Assembly (NCBI GenBank): GCA_025358645.1
Contig: JANYIW010000158.1
Span: 1-45,998 of the forward strand
Length of the DNA stretch: 45,998 bases
Direction: 5' to 3'
Origin: Bacteroidales bacterium
GTDB taxonomy: Bacteria > Bacteroidota > Bacteroidia > Bacteroidales > VadinHA17
Under the pieces are notes generated by a model. The model was given only the letters and a program-made list of their open reading frames with translations. It was not told where the DNA came from and did no database searches. Shown in pieces: positions 1 to 45,998 of the stretch; positions within the stretch are counted from its first letter, which is position 1, and every line of letters starts with the position of its first letter. The position numbers and the translations under genes are program-made.

Positions 1-411
1 ATCGAATTTATTGCTGATGTAGAATGCTCTTGTTGGTGCATAATGCTCCAGTCCCGATGTTTCCGCAATCAATATTTTACAGCCCATGTTTCTTGCCTGA
101 TTACAGGTCTCCTCAAGAAGCTTTTTGCCAATACCCTTCCCACGGTAATCGTTATGTGTAGCGATCCAGTAAAGATCATAACATGTTTTGGACATGATGA
201 TCGGGCCATAACAGGCGTAAGCTGCAGTAACACCATCAACCTCTGCAAAAACGAAATAGTATCCGGTTGACTCACCATGGCTTAGCCGTTCAGCGACCAG
301 TTCAGCTGCAATTTCAACCTCATGGTCATAGAAGAATTTTGTTGATTCAACTATATCCATTACTCGTTTTATATCACTTTTTTCCGGTATTGTTCTGAAT
401 TTAAGTTCCAT
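1..411 (-). CDS. GNAT-family N-acetyltransferase (3' end beyond window)
   Basis: Reading the minus strand from an ATG at 411 gives 137 codons with no stop before the window edge, so the C-terminus is missing. The acetyl-CoA-binding motif A of GNAT enzymes is clear: RGKGIGKKLL at about residues 93-102, preceded by a beta strand containing DLYWIATH. A typical motif B region (GLEHYAPTRAFYISNKF) follows. GNAT proteins move an acetyl group from acetyl-CoA to an amine; the acceptor cannot be told from sequence. The ATG is the first possible start after an AT-rich gap. Family confident, substrate unknown. Confidence 0.85.
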   Translation of the reverse strand, partial: MELKFRTIPEKSDIKRVMDIVESTKFFYDHEVEIAAELVAERLSHGESTGYYFVFAEVDGVTAAYACYGPIIMSKTCYDLYWIATHNDYRGKGIGKKLLEETCNQARNMGCKILIAETSGLEHYAPTRAFYISNKFD

Positions 412-483
412 CGTTTTATTAATTTAAGAATTATAAGAATTACAAGGGTTGCAAAATTATTAATTGCATAAAAATAATACAAA

Positions 484-3393
484 TCAGAATCCGATATCCT
501 TTAAAGTTGCAATGCGTGCTACCGTTTCAATTGCTATTGCAGCAAAAGCTGCACCATAATCAAGATCGATATTCTCAAGAGTATCTTTTGTATCATGATA
601 GCCAGTCCTGTTAATATCGTAATTTTCCATAAAAAGCACCACAGGAACACCAGTATCAGAGAATATCTGTCCATCGGTATTGAAAATTGAGCTGTGTGGA
701 TTATACTGGGTACGCACTTCTCCTTTTAATGCCAGATGTCTGGCAATATCAGGTATTTCCTGTGGCTCTTTAATCCTTTTGCCCCGGCCTGAATTCAATC
801 TCCCGGGTTGCTTGTTCCATTTATGAGTGCATTCATTCCAGATCATATTTGCAATATGTGCCTGATATGCAAGATACAATGATTCAGCACTTTTCCCTGG
901 TGATATCTGGAAAATATCCTGGTCATTATCACGGTTATGACCTATCATATCCATTACATAAACTCCTACGATTTCCGTTTCTGATAGGTCTACACTTGTC
1001 TTGTCGCCTGTTTTCAGGTTCATGTTTTTTTCGATCAGCGACTGGCAGAAATTACGTGCACCCATACAATCAGAAGGAAACTCTTCACCGGTAAGATGTA
1101 TAAGCCATATATCACGTTCAAGCTTACCCTCCTTCGATAGTTTTAAGAGTATTGGCGCTGCCTGCAAAAGTGTTGAACTGGCCGAATAATTATCGTCAGC
1201 GCCTTTCGCTGCCAGACGCGCTCCCGATCCACCGCGACCTTTTTCATAGATGTCTTCCATGTATGCAGTGTCATAATGATCTCCAAGCACGACAGCCTGT
1301 TTCCGGTTTTTCCCGGGGATAACAACCAGTATGTTCCGTTCATGGCTGTGACCCTCCTGATTGGCAAGCCAGCCTCCATATTGTAAAAAATCAAACAATG
1401 TATTCCATTTAAACGACAATTCTCCCACCATGGCGTGTCCTTCCATTGCTGAATCTGCTATTACCTTACGATACCTGCCTGTAAGATAATCCCCAAGGTG
1501 TTCAAGATCGCGGTGTTGTTTCCCTATTATCGAAAGAGTGGTCTCATCAAGCATCATATCGGCATTATCCTTATAAATGAATTCACCCTGAGCAAGATAT
1601 TTTACATCATTCCACCAGTTTTCTTCAAAGGATCTTGTCGATGTTTCTGTGAATGTAAGTGGTTCCGGGAGAGCAGAATCGTATTGCTCTTCTATTATTT
1701 TCTCAAGGGACTTTCTTATCTGGCCGGCTTTTTCAGGAATAGTGGCGCGAATATCCAGTTCGTCCAACCAGTGTTCCAGAGTCTTATGTTTTGCTATATT
1801 TAAAATGTTTTGTGCAAAAGATCTTTTCAGTGATTTCCTGTCAGACATCTCCCAGCTCTCAAACAAAGAGATAAAGTTCAGGGAAGTCTGATGAACATAA
1901 TGATCATTTATAGTATTGAAATCATGAAGAGCAGAAAGATACAGATCACGTTTCTGCATTCTTGGCCATAGTTCAACCGGATTGCACTTCAGCCTGTCAT
2001 CATCGTGATAACCGGTGATATATCCATAAAGAGAGTCAGCCTTAATCACAACGTTATCAGATTCCCGGGCGACAAAAGCCACCAGCGGTCTGTGCAGATA
2101 TAATTCATGCTCCCCGAAACGCATGGGCGGATAAAAGAATCTGTAACCGAAAAGTCCACCCTTTAAAAGCGCTTTCTCCACCTCCATCATTTTTCTCCTC
2201 CCTGCTTTGGGACCATCTAACAGAAGGTCGAAACTATTGTTCCACAGCTGGCTGTTAGAGGCTAATGGTTTGTCATATAAGCCCATTGAATCAGGTTCGG
2301 TGCTGAACAATGCTTTAATAAGTCTGACTTTATGCGCAACCTCATTAAGTTCATCCTGATATCTGTGAACCCTTTGCCAACGGTGGGTGCGAGAATAAGA
2401 ATCATGAATAAGATTTGCGTTAATTATAAGGTCCTTACTCCCGGGATGAGGTTCATGAAGCCATCCTGATTGTGTTACCCGCAATCCACCAATCCCCCTG
2501 TTTCGCGCAACAAGGTTCAATAAGGGGATCTGAGCAGTTATTGGCAGTTCTTTTTTCAGCCGGAGATAGCCAGGCATGCCCCAGAATACAAGACTTCCGG
2601 GAAAAGGAATCAGTGATAAAGTACCTGACAGATATTTTAACTTTACAGCTTCAGGTATCTTGTTGAATGGTCTGAATGTCAAAAGATATTTAACATCAGT
2701 GAATGATGAGTCGTCATTAATGATAAACTTTTCTGTCCATTTGGGAAGAACAGATCCTTCAGAAGTCATTATTCTGAATCCGGCATTGAAAAGAGATTTA
2801 TTATCATTGAGACTTTCACCATAAGCTTCAGAAAGCAGCTTTGAAAAGAATGATATTGACTCTGTCTCAGCTACCTCTATCCCCGGTGCAGTAAAAAAAC
2901 TTTTCCAGAATGCCTGTTCTGGCTCATGTATACTGTTTCCAAAAAAAGTCCAGATCACTCTTCCCTTGTCATCCTGTGTACGGGAAAGCATTAATGGCAA
3001 TAATGTTACATACCTCTCGTGCACCAATGATCCGGCGTGAGTAGCCAATTCAGGTGGCCAATAAGGGTTATTCAGCAGGTTTTCTCCTCCATGGCCGTGG
3101 ATAAAATGTTCCGGTAGTCCCTTGCCAAGCTTAATGATATTACTCATTATCTGATGGCCAATGTGTTCAATCCCTGGTTTAAGCTCATATTCCTCTTCCA
3201 TTTCGGAGATATTCCACCCAAAAGGATCTTCTTCCTTCAAAATACGATGATCAGTTTTGCCATAAGGTTTACAACCAAGCCTGGGCGGGGGCATAAACTC
3301 AGAATATGCAGTTATCGGGTAACATCCTTTACACCCGAACCACGGGTATCCTGTCAGGAGTTTTTGCCAGCCATTGGGAATTTTTTCTACCAT
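484..3393 (-). CDS. M28-family zinc metallopeptidase with ~600-residue unidentified N-terminal region
   Basis: A 969-residue protein. The last ~270 residues form an M28 (aminopeptidase S/Y-like) domain with all five expected co-catalytic zinc ligands: HYD near 706, Asp in GADDN near 733, the Glu pair in TGEEF near 770, Asp in VMDMIG near 815 and His in GYHDTKDT near 933. M28 enzymes cut N-terminal residues or dipeptides. The first ~600 residues match no family I recognise; they start with a Cys-rich stretch (GCKGCYP, then GCKPYG) and have no signal peptide, so a cytoplasmic place is likely. Typical M28 proteins are 300-550 residues, so this is about twice the usual size. It is the only gene between its flanking gaps. 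Peptidase class is confident; substrate is unknown. Confidence 0.85.
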   Translation of the reverse strand: MVEKIPNGWQKLLTGYPWFGCKGCYPITAYSEFMPPPRLGCKPYGKTDHRILKEEDPFGWNISEMEEEYELKPGIEHIGHQIMSNIIKLGKGLPEHFIHGHGGENLLNNPYWPPELATHAGSLVHERYVTLLPLMLSRTQDDKGRVIWTFFGNSIHEPEQAFWKSFFTAPGIEVAETESISFFSKLLSEAYGESLNDNKSLFNAGFRIMTSEGSVLPKWTEKFIINDDSSFTDVKYLLTFRPFNKIPEAVKLKYLSGTLSLIPFPGSLVFWGMPGYLRLKKELPITAQIPLLNLVARNRGIGGLRVTQSGWLHEPHPGSKDLIINANLIHDSYSRTHRWQRVHRYQDELNEVAHKVRLIKALFSTEPDSMGLYDKPLASNSQLWNNSFDLLLDGPKAGRRKMMEVEKALLKGGLFGYRFFYPPMRFGEHELYLHRPLVAFVARESDNVVIKADSLYGYITGYHDDDRLKCNPVELWPRMQKRDLYLSALHDFNTINDHYVHQTSLNFISLFESWEMSDRKSLKRSFAQNILNIAKHKTLEHWLDELDIRATIPEKAGQIRKSLEKIIEEQYDSALPEPLTFTETSTRSFEENWWNDVKYLAQGEFIYKDNADMMLDETTLSIIGKQHRDLEHLGDYLTGRYRKVIADSAMEGHAMVGELSFKWNTLFDFLQYGGWLANQEGHSHERNILVVIPGKNRKQAVVLGDHYDTAYMEDIYEKGRGGSGARLAAKGADDNYSASSTLLQAAPILLKLSKEGKLERDIWLIHLTGEEFPSDCMGARNFCQSLIEKNMNLKTGDKTSVDLSETEIVGVYVMDMIGHNRDNDQDIFQISPGKSAESLYLAYQAHIANMIWNECTHKWNKQPGRLNSGRGKRIKEPQEIPDIARHLALKGEVRTQYNPHSSIFNTDGQIFSDTGVPVVLFMENYDINRTGYHDTKDTLENIDLDYGAAFAAIAIETVARIATLKDIGF

Positions 3394-3766
3394 AATGTAT
3401 TTCTAATAAACGTGAAGTTAAGTATACTTGTCCAATCTATCAACATCTATCCACTGCCGAAATTTCAGCATTTTATTAACTGACTTCAGTCATAAGGTAC
3501 CAGACAACCGCGACTAACTGGTATAACAGACTGGAACTTTCCAATTGTTAATAGTTAATATTGAATTTCTTTTCTTTATCAGAATAACTGGTTAATTTTG
3601 ATTCCACATTATTCTTAAATTTTCAAAAAAATAAATTCTTAGGTTATAAATTTTTGCTACAATAACTTTTAATTGTGAAGATATTAAATATTCATTCCTC
3701 GAACCACTTGCATTCAAAGGGGAATTGCATTTTTCTATTAAGCTTCATAATCTGGCACGATAACAG
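3394..3766. other. Divergent intergenic region, 373 bp
   Basis: An AT-rich gap between the divergent peptidase and glycosyltransferase genes that must hold both promoters. I see no convincing open frame, RNA or repeat. TGGCACG at 3753-3759 resembles a -24 element but lies too close to the ATG at 3767 to serve it. Confidence 0.6.
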
Positions 3767-4510
3767 ATGTATAACAGAAAAAAAATAGTCGTTGTGCTGC
3801 CGGCGTACAATGCAGTCCGGACACTTGAAAAGACTTATCAGGAAATTCCTTTTGATATTGTAGATGAAGTAATCCTGGTCGATGATTTCAGTAATGATAA
3901 GACCGTTGAATTAGGGAAGAAACTTGGAATAAAGCATATTATTCATCATGAAAAAAACAAAGGGTATGGTGCCAATCAAAAGACATGTTATAGAAAGGCA
4001 CTTGAACTTGGAGCAGATATAGTCGTAATGTTACACCCCGATTATCAGTACACTCCACTGCTGATTCCGGCAATGGTCAGTATAATAGGAAGTGGGTTAT
4101 ACCCTGTTGTATTCGGATCCAGAATATTAGGCAAAAGCGCTTCGACCGGGGGAATGCCGACATATAAATATATTGCCAATCGGTTCCTTACATTTATTCA
4201 GAATATTTTGATGAATGAGAAGCTGACTGAATATCATACCGGTTACCGGGCATACTCTGCAGAAGTACTAAAAAAAATAAATTTTGAATTGAACTCAGAT
4301 GATTTTATCTTTGATAATGAGATGATTGCACTCATCTTTTACAAGGGCTTCAGTATTGCTGAAATAACATGCCCTACTAAATATTTTGAAGAAGCATCCA
4401 GTATTAATTTCAGGAGGAGTATGAAGTACGGTTTTGGAGTATTGGGTGTATCATTCCTTTACTTTCTCACTAAGACAGGTATATACAAATGGAAGCTCCT
4501 CGCTAATTAA
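3767..4510 (+). CDS. Family 2 glycosyltransferase, polyprenyl-phosphate sugar synthase-like
   Basis: A 247-residue GT2 (GT-A fold) protein. The N-terminal strand VVVLPAYNA and the nucleotide-binding VDDFSNDKT (residues ~38-46) are typical, as is the acceptor-side HPDYQY near residue 90. Overall it resembles dolichyl/undecaprenyl-phosphate mannose or glucose synthases, without the long C-terminal membrane domain of some members; the C-terminus holds one hydrophobic stretch. The next gene begins 6 bp downstream and encodes a GT39 enzyme that uses polyprenyl-phosphate sugars, so I infer that this protein makes its donor at the inner membrane. The specific sugar cannot be read. The ATG follows the last in-frame stop closely. 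Confidence 0.88.
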   Translation: MYNRKKIVVVLPAYNAVRTLEKTYQEIPFDIVDEVILVDDFSNDKTVELGKKLGIKHIIHHEKNKGYGANQKTCYRKALELGADIVVMLHPDYQYTPLLIPAMVSIIGSGLYPVVFGSRILGKSASTGGMPTYKYIANRFLTFIQNILMNEKLTEYHTGYRAYSAEVLKKINFELNSDDFIFDNEMIALIFYKGFSIAEITCPTKYFEEASSINFRRSMKYGFGVLGVSFLYFLTKTGIYKWKLLAN

Positions 4511-4516
4511 TCATCC

Positions 4517-6163
4517 ATGAACAGAAAAATTTATCCATTAATAATTGTTATTTCGGCAATTTTCTTTTTTATTCCTTTTCTGGGTTCTGTACATCTTTTC
4601 GACTGGGACGAGATAAATTTTGCTGAATCGGCGCGGGAGATGATAGTAACCGGCAATTTCAGTCGTGTACAGATTGATTTTCATCCATTCTGGGAAAAAC
4701 CTCCACTTTTCTTCTGGATGCAGGCATTGAGCATGAAGTTATTCGGGATTAATGAATTTGCTGCCCGTTTCCCGAATGCCGTTATCGGAATATTAACCCT
4801 TCTGACATTGTATTTTATAGGGAAAAGACTTTATGACGAAAAATTCGGATTAATATGGGCGCTTGGTTACCTGGGATCGTTTCTTCCACACATATATTTG
4901 AAATCAGGAATTATTGATCCATTCTTTAACTTTTTTATTTTTCTGTCCGTGATCTTTCTTGCGAAAAGTATCAGAGACAATGGTGAGAACAAAGGATTAA
5001 AATATGCTTTTTTAGCTGGAATTTCGATTGGTCTGGCAACACTCACAAAGGGACCAGTTGGGTTACTAATTGCAGGTATTTCTGTCCTTGTATATTGGGC
5101 GACTATGAAATTCAAAAGAATTTCAAGCTGGAAAAATATCCTGCTATTCTCAATCTCTTGTTTAATTATAACCTCATTATGGTTTATACCGGAGATGATC
5201 AATAACGGGTTTTGGTTTATCAGGGAATTTCTTAAATACCAGGCGGACCTGTTTCTTAACCCGGTTGCAGGACACTCCGGACCAATTTATTACCATTTCC
5301 TTGTCGTTTTCCTGGGATGCTTTCCTATCTCTGTCCTGGCACTCCCAGTCTTTTTCAGGAAAGATGCAGGTTCCGGCGATAAAGGCAAATATTTTCTAAG
5401 ATGGATGCTCATTCTCTTCTGGGTTGTTATGATATTATTTTCAGTTGTTAAAACAAAAATTGTACATTATTCATCACTTGCATATTTCCCACTATCGTAT
5501 TTTGCCGCTTACTATGTTTATGAACTTGTGAACGGCAGGAACACATTCAAAAAGTACCTGGTATGGATACTTCTGGTAACAGGAACAATATTTTCAATTA
5601 TACTTATTGGACTTCCTCTGATAGGCAGATACAAAGATCTTATAACACCTTATATTAAAGATGAATTTGCTGTTGCCTGCCTGAATTCTCCTGTAAAATG
5701 GAATGGTTATGAGTTCCTGATAGGCGCTGTCTATCTCGTATTAATTATTGTTATAATTTTTATGATTAAACATAGACAGTTTTTCAAAGGGATTATTATA
5801 TTCTTCTACGCAACGGCTTTCTGCATTTTTTTCTATCTTATAACAGTAGTACCCAAAATTGAAGGGTATTCGCAGGCCCCTGCGATTAATTTCTATAAAA
5901 GCATTTCTGGTCAGGATGTTTATGTTACAACAGTTGGATTTTACAGCTACGCGCCGTATTTTTATTTCAGGAAAATGCCTGGGGGTAATATTGAAAGCAG
6001 TAACAAAGAGTGGTTGTTAAATGGTGAAATAGATAAACCAGTATATATAGTTGCAAAATCAACATCTAAAGTAATGTTTGATAAGCATCCTGATTGCAGA
6101 TTCATAAAACAGGAAGGTGGATTTCTGTTTTATTACCGTACACCTCAAACACTTAACAAATAA
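4517..6163 (+). CDS. GT39/ArnT-like integral membrane glycosyltransferase
   Basis: A 548-residue protein with a dozen or so hydrophobic segments. The first outer loop carries the family signature: FDWDEINFAESAREM (residues ~28-42) with the acidic pair needed in ArnT/PMT enzymes, followed by FHPFWEKPPLFFW. These enzymes move a sugar from a polyprenyl-phosphate carrier to lipid A or another envelope acceptor on the periplasmic side. The C-terminal ~120 residues form a soluble tail. It is the second gene of a two-gene operon with the GT2 gene 6 bp upstream. Acceptor and sugar are unknown; lipid A modification is only one option. Confidence 0.87.
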   Translation: MNRKIYPLIIVISAIFFFIPFLGSVHLFDWDEINFAESAREMIVTGNFSRVQIDFHPFWEKPPLFFWMQALSMKLFGINEFAARFPNAVIGILTLLTLYFIGKRLYDEKFGLIWALGYLGSFLPHIYLKSGIIDPFFNFFIFLSVIFLAKSIRDNGENKGLKYAFLAGISIGLATLTKGPVGLLIAGISVLVYWATMKFKRISSWKNILLFSISCLIITSLWFIPEMINNGFWFIREFLKYQADLFLNPVAGHSGPIYYHFLVVFLGCFPISVLALPVFFRKDAGSGDKGKYFLRWMLILFWVVMILFSVVKTKIVHYSSLAYFPLSYFAAYYVYELVNGRNTFKKYLVWILLVTGTIFSIILIGLPLIGRYKDLITPYIKDEFAVACLNSPVKWNGYEFLIGAVYLVLIIVIIFMIKHRQFFKGIIIFFYATAFCIFFYLITVVPKIEGYSQAPAINFYKSISGQDVYVTTVGFYSYAPYFYFRKMPGGNIESSNKEWLLNGEIDKPVYIVAKSTSKVMFDKHPDCRFIKQEGGFLFYYRTPQTLNK

Positions 6164-6195
6164 TCACCATCACAAATATACTGAACCGATACCTG

Positions 6196-6243
6196 ATCAC
6201 TACCTTTTTAAAAATATTCTAACAGAACATTTCGGGTAGTGAT
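6196..6243. repeat. Inverted repeat between convergent genes (possible terminator)
   Basis: ATCACTACC at 6196-6204 is matched exactly by its reverse complement at 6235-6243, with a 30-nt AT-rich loop. It lies between the ends of the ArnT-like gene (+) and the lysozyme-like gene (-). A shared terminator would fit the position, but there is no long T-run after the right arm. Confidence 0.4.
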
Positions 6244-6267
6244 GAATTAATAATTATCGGTTTGAGT

Positions 6268-6687
6268 TCAGAGAAATTTTTTAACCTGTTCCCAATATTG
6301 GATGGTACTTTCACCAGAACCATTCCAGTTCCTGGCAATCCGTTCAAAATTATATGGACCGATCTCAGTAGCATAGTATAAAAATATCTTCTCGGAAATT
6401 TTATAATTGAACAGGTCAATCATTGAATAAGTACTTCCTGTTCTATCATTATAGTCTACAAGACGTATGGGACGGATCTGGAAATAGCCAACTGCCTCTT
6501 CAAGAGGATTATAAGCAAGTGTGTCATACTGAGTTTCGACCATACCAACTGCATGAATAAGATTTTTAAATGGTTCAATAGGAGAAGTTCTGACTACGGC
6601 TAGAGATTTACTTGTTGGAGCAAATACCTTGAAGGTTATTGTCAGGAAAAAACCAATTGAGGCAATCTTTCTTAAAATATTTTTCAT
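6268..6687 (-). CDS. Lysozyme-like (SLT-type) secreted protein
   Basis: I use the ATG at 6687 (139 residues) because it places MKNILRKIASIGFFLTI as an N-terminal signal or anchor segment; the frame extends further upstream but that part is not signal-like. The mature part has the pattern of a small lysozyme-like fold: AVGMVETQYD with a candidate catalytic Glu, AVGYFQIRP (the GxxQI element of lytic transglycosylases) and RNWNGSG near the end, comparable to the A-Y-N-G element. Such proteins cut or bind peptidoglycan. It stands alone, convergent with the ArnT-like gene. Fold assignment is by motif only; activity is not proven. Confidence 0.65.
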   Translation of the reverse strand: MKNILRKIASIGFFLTITFKVFAPTSKSLAVVRTSPIEPFKNLIHAVGMVETQYDTLAYNPLEEAVGYFQIRPIRLVDYNDRTGSTYSMIDLFNYKISEKIFLYYATEIGPYNFERIARNWNGSGESTIQYWEQVKKFL

Positions 6688-6886
6688 AACAGAATAATAA
6701 TAAATGTGAGTTAAAAACGAAACGGTTAGTTGTTGCATTAACCGCAACAGGTGAGATCGATATTTCTCTTCTAAGAGAGAAACCAGAGGTTAGGTTCATA
6801 TATAATAACAAGTCAATCATTGTCATAACAACAATAGAATGACTGAATTGTTTAATAAACTCTTTGAAATGTGTTCCAGAAAGATT

Positions 6887-7387
6887 TCAGGATAGTCGCC
6901 CGGCGGTGTTATCTTTAAGTGGGGCGCTACCCTCCCCATCTTTAAATAATCTTACATTTAAAGCTGTAAGCCCTTTAGGTCCTTTACCTATCTCGAAAGT
7001 GACAATATTATTTTCCTTTATCGGTTCCTGAAGGTTATTCGCGTGAACAAAGACACTCTGTTTATTTTCCATATCACGTATAAATCCGAAGCCTTTTGAG
7101 TCATTGAAAAAGGTCACAACACCTTTTCTTATATAACTTGCTTTTGCAGATGGAATATTCTTTTTAGCTCCTGTCTCAATATTCTCTACTTCGACTTCAA
7201 TCTTATTATTTGGATCCGGAGGAGTCGAAGAAATTTTTCCATATTCATCAACATAGGCGATCATATCAGCAAAGCTGCTTTTTCCACTCTCTTTCCTGAT
7301 AAGTCGCTTTTTTTCCTTTTCTTTTCTCTTTTTATCCTTTTTATTCTTTACTTCTTTTTTGTTTGATGTTTCCTGCGATCTACCCAT
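6887..7387 (-). CDS. Cold-shock-domain protein with highly charged N-terminus
   Basis: A 166-residue protein. Residues ~85-150 form a cold-shock domain: KGVVTFFNDSKGFGFI (RNP1-type), then SVFVHANNL (RNP2-type) and VTFEIGKGPKGLTALNV. This domain binds single-stranded RNA or DNA. The first ~35 residues are very rich in Lys, Arg and Glu, which could add nonspecific nucleic-acid contact. The general layout (basic N-terminal extension plus one CSD) is common in Bacteroidota. Monocistronic; the 153-bp leader upstream holds an inverted repeat noted separately. Confidence 0.9.
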   Translation of the reverse strand: MGRSQETSNKKEVKNKKDKKRKEKEKKRLIRKESGKSSFADMIAYVDEYGKISSTPPDPNNKIEVEVENIETGAKKNIPSAKASYIRKGVVTFFNDSKGFGFIRDMENKQSVFVHANNLQEPIKENNIVTFEIGKGPKGLTALNVRLFKDGEGSAPLKDNTAGRLS

Positions 7388-7456
7388 ACATTAATATTTG
7401 GTTAGTTAATAATTATCCTCTCTGGTCGAATTTGCTCAAAGATAAGGTTTTATTTC

Positions 7457-7484
7457 CGGTATTACTATAAAGTTACCAATACCG
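7457..7484. repeat. Inverted repeat in leader of the cold-shock gene
   Basis: CGGTATT at 7457-7463 pairs with AATACCG at 7478-7484 across 14 nt. The site lies in the 153-bp gap between the RND transporter stop and the cold-shock ATG, so it may fold in the leader RNA of the latter. A shorter TTACC/GGTAA pair lies just beyond it. Functional role is not shown. Confidence 0.3.
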
Positions 7485-7540
7485 ACCACCTTACCGACAA
7501 CAGGGCAATCCTGGTAAAGCTGAAATGTGCTGTCTTATTG

Positions 7541-10500
7541 TCAGATTGATTCATCAATTGCGGGTTTCCTGTATAACAATCTCAGAAGTGATGGAAAAAC
7601 CAGCAGTAAGAGTGGCATGGCAATTATAAAACCACCGATTACTGCAATTGCCAGGGGTTGCTGCATCTGGGCTCCAACGCCTATCCCCAGAGCTAAAGGT
7701 GTAAGCGCCAGAATGGCGCCGATGGCAGTCATAAGCTTTGGACGGATTCGAAGCGAAATGGCATAATTAATTGATTTGTCAATGTCTGAAGTAGTCTCAA
7801 AAGTTGTAAGAAACTGGTTAACTGTAAATATTGCATTCTCGGCAATAATGCCAACAATCATAATTATACCAGTATAACTTCCCACATTCAGCTGAATACC
7901 TGTAATGTACAATGCCCAAATACATCCCCCGATACCCAGAACAGAAATAAATATGATAAGTAAAGCAATACGAAGATCCCTGAACAAAAACAATAGGACA
8001 GTAAAAACCAGAACTATAGCTGTAAGAAGAATAAGCAAAAGTTCTCTGAATGACGCCTGTTGTTGTTGGAAAGTGCCACCATATTCGATGTAATAGCCAG
8101 GGGGAAGTAAAACATTTTTAGCGATAAACCCTTTTATTTCATTTATTGCACTACCTATATCACGATTGTCAAGTCTGGCAGTTACTTCAATATTTGATTT
8201 GAGATCCTCGCGGGTAAGTTCCGGATCGCCTGCAGATAATACAACATTGGCAAAATTCTGCAAAGGTTTATATGATCCATCAGGTGCAAAAACAGGTTGG
8301 TTTTTGATAAGATCAATACTATTGCTATTAAAATTGGTACTTCTCAGAAGAATTGTCAGCATTTGTTCACCTTCCTGAACCTGTCCTACCGGTACTCCTT
8401 CATTATAAACTTTAAGTTGGGTCTGAAAATCTGAAGGAGTAATTTTGTATTGTGCCAGCTTACCCTGGTCGGGAAGAACAGTAACTGTAGGGCCGTCATA
8501 TATAATCCCATTCATAACATCGGCAACCCCTCTTACAGAATTCAGATTTTCCTGCACTTTTAGCGCTAAAACCTGCAACATGGCATGATTATCACCAAAT
8601 ATTTTAATAACTATAGGTTGTGGCCGTCCGATAAGATCGCCAAGAAGATCTGCTATCCTCTGTCCGAATTCTATTTCAAGAGCCGGGGCGACAGCAGTTG
8701 CCCTATCACGAATTTCGGATATCACATCTTCTGTTTTCCTGTTTATTCCTTGTTTTAGTTGAATAAGATAATCTCCATAATTCGGGGGTATTACTCCGGA
8801 TGCCATGCTTATTCCAGAAATCATATTCGTTCCAGTTCGTCTCATGTAGGTTTCAACATCGGGATGGCTTAGTACAACTTTATCAACTTCTCTCAGGATT
8901 GCATCGGAGGCATCGAGAGTTGTTCCAGCCGGAGCAATATAGTCGAGTACGATTGATCCTTCATCAAGCTCAGGTAAAAAACCGGTCTTCAGCCTGTTAA
9001 TTAATAAAGCCGAAGAAATTACAAGAATAAGTATGAAAGCGATTGAAAACCAGGGTTTATCAAAAAACCAGACCAGCCACCAAAGCCTTTGACGTTCCTT
9101 GTTATCTTTGATATTGGAAATATTCTGAAGCTTTGTATGTGGTTTATATCCAAATAACAGATGCAAAGCGGGTAAACCGATCCATGTGGCAATGAAAGAA
9201 CATACAAGAGTAATCTCAATCGTAAGAGTCAGTTCTTTGAAAAAGCTACCTGCAACGCCGCTCATCATTACAAAAGGAAGAAAGATTACAATGGTACTTA
9301 AGGATGAACCTATCATTGCCGGGAGAAACAGCTTCATTGATTCACTGACAACGGCCTTCTTATCTTTCCCCGGGTTTTCCTCGTGTACGCGGTGAAGCTG
9401 TTCAATAATTACAATTGCATCATCTATTAATAGTCCTATTGATGCTGCTATTGCACCTAACGACATAATATTAAGTGTGATGTGCACAAAATGCAGCACG
9501 ATTACAGTAAGCGCAAGTGTGACTGGTATTATCAGGATTATACTGAGGCTTGCCCTGAAGGAACGTAAAAACAATATGACAACAATTATAGCAAGGAACA
9601 GCCCTTCGTAAATACTTTTCAACACACTGTCAATTGAACTTGTTACAAATGCAGATTGGTTATAATATGGCTTCATTGTGATCCCTGATGGCAATTGTTT
9701 CTGGATTTCACCAGCCCTTGTGTTCACATTTCTTTCAAAATCCACGAGGTTTACACCTTTTTGTTTTACCAGATCAATAAGTACAGCATCATGACCGTTT
9801 GCATTGATCCTTATAAATTCCTGCTGCTCCTGTAAATCAATCAGGGCAAAATCGCGCAGTCTTATGATACGGTGACCATCATTTTTAATTACAACCTCAT
9901 TTAATTCATCAATGTTTTTAAACCTTGTGTCAGTGAGTGAAAGGTACAAGCGGCGGTAATCGGAAAGTAATCCATTCGATTCTATGAAATTAGTATTCCC
10001 AAATGCCACAATAATGTCCTGTGGGGTTAGCCCGAGTGAGATCAGTTTTTGAGGTACCGGAGATACTATAAATTCTTTGGTTTTTCCCCCCCTGATAATA
10101 ACATTGGAGATACCCGGTATTTGTGAGAACTGTGGCCTTATATTAAAAAGAGCCATATTTCTCAGTTCTATCTGACCGTATTTATCACTTTCAATAGTAA
10201 ATCCGGTAACCGGGTAAATTGACTGGCTCATTGCCTCAACAACAATATTTACTGTTGCCGGGAGTAAATTCTTTATTTCATTAATCCGTTCATTTAACTG
10301 GGTTTTAGCAAGATTAATGTCAACATTCCAGTCGAAATACGCATCTATTGTACAGCTTCCCCTGTTTGTGCTGCTCCTCACTGTGGTAATTCCATTAACC
10401 CTTTTAATTGCAATTTCGAGAGGCTTGGTCACTGTTATCATCATTTTATCAACTGGCTGCTCTCCGTTATCTGCTATAATGGTTATTTTAGGGAACGTTA

Positions 10501-10618
10501 CATCGGGAAAAAGCGATGTCTGCATTTTGGTATAAGAATAAATGCCCCAAACCAGGATGACCAGCAGAACAAATAGGATAGGTCTTAGCAAGAACCTGTA
10601 AATATTTCTATTATTCAT
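7541..10618 (-). CDS. RND-family efflux transporter permease
   Basis: A 1025-residue inner-membrane pump of the AcrB/CzcA superfamily. It shows the expected TM1 start (FLLRPILFVLLVILVWG), two large periplasmic domains, and in the fourth membrane helix the Asp-Asp pair of the proton relay (GLLIDDAIVIIEQ), followed by EENPGKDKKAVVSESM. The C-terminal half has a second set of six helices. Asp-Asp rather than a single charged residue argues for drug/lipid-type (HAE-like) rather than heavy-metal transport, but substrate is inferred only weakly. Its ATG overlaps the stop of the adaptor gene upstream (ATGA), so the two are translationally coupled. No TolC-type gene follows. Confidence 0.92.
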   Translation of the reverse strand: MNNRNIYRFLLRPILFVLLVILVWGIYSYTKMQTSLFPDVTFPKITIIADNGEQPVDKMMITVTKPLEIAIKRVNGITTVRSSTNRGSCTIDAYFDWNVDINLAKTQLNERINEIKNLLPATVNIVVEAMSQSIYPVTGFTIESDKYGQIELRNMALFNIRPQFSQIPGISNVIIRGGKTKEFIVSPVPQKLISLGLTPQDIIVAFGNTNFIESNGLLSDYRRLYLSLTDTRFKNIDELNEVVIKNDGHRIIRLRDFALIDLQEQQEFIRINANGHDAVLIDLVKQKGVNLVDFERNVNTRAGEIQKQLPSGITMKPYYNQSAFVTSSIDSVLKSIYEGLFLAIIVVILFLRSFRASLSIILIIPVTLALTVIVLHFVHITLNIMSLGAIAASIGLLIDDAIVIIEQLHRVHEENPGKDKKAVVSESMKLFLPAMIGSSLSTIVIFLPFVMMSGVAGSFFKELTLTIEITLVCSFIATWIGLPALHLLFGYKPHTKLQNISNIKDNKERQRLWWLVWFFDKPWFSIAFILILVISSALLINRLKTGFLPELDEGSIVLDYIAPAGTTLDASDAILREVDKVVLSHPDVETYMRRTGTNMISGISMASGVIPPNYGDYLIQLKQGINRKTEDVISEIRDRATAVAPALEIEFGQRIADLLGDLIGRPQPIVIKIFGDNHAMLQVLALKVQENLNSVRGVADVMNGIIYDGPTVTVLPDQGKLAQYKITPSDFQTQLKVYNEGVPVGQVQEGEQMLTILLRSTNFNSNSIDLIKNQPVFAPDGSYKPLQNFANVVLSAGDPELTREDLKSNIEVTARLDNRDIGSAINEIKGFIAKNVLLPPGYYIEYGGTFQQQQASFRELLLILLTAIVLVFTVLLFLFRDLRIALLIIFISVLGIGGCIWALYITGIQLNVGSYTGIIMIVGIIAENAIFTVNQFLTTFETTSDIDKSINYAISLRIRPKLMTAIGAILALTPLALGIGVGAQMQQPLAIAVIGGFIIAMPLLLLVFPSLLRLLYRKPAIDESI

Positions 10619-11535
10619 AGCTTAATAACCTTAACATTAGCCGTATCACCCAGTCCGTAATTACCAGAAGAAAGGAATAAATCTGAATCTTTAAATACCG
10701 GCATTTTAATCTGAACATAATTTTTTTCGCTAATTCCTGTTGTTACCAATACTTTAACAGCAGTAGAATCATTTATAAGTTTCATCACCCAATAATTTTG
10801 CATAGTTTCATCGGTGAGAATTGAAGACTTTGGCAGACTTACAGCATTTTCCACTGACTCTTTTAAAATTCTGATTTTAGCAATCAGGTTTTCAGGGAGA
10901 CTAACTGATTCAGAGAGTCTTACGATAAACCGTTCTGTCTGGGAACTGCCTGTCATGGAGGGAAAACGTGATTTAATAATTCCCAGTAGTGAATGAGTGT
11001 CAGGCAAAACTATTTCACACCTGGTATTCAGCTTTAAAGAACCCGAAAGTTCGAATGGGATATCCAGAATAAATACAAAACTTTCCGGAACAGCTATCTG
11101 GCAAAGCTGATCTCCCTCAGCAACATAATCACCTTTTGGGTGCTCGATCGTCGAAATAATACCGGCAATAGCAGCGTTGACATTAACAACGCCTCTGAAT
11201 TTCAGACTATTAAGAGAATCATTTATGAGAGCTGATGCCTCTCTCGTTTTTACCGTGAATAATAACCGGTTATTTTTAACAGCATCTCCCTGGTTAATGA
11301 ACATATTTTCAATATACCCGGTAACAGGAGCTTTAATAGAAGCTTTAAACAAAAATGCCGATGTTGCACTAAATTCGAGATAACTGACCATCCGTCCTGT
11401 ATGCAATGGCGAAACGGTTACAGGAATTGCTGAAGGTGTAGATTTCTCTGAGTTTTTTCCAGCCTGATGACAACCGCTTATAAATATTAAGCCGAAAATA
11501 CCGACACCTATACAATTTTTTATCATTCGGTCCAT
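10615..11535 (-). CDS. RND periplasmic adaptor (membrane fusion) lipoprotein
   Basis: A 306-residue adaptor of the HlyD/AcrA type. The N-terminus has a lipoprotein-like signal ending FISGC (Cys ~22). Next come the first half of a lipoyl/barrel-sandwich domain (SIKAPVTGYIENMFINQGDAVKNNRLLFTV, quoted in parts: APVTGYIENM and GDAVKNNRLL), a short hairpin, and a second lipoyl half (GDYVAEGDQLCQI), then a beta-barrel. The alpha-hairpin is very short or missing, so the protein is shorter than AcrA (~400). It links the pump to an outer-membrane channel. First gene of the operon; a promoter should lie in 11536-11854. Confidence 0.85.
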   Translation of the reverse strand: MDRMIKNCIGVGIFGLIFISGCHQAGKNSEKSTPSAIPVTVSPLHTGRMVSYLEFSATSAFLFKASIKAPVTGYIENMFINQGDAVKNNRLLFTVKTREASALINDSLNSLKFRGVVNVNAAIAGIISTIEHPKGDYVAEGDQLCQIAVPESFVFILDIPFELSGSLKLNTRCEIVLPDTHSLLGIIKSRFPSMTGSSQTERFIVRLSESVSLPENLIAKIRILKESVENAVSLPKSSILTDETMQNYWVMKLINDSTAVKVLVTTGISEKNYVQIKMPVFKDSDLFLSSGNYGLGDTANVKVIKL

Positions 11536-11854
11536 AATAATAATTATTTATTCTATATAACAGGTCCCACTACTAACCGACAGGGTACATCTAATGCATT
11601 AACAAAGATTTTCTTAATACGCTTCAACAGAGATTTCAATCTGATGTAAAAGTAATGAAACACTCATAATAATAACAAGTGACTGAATGAAATTCAAGGT
11701 TACATTTGTCATTTTTCCTTCCTTTGATATACATACTTGTTATTGCTCTGCTCCAGATAATAATTAACCTGTTAAACATCTGTTTAGTTCACTAAATTCA
11801 TTTAAGCAATAAACAATAGAAGAAATTCTGTGTTTACCTGTTAAATTCTAAAAT
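11536..11854. other. Divergent intergenic region, 319 bp
   Basis: AT-rich DNA between the RND operon (-) and the glycosyltransferase operon (+). It must carry both promoters. I found no clear open frame, hairpin or operator that I can defend. Confidence 0.6.
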
Positions 11855-12574
11855 ATGAAAGTATTATCTTTTGAGGATTCAGGTAAAGATGTAAAACCGG
11901 TTGTCCAACCTTTTTTTTCAATTATTATCACAACTTATAACAGAGCAAATCTTTTACAAAAAGCATTAGACTCACTGATTTCCCAGACAGAACACGACTG
12001 GGAGGCGATTATTGTAGATGACGAAAGTACCGACGACACATATTTACAGATTCTCCCCCGCCTCCGATTAAATAATGCAATAAAATATTTCAGAAAAGCC
12101 CATAGCGGAGAAGCTATGTCAAAAAATACAGGAATAAACTTATCTTCCGGGAAATTCATTTCTTTTCTGGACTCAGACGACGAGTATAATCCGTTGCATC
12201 TTCAATCAAGGAAAGACATTCTCATACAAAATCCCTATGTCAGATTCTTATATGGCGGGACCAAAATCATTGGTAATCAGTATGTTCCTGACCGGTTTAA
12301 TTATAATAAAAGAATCAACCTTAGTGAATGTGCCATTGGGGGAACTTTTTTTATTGAAAGAAGTGTTTTAGTACAATTAAACGGGTTCAGAAATATAATT
12401 CTTGGAACAGATTCTGATCTTTTTGACAGGGCGGTTGAGGCTGGAGTTTTCATGAAGGAGACAAAAATACCTTCTTATATCTATCACCATGAAAATGAAG
12501 ATTCAATAACAAACAAGATGATAAAAAGAAATTCAGAGCTAGAAGAAATATACACGGATATTAATCTAAAATAA
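11855..12574 (+). CDS. Family 2 glycosyltransferase (soluble)
   Basis: A 239-residue GT-A fold enzyme. FSIIITTYNRANLLQKAL (~21-38) and IIVDDESTDDT (~52-62) form the nucleotide-sugar site, and FLDSDDE (~104-110) supplies the DxD metal-binding motif. It lacks membrane segments, so it probably acts in the cytoplasm on a lipid-linked or protein acceptor. Downstream of the GT-A core the protein is short, without a second domain. The PCD gene begins 8 bp after its stop and a histidine kinase follows, so it is the first gene of a three-gene operon whose logic is unclear. Confidence 0.87.
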   Translation: MKVLSFEDSGKDVKPVVQPFFSIIITTYNRANLLQKALDSLISQTEHDWEAIIVDDESTDDTYLQILPRLRLNNAIKYFRKAHSGEAMSKNTGINLSSGKFISFLDSDDEYNPLHLQSRKDILIQNPYVRFLYGGTKIIGNQYVPDRFNYNKRINLSECAIGGTFFIERSVLVQLNGFRNIILGTDSDLFDRAVEAGVFMKETKIPSYIYHHENEDSITNKMIKRNSELEEIYTDINLK

Positions 12575-12582
12575 ATATTACT

Positions 12583-12879
12583 ATGAAAGCATTTTCAAAA
12601 ACTGAAGTCAAAGATTTACTATTAGTGAAATTAAAAGACTGGTCATTTGATGGAACTTATTTATCGAGAACTTTTAAATTTAATAATTTCGTAAACGCAT
12701 TTTCATTCATGACTTCGGTCGCACTGGAGGCAGAAAAGATGGAACATCATCCTGAATGGAGCAATATTTACAACGTTGTAACTATAAAATTAAACTCTCA
12801 TGATGCCAAGGGAGTAACTCAGCTGGATTTTGACCTGGCTCAGACAGTTGACAGTTTATTCGAAAAATGCAAAAATTAA
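12583..12879 (+). CDS. Pterin-4a-carbinolamine dehydratase family protein
   Basis: A 98-residue protein, the usual length of the family. The active-site signature is complete: EKMEHHPEWSNIYN (residues ~51-64) with the two catalytic His at 55 and 56, His73 in LNSHDAKG, and Asp near 82-84. The enzyme dehydrates 4a-hydroxytetrahydropterin after aromatic amino acid hydroxylation; bacterial copies without a hydroxylase neighbour may act in molybdopterin metabolism or as transcription cofactors (DCoH-like). No phenylalanine hydroxylase is present here. The last 13 bp overlap the start of the histidine kinase gene in another frame, so translation is probably coupled. Confidence 0.92.
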   Translation: MKAFSKTEVKDLLLVKLKDWSFDGTYLSRTFKFNNFVNAFSFMTSVALEAEKMEHHPEWSNIYNVVTIKLNSHDAKGVTQLDFDLAQTVDSLFEKCKN

Positions 12880-14213
12880 AATTTGAATACAGAATTATTG
12901 TAGGTTATGTAATCTTTGGAAGTATTTGGATTGTGTTTTCAGATAAAATAGCTAACTATTTTATAAGAGATCCTGATTTATTAACCAGAATACAGACTTT
13001 TAAAGGTTGGTTTTATGTTATTATTACTGCTATTCTGTTCTATTTGTTATTAAAGAGTCATCTGGTTAAAATACGAAATGCTGAACAAAAATCCATAGAT
13101 AGTGACAGGTTAAAAACTGTATTCCTTCAGAATATTTCACATGAGATCCGTACTCCCATGAATAGTATTGTCGGGTTTTCCGAACTGTTAAAAGATAAAA
13201 AAATCTCAGAAACAGAAAAATCTCAATATTTAGCAATGATTGCAAAGGGCTCAGATCAATTACTTAGCATAGTCAATGAAGTCCTGGATATTTCACTTAT
13301 TGAAACAGGAAATTTAACTATAAACAAAAAGAGAGTAAATTTAAATAAGTTATTAGATGAGTTATATCTTTCATTCAAGCCTTCAATAAGTAATGATATT
13401 TCATTTTCAGTAATTAAAGGACTTTCAGATCCATTAAGTTTTATAATTACAGATGTTATAAAAGTCAGACAGATACTCAACAATCTTATAAGCAATGCAA
13501 TTAAATTTACCGATACGGGGTATATCAAATATGGCTACTCTATGGTAAACTATGAACTCAAATTTTTTATTGAAGATACAGGCATCGGAATTGCTGCTGA
13601 TTTTCACGATAAGATATTCGAACGCTTCCGAAAAGTTGAACATGAAAACCCGAGGTTATACAATGGAGTTGGATTAGGACTTGCTATCTCCAAAGGGAAT
13701 ATCGACTTACTTAAAGGTAAAATATGGACTGAATCGGAACAAGGTAAAGGTTCTAAGTTTTTCTTCACAATACCTTATGAACCTGTATCTGTAGAAGAAA
13801 TACCAGATATAACGAGGACAGAGAGTAACAAAAGCCTTAATAAACTAACAATTTTAGTTGCAGAGGATGACGAAATCAATTATATGTATATTAAAGAAAT
13901 ATTCAGAGGGACCGGTGTCGGACTTTTACATGCTATAAATGGAAAGGAAGCGGTTGAAATATGTCAGAACAACGATACAATAAATATTGTTCTGATAGAT
14001 ATAAAAATGCCTGTTATGAATGGTTATGAAGCAATTAAAAAGATTAGAGAATTTCGCCCCAACCTTCCTATTATTGCTCAAACTGCTTTTGCTTTAAGTA
14101 ACGAAATGTTGAAAGCATTTAATGCCGGGAGCAATGATTATATTTCCAAACCATTTAAGAAGGAACAATTACTTGCATTAATCAAAAAATACCAATCATC
14201 TGGTGGCCAATAA
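12867..14213 (+). CDS. Membrane hybrid histidine kinase with C-terminal receiver
   Basis: A 448-residue protein. Two membrane helices (~9-26 and ~47-63) bracket a short loop with the pattern SDKIAN...LLTRIQTFKG, a sensor-less N-terminal module found in many kinases and diguanylate cyclases. HisKA follows with His92 in NISHEIRTP, then HATPase_c with the N box (NLISNAIKF ~206-214), EDTGIGI (~236-242) and GVGLGLAIS (~267-275). A receiver spans ~327-445 with acidic residues at 333-335, phospho-acceptor Asp378 (LIDIKMP) and Lys428. No PAS or periplasmic domain is present, so the signal likely comes via the membrane or a partner. It starts inside the PCD gene. No output regulator lies beside it. 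Confidence 0.92.
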   Translation: MQKLKFEYRIIVGYVIFGSIWIVFSDKIANYFIRDPDLLTRIQTFKGWFYVIITAILFYLLLKSHLVKIRNAEQKSIDSDRLKTVFLQNISHEIRTPMNSIVGFSELLKDKKISETEKSQYLAMIAKGSDQLLSIVNEVLDISLIETGNLTINKKRVNLNKLLDELYLSFKPSISNDISFSVIKGLSDPLSFIITDVIKVRQILNNLISNAIKFTDTGYIKYGYSMVNYELKFFIEDTGIGIAADFHDKIFERFRKVEHENPRLYNGVGLGLAISKGNIDLLKGKIWTESEQGKGSKFFFTIPYEPVSVEEIPDITRTESNKSLNKLTILVAEDDEINYMYIKEIFRGTGVGLLHAINGKEAVEICQNNDTINIVLIDIKMPVMNGYEAIKKIREFRPNLPIIAQTAFALSNEMLKAFNAGSNDYISKPFKKEQLLALIKKYQSSGGQ

Positions 14214-14370
14214 GCTTATAGTAAGCTGTATATATCTTATTTTTAAAACTTTGAAGGCAAGGTTTATCATTAAAATCTCAGGTACCAGGTTATCTTTACT
14301 CCTTTAACAATTATTACAATAAGTGCAACTATTTCACCATTTTTACGTTAACAGACTTTATATTTAATAT

Positions 14371-14397
14371 TGTCTGATAATACTTATGTATCAGACA
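14371..14397. promoter_or_regulatory. Perfect 9-bp inverted repeat upstream of DUF4197 gene
   Basis: TGTCTGATA at 14371-14379 is mirrored by TATCAGACA at 14389-14397 with a 9-nt spacer. It ends 43 bp before the ATG at 14441, where an operator or a leader hairpin would sit. The arm centres are 18 bp apart, slightly under two helix turns. No regulator can be named. Confidence 0.4.
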
Positions 14398-14440
14398 GAA
14401 AACTTGCTTAAGTAATGCCATACTTCTAAAAATCTTTGAT

Positions 14441-15151
14441 ATGAAAAAAATTTATTTCCTTGTTATTATTGCGATATTAAATATCCAAATTTCAGATGCC
14501 CAGTTTTTTAAGGATGCAAAAAAATTACTTAACTCTAAAACAAAAGGTCTTACCGAAAAGGATGCTGCTGATGGCATTAAAGAAGCGCTGGTAAATGGTA
14601 CCGGAGAAAGTGTGAAAGTGGTTTCAGTTCTTAATGGATACTGGGGCAATCCTGAAATAAAGATCCCCTTTCCTTCTGAAGCAAAGGAGATGGAGTCAAA
14701 ACTCAGGGCAATTGGAATGGCAAAAAAAGTGGATGAATTTAATGAATCTATGAACCGTGCTGCTGAGAAAGCTGCAAGTGAAGCAAAACCTATTTTTATA
14801 GCCGCTATAAAAGGCATGACAGTGAGAGATGCTATTAATATTGTTAAAGGAGCAGATAATGCGGCTACTATGTACCTGAAAAATACCACATCCCCAGAGC
14901 TTATTGGAAAATTTCAACCAATAATTAAAACTTCTCTTGATAATGTTAACGCAACCCGATACTGGAGTGATTTAATTACAATCTATAACAAGATCCCTCT
15001 TGTTAAAAGAATGAATCCCAATCTTACTGAATATGTCACTCAGAGAGCTATCGATGGCCTTTTTATAATGATTGCCAAAGAAGAAATAAAAATTCGTAAA
15101 GACCCAGTGGCCAGAACGTCAGAATTGCTTAAAAAAGTCTTTGGAAACTAG
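14441..15151 (+). CDS. DUF4197-family secreted protein
   Basis: A 236-residue protein with an N-terminal signal peptide (MKKIYFLVIIAILNIQISDAQ, about 21 residues, cleavage near DAQ). The mature protein is helix-rich and matches what I know of DUF4197: GLTEKDAADGIKEAL near the start, a middle with IPFPSEAKEMES and GMTVRDAINIVKG, and a conserved TSPELIGKFQPIIK segment, ending with KDPVARTSELLKKVFG. The family is periplasmic and of unknown function. It has its own upstream region with an inverted repeat and is followed by a hairpin-rich element rather than a gene, so it is probably monocistronic. Confidence 0.85.
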   Translation: MKKIYFLVIIAILNIQISDAQFFKDAKKLLNSKTKGLTEKDAADGIKEALVNGTGESVKVVSVLNGYWGNPEIKIPFPSEAKEMESKLRAIGMAKKVDEFNESMNRAAEKAASEAKPIFIAAIKGMTVRDAINIVKGADNAATMYLKNTTSPELIGKFQPIIKTSLDNVNATRYWSDLITIYNKIPLVKRMNPNLTEYVTQRAIDGLFIMIAKEEIKIRKDPVARTSELLKKVFGN

Positions 15152-15316
15152 CGTTGAGTCTACTCCGATAAGTCATGTTACCCCTATCCCGATAGCCATC
15201 GGGACCCCTAAAGGGGACTTTTGTAAGTTTTTGATATTTAGCTTTTTCCCTTTAGGGTTAAGGGTAAAAAAAAGCTAAAAATCAAAATAAACTCCCTTTT
15301 CGGAGTGGACTCAACG
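15152..15316. repeat. 165-bp palindromic, hairpin-rich intergenic element
   Basis: The outer arms CGTTGAGTCTACTCCGA (15152-15168) and TCGGAGTGGACTCAACG (15300-15316) pair over 17 bp with one G-T mismatch. Inside are a perfect hairpin TCCCGAT-AGCC-ATCGGGA (15187-15204), a CCCCTAAAGGGG hairpin (15205-15216), and a long A/T-rich imperfect stem around 15221-15290 built on TTTAGCTTTTT and AAAAAGCTAAA. The left arm starts one base after the DUF4197 stop. It may act as a terminator or be a nonautonomous repeat (MITE or REP-like). I see no second copy in the window and no clear target-site duplication. Confidence 0.7.
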
Positions 15317-15351
15317 TTCTATTTTTATTGGTGACTTGAGCTCCCGATCAA

Positions 15352-15828
15352 TCAATTGGTTAAGGAATTAAGCTCTGTCCCATAGTCAAACTGCAGATCC
15401 TCATGTAACAGAGTTACCTTTTTTCTGATTGTCTCTAATAATCTGCTGTAGAAGTTTTGCAGTCCTGTATTCTTCTGTATTGAGGGTGTAAATCTATTAA
15501 GTTTTGTACAGAAGTATACCAGCAATTCGACTTCTGTTTCTTTCTTCTGTGAGTATCTGGCATACTTCCTGATCGTTCGTAATATTTTCCGGAATCCTTT
15601 CTTAATCAAGTATTGGCTCTTTTTGTTTATTCCCTTAAATTGCTCATCAATCTCCTTTTTTACACCATCTACAAACAATGGTTCATCATTTGATTCAAAA
15701 AGGAGATAGGTTAATAATTCTTTATTCTCCTTTTTAAATCTTGCCAGACGGAGGCAGAGATCCCTCAGGTCTTTTGGTGTAGCGTTAGTCAATTCTTCTT
15801 TGAGTTCTTTTACTGTGACAGCCTTCAT
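15352..15828 (-). CDS. Hypothetical basic, helix-rich protein
   Basis: I choose the ATG at 15828 (158 residues, MKAVTVKELKEEL), since the frame upstream of it has only a TTG. The protein is almost all predicted helix, very rich in Lys, Leu and Glu, has no signal peptide or membrane segment, and carries a strongly basic middle (KKGFRKILRTIRKYARYSQKK, about 20 residues). I do not recognise the family. Charge would fit nucleic-acid or ribosome contact but that is a guess. It lies alone between the palindromic element and the zinc-ribbon gene. Steady codon use suggests a real gene. Confidence 0.65.
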   Translation of the reverse strand: MKAVTVKELKEELTNATPKDLRDLCLRLARFKKENKELLTYLLFESNDEPLFVDGVKKEIDEQFKGINKKSQYLIKKGFRKILRTIRKYARYSQKKETEVELLVYFCTKLNRFTPSIQKNTGLQNFYSRLLETIRKKVTLLHEDLQFDYGTELNSLTN

Positions 15829-15903
15829 GGATATAATTTGTGTCAATAATTGATATTAATATCTTCCAGGTTGAATGGCCGCCTGCTTAAAACTGTCAGT
15901 ACA

Positions 15904-16518
15904 CTACTTTTCAACAGGACTGATTATATCATTTTGAGGTTGAGTTATTTTAGTGCCCTTCTTCTGTGGATATGAACCTGGTAATATAACGTTAATAAGC
16001 TTTTTGCCCCACAAACCCAACTGAAAACCGGCACCTAGAGATAAGATGCTTAATACTATCGTAAGAATATAAAGTTTTGATTGCGGAGCTACAAAAAATA
16101 GTGCAATAGATAACGAAAGAATTATAAGACTGAATATTATTTTGACTCTTAGTATAGGCGTCGCTAGAGTTTTAAATCGGGTCAGACCGTCAATTATTCC
16201 TGTGATAATTGCCAGGATTAGAGTGAACGGGAAAACAACTACTGAAAATATTAAAACATTTTTAAGCATTTCAGGTTGAAATTGTTTAAAAAGATTCGTA
16301 ATAATTACAAGAATAGGGATCGCTATAACAAACGACTGAGAAAGATGTATGGCAATTGGATGAAGATCAAAATTAAGTAGTATTAATCTGTTACGGGAAA
16401 CCCTTTCCCTGTATGGTTCAAAAACTTTTCTTGGCATTCCGCAAGCTGGACAAACATCTCCCAGTTTGTCTGAATCCATTACAAATCCGCATGGGCGACA
16501 ACGTACAAGTTCTTTCAT
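15904..16518 (-). CDS. Zinc-ribbon plus four-helix membrane protein (DUF2231-like)
   Basis: A 204-residue protein. Residues ~7-27 form a rubredoxin/rubrerythrin-like zinc ribbon with two Cys pairs (CRPCG and CPACGMP). After a short linker comes DLHPIAIHLSQSFVIAIP, which has the HPIxxH start typical of DUF2231 membrane domains, then four hydrophobic helices to ~175 and a polar tail. In that family the His-rich start is thought to face haem or metal, but function is unknown. The ribbon is cytoplasmic or redox-linked if it is rubredoxin-like. No operon partner is clear: 128 bp separate it from the next gene. Confidence 0.65.
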   Translation of the reverse strand: MKELVRCRPCGFVMDSDKLGDVCPACGMPRKVFEPYRERVSRNRLILLNFDLHPIAIHLSQSFVIAIPILVIITNLFKQFQPEMLKNVLIFSVVVFPFTLILAIITGIIDGLTRFKTLATPILRVKIIFSLIILSLSIALFFVAPQSKLYILTIVLSILSLGAGFQLGLWGKKLINVILPGSYPQKKGTKITQPQNDIISPVEK

Positions 16519-16646
16519 AATTGTTTAAATTGATTATCCTGCACAAATTTAAAAATTTAATGATTCTAAAATCATCATAAATCCATATTAGTTTTGTTGC
16601 GCATGCACTTCACACAAGGTATATTAACCTTTGCTGACATCAGAAA

Positions 16647-17309
16647 TTATTTCTTCTTTATGAAGATTGAATTTTCTTTATAATAATTATCATCACCATA
16701 TATAAAGAGACAACTCCCTCCGGATATTTTATCTATTATTCCTTTTGAAATTTTAACCGGTAAAGCAGGGCATCCCCAACTTCTACCTAACCTGCCATAC
16801 TTTTTAATAAATTCCTCACTCACGTATTCAGCCCCATGAATGACTATCTCCCTAACTCTTGCATTGTCATTTATACCTTTTTCCAGACCATCAAGCCGTA
16901 GTGAATATCCATGTTCACCTGAATAGGTTTCCGCCGTCAGATAAAAACCCAGTGAACTCTTTAGCGATTCAGGTTTGTTCGAGAAGCTTTTTGCATAATT
17001 TTCACCTGAGTTTTTGCCATGTGCAACAAAACATTTATAAATAAGCCGTTTATTTTCAAGGTCAATTACAAAAAACCGTTTTTCGATTGATGACCTTGTA
17101 AAATCAATTATAGTAATAATACTTTTCTTTTCACAGTTTTTTACATGGAGCGACCCAAGAATAGCAGTATTAAATAATTCAAAGGATATATCATTCTTTA
17201 TTTTACACTCAAGCCAAAGCTTATGATTATCAATACTTTCATCGACCGATATATTACACAGACTGCTTATAGCAAAAACCAAGATCAATATTTTACACGA
17301 AACCAGCAT
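16647..17309 (-). CDS. L,D-transpeptidase-like protein (YkuD_2 type)
   Basis: A 220-residue protein with an N-terminal signal (MLVSCKILILVFAISSLC). The catalytic region contains FVIDLENKRLIYKCFVAHGK, IVIHGAEYVSE with the conserved His158, and RSWGCPALP with Cys180 as the candidate nucleophile; the SxGCPA pattern is that of the Bacteroidota YkuD_2 branch. Such enzymes may form or edit 3-3 crosslinks in peptidoglycan or attach proteins to it, but this branch is poorly studied. Its ATG overlaps the stop of the DUF6629-like gene (TAATG), so the two are probably translated together. Confidence 0.85.
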   Translation of the reverse strand: MLVSCKILILVFAISSLCNISVDESIDNHKLWLECKIKNDISFELFNTAILGSLHVKNCEKKSIITIIDFTRSSIEKRFFVIDLENKRLIYKCFVAHGKNSGENYAKSFSNKPESLKSSLGFYLTAETYSGEHGYSLRLDGLEKGINDNARVREIVIHGAEYVSEEFIKKYGRLGRSWGCPALPVKISKGIIDKISGGSCLFIYGDDNYYKENSIFIKKK

Positions 17310-18019
17310 TAAAATTGTTTATGTTTATGAGGTAACAGGTCTGAACCGATTTTCAACAAAGAAAGTTTTTTAAAAATTATTTCCTTTTTGGAGTCACTGA
17401 GTATCCAGAAGATTACACCGCTTATCAACGCAGCAAAAAAACACCACACAGAAATGAGATATTGAGTAAAAAATATTGCTGTAATTAAACACGAGAAAAA
17501 CATTAATATTCCGAGCAGATGAGTTCTTTTAATACCTGAAACAAAAAGTGGGGTGATTGTAACAACCAGATAAAGTACAAAAGCTGCTATTGCAAAAGAA
17601 TCAGGGAAATCTGTATTATACACTATATGATATCCTGTTATTTGGGGTGTTACATGGAAAAACAACAAGCAGAAAGCATAATATAATGATAAAGACAAAC
17701 CAAGAGCAAGCAGACACTGCAATATTCTTTTTCTTCTTTTATTATGTTCCATCAATAGGACTGAAACAGGTATCAAAGCAGGCCACAACACCTGAGCCAT
17801 TATCAGGTAGCAATATGTGGCAATTTTTTGAATATTAATGTAATCACTATCAGGCAATGTTAACCACAGAGAACCTTCCACAATCTGCTGAAGACCAAAA
17901 AATAAAGGTATGCAGGCAAAAACAAGCTGCGAAGGTTTATGAACTTCTCTGATAGAAGCAACTCCAATGGATGAAATAATGACACCTCCTGCAAAACTTG
18001 CACCGGCTGAAAAACACAT
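17309..18019 (-). CDS. DUF6629-like polytopic membrane protein
   Basis: A 236-residue protein of about seven membrane helices. It begins MCFSAGASFAGG, a start that I associate with the DUF6629 family (MCFSAxASF). A WLTLPDSD loop and FFGLQQIVEG segment follow, with no known catalytic motif. Function is unknown. It is the first gene of a pair: its TAA shares one base with the ATG of the L,D-transpeptidase-like gene, which suggests a link with cell-wall work or simple co-expression. Confidence 0.7.
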   Translation of the reverse strand: MCFSAGASFAGGVIISSIGVASIREVHKPSQLVFACIPLFFGLQQIVEGSLWLTLPDSDYINIQKIATYCYLIMAQVLWPALIPVSVLLMEHNKRRKRILQCLLALGLSLSLYYAFCLLFFHVTPQITGYHIVYNTDFPDSFAIAAFVLYLVVTITPLFVSGIKRTHLLGILMFFSCLITAIFFTQYLISVWCFFAALISGVIFWILSDSKKEIIFKKLSLLKIGSDLLPHKHKQF

Positions 18020-18259
18020 GCTATTTTCCTTTCTCTTTTTAAGTAATTAAAATTCATTGCATTAATATTCCAAAAACAAAAGTATTCTGCATAATGATAC
18101 AACAATTATTTAAATTAAATTTCGTTTTAGTTCACTTTGGATATTATCACAAATGCTAATAGTTCAAGGTCAAGAGGATATTTTTTTCTCCACAAAAAAA
18201 ATGGTATAAGTTTTGTTATGACTTTAAAGTATTAACTTGTCCGGCTAATATTTTAATTT

Positions 18260-19621
18260 ATGAAAAAATTTATAATCATCTCCATTCTGGCGGCTTTGTT
18301 TGGCGCTGGTACGACACTCATGGCACAGGATAAACAGGAAGCTTACCTGGGTCTGCCAGGGGATAATCTTAATCTTTATGCTGTGATGAAGCTGTTCCAG
18401 CAATCAAAAACGCTTGAAGAGTTCGAAAGAATCCTTAACGATGAGAAATCCAATATCAATAATCTCGACCTTAATGGAGATAACATGGTGGATTACATTA
18501 AAGTATTTGATGATGTGGATGGCGATGTTCATAATATTGTATTGCAGGTTTCAGTAAGCCCGAAGGAAAACCAGGACATTGCTGTTTTTACAGTTCAACG
18601 ATTTAACAATGGACAGGTGCAAATCCAGCTTACCGGTGACGAAGAATTATATGGTAAGAATTATATTATTGAACCTATATTTGATAATGAAAACAACGGT
18701 GAGACACCTAATCCCGGATATTCGGGGAATACACGGTCTGTTGACGGACAGAATATAACTTATATTAGCACCACACCGGCTGAAATTGCCGGCTGGCCTC
18801 TGATAAGATTTATGTACCTTCCCTCCTATACAATCTGGCATTCTTCATGGTATTGGGACTATTACCCGACATACTGGCATCCATGGCGTCCGGCTTACTA
18901 TCATTACTATTACGGGTATCATTATAACCGGGATAATGATTATTTCGGACATTACCGCCGTTGGGACTCCCACCGCTATACAAGATGGAATGACTTTTAT
19001 TACAGTGGAAGGCGTTCTTTTTCCCCTGATGTTAATCGCAGAATAGAGGTTGGTACATATAAAGCAACATATTCACATCCCGACCAGAGAAAAGATGGAG
19101 AAAATAAGTTCGCTAAAATGCATCCTGATGAATACAGACGATCCTCAGATAATTCATCAGGGAATAACTCTGTAAGAAGATCCGATCAACAATCGAAAAA
19201 TGTCGGACAATCTAACGGGAATAGGACCAGCACTACACGAAGATCAACAACCACAACGACAAATAGATCCGCAACTGATCCATCCGCTGGTAAGAATACG
19301 GGGACAACCAGGAGATCATCAGGCGCAGTTAATAACAAGTCAGTGGTAAATCGTCCACCGGAAAAACCCATTGTAACCACTCGAAGGTCATCCACAACCG
19401 TGACAGACAAGTCAGTGGTAACTCGTCCACCGGAAAAACCAAATGTAACCACCCGAAGGTCATCCACAACAGTGACAGACAAGTCAGTTGTAAATCGTCC
19501 ACCTGAAAAAAACAATATTACTAACCGAAGGACTGTCAATAAAAACAAATCAGAAGCGACAATTAAAAAAGATAACAACCAGAAAGAGACTGATAACAAA
19601 GACGCTACCCGTAGAAAATAA
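18260..19621 (+). CDS. Secreted Tyr/Trp/His-rich protein with C-terminal 24-residue repeats
   Basis: A 453-residue protein with a signal peptide ending LMAQ (~23). Three zones follow. Residues ~25-155 form a globular domain with an Asp-rich stretch (LDLNGDNMVDYIKVFDDVDGD) that resembles a calcium-binding loop. Residues ~185-265 are crowded with Tyr, Trp, His and Arg (for example WYWDYYPTYWHPW). Residues ~290-453 are Ser/Thr/Arg/Pro-rich and include three 24-residue copies built on KSVVxRPPEK and TTRRSSTTV. I do not know the family; the layout suggests an envelope or matrix-associated protein. A strong terminator follows. The opposite-strand frame over the repeats is an artefact of the repeat. 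Confidence 0.75.
   Translation: MKKFIIISILAALFGAGTTLMAQDKQEAYLGLPGDNLNLYAVMKLFQQSKTLEEFERILNDEKSNINNLDLNGDNMVDYIKVFDDVDGDVHNIVLQVSVSPKENQDIAVFTVQRFNNGQVQIQLTGDEELYGKNYIIEPIFDNENNGETPNPGYSGNTRSVDGQNITYISTTPAEIAGWPLIRFMYLPSYTIWHSSWYWDYYPTYWHPWRPAYYHYYYGYHYNRDNDYFGHYRRWDSHRYTRWNDFYYSGRRSFSPDVNRRIEVGTYKATYSHPDQRKDGENKFAKMHPDEYRRSSDNSSGNNSVRRSDQQSKNVGQSNGNRTSTTRRSTTTTTNRSATDPSAGKNTGTTRRSSGAVNNKSVVNRPPEKPIVTTRRSSTTVTDKSVVTRPPEKPNVTTRRSSTTVTDKSVVNRPPEKNNITNRRTVNKNKSEATIKKDNNQKETDNKDATRRK
19337..19531 (+). repeat. 72-bp in-frame tandem repeat (about 2.7 copies)
   Basis: Copies begin with AAGTCAGT at 19337, 19409 and 19481, exactly 72 bp apart, and encode a 24-residue Arg/Thr/Pro unit. The first two are nearly identical at DNA level, so the array is probably young or kept homogeneous; the third decays after ~50 bp. 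Confidence 0.9.
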
Positions 19622-19646
19622 TATTAATAGATAAATTATAAATTAT

Positions 19647-19682
19647 AGCGAATTCCTGCGAAATCAGGAATTCGCTTTTTTT
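19647..19682 (+). terminator. Rho-independent terminator
   Basis: A perfect 12-bp stem, AGCGAATTCCTG (19647-19658) and CAGGAATTCGCT (19665-19676), with a 6-nt loop and a run of T after it. It ends the transcript of the repeat protein and isolates the phosphorelay cluster downstream. Confidence 0.92.
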
Positions 19683-19748
19683 ATGTTTCACTTTGTTAAC
19701 CTTTTGTGAAATCACCCTTCCCCTTTTCTCCCAATCTTACCTCATCTG

Positions 19749-19765
19749 TTTCTCATTTTGAGAAA
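19749..19765. promoter_or_regulatory. Palindrome TTTCTCA-N3-TGAGAAA, candidate activator site
   Basis: A perfect inverted repeat, 7 bp per arm with a 3-nt centre. Its core TTCTCA-N3-TGAGAA appears again upstream of the coiled-coil gene at 24231. It lies ~100 bp upstream of possible -24/-12 elements and ~150 bp upstream of the receiver-only gene. That is the usual position of enhancer sites for NtrC-type activators, one of which is encoded in this cluster. Binding is inferred. Confidence 0.5.
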
Positions 19766-19851
19766 TATTTTCTTTAACAACCTTCAAATAATTTAAAGAT
19801 TCATAACATAATTAATTAATATCTAATTAGATACAAATTGATGTCACCTTA

Positions 19852-19877
19852 TGGAGATAATCTGGCACATTTTTAGA
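19852..19877 (+). promoter_or_regulatory. Candidate -24/-12 (sigma-54-like) promoter
   Basis: Two overlapping matches are possible. TGGAGATAATCTGGCA (19852-19867) keeps the invariant GG and GC exactly 10 nt apart. TGGCACATTTTTAGA (19863-19877) has the perfect -24 box but GA in place of GC. Either would start RNA 20-30 nt before the ATG at 19909. A TTG/TAnnTTTG-type housekeeping promoter is not excluded. Confidence 0.35.
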
Positions 19878-19908
19878 ATAGTATCAACAAAACCAAGACG
19901 AAAGCATT

Positions 19909-20328
19909 ATGAAACAAACAGTCAATATACTTGTCGTTGAAGATAATGAATACTATAACAGTCTAATTTATAATGCCTTGCAGCAAAGCACTCATTTTGT
20001 GGAACATAAAATGAAATACAAATTGGTTCTACATTCATTTATAGATTCCTATAATTGCATTCGAAAAATTGAATCCCGTGAATTTATTGATAACGATGTT
20101 ATTGCTTTTGTTGATTATAATATGGATAATGGGACCAGTGGCGCAGAGATCATACGGTTGCTGAAAAAAGAAAACAACAATACCCTTGCAATCCTGCTCT
20201 CACAATCACGTACTATAGAAGAAAGAAGCACTCAGAATAATTACGATTTTTTTGTAATAAAGGATACTTTTGCTCCTGCACTCTGCAGATTATATCTTGA
20301 TCAATATATTGAAAATAAATTTTTATAG
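19909..20328 (+). CDS. Receiver-only response regulator
   Basis: A 139-residue single receiver domain. Acidic residues E11/D12 (VVEDNEYYN), phospho-acceptor D69 (FVDYNMDNG), Ser98/Ser100 (LLSQS) and Lys118 (VIKD) complete the active site; the Lys is followed by Asp instead of the common Pro. There is no output domain, so it likely acts as a phosphate shuttle or sink, or binds a partner. The pattern VEDxExYNxL is shared with the receiver of the NtrC-type protein downstream, which suggests that the two arose by duplication. First gene of the cluster; 32 bp separate it from the kinase start chosen here. Confidence 0.85.
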   Translation: MKQTVNILVVEDNEYYNSLIYNALQQSTHFVEHKMKYKLVLHSFIDSYNCIRKIESREFIDNDVIAFVDYNMDNGTSGAEIIRLLKKENNNTLAILLSQSRTIEERSTQNNYDFFVIKDTFAPALCRLYLDQYIENKFL

Positions 20329-20360
20329 CTTTGGGTATTATTTATCCTTCCAAAATACCC

Positions 20361-22757
20361 GTGAAGAAAATTTCAGTTCAGCTAAAGATTGGATTATTAA
20401 TGATACTGGCAGTTGTCCTTCTCTCAGCAACCGGTTATCTATCCTATCGCAATCTTTCTTCAATAGTTACTTCAATTCAGTTGGACTTAAAACCTGACCT
20501 TCGGATATTAAGCATCAGGGAAATTTCAATGGATCTGGAAAAGGCACAGAACAGTATCCGCATTTATACCAGTACCCATAATACACTGGATCTTAACCTT
20601 TATTACGGTATCATCTCTAACATTGATGGTAAGGTTAGCAGGTTGCGTTCCGAATGTTTGACTGATTCTTTGGTTCTCCAACAGACTGATACAATCAGTA
20701 AGCTCATTGAAAAAAATATAGTTATCTGGAACCAGATTTTGTATCTCTATAATAACCACACTGTTGTTGAAGATCTTAAACAATTATCTGACCGGTTGGA
20801 TAGTAGTTCATTGGAAGCAAGTAAAACTGAAAAGAATATACTCAAACGTGTTTTCAATAGCACAAATAAAAACAGGTTGAATGAAAAAGAAATTATCAGT
20901 AATCTTAAAGAGATAGAACAGCAAGACAGCATAACAAAGGAAAGATTGATGATGAGGGAGTCAACGTTAGCTGTCACCAGCTCTGAAATCAAAGAACAGT
21001 TTTATGACCTGATTACCAAAATTGAAAATGAAATTACCGGAATTATTAATGCAAAAGCTTTAGCAGCCAATAAATTAGCAGCAAGAACCTACATCTGGCT
21101 GGCTATGTTTTCTGTTTCGGGCACTCTCCTGGCAATTTTAGTTATGCTTATAATTGTCCGATATGTAAGAAAGACCTATGTTTATCAGATTGCCCTTCAG
21201 ACTTCTAAAGATGAAGCCGAAAAACTGGCACGGACAAAAGAACTCTTTATGGCTAATATGAGTCATGAGATCCGTACACCTGTAACAGCTATTTCAGGGT
21301 TTACAGAACAGCTTTTGCATGAACCATTAGATGAAAATACAAACCGTACGCTGAAAATTATCAAATCCTCCTCCGATCATCTGGCGAAAATAATTAATGA
21401 TATTCTCGATTTTGCCAAATTGCAGAATGGAAGATTATCACTGGAAAAAGTACATTTCACTGTTGCACAAATTCTCGAAGATGTATTTGCGCTGTTTGAA
21501 AGAAATGCGCTCAGGAATAACACCAGCTTAACCTATTCAATAAGCCCGGAGACCCCTGATGTTTTGCTGGGAGATCCTTACCGTCTAAAACAAATAATGA
21601 TTAATCTGGTTAGTAATTCAGTCAAATTCACTAAAAACGGGATGGTAAATTTAAGTGTGGATTGTATCAAAAAGGGATCGGCAGAAATTGAACTGGTCAT
21701 AGAGGTAACTGATACGGGTATTGGTATTGAAGAGAGTAAAATAGACTTTATTTTTGAAGATTTCACCCAGGAAGAGATGAGCACTACCCGCAAATATGGC
21801 GGAACAGGATTAGGTTTATCGATAGTCAAAAAGCTTATAGAATTGCAGAGCGGTACTATTGTTTGCGTAAGCAGGAAGAATCATGGAACCACAATTACCT
21901 GTAATATTCCCTACCAGACTGGTGATGAAAAACTGGTCAGAAAAGAGGTTATTCCTCCCTTGTATATTCCTGAAGAAATCAGAAATCTGAAAATACTGAT
22001 TGTCGATGATGAAGAATACAACCGTCTCCTTTTCAAAACGATACTGGACAGGTGGAAAGTCAGTAATCATGAGGTTGCAAATGGAATGGAAGCTTTGGAA
22101 ATATTAAAATCACATCGGTTTGATCTATTGTTTATGGATGCCAGAATGCCTGGTATTGACGGATTAAAAGCTACCCAGTTTATCAGGGATGAAATGAATA
22201 TTACGGAATCAGAAATGCCGGTGATCTGTATCTCGGCTGCCTCCGTAAAAGAAGACTGGCAAAAATACCGACAGGCCGGGATGAATGCGGTGCTTCCAAA
22301 ACCATTTACTGAAGAGACATTACTAACAACAATTCTTTCTGTGATTAAAGATTATGAACCGGTTGCAAATGTTGAACCAATTAGTGAAGAAAAAATTAAA
22401 TCTACTGCTCCGGATAAAATTAATTTAGATAATCTTTATCACATTTCAGGGGGTGATGAACAGTTTGTAAAGCAGATGCTGGTCTCTTTTATCGATTCAA
22501 CAAAAAAAGGTCTGGACGAAATGCAGGAGGCCGTAAAATCTGGTCGGGTGGACTCCATCGCGGATCTGGCACATAAAATGTTACCTCCATGTAAGCATAT
22601 AGGCGCATCGGATCTTTACAATCTCCTTAGAAAGTTTGAAGAAAATATTAAAAATAATGTTGAACCACAGGCTCTTGAGAAACTGTCGGCAGAAACACTT
22701 CTGGAATTTGAAATCGTAAGTGGCCTTATTAAAGATCAAATTACAAAAATCAGTTAA
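20361..22757 (+). CDS. Hybrid histidine kinase: sensor, HisKA, HATPase, receiver, Hpt
   Basis: I take the GTG at 20361 as start (798 residues, MKKISVQLKIGLLM), since the upstream TTG adds a non-signal-like peptide and the next ATG would cut the first membrane helix. Helices at ~8-28 and ~244-268 enclose a ~215-residue periplasmic, helical sensor with no family I know. HisKA has His302 (NMSHEIRTP); HATPase_c has NLVSNSVKF (~415-423), DTGIGI (~451-456) and GGTGLGLS. The receiver has D549/D550, acceptor Asp593 (FMDARMPGID) and Lys647. The C-terminal Hpt has His738 in DLAHKMLPP. All parts of a His-Asp-His relay are thus in one chain; the onward Asp is probably in the NtrC-type or receiver-only protein. 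Confidence 0.93.
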   Translation: MKKISVQLKIGLLMILAVVLLSATGYLSYRNLSSIVTSIQLDLKPDLRILSIREISMDLEKAQNSIRIYTSTHNTLDLNLYYGIISNIDGKVSRLRSECLTDSLVLQQTDTISKLIEKNIVIWNQILYLYNNHTVVEDLKQLSDRLDSSSLEASKTEKNILKRVFNSTNKNRLNEKEIISNLKEIEQQDSITKERLMMRESTLAVTSSEIKEQFYDLITKIENEITGIINAKALAANKLAARTYIWLAMFSVSGTLLAILVMLIIVRYVRKTYVYQIALQTSKDEAEKLARTKELFMANMSHEIRTPVTAISGFTEQLLHEPLDENTNRTLKIIKSSSDHLAKIINDILDFAKLQNGRLSLEKVHFTVAQILEDVFALFERNALRNNTSLTYSISPETPDVLLGDPYRLKQIMINLVSNSVKFTKNGMVNLSVDCIKKGSAEIELVIEVTDTGIGIEESKIDFIFEDFTQEEMSTTRKYGGTGLGLSIVKKLIELQSGTIVCVSRKNHGTTITCNIPYQTGDEKLVRKEVIPPLYIPEEIRNLKILIVDDEEYNRLLFKTILDRWKVSNHEVANGMEALEILKSHRFDLLFMDARMPGIDGLKATQFIRDEMNITESEMPVICISAASVKEDWQKYRQAGMNAVLPKPFTEETLLTTILSVIKDYEPVANVEPISEEKIKSTAPDKINLDNLYHISGGDEQFVKQMLVSFIDSTKKGLDEMQEAVKSGRVDSIADLAHKMLPPCKHIGASDLYNLLRKFEENIKNNVEPQALEKLSAETLLEFEIVSGLIKDQITKIS

Positions 22758-22833
22758 AACTATGGCAAATTCGGCCATTTTTACTTTACTTTGCAAGTAC
22801 TGGAATTATCAATAAACCAGAATTCGTCAAGAT

Positions 22834-24183
22834 ATGTCTGAAAAGCCTTTTAAAATATTTGTTGTAGAAGACAGCGAATGGTATAACAGGCTTTTAGTCC
22901 ACACTCTTTCTCTAAATCCTGACTTTGAGATAAAAAGTTTTTTCAATGGGAAAGATTTTCTGAATAATCTTTTTGAATTACCTGATATTGTAACCCTTGA
23001 TTACAGGCTTCCGGATTATACAGGGCTTGAGGTGCTGAAAAGAATCAGAGAGGAGAATAGCGATGTTCAGGTTATACTCATTTCAGAACAGGAAGATATT
23101 GATACGGTAGTCAGTCTGCTAAAAATGGGAGCTTATGACTATATAAGCAAGTCAGACGATATTAAGGACCGGCTCATAAACACAGTCAAGAATATCAGGA
23201 ACGGTATCGGACTTAAGAGAGAGATAACCACGCTGCGCAAAGAAGTTCAAAAGAAATACAGTTTTCGTGAAAGCATACTGGGCGAAAGTCCCGCTATAAT
23301 GAGTGTCTACGACCTTATTGACAAAACTCTTAGTTCAAACATTACAGTTATTATTTCAGGCGAAACAGGAACAGGAAAAGAATTGGTTGCAAAGGCGATT
23401 CATTACAATTCAAAGCGAAAAGACAAATCATTCGTTACAGTTAATGTTGCTGCTATCCCATCCGAATTGATTGAGAGCGAATTGTTCGGTCATGAAAAAG
23501 GCGCCTTTACGGGCGCTTCCTACAGACGAATAGGCCGTTTTGAAGAAGCAGACGGAGGTACCCTCTTTCTTGACGAAATAGGAGAAATGGAACTGAATTT
23601 ACAGGCAAAGTTATTGCGTGTTCTGCAGGAAAAAGAGATTGTCAGGATAGGCAGTAACAAGCCCGTTAAGACCGACTGCCGGATTGTTGTTGCAACAAAT
23701 AAAAACCTGAAAGAGGAAGTAAAGAGAGGAAACTTCAGGGAAGATCTGTATTACAGACTTTTAGGATTACCTATCGAGTTACCTCCTTTACGCGACAGAG
23801 CAAATGATATATTGATTCTGGCCGGGAATTTTATTGGAAAATTCTGCGAAGAAAACAATATAATGTTAAAAAAACTGTCAGTAGAATCACAAAAAAAACT
23901 TATGAATTATCCGTTTCCTGGAAACGTCCGCGAATTAAAATCGGTTATTGAACTCGCGGTAACCATCTCGGAGAATGGTGTTATTGAACCAACTGATCTT
24001 GTGATTGACAGAGGTGATCCACTGTCTGATGTTGCCAATGACAATCTGACCCTGAGGGAATACCAGGTGAAAATAATTAAAGCCACTCTCAAAAAGAATA
24101 ATGACGATATCAAACTTGCTGCCGAAAAGCTCGATATTGGAATTTCTACCATTTACCGCATATTAAAGGAAGAGAAGGAGTAA
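22834..24183 (+). CDS. NtrC-type sigma-54-dependent response regulator
   Basis: A 449-residue protein with the classic three domains. The receiver (1-~120) has acceptor Asp56 (LDYRLPDYTG) and Lys106, followed by Ser rather than Pro. The AAA+ domain (~147-375) has Walker A GETGTGKE (176-183), the sigma-54 loop GAFTGA (223-228), Walker B TLFLDEIGE (243-251) and arginine-finger region FREDLYYRL (301-309). The Fis-type helix-turn-helix is at ~410-445 (DIKLAAEKLDIGISTIYRIL). It should drive open-complex formation with RpoN. It sits 76 bp after the kinase, so it is the natural partner. Palindromes upstream of 19909 and 24397 are candidate binding sites. Confidence 0.95.
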   Translation: MSEKPFKIFVVEDSEWYNRLLVHTLSLNPDFEIKSFFNGKDFLNNLFELPDIVTLDYRLPDYTGLEVLKRIREENSDVQVILISEQEDIDTVVSLLKMGAYDYISKSDDIKDRLINTVKNIRNGIGLKREITTLRKEVQKKYSFRESILGESPAIMSVYDLIDKTLSSNITVIISGETGTGKELVAKAIHYNSKRKDKSFVTVNVAAIPSELIESELFGHEKGAFTGASYRRIGRFEEADGGTLFLDEIGEMELNLQAKLLRVLQEKEIVRIGSNKPVKTDCRIVVATNKNLKEEVKRGNFREDLYYRLLGLPIELPPLRDRANDILILAGNFIGKFCEENNIMLKKLSVESQKKLMNYPFPGNVRELKSVIELAVTISENGVIEPTDLVIDRGDPLSDVANDNLTLREYQVKIIKATLKKNNDDIKLAAEKLDIGISTIYRILKEEKE

Positions 24184-24230
24184 TGAATAACTCCTGCTTA
24201 ATGAATACTCTCTGTCCATTATCTTTTTTC

Positions 24231-24264
24231 TTCTCAATATGAGAATTGATTTCTCAAAATGAAC
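24231..24264. promoter_or_regulatory. TTCTCA-N3-TGAGAA palindrome plus degenerate second copy
   Basis: TTCTCAATATGAGAA (24231-24245) is a perfect inverted repeat with the same core as the site at 19749. TTCTCAAAATGAAC (24251-24264) is a second copy with a decayed right arm, and its centre is 20 bp away (about two helix turns). Both lie 75-100 bp upstream of the -24/-12-like element at 24333. Tandem sites on one DNA face are typical of NtrC-type activator enhancers. Binding is inferred. Confidence 0.5.
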
Positions 24265-24332
24265 TATTTATTATTCTAAGTGCTCGTAGGCAACGTACTC
24301 ATTTTAAATACGTTAATGTCATTAATAATTTA

Positions 24333-24348
24333 AGGCATAGTGTTTGAA
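24333..24348 (+). promoter_or_regulatory. Candidate -24/-12-like promoter
   Basis: AGGCATAGTGTTTGAA has GGCA at the -24 position and TTG at -12 with the right spacing (10 nt between GG and GA), but A replaces the usual C of the -12 GC. Start of RNA would be near 24358, about 40 nt before the ATG. Weak match alone; it gains weight from the palindromes upstream. Confidence 0.3.
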
Positions 24349-24382
24349 GTAGAATAAGCCATAACAAAAAAGTAAATTAAAC

Positions 24383-24390
24383 AAGGAGGA
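24383..24390 (+). promoter_or_regulatory. Strong Shine-Dalgarno sequence
   Basis: AAGGAGGA ends 6 nt before the ATG at 24397. Bacteroidota genes rarely use such sites, and the neighbours at 14441, 18260 and 19909 have none, so this is an outlier that fixes the start. Confidence 0.75.
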
Positions 24391-24396
24391 ATTAAA

Positions 24397-25380
24397 ATGA
24401 CAAATGAAGTAAACAGTACCCGTCCTATCGCAAATGATAATGCGGCTTCAAGAAATAACGAAAGAAAGGCAAAGAAAGAAGGAATGAAAAAAGGCATTTG
24501 GACAACACTAATAGTGTGTCTTCTTCTTTTGGTAGTAGCCGGTTTCGTCGTAAATTCAATGTATAATAATGAGCAGAAAAAACATCTTGCTATTGTAGAA
24601 AACCAAAAACACTCATTTACACAATTATTAACTTCCAGAGACTCAGTTATCAACGAATGGATGTTAACATTTGATCAAATTGAAAAAGATCTGAGCACAG
24701 TAAAAGAGAAAGAAAACATAATAACGATGAAGTCGTCGGATAAAGAGTTTTCTAAAGACAAAAAGGAGCAGATACTAAAGGATATTGAGTATGTTAATAC
24801 TCTGCTCGATCAGAATAAAAAGAAGATAGCCTCGTTGACAGCACAACTAAAGAATTCAGGTGGCACAATTAAAGGCCTGCAGGTTAAAATGGCAGAACTT
24901 GAAACTACTATGAAACTTCGTGAAACTGAAATAGCTGAACTTAAAGTAAATCTGACTCAAAAGGATTTCGAAATCGGACAACTTAATACAAAAATGACTG
25001 ATCAGCAGATTGCAATTGCACAGAAGGATGAGAAAATCAGTAATCAGTTTGCTGAGATGAACAAAGGTTTTGTAGCTTATGGAACATACAAAACTCTTAA
25101 AGCAAAGGGTCTGGTTTCTAAGGAAGGCGGATTTCTGGGACTTGGTAAGAAAGAGTCATTACACCAGGATTTTTCTGATAGTTTATTTACCCAGGTCAAT
25201 ATTAAAGAAACGAAAAGTATTCCTGTGAATTCAAAATCTGCAAAGCTTATTACTGAACACCCAACCAACTCCTACGCTTTGGTTCGTGACAAAAACAATA
25301 AAATTGCAAGCATAGAGATAAAAGATCCGGAACAGTTCTGGAAAATATCAAAGTATGCTGTTGTGGAAATTAAGAATTAA
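24397..25380 (+). CDS. Single-pass membrane protein with long coiled coil
   Basis: A 327-residue protein. A polar, basic N-terminus (~1-32) precedes one membrane helix (~33-53, WTTLIVCLLLLVVAGFVV), then ~55-225 is heptad-rich coiled coil with Lys/Glu/Gln, including KMAELETTMKLRETEIAELK. The last ~100 residues form a small globular domain with KSAKLITEHPTNSYAL and DPEQFWKISKYAVVEI. Orientation is probably N-in, so coil and C-domain are periplasmic. I know no function; it resembles uncharacterised Bacteroidota envelope proteins. It has its own upstream palindromes, a strong ribosome-binding site and a terminator, and follows the NtrC-type gene, so I infer that it is an output of that regulator. 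Confidence 0.85.
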   Translation: MTNEVNSTRPIANDNAASRNNERKAKKEGMKKGIWTTLIVCLLLLVVAGFVVNSMYNNEQKKHLAIVENQKHSFTQLLTSRDSVINEWMLTFDQIEKDLSTVKEKENIITMKSSDKEFSKDKKEQILKDIEYVNTLLDQNKKKIASLTAQLKNSGGTIKGLQVKMAELETTMKLRETEIAELKVNLTQKDFEIGQLNTKMTDQQIAIAQKDEKISNQFAEMNKGFVAYGTYKTLKAKGLVSKEGGFLGLGKKESLHQDFSDSLFTQVNIKETKSIPVNSKSAKLITEHPTNSYALVRDKNNKIASIEIKDPEQFWKISKYAVVEIKN

Positions 25381-25395
25381 AAGGTTTATGCTCTG

Positions 25396-25417
25396 AATTT
25401 AAGGCATACGTTGTGAA
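25396..25417 (+). repeat. Second copy of AATTTAAGGCATA promoter-like motif
   Basis: AATTTAAGGCATA at 25396-25408 repeats the 13 bp at 24327-24339 exactly, and the GG-N10-GA pattern is also kept (GG 25403, GA 25414). It lies between the coiled-coil gene stop and its terminator. It could be a promoter for a very short RNA or a relic of duplication. Confidence 0.4.
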
Positions 25418-25428
25418 AAGCAAAGTAT

Positions 25429-25468
25429 GAGGCCTCACGGGATTTTAAATCCGTGGGGCCTTTTTTTT
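25429..25468 (+). terminator. Rho-independent terminator
   Basis: GGCCTCACGGGATTT pairs with AAATCCGTGGGGCC (one bulge, one G-T pair) and is followed by eight T. It ends the coiled-coil gene transcript and shows that the open frame running through it is not the start of the next gene. Confidence 0.9.
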
Positions 25469-25573
25469 AAGTCAGAATTATTTATAATTTCGTCAAAAGA
25501 TTTTTTTTCCCGGGAACAAATACCGGACTTCAATACGACCGCATGCTATAAATGTAATAAAGTAAACATTAAA

Positions 25574-26249
25574 ATGAAAAAGTTAATACTTGTCTTAACC
25601 AGTCTGTTAATAACTCTCTGTATCAGTTCACAGGGAAATAAAAATCTGGCTGAAATGCTTGGATATCCCGGGGATTCTAAACTTCTCATCATTCATGCTG
25701 ATGATATGGGACTGTCTCATTCCGTTAATATGGCATGCATAAGAGCTTTCGAAAATAATGTCATCACATCAGGCAGCATCATGGTGCCCTGTCCATGGGC
25801 TTCTGAAATTATAGAGTATGCAAAAAACCATTCTGGTATGGATGTCGGAATTCATCTGACACTGACAGCGGAATGGGATCTCTATAAATGGGATGGAATT
25901 ACTGCTTCTGACCAGATTCCAAGCCTTCTTGATAAGAACAATTACTTTTATCCGTCAGTAGAAGAACTGGGAAAAGCAGCAAAAAGCATTGAGGCAGAAA
26001 AAGAGCTCAGAGCTCAGATTGATAAAGCAATAGCTTCCGGGGTTCAACCTACTCATGATTGTTCATCTTGCGATTGATAATGATGAAATGCAAGCAATAA
26101 GTAAAGGACACGATGATTATGGCTCAGCTTGGCGCCAGAATGATCTTGATCTGATTTCAAGCACTGAATTCAAAGATTTATTAAAGTCAAACAATATAAT
26201 ACTTATTGGATGGAAACAAATCCGGGATCTCATGAACGCACAGAAATAA
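25574..26249 (+). pseudogene. YdjC/ChbG-type carbohydrate deacetylase, internal deletion and frameshift
   Basis: The N-terminal part starts at the ATG at 25574 with a signal peptide (MKKLILVLTSLLITLCISSQ) and reads through IIHADDMGLSHS and VGIHLTLTAEW, metal-site motifs of YdjC-fold deacetylases, to GVQPTH, where it runs into a stop at 26077. The C-terminal part (HLAIDNDEMQAISKGHDDYG, then WRQNDLDL and IILIGWKQIRDLM) continues in another frame from ~26055 to 26249. In intact relatives about 100 residues with another metal-site segment lie between these pieces. Here they are missing, so the enzyme should be dead. Assembly error is the alternative. Such enzymes deacetylate amino sugars. Confidence 0.8.
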
Positions 26250-26267
26250 AAAAGCTCCCGAAGGAGC
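26248..26267 (-). terminator. Rho-independent terminator (minus strand)
   Basis: On the minus strand GCTCC-TTCG-GGAGC is followed by TTTTTT. The UUCG tetraloop makes this a stable hairpin. It ends the transcript of the gene at 26297-26845 and overlaps the last bases of the broken deacetylase. Confidence 0.88.
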
Positions 26268-26296
26268 CTGTTTAAAATTTATTATTTAAAGGAATG

Positions 26297-26845
26297 TTAT
26301 TTCTTATCATAGACCATATTGGTTTTTACTTCACCACTCTGACCTTGTCTTGTATTTACAACAGTCAGTGTTTTCGCATCTGTTAGTACCCATATTTCAT
26401 TTGACTTCATTGTCCTTGACTCACCATTTATATCCATGGTTCTTGAAGTTTCAATAGTCATTGACTTTCCATCAGCAGACCATGCTGCTATTGATTTGCT
26501 ATCGCCTCTGGGTGATGTGTTAAGGCTCTCTTTTCCATCGAGAGTGTACTTCATTGTCGTTGTGGAGGGTTGTCCATCCTGACCAGTCCTGGTTCTGACC
26601 ACTGTAAGAAGATTGGCTTCCTGTGTAGCAACAAAATTTCCGCCACCCATTCTCATGCCATTACCCTGACCACCCTGAGGTTGGGTACTTTTCCCGGCAT
26701 TTAAGGTCCAGTTACCTGAAAAATTTGTTTTACCAGCCTGAGCAACGGTCATTACCGGAGCAATAAGTCCCAGCATAAGTGTCAGTGATATTAACCTCAG
26801 AAAATCAAAGCCGTTAACATGAAATTCCTTAATGTTTCTTTTCAT
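26297..26845 (-). CDS. Small secreted beta-rich protein of unknown function
   Basis: A 182-residue protein. An N-terminal signal (FLRLISLTLMLGLIAPVMTVAQ, about 20 residues, cleavage near VAQA) is preceded by ~15 polar residues. The mature part has FSGNWTLNAGKS, then repeated beta strands with the pattern TMKYTLDGKES and SADGKSMTIETSRTMDINGE, which suggests a small beta-barrel or lipocalin-like fold. A Gly/Met-rich stretch lies near residue 60. I cannot name a function. Monocistronic, with a clear terminator. Confidence 0.75.
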   Translation of the reverse strand: MKRNIKEFHVNGFDFLRLISLTLMLGLIAPVMTVAQAGKTNFSGNWTLNAGKSTQPQGGQGNGMRMGGGNFVATQEANLLTVVRTRTGQDGQPSTTTMKYTLDGKESLNTSPRGDSKSIAAWSADGKSMTIETSRTMDINGESRTMKSNEIWVLTDAKTLTVVNTRQGQSGEVKTNMVYDKK

Positions 26846-26932
26846 TTTCTTTCGTTATTTAAGTGAGTTGATAAATATTAGACAACGATTCAAAGGTAAA
26901 TATTCCACAAAATATGAATAAAAAGTCTGAAA

Positions 26933-27895
26933 TTATTTAGTCAGAGTATAAAATTCGTATTTGATCGACCATTTGATTTCTTTTCCGGGTTCCACTTTAA
27001 TTTTTATATAAGGTTCGGGGCAAAGAGTAGTTGAACAGGCCCAGAATGCCAGTTTAAGAAATGGCTGATCACATGTAATCTTCACTCCTGCACCTGTTAT
27101 ACGATTTTCGATCGTGATTTCATAATCAGCTGCACTAAGGCCAAATCCTTCTAAAGAAAAACACTCTGCCTCTTCTCCGTTCCCTATTGTCCTAAGAAAC
27201 GATATCTGATTGCCTTGAATTTCAGCCAATTCTCCAAATCCTATTCCGTTTCCTTTCAAATTAAACGGTAGTTTCACAACAAGTCCAGGTCCAATAGGAT
27301 GCTTGTCGATTACAAAGAAATTATGATCGTAAACATTCGTTTCAATTGTATCTTTACCTGTATTTTTTAGAGTATGATAAAGAACCAGTTCAGGTTTATC
27401 TTTCGTCAGACTGACAGTTTTTTCATAATGGTAAGAGTAAGCCTTATCGTTCAGATCATGTATAAACAATACCTGATCGGCTTTCTTTTTAACAGTCCAT
27501 TTTCCAGGATTTATTAACTTGTAGATTCTACTGAATTCATATGGCTTATCATCTTGCTTATAGACTGCTCCAACTCCTATTTTAATAAAGCTGCCTCCGG
27601 GTTTTATTTCTGAATAGTCCAAAGGTGCGAATTCTTCCACCGGCCCCATTATTACATCATGTATCTCGCGGCTGTATTTACTAAACCACTGACCGAAATA
27701 GTTATGACCATTGTACTCAAGACTGGATATATTTCCTGACCAATCGAAACGAGTTCCCTGGTAATATCCTTTATTTGCATCGGGAAGGAGGATCGTGGCA
27801 TGGATTAATCCATTGCTGATCTCTGTTTGCGGAAATTTTGTAAATGACATTGCTATAAGAGTTAATCCAGACAATATATAACAGATCCTTTTCAT
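26933..27895 (-). CDS. Secreted aldose-epimerase-like (galactose mutarotase fold) protein
   Basis: A 320-residue protein with signal peptide (MKRICYILSGLTLIAMSF). The beta-rich body resembles the galactose mutarotase superfamily: GTRFDWSGNISSLEYNGHNY near residue 47, YEKTVSLTKDKPELVLYHTL near 157 and ETNVYDHNFFVID near 185. The His in YDHNFF lies where the catalytic His falls in epimerases. The reaction is not proven; a carbohydrate-binding role is also possible. It stands next to the broken deacetylase region, which may point to former carbohydrate work at this locus. Confidence 0.7.
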   Translation of the reverse strand: MKRICYILSGLTLIAMSFTKFPQTEISNGLIHATILLPDANKGYYQGTRFDWSGNISSLEYNGHNYFGQWFSKYSREIHDVIMGPVEEFAPLDYSEIKPGGSFIKIGVGAVYKQDDKPYEFSRIYKLINPGKWTVKKKADQVLFIHDLNDKAYSYHYEKTVSLTKDKPELVLYHTLKNTGKDTIETNVYDHNFFVIDKHPIGPGLVVKLPFNLKGNGIGFGELAEIQGNQISFLRTIGNGEEAECFSLEGFGLSAADYEITIENRITGAGVKITCDQPFLKLAFWACSTTLCPEPYIKIKVEPGKEIKWSIKYEFYTLTK

Positions 27896-28048
27896 ATCCT
27901 AAGGTTTATTAATCAATAATTAGCGCCTGATCAAATCAAACAGGAGTACAGGCAGGTTCAATTGTGGCTTTGGGTTTAGCAAGGGTTGTGAAATCTGCAA
28001 ATGCAGGTGACAGATGGATCTTGAGGACTCGTGTAGGAACAATAGTAA

Positions 28049-28080
28049 AAAAGGCTGTCTCATTTATGAGGCAGCCTTTT
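28049..28080 (-). terminator. Hairpin terminator AAAAGGCTG...CAGCCTTTT
   Basis: A 14-bp stem (28049-28062 with 28067-28080, one G-T pair) with a 4-nt loop. T-runs on both strands make it bidirectional. It ends the PepSY-like gene transcript. The core GGCTGTCTCA is also found in the terminator near 36853. Confidence 0.9.
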
Positions 28081-28108
28081 AAATTTTTAAATTAGTTCCT
28101 GTTTAATA

Positions 28109-28429
28109 TTATTTCTTAACAGGAGGTTTAGTTGCTGGTTTCGGGCCCGTCTTAGGCATCCCGGCTTTTGCTTCCATTTTTTTCAGGAATTTTCCTGTAT
28201 TATCATAACTGAGAGTCTCCTGCATGGTTCCTTTTGCGATAACAACCTCATATGTCACAACATTGTTTTCAACAACTTTTGTTGCATCCTTTATTGTAAA
28301 ACCAACATAGTCTTTAGCAACATTGTCAGTAATAGACTTCTGAAGGTCTGCAACTTTTACAGGTGTACGTTGAGCATTAACAACTAAAGCTCCCATCACC
28401 AATACCATAACGAATAATAACTTTTTCAT
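28109..28429 (-). CDS. PepSY-like small periplasmic protein
   Basis: A 106-residue protein with a signal peptide (MKKLLFVMVLVMGALVVNAQ). The core YVGFTIKDATKVVENN and YEVVIAKGTMQETLSYD, with final strand GKFLKK, fits the PepSY-like domain of Bacteroidota. The last ~20 residues are Lys/Pro-rich (GPKPATKPPVKK). Such proteins bind or inhibit envelope partners and often lie beside two-component systems, as here: the kinase gene is 116 bp away on the same strand, so it may be a target or feedback partner of that system. Confidence 0.75.
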   Translation of the reverse strand: MKKLLFVMVLVMGALVVNAQRTPVKVADLQKSITDNVAKDYVGFTIKDATKVVENNVVTYEVVIAKGTMQETLSYDNTGKFLKKMEAKAGMPKTGPKPATKPPVKK

Positions 28430-28545
28430 ATTTAATAATTTAATTGGTTTGATAGTACAATAGTATTGCGGGATTCTGAAGACGATCTGAAGTTGGAGTT
28501 TTTTAACAAAAGTTTAAGAAAAAACAATAATGCCGGGAAGCAATT

Positions 28546-29811
28546 TCATCGATACCGGAGCTTTAGTTCATGAAGGTTATCCTTGCAGGTATAGGTGATA
28601 AGCATTCCATAACTCTCTGCAATTTTCCTGACTATTGATAAGCCCAGACCTACTGATTGAGGGTTTTCACTGTTTTTATGAAACCTTTTGAAGAGATCCT
28701 CGGGTTTAATGGTCATGGGTAACCCAGTATTGGTCAATGTAAGAAACATATTATCAATATGACATTTGATGAATCCACCATCGATGTTAAACCTTACCGC
28801 GTTGCTGAGAAGATTTGAAATCAGTACTTCTGCAAGTACCTCATTCATTTCAACTGAAGCATCATCCTTGCCATCTACAGAGATCCGCATCTTCTTCAAC
28901 TCCATGATTTCTTTATAATTCTCAAGACCATTTTCAACAATCCGTTTCAAAGAGACCAACTTCTTTTCATGAAAAACCTGATTTTCGATTTTGGAAATAA
29001 GAAGCAATCCCTGGTTAAGCTTAAGTAATCTGGTTGTAGCTTCATTGATAGATTTAACGAGGTTGATGCTATCCTTCTTAAGGTTTTTTTGTTGCATAAG
29101 AAGATCTGTCTTGGAACGGATAACTGCAAGAGGGGTCTGTATCTCATGACTTGCATTTTCACTGAATTCTTTCAGATTAAGATAATCATTCCTCATTTTA
29201 CGGGTCATGTTGTCAAAGATCTCATTAAGCTGGTTGAACTCATTTATATCTGTTTCAGGCAAATTCAATGGTGTATCAGATTGTATATCAAACCTTCCGG
29301 CTATTTTAACCGAATCGTAAAACGGCCTCCAAAGGTTCCTTGCAATAAGGTAATTGATTAGTATTGATATAAGCAGAAGTGAAAAAAACATGAAAAACAA
29401 ATAAATACCAATGTCCTTCAATAGTTCATTTTTTTCGCGTATAGTCCGGAAAATAGTAATTACGAAACCTTTCTTTTGATTAGTGTTACCCGAATAAAAA
29501 ATGTACCTGCATGGCATAAATGAATCAGTTTTCGGATCATAAATATCCGTATCCTTAATCGCCTGATAATTACGTAAATGGTAGTTCATTAGTTTAACTT
29601 CAATCTGATGACCTAATGCGGCTTCAAAATCCGGAATAGTATCTGACTGTTTTATCTGATCCTCTATTATTGTCTTCTCAGTTATCAGACTGTCATCCAT
29701 CTGTTTATATATAACTTTCTTAATTGTTAAATATAACAATGCGCCTCCTGCAACCATTACCAGAAGAGAAAGAGGCAAATAGTAAAACGCACTTTTAGTT
29801 AATAATTTCAA
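28546..29811 (-). CDS. Membrane sensor histidine kinase (class I)
   Basis: A 421-residue kinase. Membrane helices at ~11-31 and ~134-157 flank a ~100-residue periplasmic sensor of no known family. A short HAMP-like linker leads to HisKA with His222 (ENASHEIQTPLAVI), where Gln replaces the usual Arg after HEI. HATPase_c has NLLSNAVRF and GLGLSIVRK. No receiver is fused. Its ATG overlaps the regulator stop (ATGA), so kinase and regulator are translated together and form a pair. Confidence 0.93.
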   Translation of the reverse strand: MKLLTKSAFYYLPLSLLVMVAGGALLYLTIKKVIYKQMDDSLITEKTIIEDQIKQSDTIPDFEAALGHQIEVKLMNYHLRNYQAIKDTDIYDPKTDSFMPCRYIFYSGNTNQKKGFVITIFRTIREKNELLKDIGIYLFFMFFSLLLISILINYLIARNLWRPFYDSVKIAGRFDIQSDTPLNLPETDINEFNQLNEIFDNMTRKMRNDYLNLKEFSENASHEIQTPLAVIRSKTDLLMQQKNLKKDSINLVKSINEATTRLLKLNQGLLLISKIENQVFHEKKLVSLKRIVENGLENYKEIMELKKMRISVDGKDDASVEMNEVLAEVLISNLLSNAVRFNIDGGFIKCHIDNMFLTLTNTGLPMTIKPEDLFKRFHKNSENPQSVGLGLSIVRKIAESYGMLITYTCKDNLHELKLRYR

Positions 29812-30485
29812 ATATCGATGAATTTATATCCAAAACCGTAAATACACTTGATATAGTTACTGCCCTCAGCAGCTACAATCTTTTTACGCAGGTTCTTAAC
29901 ATGCGTATAAACAAAATCAAAGGAATCGGTAAGTATAACATTGTCTCCCCACAGATGTTCAACAATTGATTCCTTTGTTATAATTCTGTTCCTGTTAGCC
30001 ATAAAGAACAATAAAAGATCATATTCTTTTTTTGTAAGAATTAATAACTTCTCATTCACGTAAACCTGATTGTCTTCAGTATTTATCCTGATCTCATTAA
30101 AAGTTATTTCATTCAGACCGAGAAAATTGTTTCGTCTGTATATTGAATTGATCCGTGCATTGAGTTCGGCAAAGTGAAATGGTTTTGTGAGATAATCATC
30201 CGCTCCTATGTTTAAACCAACTAGTTTATCATCAAGAGAGCTTTTCGCAGAAAGTATCAGAATTCCACCGGTTAACCTGTTAGCCTTCATCTCCCGGATT
30301 AAATCCAGTCCGGTACCATCCGGGAGACCAATGTCAAGAATAATACAGTCATATTTATTAATAGCAACCTTTTGTGTTGCATCAGTGAAAGTCAATGCAA
30401 CTTCACAGATATGGCCCTCCATCTTAAGGTAATCATAAATGGATCGGCTTAAAGACCGGTCATCTTCAACAATCAATAGTTTCAC
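29808..30485 (-). CDS. OmpR-family response regulator
   Basis: A 225-residue regulator. The receiver has acidic residues D8/D9 (VEDD), acceptor Asp51 (LDIGLPDG) and Lys in LTKPFHF near 100. The C-terminal winged helix (~130-225) has LLILTKKEYDLLLFF and NLRKKI...IYGFGYKF, typical of OmpR DNA-binding domains. It is the first gene of the pair with the downstream kinase. The 56 bp upstream, before the heptamer array, is the only room for a promoter. The PepSY-like gene is a likely target. Confidence 0.94.
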   Translation of the reverse strand: MKLLIVEDDRSLSRSIYDYLKMEGHICEVALTFTDATQKVAINKYDCIILDIGLPDGTGLDLIREMKANRLTGGILILSAKSSLDDKLVGLNIGADDYLTKPFHFAELNARINSIYRRNNFLGLNEITFNEIRINTEDNQVYVNEKLLILTKKEYDLLLFFMANRNRIITKESIVEHLWGDNVILTDSFDFVYTHVKNLRKKIVAAEGSNYIKCIYGFGYKFIDI

Positions 30486-30542
30486 ATCAATAGAATAAAA
30501 TGTAAAAATACGACAATCTGATAATTATTGAGAAAAAGTTCA

Positions 30543-30640
30543 CCTCATACCTCATACCTCATACCTCATACCTCATACCTCATACCTCATACCTCATACC
30601 TCATACCTCATACCTCATCCCTCATCCCTCATGCCTCATA
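30543..30640. repeat. 14-unit heptamer array (CCTCATA; TATGAGG on minus)
   Basis: Fourteen 7-bp units run without a gap: ten CCTCATA, two CCTCATC, one CCTCATG and a last CCTCATA. On the minus strand, which is the transcribed one, it reads TATGAGG repeats. The stop codon of the Mo-hydroxylase subunit (30636-30638) lies within the last unit, so the array starts exactly at the gene end. Variant units cluster at that side. Confidence 0.95.
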
Positions 30641-32789
30641 CCTTCTTCAATGCTTCCAATACCCGTGCCGGCGTCATAGGCAATCTGAATAACCTGGCTC
30701 CTGTTGCATCGAAAATTGCATTGGCTATTACAGCGCCAATAGCAATAATAGCAGGTTCTCCTCCTCCCTGTGGTGGTTTATCTTTCCTTTCGAGGATAAC
30801 TGTATCGATTTTAGGCAGCCATGAGAAACGAGGTATAGTATAAGAATCGAAACCACGGTTTTGTATATTTCCTCCCTCAAATAAAACCTCTTCAGTTAGG
30901 GTATAACCGAGACCCATCATTATACAACCCTCCATCTGGATAATTGCGCCTTCAGGATTAACACACAGGCCCATATCCTGAGCACAGGCAATTCTGATTA
31001 CCTGAACTTTTCCGGTATTTTTATCAACTTTCACCTCAGCCATATGTGCTACCCATGATCCGGCATCAGTGCCAAGTGCAATGCCAATACCTCTCCCACC
31101 TGGAGATTTGCCCGGCTTGTAACCGAACTTATCGGCAACTGCTTTCAAGCAGGCAATCAGCTTCTCATCCTTCAGGTTTTTCAAACGAAATTCAAGTGGA
31201 TCAATCCCGGCAGCCGTTGCCATAATGTCGATCTGTACCTCCCTGGCAAAAGTATTTGTATTGTTATTTGGAGCGCGCCATGCTCCTGTACCAAATGGAT
31301 GAATGGGTGCGCCACCACTTTTCTGACTATAATGGGTGGTCTTGGAATTCGGAACATCATATAAGGTATCAGAGCCTCTGGTACCGGAATAATACAAATT
31401 ATAGTCCCAGAACTTAATGAGACCTGACTTATCTATCCCTGATTTTATTTTAACAACTCCGGCAGGATGGAATGTATCGAGGAAAAATTCTTCGTTACGG
31501 GTCCAAACCAACATAACCGGCTTTCCGGTAAGTTTTGCAAGTTTCGCTGCTTCAATTCCCTGTTGGGCTTCCCCTTTGCCACCGAATCCACCACCGACAA
31601 AAGGCACTATAACCCTTACCTTTTCAACCGGGAAACCGAGTTCGCGTACTATGCCGTCCCTCAGACCGAATGGCGATTGGGTAGAAGCCCACACTGTCAT
31701 TTTATCACCTTCGAGCCGGGCAAGGGCAGTATGTGTTTCTATAGCAGTATGTGCAAGATAAGGATCATGAAACTCAGAATCAAAAACTTTATCGGAAACC
31801 TGACGTCCGGATTCGATGTCTCCATTCGACCTGACTACATTCACACTAGAATCAGCTTTCAGCATCCATTCAAAGATTGTCTTATCATTAACAGGTATCT
31901 CATCGAATGAATATTCAGCCTTTATTTTAGCTATGGCCTCATCAGCTCTGTCGTGATTTTCATTAATGACAGCAATCAGGTCGCCATCCCTTACAACTTT
32001 GGTACCTGCAATCTTCTCTGCCGCTGAATAATCAACAGACTTCAACTTTGCTCCATGGGAAGGGCGACGTAATATTCGTGCAAAAACCATTCCCGGAAGT
32101 TTTATGTCACCGGTATATTTTGCCTCACCTGTTACTTTAATGATAGCATCACTATGATTATATGATTTGCCTACATAATTAAATTTTGTGTAATCCTCTA
32201 CCGGAGGTTTAACATCGAGGAATTTTTCAATTCTTTTACCTTTTGTCAACTGTGCATAGCTTACCGAACTCTTTGGATTTTTAGTATCGGTGATCATTCC
32301 GTCCTTTACATCCAGTTGTGCAACGGGTACCCCCAGTTGTGCTGATGCAATACCCAACAGTACGCCTCTCGCCTCTGCAGCAGCAACTCTCATGTAAGGT
32401 CCAAAAACCCTTGTACTCAATGATCCCCATGTACCCTGATCATAGGGACAGAGATCGGTATCACCCATTACCATTTTTACCTTTTCAAGGGGTACATTAA
32501 GTTCATCAGCCATCATCTGAGGCAGGGAAGTAATAATTCCCTGACCCATTTCGATCTTTCCGGTGAAACAAGTGACGGTTCCATCTTCGGCTATCCTGAG
32601 GAAAGCATTATAATCTTTTGGCAGACTTTTGGATTGCCGGGCCTGTTGTCCTGTAAGATCAAGAGCATTCCATGGCCTGAAAAAAATAAAGATCCCTCCT
32701 CCAAGTATTTTGAAAAAGTCTCTTCTCTCCATTCCATGGTTTTTATCAGTCCTCAATTCAGCCAGATTATTTGTTGTCTCTTTTTTCAT
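30636..32789 (-). CDS. Xanthine-dehydrogenase-family molybdenum-binding subunit, Tat-exported
   Basis: A 717-residue Mo-hydroxylase subunit of the isoquinoline 1-oxidoreductase beta type. Near residue 22 it has a twin-arginine signal (RRDFFKILGG with a hydrophobic stretch after). Mo-pterin elements are present: GKIEMGQGI, VPFVGGGFGGKGE near 400, and GGGEPAI near 680, where the Glu is the expected catalytic base. It oxidises a heterocycle or aldehyde with water as oxygen source; the substrate is unknown. The 2Fe-2S subunit gene ends 2 bp upstream. No FAD subunit is present, so electrons likely pass to a periplasmic carrier. Confidence 0.93.
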   Translation of the reverse strand: MKKETTNNLAELRTDKNHGMERRDFFKILGGGIFIFFRPWNALDLTGQQARQSKSLPKDYNAFLRIAEDGTVTCFTGKIEMGQGIITSLPQMMADELNVPLEKVKMVMGDTDLCPYDQGTWGSLSTRVFGPYMRVAAAEARGVLLGIASAQLGVPVAQLDVKDGMITDTKNPKSSVSYAQLTKGKRIEKFLDVKPPVEDYTKFNYVGKSYNHSDAIIKVTGEAKYTGDIKLPGMVFARILRRPSHGAKLKSVDYSAAEKIAGTKVVRDGDLIAVINENHDRADEAIAKIKAEYSFDEIPVNDKTIFEWMLKADSSVNVVRSNGDIESGRQVSDKVFDSEFHDPYLAHTAIETHTALARLEGDKMTVWASTQSPFGLRDGIVRELGFPVEKVRVIVPFVGGGFGGKGEAQQGIEAAKLAKLTGKPVMLVWTRNEEFFLDTFHPAGVVKIKSGIDKSGLIKFWDYNLYYSGTRGSDTLYDVPNSKTTHYSQKSGGAPIHPFGTGAWRAPNNNTNTFAREVQIDIMATAAGIDPLEFRLKNLKDEKLIACLKAVADKFGYKPGKSPGGRGIGIALGTDAGSWVAHMAEVKVDKNTGKVQVIRIACAQDMGLCVNPEGAIIQMEGCIMMGLGYTLTEEVLFEGGNIQNRGFDSYTIPRFSWLPKIDTVILERKDKPPQGGGEPAIIAIGAVIANAIFDATGARLFRLPMTPARVLEALKKV

Positions 32790-32791
32790 GA

Positions 32792-33268
32792 TTACTTCCC
32801 TCCTTTCATTTCTTTAGAAGCAGTTTGAACAGCCTCAACGATACGTAAATGTGCTGCGCACCGACAGAGGTTGTTTTCCATACCATCATTTATTTCCTGA
32901 GTTGTTGGTAAAGGATTTTTTAATAACAGACCAGTGGCATTCATAATCATCCCTGGAGTACAGAATCCGCATTGCAAAGCATCATGCCCGACAAATGCTT
33001 TCTGAACAGGATGCAGTTTCCCATTTGTTGCAAGACCTTCGATAGTAACCACATTCTTGCCGGCCACATCACCTACCGACAACTGGCAAGACCTTACAGG
33101 TTCATTATCAATAAGAACAGTACAGGCTCCACAGAATCCCATTCCGCAACCAAATTTTGTTCCGGTCAGTCCAAAATGATTTCTTAAGACCCACAAAAGA
33201 GTCTGGGTAGGATCAATCGTAGCTTCGGTTTTCTTTCCGTTTAACTGAAATTTAATTGTCTCTTCCAT
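32792..33268 (-). CDS. 2Fe-2S subunit of molybdenum hydroxylase
   Basis: A 158-residue two-cluster ferredoxin subunit. The plant-type cluster uses Cys41, 46, 49 and 61 (CGMGFCGAC), and the second uses Cys100, 103, 135 and 137 (CGFCTPGM and CRC). Both are complete. It carries electrons from the Mo site to the acceptor. No signal peptide is present, so it probably leaves the cell together with the Tat-targeted large subunit. It sits between the MocA-like gene (2 bp) and the Mo subunit (2 bp) in a tight operon. Confidence 0.95.
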   Translation of the reverse strand: MEETIKFQLNGKKTEATIDPTQTLLWVLRNHFGLTGTKFGCGMGFCGACTVLIDNEPVRSCQLSVGDVAGKNVVTIEGLATNGKLHPVQKAFVGHDALQCGFCTPGMIMNATGLLLKNPLPTTQEINDGMENNLCRCAAHLRIVEAVQTASKEMKGGK

Positions 33269-33270
33269 AA

Positions 33271-33885
33271 TTATTGAATTAGATTAATTCCTTTTTTGTA
33301 TTCCTCATAAGTATCAAAATCCCTCAGGATTCCTTCTTCGTCTGTATCAACTTCCAGAACATCATCCGAAAACTTATCTGCCAATGAACGTAATCCTTTA
33401 ACCGGACTGAGTTTTTCAATTTCGTCTTTGTATCTTCCGGCAATAAGAATGGGATGCCCTCGTCTATTCTTAAAAACAGGAATTGCAATCCCTTTTTCTG
33501 ATGATAAATATGCATCAATTACAGCATTAATTGCATTCGGATTTATCAACGGCTGATCACCCTGAAAAACCAGAACTGCATCATACCCGGAAGGCAGATT
33601 TCTGAATCCGCACTTTACTGACGACAACATTCCTTCCTTATAATTATCATTATAACAATATCTTACATTATATTTCTCTATTAACTTAGCTATTTTGTCT
33701 CTTTCTGACCCCAGAACAACCATTGTTTTTTCAATCTTTGATTTAGTAACATTGGAAATAACATTTTCAATCATTGTACTTCCATTAAATGTGAGTAACA
33801 TTTTAGGAAAACCCATCCTTCTGGACTCACCAGCTGCAAGAATGATAGCCCATATTTCGCCCGCAACCCTATTTATCCCCTCCAT
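33271..33885 (-). CDS. Molybdenum cofactor cytidylyltransferase (MocA-like)
   Basis: A 204-residue nucleotidyltransferase. The N-terminal loop AIILAAGESRRMGFPKMLL binds the nucleotide, and VFQGDQPLI near 108 supplies the metal-binding Asp. The branch is MocA/MobA-like; it forms the cytosine (or guanine) dinucleotide form of the Mo cofactor for the hydroxylase downstream. Operon position fully supports this. CTP or GTP preference is not readable with confidence. Confidence 0.88.
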   Translation of the reverse strand: MEGINRVAGEIWAIILAAGESRRMGFPKMLLTFNGSTMIENVISNVTKSKIEKTMVVLGSERDKIAKLIEKYNVRYCYNDNYKEGMLSSVKCGFRNLPSGYDAVLVFQGDQPLINPNAINAVIDAYLSSEKGIAIPVFKNRRGHPILIAGRYKDEIEKLSPVKGLRSLADKFSDDVLEVDTDEEGILRDFDTYEEYKKGINLIQ

Positions 33886-33924
33886 CTTTTATCTGCTACT
33901 TACTTCTTACTACTTACTTCACAC

Positions 33925-33971
33925 GCCTCACGCCTCACCTCACACCTCCCACTTCACGCCTCACGCCTCAC
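33925..33971. repeat. Degenerate heptamer array (GCCTCAC; GTGAGGC on minus)
   Basis: Exact GCCTCAC units lie at 33925, 33932, 33958 and 33965, with decayed CTCAC-rich units between and a simpler CTTACTA-like tract to 33897. The XdhC-like stop (33961-33963) lies within the array. The transcribed strand shares the TGAGG core and 7-bp period with the array at 30543. Confidence 0.75.
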
Positions 33972-35034
33972 ACTTCCTACTATTCCTCACTAAAACAAGC
34001 TCTGCAGCAATACTTATGGCAATCTCTTCAACTGTTCTGGATTTAATATCAATTCCCAAAGGAGAATGAAGGATATCCCACTGTTTAGCAGTGGCCCATT
34101 TGTTTTCCATAAAACTATCCCGCATTGATGCAATCTTACGCTTACTTCCGATCATGCCTGTATAAGCCAAATCAGATCCAATACAAGGTTTAAGAGCTGC
34201 TGCATCATCTTTATGACCGCGTGTCACAATTACAACATAAGTATCCCTGGTCTTCTGCAAGTCATTCATTGATTCACCAATATCATTAACCAGAATATGG
34301 TCAGCCTCAGGGATATTCTCAGAATTAGCATATTCAGGACGGTCATCAATCACAGTAACTTCAAAATCAAGCATATCTGCAAGATGCGCCAACACTTTAC
34401 CAATATGACCCGCACCAGCTATTATAAGGTGGGCAGGAGGGAACACAGGTTCAAGAAAAAAGAGTGAGGAAGCCTCTGCATCAGATAGAGTAAGCTCCAA
34501 TTCTCTGTAATCTGATGGATCACCTTTAGAGAGCATATTATGTATGACAGGCTCAATTTTTTCAAGAAACTCCGCTGACATGTCTGGTTTAAAGGTCTTG
34601 CTTATCCAGTAACGGTTTATAAGTACTTTTTCTTCGGCGAGACCGGTAATCATTGTTATAAGAACTCCCGGAACATGATCTTCAATAGATTTTCCAAGCT
34701 GTTCAAACACTGATAAATGATTATTCAGGTTGGCATCAATCAGTATAGTGATCTGTCCACCACAGATAGCTTCTTCTTTATTTGAGATATCATTCGCCAG
34801 GTCAAACTGAAAATGTCCTGATGATTTTGAGTTAATAGCTTCAAGGGCCAGTCTCTGAACTCTCCCTTCCACAATTCCGCCTCCAACCGTTCCGGCAATA
34901 AGTCCATTATAATCAAACAAAGCAGAACTGCCTGGTTTCTGCGGTGTTGAACCATGCGTCCGGGTAACAGTACAGAGAACCAGACAGGAGCTATCTGATT
35001 TATGATCATGAAGTTGTAGATAAATGTTCTTCAT
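33961..35034 (-). CDS. XdhC/CoxI-family Mo-cofactor maturation protein
   Basis: A 357-residue protein. The N-terminal XdhC domain has TRTHGSTPQKPGS and GTVGGGIVEG. The C-terminal Rossmann domain has LIIAGAGHIGKVLAHLA, then VIDDRPEYAN and GMIGSKRK. XdhC binds the Mo cofactor, helps add the sulfido ligand and hands it to the hydroxylase. It is the first gene of the four-gene operon. The last codons (KCEA and stop) are made of the repeat array, so the C-terminus may have been changed by repeat growth. Confidence 0.92.
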   Translation of the reverse strand: MKNIYLQLHDHKSDSSCLVLCTVTRTHGSTPQKPGSSALFDYNGLIAGTVGGGIVEGRVQRLALEAINSKSSGHFQFDLANDISNKEEAICGGQITILIDANLNNHLSVFEQLGKSIEDHVPGVLITMITGLAEEKVLINRYWISKTFKPDMSAEFLEKIEPVIHNMLSKGDPSDYRELELTLSDAEASSLFFLEPVFPPAHLIIAGAGHIGKVLAHLADMLDFEVTVIDDRPEYANSENIPEADHILVNDIGESMNDLQKTRDTYVVIVTRGHKDDAAALKPCIGSDLAYTGMIGSKRKIASMRDSFMENKWATAKQWDILHSPLGIDIKSRTVEEIAISIAAELVLVRNSRKCEA

Positions 35035-35239
35035 ATTCCCGATTCCCCTTTAATTCATAGACATTCTTTTTGTAAAGATGCTAATTTGAAAGTCTATACA
35101 ATTCTATAACAACAAATTTATTCAAATTGATTTAATATTCATAATTTTATGAAATATACAATTTGTTATGTAGGGCAGAGAAAACCCAATCAGGAGTCTC
35201 TTTATAAATTACCAAAAATTACCAAAAATCAACAATATT

Positions 35240-36835
35240 ATGAAACCAAATTTTTCCAAATTTTTATTACTGTGCATCTCGCTAATACTGTGCATGATCA
35301 CCTGTAAAACCCCTGTCAGTAATACTGTTAAGAAGGTAACTGATAATAGCTGGATTGAAGAATTAACAATTTTACAACTTCAACTGGGATACAGGGAGGG
35401 GAAATATACAGTGAAGGATGTAGTTAAAATTTATTTGGACCGTATTAACGAAATTGATAAAAATGGTCCCCGGCTCAATTCAATAATTGTGATCAATCCT
35501 GAAGCTCTTGAGATTGCAGAGAAGATGGATAAAGAGATTGCTGCAGGCAAATCAGTTGGACCCTTGTTCGGTATCCCGGTAATTCTTAAAGATAATATTG
35601 ATACACACGACAAGATGCCTACGACAGCCGGTGCAACAGCATTAAGAAATTCTTTTCCAACTTCTGACAGTTTTGTTGCAAGAAAGTTGAGAGAAGCGGG
35701 TGCAATCATAATTGCAAAATCGAATCTCAGTGAGTGGGCAAATTTCCGGGCTAAGATGTCGTCAAGCGGATGGAGTGGTATTGGAGGCCAAACCAGGAAT
35801 CCGTATGTACTCGATCGGAACCCGTGTGGGTCAAGTTCAGGTTCAGGAGTCGCAGTATCTGCCAATCTCTGTATGTTTGCCATTGGGACTGAAACAAACG
35901 GATCAATAGTATGTCCGTCAAATAACAATGGAATTGTCGGTATTAAGCCCACAGTTGGCCTCATCAGTCGCGCAGGCATAGTCCCGATCTCATTCACACA
36001 AGATACTCCCGGTCCCATGGGACGAACGGTAGAAGATGTTGCAATTGCACTCGGAACCTTAACTGGTATTGATTCGTCTGATTCCAAAACACTTGCCTCA
36101 CAAGGTAAATATTATACCGATTATACAAAATTTCTGAATAAAGACGGGCTGAAAGGAAAAAGGATTGGTCTGTTAAAAAAATCAATGGGCTTTTCTGATA
36201 AAGTTGATACTCTGATGAATAAGGCAGTGGCATACCTTAAAGCAAATGATGTTGAAGTAATTGGAATAGAGTTCCCGAAAGCGGCTAATTATGAAGATGC
36301 GTCATTAACGGTAATGTTATACGAGTTTAAGGATGGACTTAAGAAATATTTTGCAGGGCTTGGGAGTGATTTTCATATAAAAAATGTCAAAGATTTAATA
36401 GAATTCAATAAATCAGATAGTATTGAGCTGAGATATTTCGATCAGAACCTTCTTGAGCAGACGGAACAGAAAGGAGACCTTAATTCTGAGGAATATAAGA
36501 AAGCTCTGGCCATTATGACAAGAGCAACCCGGGAAGATGGAATAGACAAAGTAATGAATGCTTATAAGCTCGATGCAATTATAGCTCCGACCGGCTCGCC
36601 TGCCTGGAAAACTGATCTGCTTCTGGGTGATCATTTTGTAGGTGGAAGTTCATCATTAGCAGCGATATCAGGATATCCCGCAATCACAGTTCCAATGGGA
36701 TTTATTAATGAATTACCGGTTGGAATCACATTCTTTGGCAAGGCGTGGAATGAACCATTACTTCTTGAAATAGCGTACGGCTATGAGCAAGGGACAAAAC
36801 ACAGGAAAGTGCCAAAATATAATATTTCAGACTGA
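35240..36835 (+). CDS. Amidase-signature-family lipoprotein
   Basis: A 531-residue protein. The N-terminal signal ends in CMITC, so Cys22 is a probable lipid-attachment site. The amidase signature is intact: Lys117 (ILKDNID), the GSSSGSG loop at ~197-203 with the cis-Ser, and the nucleophile Ser222 in GTETNGSIVCPS. The family hydrolyses amides by a Ser-cisSer-Lys triad; a GatA role is unlikely since this copy is exported. Substrate unknown. It diverges from the Mo-hydroxylase operon and converges with tatA. Confidence 0.92.
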   Translation: MKPNFSKFLLLCISLILCMITCKTPVSNTVKKVTDNSWIEELTILQLQLGYREGKYTVKDVVKIYLDRINEIDKNGPRLNSIIVINPEALEIAEKMDKEIAAGKSVGPLFGIPVILKDNIDTHDKMPTTAGATALRNSFPTSDSFVARKLREAGAIIIAKSNLSEWANFRAKMSSSGWSGIGGQTRNPYVLDRNPCGSSSGSGVAVSANLCMFAIGTETNGSIVCPSNNNGIVGIKPTVGLISRAGIVPISFTQDTPGPMGRTVEDVAIALGTLTGIDSSDSKTLASQGKYYTDYTKFLNKDGLKGKRIGLLKKSMGFSDKVDTLMNKAVAYLKANDVEVIGIEFPKAANYEDASLTVMLYEFKDGLKKYFAGLGSDFHIKNVKDLIEFNKSDSIELRYFDQNLLEQTEQKGDLNSEEYKKALAIMTRATREDGIDKVMNAYKLDAIIAPTGSPAWKTDLLLGDHFVGGSSSLAAISGYPAITVPMGFINELPVGITFFGKAWNEPLLLEIAYGYEQGTKHRKVPKYNISD

Positions 36836-36852
36836 TTTAAAATACATTATGA

Positions 36853-36903
36853 AATAAAGGTTGTCTCACAATGATTTAAAAAGTCAGCCTTTATTTTTTT
36901 TCT
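36853..36903 (+). terminator. Terminator after amidase gene
   Basis: AATAAAGGTTG (36853-36863) pairs with CAGCCTTTATT (36885-36895) with one G-T pair and a 21-nt loop, and eight T follow. It overlaps the 3' end of tatA, so this convergent pair has overlapping transcript ends. Confidence 0.75.
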
Positions 36904-37079
36904 TCGTCTTTGTGTTCTGCACTCGTTTTGTCGCCTTCATCTTCCAAACGGGAAGCTTTTTTGAATTCTTTCATACCCTGGCCAATACCCTTCATCAGTT
37001 CAGGAATCTTCCTGCCTCCAAAAAGAAGTACTACAACAAGTAAAATCAACAGAATCTCAGTAGCTCCTAAATTTCCCAT
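36891..37079 (-). CDS. tatA: Sec-independent translocase subunit TatA
   Basis: A 62-residue protein with the usual TatA form: membrane helix ([17 protein letters not shown], ~6-22), the FGxxKIPEL hinge (FGGRKIPEL), an amphipathic helix with [12 protein letters not shown], then a charged tail. TatA forms the pore of the twin-arginine system for folded proteins. At least two Tat substrates lie within 5 kb (the Mo subunit and the Gfo/Idh/MocA protein). TatC is not in the window. TatA and TatB are hard to split by sequence in this phylum, but length and FGG favour TatA. Confidence 0.93.
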
Positions 37080-37264
37080 CTTTTCAATTTTTTTAATTAA
37101 CAGCCAAAGTTATTAATAGAATTAATTAATACCAAATGAAAAGAATAAATCATCAAATATTTATTTATTGAGATGATGTTGCCACTGGTAAAGTTGGGTA
37201 GTAGTTTTTCTCCAAACACATATTCAAACTTTTTTTTACCTTGTGGCAAATTTTAAAAACCTCA

Positions 37265-39436
37265 ATGTTCAGACTCTCCCTATTACTCAGTACAGCTATA
37301 CTCCTGTGTTTTAATACAATACTTTTGGGTCAGTCAAAAGGAATAAACCGCGAGAAATATCGGATTAATATTAAAGAATCGAATAACGCCATCAATGTCG
37401 ATGGAATTCTGGATGAACCAGTATGGTCTACCGCTGATATAGCCACTCATTTCCAAAGAGTGTTGCCCACTGATACAGGGTTTGCCATTTCGCAGACGGA
37501 GGTGAAAGTCACGTATAACGAATCGACCCTTTTCGTGGGTATAATCTGTTACGATTCATCACCAGGCAAGCGTCCGGTTGAATCTTTGCGTCGCGACTTT
37601 AACTTTATGAAGAATGATAACTTTGTTGTATTCATTGATACTTATAATGATCAGACAAATGGGTTTGCTTTCGGTGTTTCTGCCGCAGGGGCACAGTGGG
37701 ATGGGGTCCAGGCAAACGGGGGAACTGTAAATCTTGACTGGGATATTAAATGGAGATCAGCTGTAAAAAATTACAGCGACCGATGGGTTGCAGAATTTGC
37801 AATTCCATTCCGAAGTATACGATATAATGGCGGAGATAAAGAATGGGGAATAAATTTCAGCAGACTGGATCTTAAAACCAATGAAAAATCAAGCTGGGCC
37901 CCTATGCCAAGACAGTTTGCAACAGCGACTCTCGCTTTCACAGGTTCACTTATATGGTACAAGCCGTTGTCTTCATCAGGTCTTAGATTTTCTTTAATTC
38001 CTTATGTATCCGCAAAAACCACTCAAAACAAGGAGGCCGGAGAAGGGTTCAAACCGAATGCAAATGCAGGAATTGATGCTAAGGTTATTCTATCTACTTC
38101 AATGAACCTTGATCTGACAGTCAATCCCGATTATTCACAGGTGGAAGTCGACAAACAAGTCACAAACCTTGATCGTTTTGAACTTTTCTTCCCAGAGAAG
38201 AGACAGTTTTATCTTGAAAACAGCGATCTCTTTGCAAAACTGGGGAACGATAACCTCAGGCCGTTCTTCTCGCGCCGCATCGGATTGGAGAGTCCTGTTC
38301 TGGCTGGAGCACGTCTAAGCGGTAAGATTGGGAATAAGTGGAGGGTCGGACTAATGAACATTCAAACAGGTGACAGAGATACTATTAAGGCCGGTAATTT
38401 TACTGTTACTGCTTTACAGCGACAGGTATTCAGCCATTCTAACATAACAGCATTTTTTGTCAACAAGCAGGTGATGAATGTGAATAATGACACATCTTTC
38501 AAAGGCAACCGGTTCAACCGTGTTGCCGGGATTGAATACAATCTGGCAAGCGCTAATAACCACTGGTTAGGAAAAGCTTTCTATCATCAGGCGCTCTATC
38601 CCGGAGCCAAAGGAAATGCATCAGCATTGGCTGTCAACATTGCATATTCAACTCAGTATCTAAACGCATATCTGAATCAGGCGTGGGTAGGCGCTGATTA
38701 TATTGCAGAAGTAGGTTATATAAGAAGAAAAGGGTACTACGAAATCAACCCGGGCTTACAGTACAAGTTTTTCCCGTCCTCGAGCAGGATAGCAAATCAT
38801 GGACCAGCTATCAGGCTTGACATGCTTTATGATCCTTCAATGAATCTGACTGACAGGGAGGCACAGCTTCTATACCAGGTTGAGTGGATGAACAAAAGTA
38901 TACTTGTAGTTGATACAAAGGAGACAACCATCAAACTTCTGGATCCGTTTGATCCGACTCACACCGGGGGTGTTCCTCTTCCTGCAAATGCAAAATTCAA
39001 CTGGAAAGAGGTTGGTATATCCTTTACATCTGATATACGTAAACCATTCAATTGGCTGATAAGCAGCAGATATGGCGGCTATTTTGATGGCACAAGAACG
39101 ACAGTAAGTGGAGAGTTGTACTATCGGGTTCAACCCTATGGCAGTCTGGCAATTGTCTCCTCTTATAACAATATCTCATTGCCTTCACCCTATAAAAGCG
39201 CTAAGTTTTTTCTTATCGGACCCAGACTCGATTTTACCTTTACAGATAAGATTTTCTTTACAAGTTTTGTACAGTATAATAACCAGATCGACAATATTAA
39301 TCTGAATCTTAGGTTTCAGTGGCGTTTTGCACCGGTATCAGACCTGTTCATTGTTTATACAGAGAACTCCTTCCCGGGAGATTCCAGGATAAAAAACCGT
39401 GGACTTGTACTTAAATTATCGTATTGGTTTAATTAA
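37265..39436 (+). CDS. DUF5916-like outer-membrane-associated protein with CBM9-like domain
   Basis: I choose the ATG at 37265 (723 residues), which starts a signal peptide (MFRLSLLLSTAILLCFNTIL); the frame upstream has only a TTG. Residues ~40-220 form a CBM9-like domain: INVDGILDEPVWSTA, VKVTYNESTLFVGI and AEFAIPFRSIRY. The rest is a long beta-rich region with alternating polar and aromatic strands that ends in LKLSYWFN, with aromatic residues at the C-terminus as in outer-membrane barrels. The family is common in Bacteroidota and lacks a known role. Its stop shares TTAA with the stop of the convergent gene. Confidence 0.85.
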   Translation: MFRLSLLLSTAILLCFNTILLGQSKGINREKYRINIKESNNAINVDGILDEPVWSTADIATHFQRVLPTDTGFAISQTEVKVTYNESTLFVGIICYDSSPGKRPVESLRRDFNFMKNDNFVVFIDTYNDQTNGFAFGVSAAGAQWDGVQANGGTVNLDWDIKWRSAVKNYSDRWVAEFAIPFRSIRYNGGDKEWGINFSRLDLKTNEKSSWAPMPRQFATATLAFTGSLIWYKPLSSSGLRFSLIPYVSAKTTQNKEAGEGFKPNANAGIDAKVILSTSMNLDLTVNPDYSQVEVDKQVTNLDRFELFFPEKRQFYLENSDLFAKLGNDNLRPFFSRRIGLESPVLAGARLSGKIGNKWRVGLMNIQTGDRDTIKAGNFTVTALQRQVFSHSNITAFFVNKQVMNVNNDTSFKGNRFNRVAGIEYNLASANNHWLGKAFYHQALYPGAKGNASALAVNIAYSTQYLNAYLNQAWVGADYIAEVGYIRRKGYYEINPGLQYKFFPSSSRIANHGPAIRLDMLYDPSMNLTDREAQLLYQVEWMNKSILVVDTKETTIKLLDPFDPTHTGGVPLPANAKFNWKEVGISFTSDIRKPFNWLISSRYGGYFDGTRTTVSGELYYRVQPYGSLAIVSSYNNISLPSPYKSAKFFLIGPRLDFTFTDKIFFTSFVQYNNQIDNINLNLRFQWRFAPVSDLFIVYTENSFPGDSRIKNRGLVLKLSYWFN

Positions 39437-40737
39437 ACTTTATCCGGAACTATAAAAGGTTTCCTTGGAGGGCGGGTAAGATAAGCATTTGCCTCATCGT
39501 CACCGATGAACTTTTCAGTTTTGGGATCAAAATTCAGAGTACGGCCTGTGCGATAAGCAATATTTCCAAGATGAGCCAACCCCGATGAAAGATGTGCTGT
39601 CTCCACAGGAGCATTAAGGATAGACTTATCATGTGCCCTGACAGCTGTAATGAAATTCAGGAAATGGTCTCCTCCCGCTTTGTTCTTTGGTCCAGGCTCT
39701 CTCTTCTGTCCAAGGAAGCTCTCGTATCTGTCGTAGTTATAGACTACAAGATATCCTTTACTTCCATAGAAAATATTACCAACCTCAGCTCCGTTTTCAC
39801 CATTGGTAATCCATGGACGAACTTCAAATTCAATTATCTTCTTTTCTTTGGGATAATGATAGGTTGAAGCCAGAACTTCCGGCGTTTCTTTCGCATCATT
39901 AAAAAGGAATTTACCTCCCCCGGCCGTTATTCTTTCAGGAAGGCCAACATTCAGCCCCCACATACATAAATCTGTTTCATGAATTCCCTGGTTGCCAACA
40001 TCGCCATTACCATAGTTCCAGTTCCAGTGCCAGTTGTAATGAACATAATTACGTGAAAAAGGCCTCATTTCGGCAGGGCCTGTCCATAAATCATAATCAA
40101 GTCCTTCAGGTACCGGCTCTGTTGCTTTATTGCCAATATCATCCCGCCAGCGGAAAACAAGACCCCTGGCCATATAAACATCACCAATCAGACCATCACG
40201 AAGATGTTTAATAGCTTCCTGAACAGCAACTGAACTTCGCAACTGAACTCCGTGCTGAACAATTCGATCATATTTGGCAGCAGCTTCAATCATCTTACGT
40301 CCTTCATTGAGATTATGGGAACCAGGCTTTTCAACATATACATCTTTACCTGCCTGACAAGCCCATATTGTCGCAAGAGCGTGCCAGTGGTTAGGAGTGG
40401 CAATACTGACGGCATCAATTGATTTGTCTTCAAATACCTTACGAAGATCCTGCTGCTGAATGACTTTCCTGCCATACTTTGTTTCGAATTCCATGGCACG
40501 TTTTGCCAGAACCGTAAGATCAGGATCACATAAACAGGCAACTTCAACATTCCCGAGTGCTGAAAAACCCTGGATATGATTTGTACCCCGGCCATTTACA
40601 CCAAGAACTGCAATTCTTACCTTATCATTCGCACCAAATACTGATTTAGGGATGATAGTAGGAATAGTGAGAAGTGCAGCCGCTCCAACTGATTTCTGAA
40701 TAAACCTTCTTCGTGATACCTTCATATTATCTTTCAT
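39433..40737 (-). CDS. Gfo/Idh/MocA-family oxidoreductase, Tat-exported
   Basis: A 434-residue protein. A twin-arginine signal (SRRRFIQKSVGAAALL, ~8-23) leads to the Rossmann fold with VLGVNGRGTNH (~44-54) and the substrate-side Lys in YVEKPGSHN. The exported Gfo/Idh/MocA proteins of Bacteroidota hold NAD(P) tightly and act on sugars, by oxidation, epimerisation or glycoside cleavage; the reaction here is not known. A second ATG at 40725 is also possible as start, leaving the Tat motif intact. Monocistronic. Confidence 0.92.
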   Translation of the reverse strand: MKDNMKVSRRRFIQKSVGAAALLTIPTIIPKSVFGANDKVRIAVLGVNGRGTNHIQGFSALGNVEVACLCDPDLTVLAKRAMEFETKYGRKVIQQQDLRKVFEDKSIDAVSIATPNHWHALATIWACQAGKDVYVEKPGSHNLNEGRKMIEAAAKYDRIVQHGVQLRSSVAVQEAIKHLRDGLIGDVYMARGLVFRWRDDIGNKATEPVPEGLDYDLWTGPAEMRPFSRNYVHYNWHWNWNYGNGDVGNQGIHETDLCMWGLNVGLPERITAGGGKFLFNDAKETPEVLASTYHYPKEKKIIEFEVRPWITNGENGAEVGNIFYGSKGYLVVYNYDRYESFLGQKREPGPKNKAGGDHFLNFITAVRAHDKSILNAPVETAHLSSGLAHLGNIAYRTGRTLNFDPKTEKFIGDDEANAYLTRPPRKPFIVPDKV

Positions 40738-40906
40738 AAGTTACTATTTTAGAGTTGTAATCTGACCTGAATGGTATGGTATTGAAACCGATGGATTCAA
40801 ATAAAACTTGTCGCCATGATTTAAAATCAGAAGGTAAGATAAGAAATTAATCGGCAGATTATCATTCTCTTCATTAATATAAATATTCTGTTCAGGATTT
40901 TAAACA

Positions 40907-41518
40907 TTATTTAATACGAAAATCAAGAAGTGGTTCATCATTCAGATAGGCAACAAGGTTATCATTTCTTTTAAGTTGGCCTACTCCGGGTGGAGTACCG
41001 GTAAAAATCAGATCACCTGTTTTGAGAGTAAAATATTTCGAGACATATTCAACTATCTCATTAAATCCGAATATCATATCTGAAGTATTGCTTTTCTGAG
41101 CCACTTTATTATTGATCTCCAGTCGGAAATCAATGCCTGTCATATCCTTTATACTTGTAACAGGAATAAAACGTCCAAGAGGAGCAGCGCCGTCAAAGCA
41201 TTTCGAAATTTCCCATGGTAAGCCGGTTGCAGCCAGACGATTCTGCAGATCGCGTGCTGTAATGTCAATACCTAAAGTAATTTCATCATAGTAACGGGAA
41301 GCAAATTTTGCTGTGATCCCCTTTCCAAGCTGGCTGATCTTTAAAACAACCTCAACTTCATAATGGATATTAATAGAAAAATCAGGAAGAAAAAAAGGTT
41401 TATTATTTTTCAGGATTGAAGAATCGGGTTTCATAAATACAACTGGTTCATCCGGGACTGCCCATCCCATCTCCATGGCATGTTTCCTGTAGTTGAGCCC
41501 GATACAGATGATCTTCAT
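40907..41518 (-). CDS. Fumarylacetoacetate hydrolase-family protein
   Basis: A 203-residue protein, the short FAH-fold form. It begins MKIICIGLNYRKHA, has the metal-site residues in HYEVEVVLKI (Glu pair near 54-56) and Asp in TLGIDITARD, and ends with TGDLIFTGTPPGVG, the signature glycine loop. Members hydrolyse or isomerise beta-diketone-like acids, or act as oxaloacetate decarboxylase or acylpyruvase; the last is likely for this short type. It starts 1 bp after the exonuclease stop, so it is the last gene of the dnaN operon. Confidence 0.92.
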   Translation of the reverse strand: MKIICIGLNYRKHAMEMGWAVPDEPVVFMKPDSSILKNNKPFFLPDFSINIHYEVEVVLKISQLGKGITAKFASRYYDEITLGIDITARDLQNRLAATGLPWEISKCFDGAAPLGRFIPVTSIKDMTGIDFRLEINNKVAQKSNTSDMIFGFNEIVEYVSKYFTLKTGDLIFTGTPPGVGQLKRNDNLVAYLNDEPLLDFRIK

Positions 41519-41519
41519 A

Positions 41520-42296
41520 TTATCCCTGGTTTTTTCCGAAAGATCTTAATTTTATCTCTGTAAGAATTTTTTTAGTGTAGAGAGGAAATTCCCCGTTCAT
41601 CATCCAGGAGTAATATGCGGGTTCCTGACTAAAAACAACTTCGACAGGTTTTCCTTTATGCTTTCCAAAATTAAAAACTTCCACCCCATTCTCATCAAGA
41701 ATGATTCTTCCCGCGAAATCAACATTATTGTTAAAGGAACTGAAAATGGCAAGTTTCTCAACATCGTTTTCGAGATCTTTATATCTGTCAAGCTGAGACT
41801 TAAGAATTTCAAAGGTGGCAGCTGTATCGGCTTTTGAACTGTGGGCATCTTCCAGTTCTTTTTTGCAGTAAAACAGGTAGGCAGCAGTTAAAGTGCGTTG
41901 TTCCTTTTTATGGAATATTACCTGAACATCAACATACTTTCTTTTTACGAAACTGAAATCGATGTTCACCCTCAGGAATTCTTCCGCGAGAACAGGTATA
42001 TCAAATTTTATGGCATTATAGCCGGCCAGATCACAACCTTCAAGAAATGCAACAAGATTTTTTGCCACTTCTTTGAATGTTGGTGATTTCGCTACATCTT
42101 CATCTTTTATCCCATGGATTGCAGTACTTTTGGGTGGAATAGCCATTTCAGGGTTTACCCTTGTACTCATCCACTCCTCTTTGCCATTAGGACTGATTTT
42201 TAAGACTGAGAGTTCTACAATACGATCAGTTGAAACATTAATTCCTGTTGTTTCAAGATCAATAAAAGCAATCGGACGTTTAAGGTTAAGGTTCAA
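41520..42296 (-). CDS. DnaQ-like DEDDh 3'-5' exonuclease
   Basis: A 258-residue protein. Exo I has Asp13 and Glu15 (FIDLETTG), Exo II GYNAIKFDIPVL near 95-105, and Exo III the HSSKADT segment near 152-158 with His and Asp. The C-terminal ~65 residues (FNFGKHKGKPVEVV and YYSWMMNGEFP) form the small domain seen in ExoX-like enzymes. It removes nucleotides from 3' ends, either in proofreading or repair. It lies 3 bp downstream of dnaN, which supports a tie to replication. Confidence 0.93.
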   Translation of the reverse strand: MNLNLKRPIAFIDLETTGINVSTDRIVELSVLKISPNGKEEWMSTRVNPEMAIPPKSTAIHGIKDEDVAKSPTFKEVAKNLVAFLEGCDLAGYNAIKFDIPVLAEEFLRVNIDFSFVKRKYVDVQVIFHKKEQRTLTAAYLFYCKKELEDAHSSKADTAATFEILKSQLDRYKDLENDVEKLAIFSSFNNNVDFAGRIILDENGVEVFNFGKHKGKPVEVVFSQEPAYYSWMMNGEFPLYTKKILTEIKLRSFGKNQG

Positions 42297-42299
42297 AGG

Positions 42300-43430
42300 T
42301 CAGGCATTTATCATCATTGGCATAAGAAGCATAAGAAGATCTTCTGATTCATTATCCGAAATAACCGGGAGAAAGAGTCCGGCACGGGTGGGATCGGCAA
42401 GTTCGATCATAACATCCTGTGAACCAATGTTAGAAAGTATCTCAATAAGGAATACTGATTTGAAACCGATCTCAATCTCCTCTCCCTCATACTGGCATTT
42501 GATCCTTTCATGCGCAGAGATTGAGAAATCGATATCCTGGGCAGAAACCAATACCTGATTCCCTTTAAGTTGAAGTTTCACAAGATTACTTGCCTGATTT
42601 GAAAAAACTGATACTCTCTTAAGTGTGTTAAAGAATTCTACTCTGTCAATGGTGATCTTGCGTGGATTATTTTTTGGAATAACAGAATTGTAATTCGGAT
42701 AATTGCCTTCGACCAAACGACAAACGACCTTATAATTGCTCAGGACAAAGAATGCATTCTTATCATCAAATTCCACAGTTACAGGACCTTCTTCTTTTGG
42801 TAGTATATTTTTCAGTAGCGAAGCCGGTTTCTTTGGCAATATAAATGTTGCATTATCATCTGCATGAGCGTCAGTTCTCTGGTATCTGACCAGCTTATGG
42901 GCATCGGATGCAACAAAAGTAATTTTGTCGGTCGATGCTTCTACAAAAATACCTCCCATCACCGGACGAAGTTCATCATCAGCAGTAGCAAAGAGAGTCT
43001 TGCTTATTCCTGCAAGCAACACATCAGCATTAATTACAAAAGCAATTTTTTTATCTTTTTTTATTGAAGGTAAAGCCGGGAAGTCTATCCCGTTCTGCCC
43101 GACAACATTAAATTTACCATTTTCAGAGCTGATGACCACTGCCATGGTATCCATGTTGATATCAAAAGTCAACGGTTGAACAGAAAACTCTTTTAAGGTG
43201 TCAAGTAAAATTCTGGCGGGAAGGGCAATAGCGCCGTCTCCATCGGTATTTTCAAGTTTCATTCTTGTTATCAACGTCGATTCAAGGTCAGATGCGGTTA
43301 TTTCAAGATCGTTCCCTGAAAGATTAAAAAGAAAATTATCAAGTATTGGAAGAGTATTCTTTGAACTGATAACCCTGCTTATTGCCTGCAGATGACTAAG
43401 AAGTTCCGAGCTGGATACTACAAATTTCAT
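42300..43430 (-). CDS. dnaN: DNA polymerase III sliding clamp (beta subunit)
   Basis: A 376-residue protein of the standard clamp length with three similar domains. It begins MKFVVSSSELLSHLQAI and has typical PILDNFLFNL near 26, RPVMGGIFVE near 158, and the end LLMLLMPMMINA. The clamp forms a dimeric ring on DNA and tethers polymerase and repair partners. It heads an operon with the exonuclease (3 bp gap) and the FAH-type gene. In this phylum dnaN is often next to gldFG, as here, rather than beside dnaA. Confidence 0.96.
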   Translation of the reverse strand: MKFVVSSSELLSHLQAISRVISSKNTLPILDNFLFNLSGNDLEITASDLESTLITRMKLENTDGDGAIALPARILLDTLKEFSVQPLTFDINMDTMAVVISSENGKFNVVGQNGIDFPALPSIKKDKKIAFVINADVLLAGISKTLFATADDELRPVMGGIFVEASTDKITFVASDAHKLVRYQRTDAHADDNATFILPKKPASLLKNILPKEEGPVTVEFDDKNAFFVLSNYKVVCRLVEGNYPNYNSVIPKNNPRKITIDRVEFFNTLKRVSVFSNQASNLVKLQLKGNQVLVSAQDIDFSISAHERIKCQYEGEEIEIGFKSVFLIEILSNIGSQDVMIELADPTRAGLFLPVISDNESEDLLMLLMPMMINA

Positions 43431-43619
43431 ATTGGTATTGTTTTAAGTTGATATATTGATTTCCGAATTTTACTATTCAAGTCTAAATGAATGAATTGAA
43501 CTATATATTTTGCTCAATTCTTAATTACCAATATTACGAAAAAAAACTATTACCTCAAATTAAAAATTATTGATGAATTCCTTTCGTACCGCTTTTTACA
43601 TTTATCATTCCCCAAAGTG

Positions 43620-45362
43620 TCAATACCTGTTTCCGGCGGGTGTTAGTGTTGAATATCTTGTGTAATTTCTTCTTCTGATATAGTTATAAAGTAATCCTGC
43701 AAGTATAACTATTAATATAGGACCGGATATATTGATTATCTGCCACTTAGTTTTTTCAGTTTTTATCATCTTAGTGTTAAGCAATCTAAGTTTAAGTTCT
43801 CTGGATCTCAATTCCATAATCCCGTTCTTGTCGACGAGCCAGTTCAGGCAATTGATCAGAAAATCCTTGTTTCCGTATACCTGTCCTGTATATTTATCCT
43901 GGCCTAAAGGAAGGGGTGTTTCATTCAATCCAACTCTCTTTACCGCATTCCTGATGATATCGGCATCAGCAATCACGATCATCCTGGTTTCTTTACTTTC
44001 AGTCTTGATTTTGAAATTTTTATCATCAGTAAGATTTGTGACCATCCTGTTTTTAAATGCAGATTGGAATATGCCATCAAGTAAAACAGCTACAGGCAAG
44101 TTTGGTTTATTAAAATCTTTCTCAACAGGAGTTAACTCTGCTTCCTTAAGGCTTATAATTACGGGAGGTGATATAGTACGGCTGAAAGCTGAGGTAGACA
44201 GAAGTATTATTTTTCTTATTGCAGGATCGAGACCAACTGTATCGATAAAATTCACAAATTCTCCTTTCACTCTGTTCAGGTTTCGTGTAATGGGGTGATT
44301 TGCAGCTGGTTTAAGTAAAGGATTATAAACCCATGGGGCAGGAACAACCTGTTGACGGTTACCACTGCTCATTACCATAAGCCTTATAGTAACACATTCT
44401 ATATCCTGAACAATTGCCGGATTAATTCTTGCTCCATACCTGAATAACTGATCCTCAATGTTTAGCGGACGATAGATTCCTACGGTCTCTCCAGACGTAA
44501 GACTATCGGAATTTACCGCGACCTCATCAATGAGCCATAAAACCTTACCGCCATTCATTAGATATTGGTCAAGAACCAGTTTATCGGACTCGCTGAAGGC
44601 TTTTTCAGGTCCTGCAATTACAACTGCTGCATATTTATCCAGGATTCCGGGTTTACCCCCTATACTTCCTCTGTCAATAGTAAAAAACCTGGCGAGATTC
44701 ATTGTTATATCTGCTGTTTCAATCTCAGGAATTTCGCCGTGTCCTTCTATGAAAGCAACTTTATTTATCGAGTCTGAACTTAAGGAAGCTATGGTCTGAA
44801 TCATTTCATATTCAAGACCTTCAACTGAACGAAGAATGTTTTGTTCATAAGAAGGGGTGGAATTGTTCAGAAAATTAACAGGTACTTCAATCCCGTTATA
44901 ATTAATTATCATTCCAGGGAAAATTATCTTCTGCGAAGATCCTCCTTCTACGTCAGCGGCCTGGAGATTAACCGGGCTTAAGCCCTTATTTACAAGAGTC
45001 TGATACAGAGTCTCTCTCTGCTTTACATCCTTGCCGCCAGAAGGATTTATAAACTCAAAGTCAATTTTCCTCCCTGAAGCTATTCTGAATTCATCGAGCA
45101 TTTCTCCGACAGATCTTTTTAATCTTTTTAAGGGAATAGGTATCTCTCCGTCAAGGTAAACCTGAATATAGATGTCATTTTTTAAATGTTTTAGCACTTG
45201 AAGAGTTGGACCAGACAGGGTGAATCTTTTGTCTTCGGTAAGGTCATATCTTAATCTTAAAAATGAACTCGCGGATGTAACAAGTATAATCCCTGCAATC
45301 ACAGTCAGAAATTGCAACCAGTATTTAAGTTTTATGCTTTTTTTACCTGTTGTTTCTATCAT
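43620..45362 (-). CDS. gldG: GldG, ABC-transporter-associated gliding protein
   Basis: A 580-residue protein. It has an N-terminal membrane helix (WLQFLTVIAGIILVTSA, ~16-33), the conserved start of the soluble domain (RYDLTEDKRFTLSGPT), a long periplasmic region with AFIEGHGE near 208 and LWLIDE near 278, and a C-terminal helix (INISGPILIVILAGLLYNYI) followed by a basic tail. With GldF and the ATPase GldA it forms an ABC-type complex needed for gliding in some species, though many non-gliding Bacteroidota keep gldFG. It starts 3 bp after the gldF stop, so the two are one operon. Confidence 0.92.
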   Translation of the reverse strand: MIETTGKKSIKLKYWLQFLTVIAGIILVTSASSFLRLRYDLTEDKRFTLSGPTLQVLKHLKNDIYIQVYLDGEIPIPLKRLKRSVGEMLDEFRIASGRKIDFEFINPSGGKDVKQRETLYQTLVNKGLSPVNLQAADVEGGSSQKIIFPGMIINYNGIEVPVNFLNNSTPSYEQNILRSVEGLEYEMIQTIASLSSDSINKVAFIEGHGEIPEIETADITMNLARFFTIDRGSIGGKPGILDKYAAVVIAGPEKAFSESDKLVLDQYLMNGGKVLWLIDEVAVNSDSLTSGETVGIYRPLNIEDQLFRYGARINPAIVQDIECVTIRLMVMSSGNRQQVVPAPWVYNPLLKPAANHPITRNLNRVKGEFVNFIDTVGLDPAIRKIILLSTSAFSRTISPPVIISLKEAELTPVEKDFNKPNLPVAVLLDGIFQSAFKNRMVTNLTDDKNFKIKTESKETRMIVIADADIIRNAVKRVGLNETPLPLGQDKYTGQVYGNKDFLINCLNWLVDKNGIMELRSRELKLRLLNTKMIKTEKTKWQIINISGPILIVILAGLLYNYIRRRNYTRYSTLTPAGNRY

Positions 45363-45365
45363 GAC

Positions 45366-45998
45366 TTAACTTCTTTTCCTCCATTTACGCGAAATCAGAT
45401 GAAATCGGGTAGCTTCATTAAAGAAAGCAGCTACCGCCATAAAATAAACAACATCTTTAATATCAATAACACCTCTGCTCATAGATTTATAATGCTCATT
45501 AATCCCAAGCCTTAAAACAAATTCATCAAGTTTTTTCAATCCGGGCAGATAGGCAACTGAATCAAAACCCATGAAGAGAACAAAACAAATCAGTACAGCA
45601 ATGATAAATGCAATTGGCTGATTATCTGTAAGAGATGAAGCAAAAATCCCGGCAGAAGCATATACTGATGCCAGAAAGAAGAGACCGATAAATGAGCCCA
45701 GAGTACCCCCCTTGTCAAGATTACCTGGAGATTCACCAAGCTTGTAAACCGAAAAATAATATATTACTCCTGGCAAAAGCGCCAGCAAAACCAGGCATAC
45801 TGAAGCGAAGTATTTTCCATAAATAATTTCTCTTTCTGTGATTGGTCTCGAATAAATCAACTCCATTGTACCGAGGCGTTTTTCTTCAGCAATCATTCTC
45901 ATTGTCACAGCTGGTATAAGAAACATGAATACCCATGGAGAAAGGAAAAACAAAGTGTCAAGTCCGGCATATCCATTATCGAGAATATTCCATTCTCC
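45366..45998 (-). CDS. gldF: GldF, ABC-2-type permease (5' end beyond window)
   Basis: The frame is open to the window edge (211 codons incl. stop), so the N-terminus is missing; the TTG at 45953 is not a start. Visible parts fit GldF: GYAGLDTLFFLSPWVFMFLIPAVTM, quoted as SPWVFMFLIPAVTM, then MIAEEKRLGTMELIYSRPITE, and four to five membrane helices. It is the permease of the GldFG complex. The gldG gene follows after 3 bp. Confidence 0.92.
   Translation of the reverse strand, partial: GEWNILDNGYAGLDTLFFLSPWVFMFLIPAVTMRMIAEEKRLGTMELIYSRPITEREIIYGKYFASVCLVLLALLPGVIYYFSVYKLGESPGNLDKGGTLGSFIGLFFLASVYASAGIFASSLTDNQPIAFIIAVLICFVLFMGFDSVAYLPGLKKLDEFVLRLGINEHYKSMSRGVIDIKDVVYFMAVAAFFNEATRFHLISRKWRKRS

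Follow-up and report, generated by a model that had tools for sequence, protein, structure and literature searches.

A TTCTCA-N3-TGAGAA dyad as the predicted enhancer of an NtrC-type activator in a phosphorelay of a Bacteroidales bacterium, with a Cbp1-family coiled-coil gene as proposed output

We analyzed a window of 45,998 nucleotides from a Bacteroidales bacterium and found that the 15-bp dyad TTCTCA-N3-TGAGAA stands upstream of both a phosphorelay operon and a coiled-coil gene. Comparison across genomes indicates that the dyad is very probably the enhancer (UAS) of the activator encoded at 22834-24183. The phosphorelay would be autoregulated, and its most widely retained target would be a Cbp1-family coiled-coil envelope protein. 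An earlier note on this DNA had proposed an enhancer motif for an NtrC-type regulator, and the sequence data support it: the dyad is rare, is conserved with the activator, and keeps a nearly fixed spacing to the promoter.

Results

The dyad is rare and precedes -24/-12-like elements

A motif scan found two exact copies of the dyad in the window (Table 1). The earlier note had described a 15-bp inverted repeat at two places and a degenerate third copy. Both repeats are exact, although the range 19749-19765 extends one base beyond the first at either end; the third copy is present, 20 bp from its neighbor, and is conserved in relatives, with its end at 24265 and not at 24264. The promoter-like elements reported downstream are -24/-12-like and start 113 bp and 102 bp from the dyad starts.

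Table 1. Features of the dyad-associated gene cluster (window positions)
Feature	Position	Strand	Remarks
UAS-R (predicted), dyad TTCTCATTTTGAGAA	19750..19764	.	Upstream of phosphorelay operon; exact match
-24/-12 (sigma54-type) element TGGCACATTTTTAGAA	19863..19878	+	113 bp, dyad start to element start
Single-domain response regulator	19909..20328	+	Pfam Response_reg E=1.7e-4, 22.1 bits, below gathering score 30.2
Hybrid histidine kinase (HisKA-HATPase-REC-HPt)	20331..22757	+	Pfam; start codon uncertain
NtrC-type activator (REC-AAA+-Fis HTH), proposed dyad binder	22834..24183	+	Pfam
UAS-C1 (predicted), dyad TTCTCAATATGAGAA	24231..24245	.	Upstream of coiled-coil gene; exact match
UAS-C2 (predicted), degenerate tandem copy TTCTCAAAATGAACT	24251..24265	.	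3 mismatches; exactly 20 bp downstream of UAS-C1
-24/-12 element AGGCATAGTGTTTGAA of coiled-coil gene	24333..24348	+	102 bp, dyad start to element start
Membrane-anchored coiled-coil protein, Cbp1 family; proposed main output	24397..25380	+	NCBIfam NF052320

From base composition (G+C 0.376), 0.005 exact dyads are expected in the window and 0.46 in the 4.06-Mb genome; we observed 2 and 3, and the reversed control pattern had no exact match across the 4.06-Mb genome. The third exact genomic copy is unlinked (G000:C145:13488-13502) and lies before a gene for a 60-aa CsbD-like protein. All three exact genomic copies have a -24/-12-like element 102 to 122 bp downstream, which is not the random scatter over the genome that would speak against an enhancer.

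With up to two mismatches, the window holds a single additional match, at 34316, and with up to three it holds 42 versus 39.6 expected. This is chance level, and degenerate matches are thus uninformative by themselves. A two-mismatch genome scan was likewise rejected as a regulon finder (361 forward matches versus 241 for the control). Among the 22 single-mismatch dyads listed in the genome, one sits in a CsbD-like array; the 10 others that were fetched each overlap a predicted ORF, and their -24/-12-like scores at 75 to 134 bp do not exceed 12, a value reached once.

The operon encodes an NtrC-type activator and starts with a dyad-bearing promoter

As the earlier note had it, the cluster encodes an NtrC-type activator. 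Pfam identified Sigma54_activat (E=8.8e-72, 240.7 bits), Response_reg (72.7 bits), and an AAA lid (66.7 bits) in the product of 22834-24183, and its translation contains Walker A (GETGTGKE) and GAFTGA motifs; HTH_8, at 21.2 bits, is marginally below its cutoff of 22. With a REC domain, an AAA+ domain with both motifs, and a Fis-type HTH, the protein reads as a sigma54-dependent response regulator of the NtrC type. By NCBIfam it is not an equivalog, the best match among the 25 of 99 models shown being AtoC (385.5 bits versus a cutoff of 714). The HPt domain of the hybrid kinase is a weak Pfam match (E=8.8e-4, 19.9 bits, below the gathering score of 24.6).

We found 25 readable operon 5' ends, four of which start without a response regulator gene. 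Across the genus, this genome included, the dyad was present with at most one mismatch in 20 of the 21 operons that start with the response regulator; this count leaves out L245 (G060:C91), where no response regulator ORF was recognized, and L097, L098, and L107, where the contig ends before the operon start. In the 20 phosphorelay promoters with a dyad, the spacing from dyad to -24 is 111 to 114 bp. At the four ends without a response regulator gene (L088, L089, L096, and L108), no dyad appears at up to two mismatches, and L094 has only degenerate dyads before the operon and no clear -24/-12 there. Autoregulation is therefore not universal.

In 12 divergent phosphorelay promoters out of the 21, all picked from the dyad-bearing ones, the dyad arms are 98% conserved versus 46 to 50% for the flanks. 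The -24 GGCA is identical in all 12, and the -12 is partly conserved, being mostly TTGGA, TTTGA, or TTTGT instead of the canonical TTGCA; at the window's phosphorelay promoter the -12 reads TAGAA, which matches less well than the TTGGA found in most relatives. The genome also encodes sigma54 (Sigma54_DBD at C89, E=5.8e-51). The -24/-12 elements, their fixed spacing, and the presence of rpoN suggest that these promoters are sigma54 dependent.

The coiled-coil promoter carries a conserved tandem site

We compared 27 loci of the genus, the one in this genome among them, at which a coiled-coil gene lies next to the activator gene. The best dyad match between the two genes has at most one mismatch at 26 of the 27, and the best-scoring -24/-12 element lies 99 to 102 bp from the dyad at 22 of the 27. 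A second copy 19 to 20 bp away is found at 21 of the 27 loci with up to three mismatches, a threshold reached at 1.4% of random places, and at 25 with up to four. Conservation extends to the degenerate third copy, which forms a tandem site with its neighbor. At L108, the coiled-coil promoter retains its dyad at a distance of 1010 bp from the activator gene; L087 combines an exact dyad with a split coiled-coil gene and has no -24/-12 at the usual spacing.

The dyad thus lies upstream of -24/-12 elements and is conserved with the activator (20/21 and 26/27), a pattern that suggests a bEBP enhancer. The same counts lend support to the autoregulated circuit with coiled-coil output that the earlier note had inferred, and they provide the conservation upstream of orthologous genes on which it had made its motif depend, the four operons that lack a response regulator gene being without a dyad. 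Away from the activator, none of the nine coiled-coil paralogues that could be read had a dyad with a -24/-12 element (10 of about 15 nonfragment copies were fetched, L115 to L124; L117 was not scored upstream). These paralogues and the 39 dyad-less CsbD-like copies described below tie the motif to this NtrC-type protein.

The coiled-coil protein scored 194 bits against NCBIfam NF052320, "Cbp1 family collagen-binding glycoprotein adhesin," above the cutoff of 90, and matched no Pfam family at an E value of 0.001 or less. Its coiled coil and membrane anchor (an N-terminal hydrophobic segment) were read off the translation by eye.

A CsbD-like gene is a candidate third target in part of the genus

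The CsbD-like gene of this genome has 122 bp between the dyad and its -24/-12-like element. We read 50 of 97 CsbD-like matches. Of the 11 highest-scoring copies, one in each of 11 cluster-bearing genomes, 10 have a dyad (at most two mismatches, six exact), and in the dyad-bearing promoters the -24 lies at 120 to 126 bp. None of the 39 other copies read has a dyad; these include L398 and L401, with less than 160 bp of upstream sequence, and L411, which is broken. The best copies of other cluster-bearing genomes (e.g., G046, G018, G042, G063, and G066) have no dyad. A profile of six of the 60-aa proteins matched 1yww PA4738 (E=0.007) and 1ryk YjbJ (E=0.012), which we take to be CsbD-family proteins; two designed repeat proteins scored higher with the same profile, via repeated short matches. 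The gathering score of Pfam CsbD (PF05532), 40, was not reached, with 13.2 bits at best in one of the six proteins and no match in the other five, so we call them CsbD-like only from the profile matches. This unlinked third target, the conservation of the tandem site, and the Cbp1-family assignment of the coiled-coil protein were not part of the earlier note.

A composite search (dyad half-sites plus -24/-12) of 62 genus genomes returned 37 places in 23 genomes versus 3 reversed-control places. When we sorted the 37 by hand, 33 were assigned to promoters of phosphorelay operons (15, one of them only probable), coiled-coil genes (12), or CsbD-like genes (6). L230, L241, and L238 had at first seemed to be promoters without a gene; we rejected this reading because CsbD-like genes that the first ORF listing had missed follow them. 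Among 30 off-cluster exact WWW-loop sites examined, nine lie in one conserved 328-aa ORF, seven in other ORFs, and four have no assigned target. We rejected the nine as regulatory sites, since their position inside one conserved ORF marks them as a coding coincidence. They inflate the genome contingency (26/28 versus 5/34), on which we therefore do not rely. Fisher values computed with these counts are too small, since the sequences are related. Both half-site strings also occur in PMC5715377, by coincidence, as they lie in primers.

Dyad and HTH sequences are loosely associated in wider relatives

In relatives from the order and phylum, a dyad with -24/-12 follows the activator gene in 31 of 52 loci with a non-K HTH and in 0 of 54 with a K ("GK") HTH, where there is no coiled-coil gene either; we drew this division post hoc, and it may simply reflect phylogeny. 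Shuffled controls gave such a pair in 0.47% of 5350. Outside the genus the pair is present in 12 of 24 non-K loci and is thus only partly conserved there. Several of the 21 non-K relatives without a scored pair show degenerate TCA-N3-TGA pairs by eye. The sample included 60 of 105 non-self matches (L325 to L384). It left out L112 and L114, which have no complete HTH, and L158, L168, L169, L155, and L146, which share contigs with genus loci; L111, a 50% paralogue, was counted among the non-K loci. Nine further relatives viewed beyond L325 to L384 were K type, with no coiled-coil gene.

Activators whose HTH has Ser (G[I/V]STIYR) go with TTCTCA dyads, and those with Ala (e.g., GQATVYR) go mostly with ATCA/TGAT dyads. 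The HTH GQAT[V/I]YR is paired with TTATCA-N3-TGATAA in 4/4 loci, and in those four genomes the composite site occurs once per genome. ATCA-type dyads occur only where the HTH lacks Ser (8/12 versus 0/19, with 18 of the 19 from one genus); three exceptions (L105, L336, and L347) retain TTCTCA without Ser. L364, where the HTH pattern was not found, was left out of the Fisher test. Dyad and HTH sequences thus appear loosely associated.

Discussion

Our data suggest a model in which the hybrid kinase would pass phosphate, via its REC and HPt domains, to the NtrC-type activator. The phosphorylated activator would oligomerize on the dyad, at the coiled-coil promoter on two dyads one 20-bp step apart, and would loop to sigma54 polymerase at the -24/-12 element about 100 to 120 bp downstream, where its ATP hydrolysis would start transcription. 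The activator's predicted targets are the response regulator-kinase-activator operon that encodes it (positive autoregulation), the neighboring gene for the Cbp1-family coiled-coil envelope protein, and, in part of the genus, one of several CsbD-like 60-aa proteins. The system may serve in envelope or general stress.

The dyad could instead be the operator of another regulator, a repressor or an activator, that controls these genes together with the NtrC-type protein. A 6-N3-6 palindrome suits many dimeric HTH regulators, the dyad is well upstream of the promoter, and binding by the NtrC-type protein is a prediction. We consider this unlikely, since the dyad accompanies this NtrC gene across genomes at a nearly fixed distance from the -24 element and since, in a comparison drawn largely from one genus, ATCA-type dyads go only with Ser-less HTHs.

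A structural role in RNA or DNA (hairpin, terminator, or nucleoid-protein site) seems very improbable. Although the dyad is self-complementary and A+T rich, with one copy directly after the activator gene's stop codon, by eye its stem comprises only six pairs, of which four are A-U, with no U-run after it; another copy lies upstream of the phosphorelay promoter, the L108 dyad keeps to the coiled-coil promoter far from the activator gene, and there are tandem copies 20 bp apart. Chance recurrence of a short A+T-rich palindrome would fit the number of degenerate window matches and the conserved ORF that bears the exact motif by coincidence, but we judge it already refuted by the conservation, spacing, and control counts, with a negligible probability left to it. 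We therefore retain the enhancer of the NtrC-type activator as the preferred reading.

Enhancer dyads of bEBPs lie roughly 80 to 200 bp upstream of -24/-12. Systems of the NtrC/ZraR type combine REC-AAA+-Fis HTH activators with a dyad UAS about 100 bp upstream of -24/-12, tandem sites in phase, and autoregulation. The window circuit resembles them in activator architecture, dyad-to-promoter distance, tandem sites, and predicted autoregulation, and differs in its dyad sequence, in its hybrid kinase with HPt and separate single-domain response regulator, and in its Cbp1-family coiled-coil and CsbD-like targets. Sigma54 enhancer circuits are thus already known in kind, and this one would be a further member. 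A literature search found no description of it. To our knowledge, binding sites or regulons have been proposed for few of the sigma54 activators in Bacteroidota. From sequence alone, this locus yields a predicted activator together with its site, a regulon of three promoters, and naturally occurring variants of the site, which makes the prediction testable by one binding experiment.

In Flavobacterium psychrophilum, the sigma54 regulon is described as including protein quality control, envelope stress, and exported proteins, with three predicted activators (PMC9723704). The window system is, like it, a Bacteroidota -24/-12 regulon; unlike here, the available passages of that paper contain no enhancer motif and no assignment of activators to promoters. 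The Cbp1 protein of Bacteroides fragilis (BF0586), for which the portions of the paper at hand describe collagen binding, glycosylation, and surface exposure (PMC3949742), passes the same family model, NF052320, as the window protein, whose N-terminal hydrophobic segment, unlike in Cbp1, reads as a membrane anchor. Collagen binding by the window protein is not implied. The main text of PMC3949742 contains none of the words "promoter," "operon," and "upstream" and a single instance of "regulat." This one relevant paper found treats Cbp1 solely as a B. fragilis adhesin, and the dyad circuit would offer a regulatory handle on the family.

More tentatively, and with less than even confidence, we suggest a so far undescribed sigma54 system, spread order-wide in Bacteroidota, in which the enhancer and the activator's HTH coevolve and whose ancestral job was inducing the Cbp1-family coiled-coil envelope protein. 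If so, Cbp1-family proteins, annotated as collagen adhesins, would be regulated envelope-stress proteins in other Bacteroidota, and the CsbD-like protein would be a later recruit in part of one genus.

The dyad exceeds chance in the source genome and precedes sigma54-type promoters

We searched the 4.06-Mb draft genome (G+C 0.376) for exact copies of TTCTCA-N3-TGAGAA and found three, against 0.46 expected; two lie in the window, where 0.005 were expected. The reversed control pattern gave no sites in the same genome scan. The third exact dyad (C145:13488-13502, on another contig) belongs to an array with a one-mismatch copy 30 bp off, and a -24/-12-like element, TGGCATATCCTTTGTT, starts 122 bp away on the side of a gene for a 60-aa protein. 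At the two window dyads the elements start at 113 and 102 bp. Thus, every exact dyad in the genome (3/3) precedes a sigma54-type promoter element, and the shared repeat described in the earlier note is real and above chance. The genome also has a sigma54 gene (contig C89).

Genes and dyad copies of the phosphorelay and coiled-coil locus
Feature	Position	Strand
Response regulator	19909-20328	+
Hybrid histidine kinase	20331-22757	+
NtrC-type activator	22834-24183	+
Coiled-coil protein, N-terminal hydrophobic segment	24397-25380	+
Exact TTCTCA-N3-TGAGAA	19750-19764	
Exact TTCTCA-N3-TGAGAA	24231-24245	
TTCTCA-N3-TGAGAA copy, 3 mismatches	24251-24265	

Directly 3' of the coiled-coil gene, the sequence AGGCATACGTTGTGAA at 25402-25417 closely resembles that gene's -24/-12 element; reading by eye places a terminator-like hairpin and its T-run beyond it, at about 25430-25470.

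The dyad is conserved at both promoters in the genus

An activator orthologue (68-98% identity, whole or in pieces) was present in 27 of the 62 genus genomes, the source genome counted; in G051, a 28th cluster-bearing genome, the upstream operon lies at the end of a contig. The activator gene is broken into two frames in the drafts at L109 (G044) and L110 (G006). We found that the dyad is conserved upstream of the orthologous operons: 20 of 21 genus loci have it with at most one mismatch 5' of the response regulator gene (17 exact), and these 20 promoters place the start of the -24 element at 111-114 bp, counted from the start of the dyad. The sole exception, L094 (G064), carries a pair of degenerate dyads with a 20-bp spacing. 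In a set of 12 divergent operon promoters, picked from those having the dyad, the dyad arms were 98% conserved and the -24 GGCA 100%, versus 46-50% for the flanks.

At four further loci (L088, L089, L096, and L108), the operon starts without a response regulator gene, and no dyad with fewer than three mismatches was found upstream of the activator gene. Because gene and dyad are absent together, autoregulation through the dyad is not universal. In L088 and L089 (G046 and G061), both are gone from the region 5' of the kinase gene, which is directly adjoined by a gene of the type at 18260-19621, the gene 5' of both in the window, as if one deletion had taken both.

The dyad is likewise conserved 5' of the coiled-coil gene, with at most one mismatch in 26 of 27 genus loci (20 exact). 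The top-scoring -24/-12 element lay 99-102 bp from the dyad in 22 of the 27. In L094 and L108 the distance was 81 bp (101 bp for the upstream tandem copy), and in L095 it was 106 bp; in L087 none was found relative to the dyad and the usual spacing is lost, and L102 was unread because of Ns. (The L087 coiled-coil gene is broken into two frames in the draft of G019.) A tandem second dyad 19-20 bp off was present in 21 of 27 loci at up to three mismatches, versus 1.4% at random places, and in 25 of 27 at up to four. In L108, the dyad is 1010 bp away from the activator gene but immediately 5' of the coiled-coil gene, and we therefore assign it to the coiled-coil promoter.

Coiled-coil paralogues remote from the activator had no dyad with a -24/-12 element in any of the 9 readable upstream (10 of about fifteen were fetched, L115-L124); one, L124, had a one-mismatch dyad without the element. 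The coiled-coil promoter, with its dyad, tandem copy, and -24/-12, recurs near a contig end at 161-275 of L228 (G006:C23). There, together with the coiled-coil gene's first residues, it precedes a gene that by eye resembles the window ORF 28109-28429, which points to either a duplicated promoter or a rearrangement.

Genome-wide sites include CsbD-like promoters in part of the genus

Across the 62 genus genomes, a composite pattern of dyad half-sites and -24/-12 occurred at 37 places, versus 3 for reversed controls. By our sorting, 15 belong to phosphorelay operons (G060:C91 being only probable), 12 to coiled-coil genes (counting the L228 copy before a partial gene), and 6 to CsbD-like genes; the other 4 we attribute to chance or to one dyad read twice. 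The A/T-loop motif was present in 26 of 28 cluster-bearing genomes versus 5 of 34 others, uncorrected for kinship and inflated by off-cluster sites in ORFs. We examined 30 exact A/T-loop sites outside the cluster loci first read: 10 regulon-like (three or four being operon promoters on other contigs), 9 in one conserved ~328-aa ORF, 7 in other ORFs, and 4 without an assigned target. In nine genomes (L226, L229, L231, L233, L235, L237, L239, L240, and L246), the 3' end of the ~328-aa ORF contains an exact TTCTCA-WWW-TGAGAA. We rejected these dyads as regulatory sites: the match within coding sequence is coincidental and could lead motif scans astray.

Profile matches (1yww, E=0.007; 1ryk, E=0.012) make the 60-aa protein CsbD-like, though it falls below Pfam's CsbD cut-off. 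The family is multicopy, with 97 matches in 27 of the 62 genus genomes, and we read upstream of 50. A dyad (up to two mismatches; 6 exact) was found 5' of 10 of the 11 top-scoring copies, which occur one per genome in 11 genomes, all cluster-bearing; the -24 elements lie 120-126 bp from these dyads. None of the 39 remaining copies read had a dyad, two of them having less than 160 bp upstream. The source genome has six CsbD-like genes (C145, C115, C319, C259, C59, and C14), with the dyad at one only. Since the best copies in cluster-bearing G046, G018, G042, G063, and G066 lack the dyad, we take the gene to be a target in only some members of the genus.

Dyad type varies with the activator HTH beyond the genus

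The activator was found at E<=1e-120 in 86 of 393 sampled order genomes, the source genome counted. We fetched 60 of the 105 non-self matches, added genus and phylum loci, and scored the 250 bp 3' of each activator gene for TCA-N3-TGA dyads followed by a -24/-12-like element at a distance of 75-130 bp; the background in Markov-resampled sequences was 0.47%. Relatives without Lys in the HTH GxxTIYR segment had dyad and promoter in 31 of 52 cases (genus, 19/28; order, 10/21; other Bacteroidota, 2/3), and 44 of the 52 had a coiled-coil homologue. Relatives with Lys (GK[S/T]) had neither the dyad-promoter pair (0/54) nor the homologue (0/54), and one of them had a dyad without the promoter element. 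This split was drawn post hoc and may reflect phylogeny. Several loci without Lys that gave no scored hit (e.g., L326, L333, and L335) had degenerate pairs on reading; L329, L330, L331, and L339 had neither coiled-coil gene nor dyad. L150-L167 and L345-L384 form a large activator sister group, mostly with HTH GK[S/T]TIYR and without a coiled-coil gene downstream; L155 and L347 fall outside it.

The exact TTCTCA dyad is kept in L347 (activator 53% identity, coiled-coil 28%), and in L147 (58% identity; Bacteroidetes MAG J049) the dyad differs at one position and lies 98 bp from the -24. Four loci with HTH GQAT[V/I]YR instead have TTATCA-N3-TGATAA 98-102 bp from the -24 element; each of the four genomes had a single copy of this composite site, and four others given the same search had none. 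Across the 31 dyads scored, the ATCA type was seen in 8 of 12 whose HTH has Ala or Thr instead of Ser, versus 0 of 19 with Ser, 18 of these 19 coming from one genus. L105, L336, and L347 keep TTCTCA although their HTH lacks Ser, and L149 has TTTTCA. Given these exceptions, the association is present but loose.

Predicted circuit and its output

Upstream activating sequences of bacterial enhancer-binding proteins are dyads about 100 bp 5' of -24/-12 elements, often tandem and in helical phase, and conserved with the REC-AAA+-HTH gene. The dyads here match these features, and so the operon most likely drives its own expression and that of the coiled-coil gene through the predicted sites. The earlier note had proposed such an enhancer and an autoregulated circuit with the coiled-coil protein as output; with the dyad conserved at both promoters, that reading is correct as far as sequence can tell. 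The predicted mechanism, a sigma54 enhancer and an autoregulated phosphorelay, is ordinary. The sequence evidence for the system is unusually clear, and our literature search, with subscription papers mostly outside its scope, gave no description of it: among the matches listed, nothing concerned the dyad motif, sigma54 control of cbp1, or activator control of a CsbD gene in Bacteroidota.

CsbD proteins in other bacteria are stress induced. In Flavobacterium psychrophilum, envelope stress is among the functions of the sigma54 genes (PMC9723704). On these two grounds, a role in envelope or osmotic stress is a reasonable guess, though unproven.

In NCBIfam, the coiled-coil protein matches the Cbp1 family at 194 bits (cut-off, 90); Cbp1 of B. 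fragilis has been described as an adhesin for collagen type I (PMC3949742). The N terminus of the window protein comprises a polar tail and a hydrophobic segment; that of its L147 orthologue (4792-5691) is lipoprotein-like, with a cysteine after a hydrophobic stretch. The anchor type seems to differ between the two.
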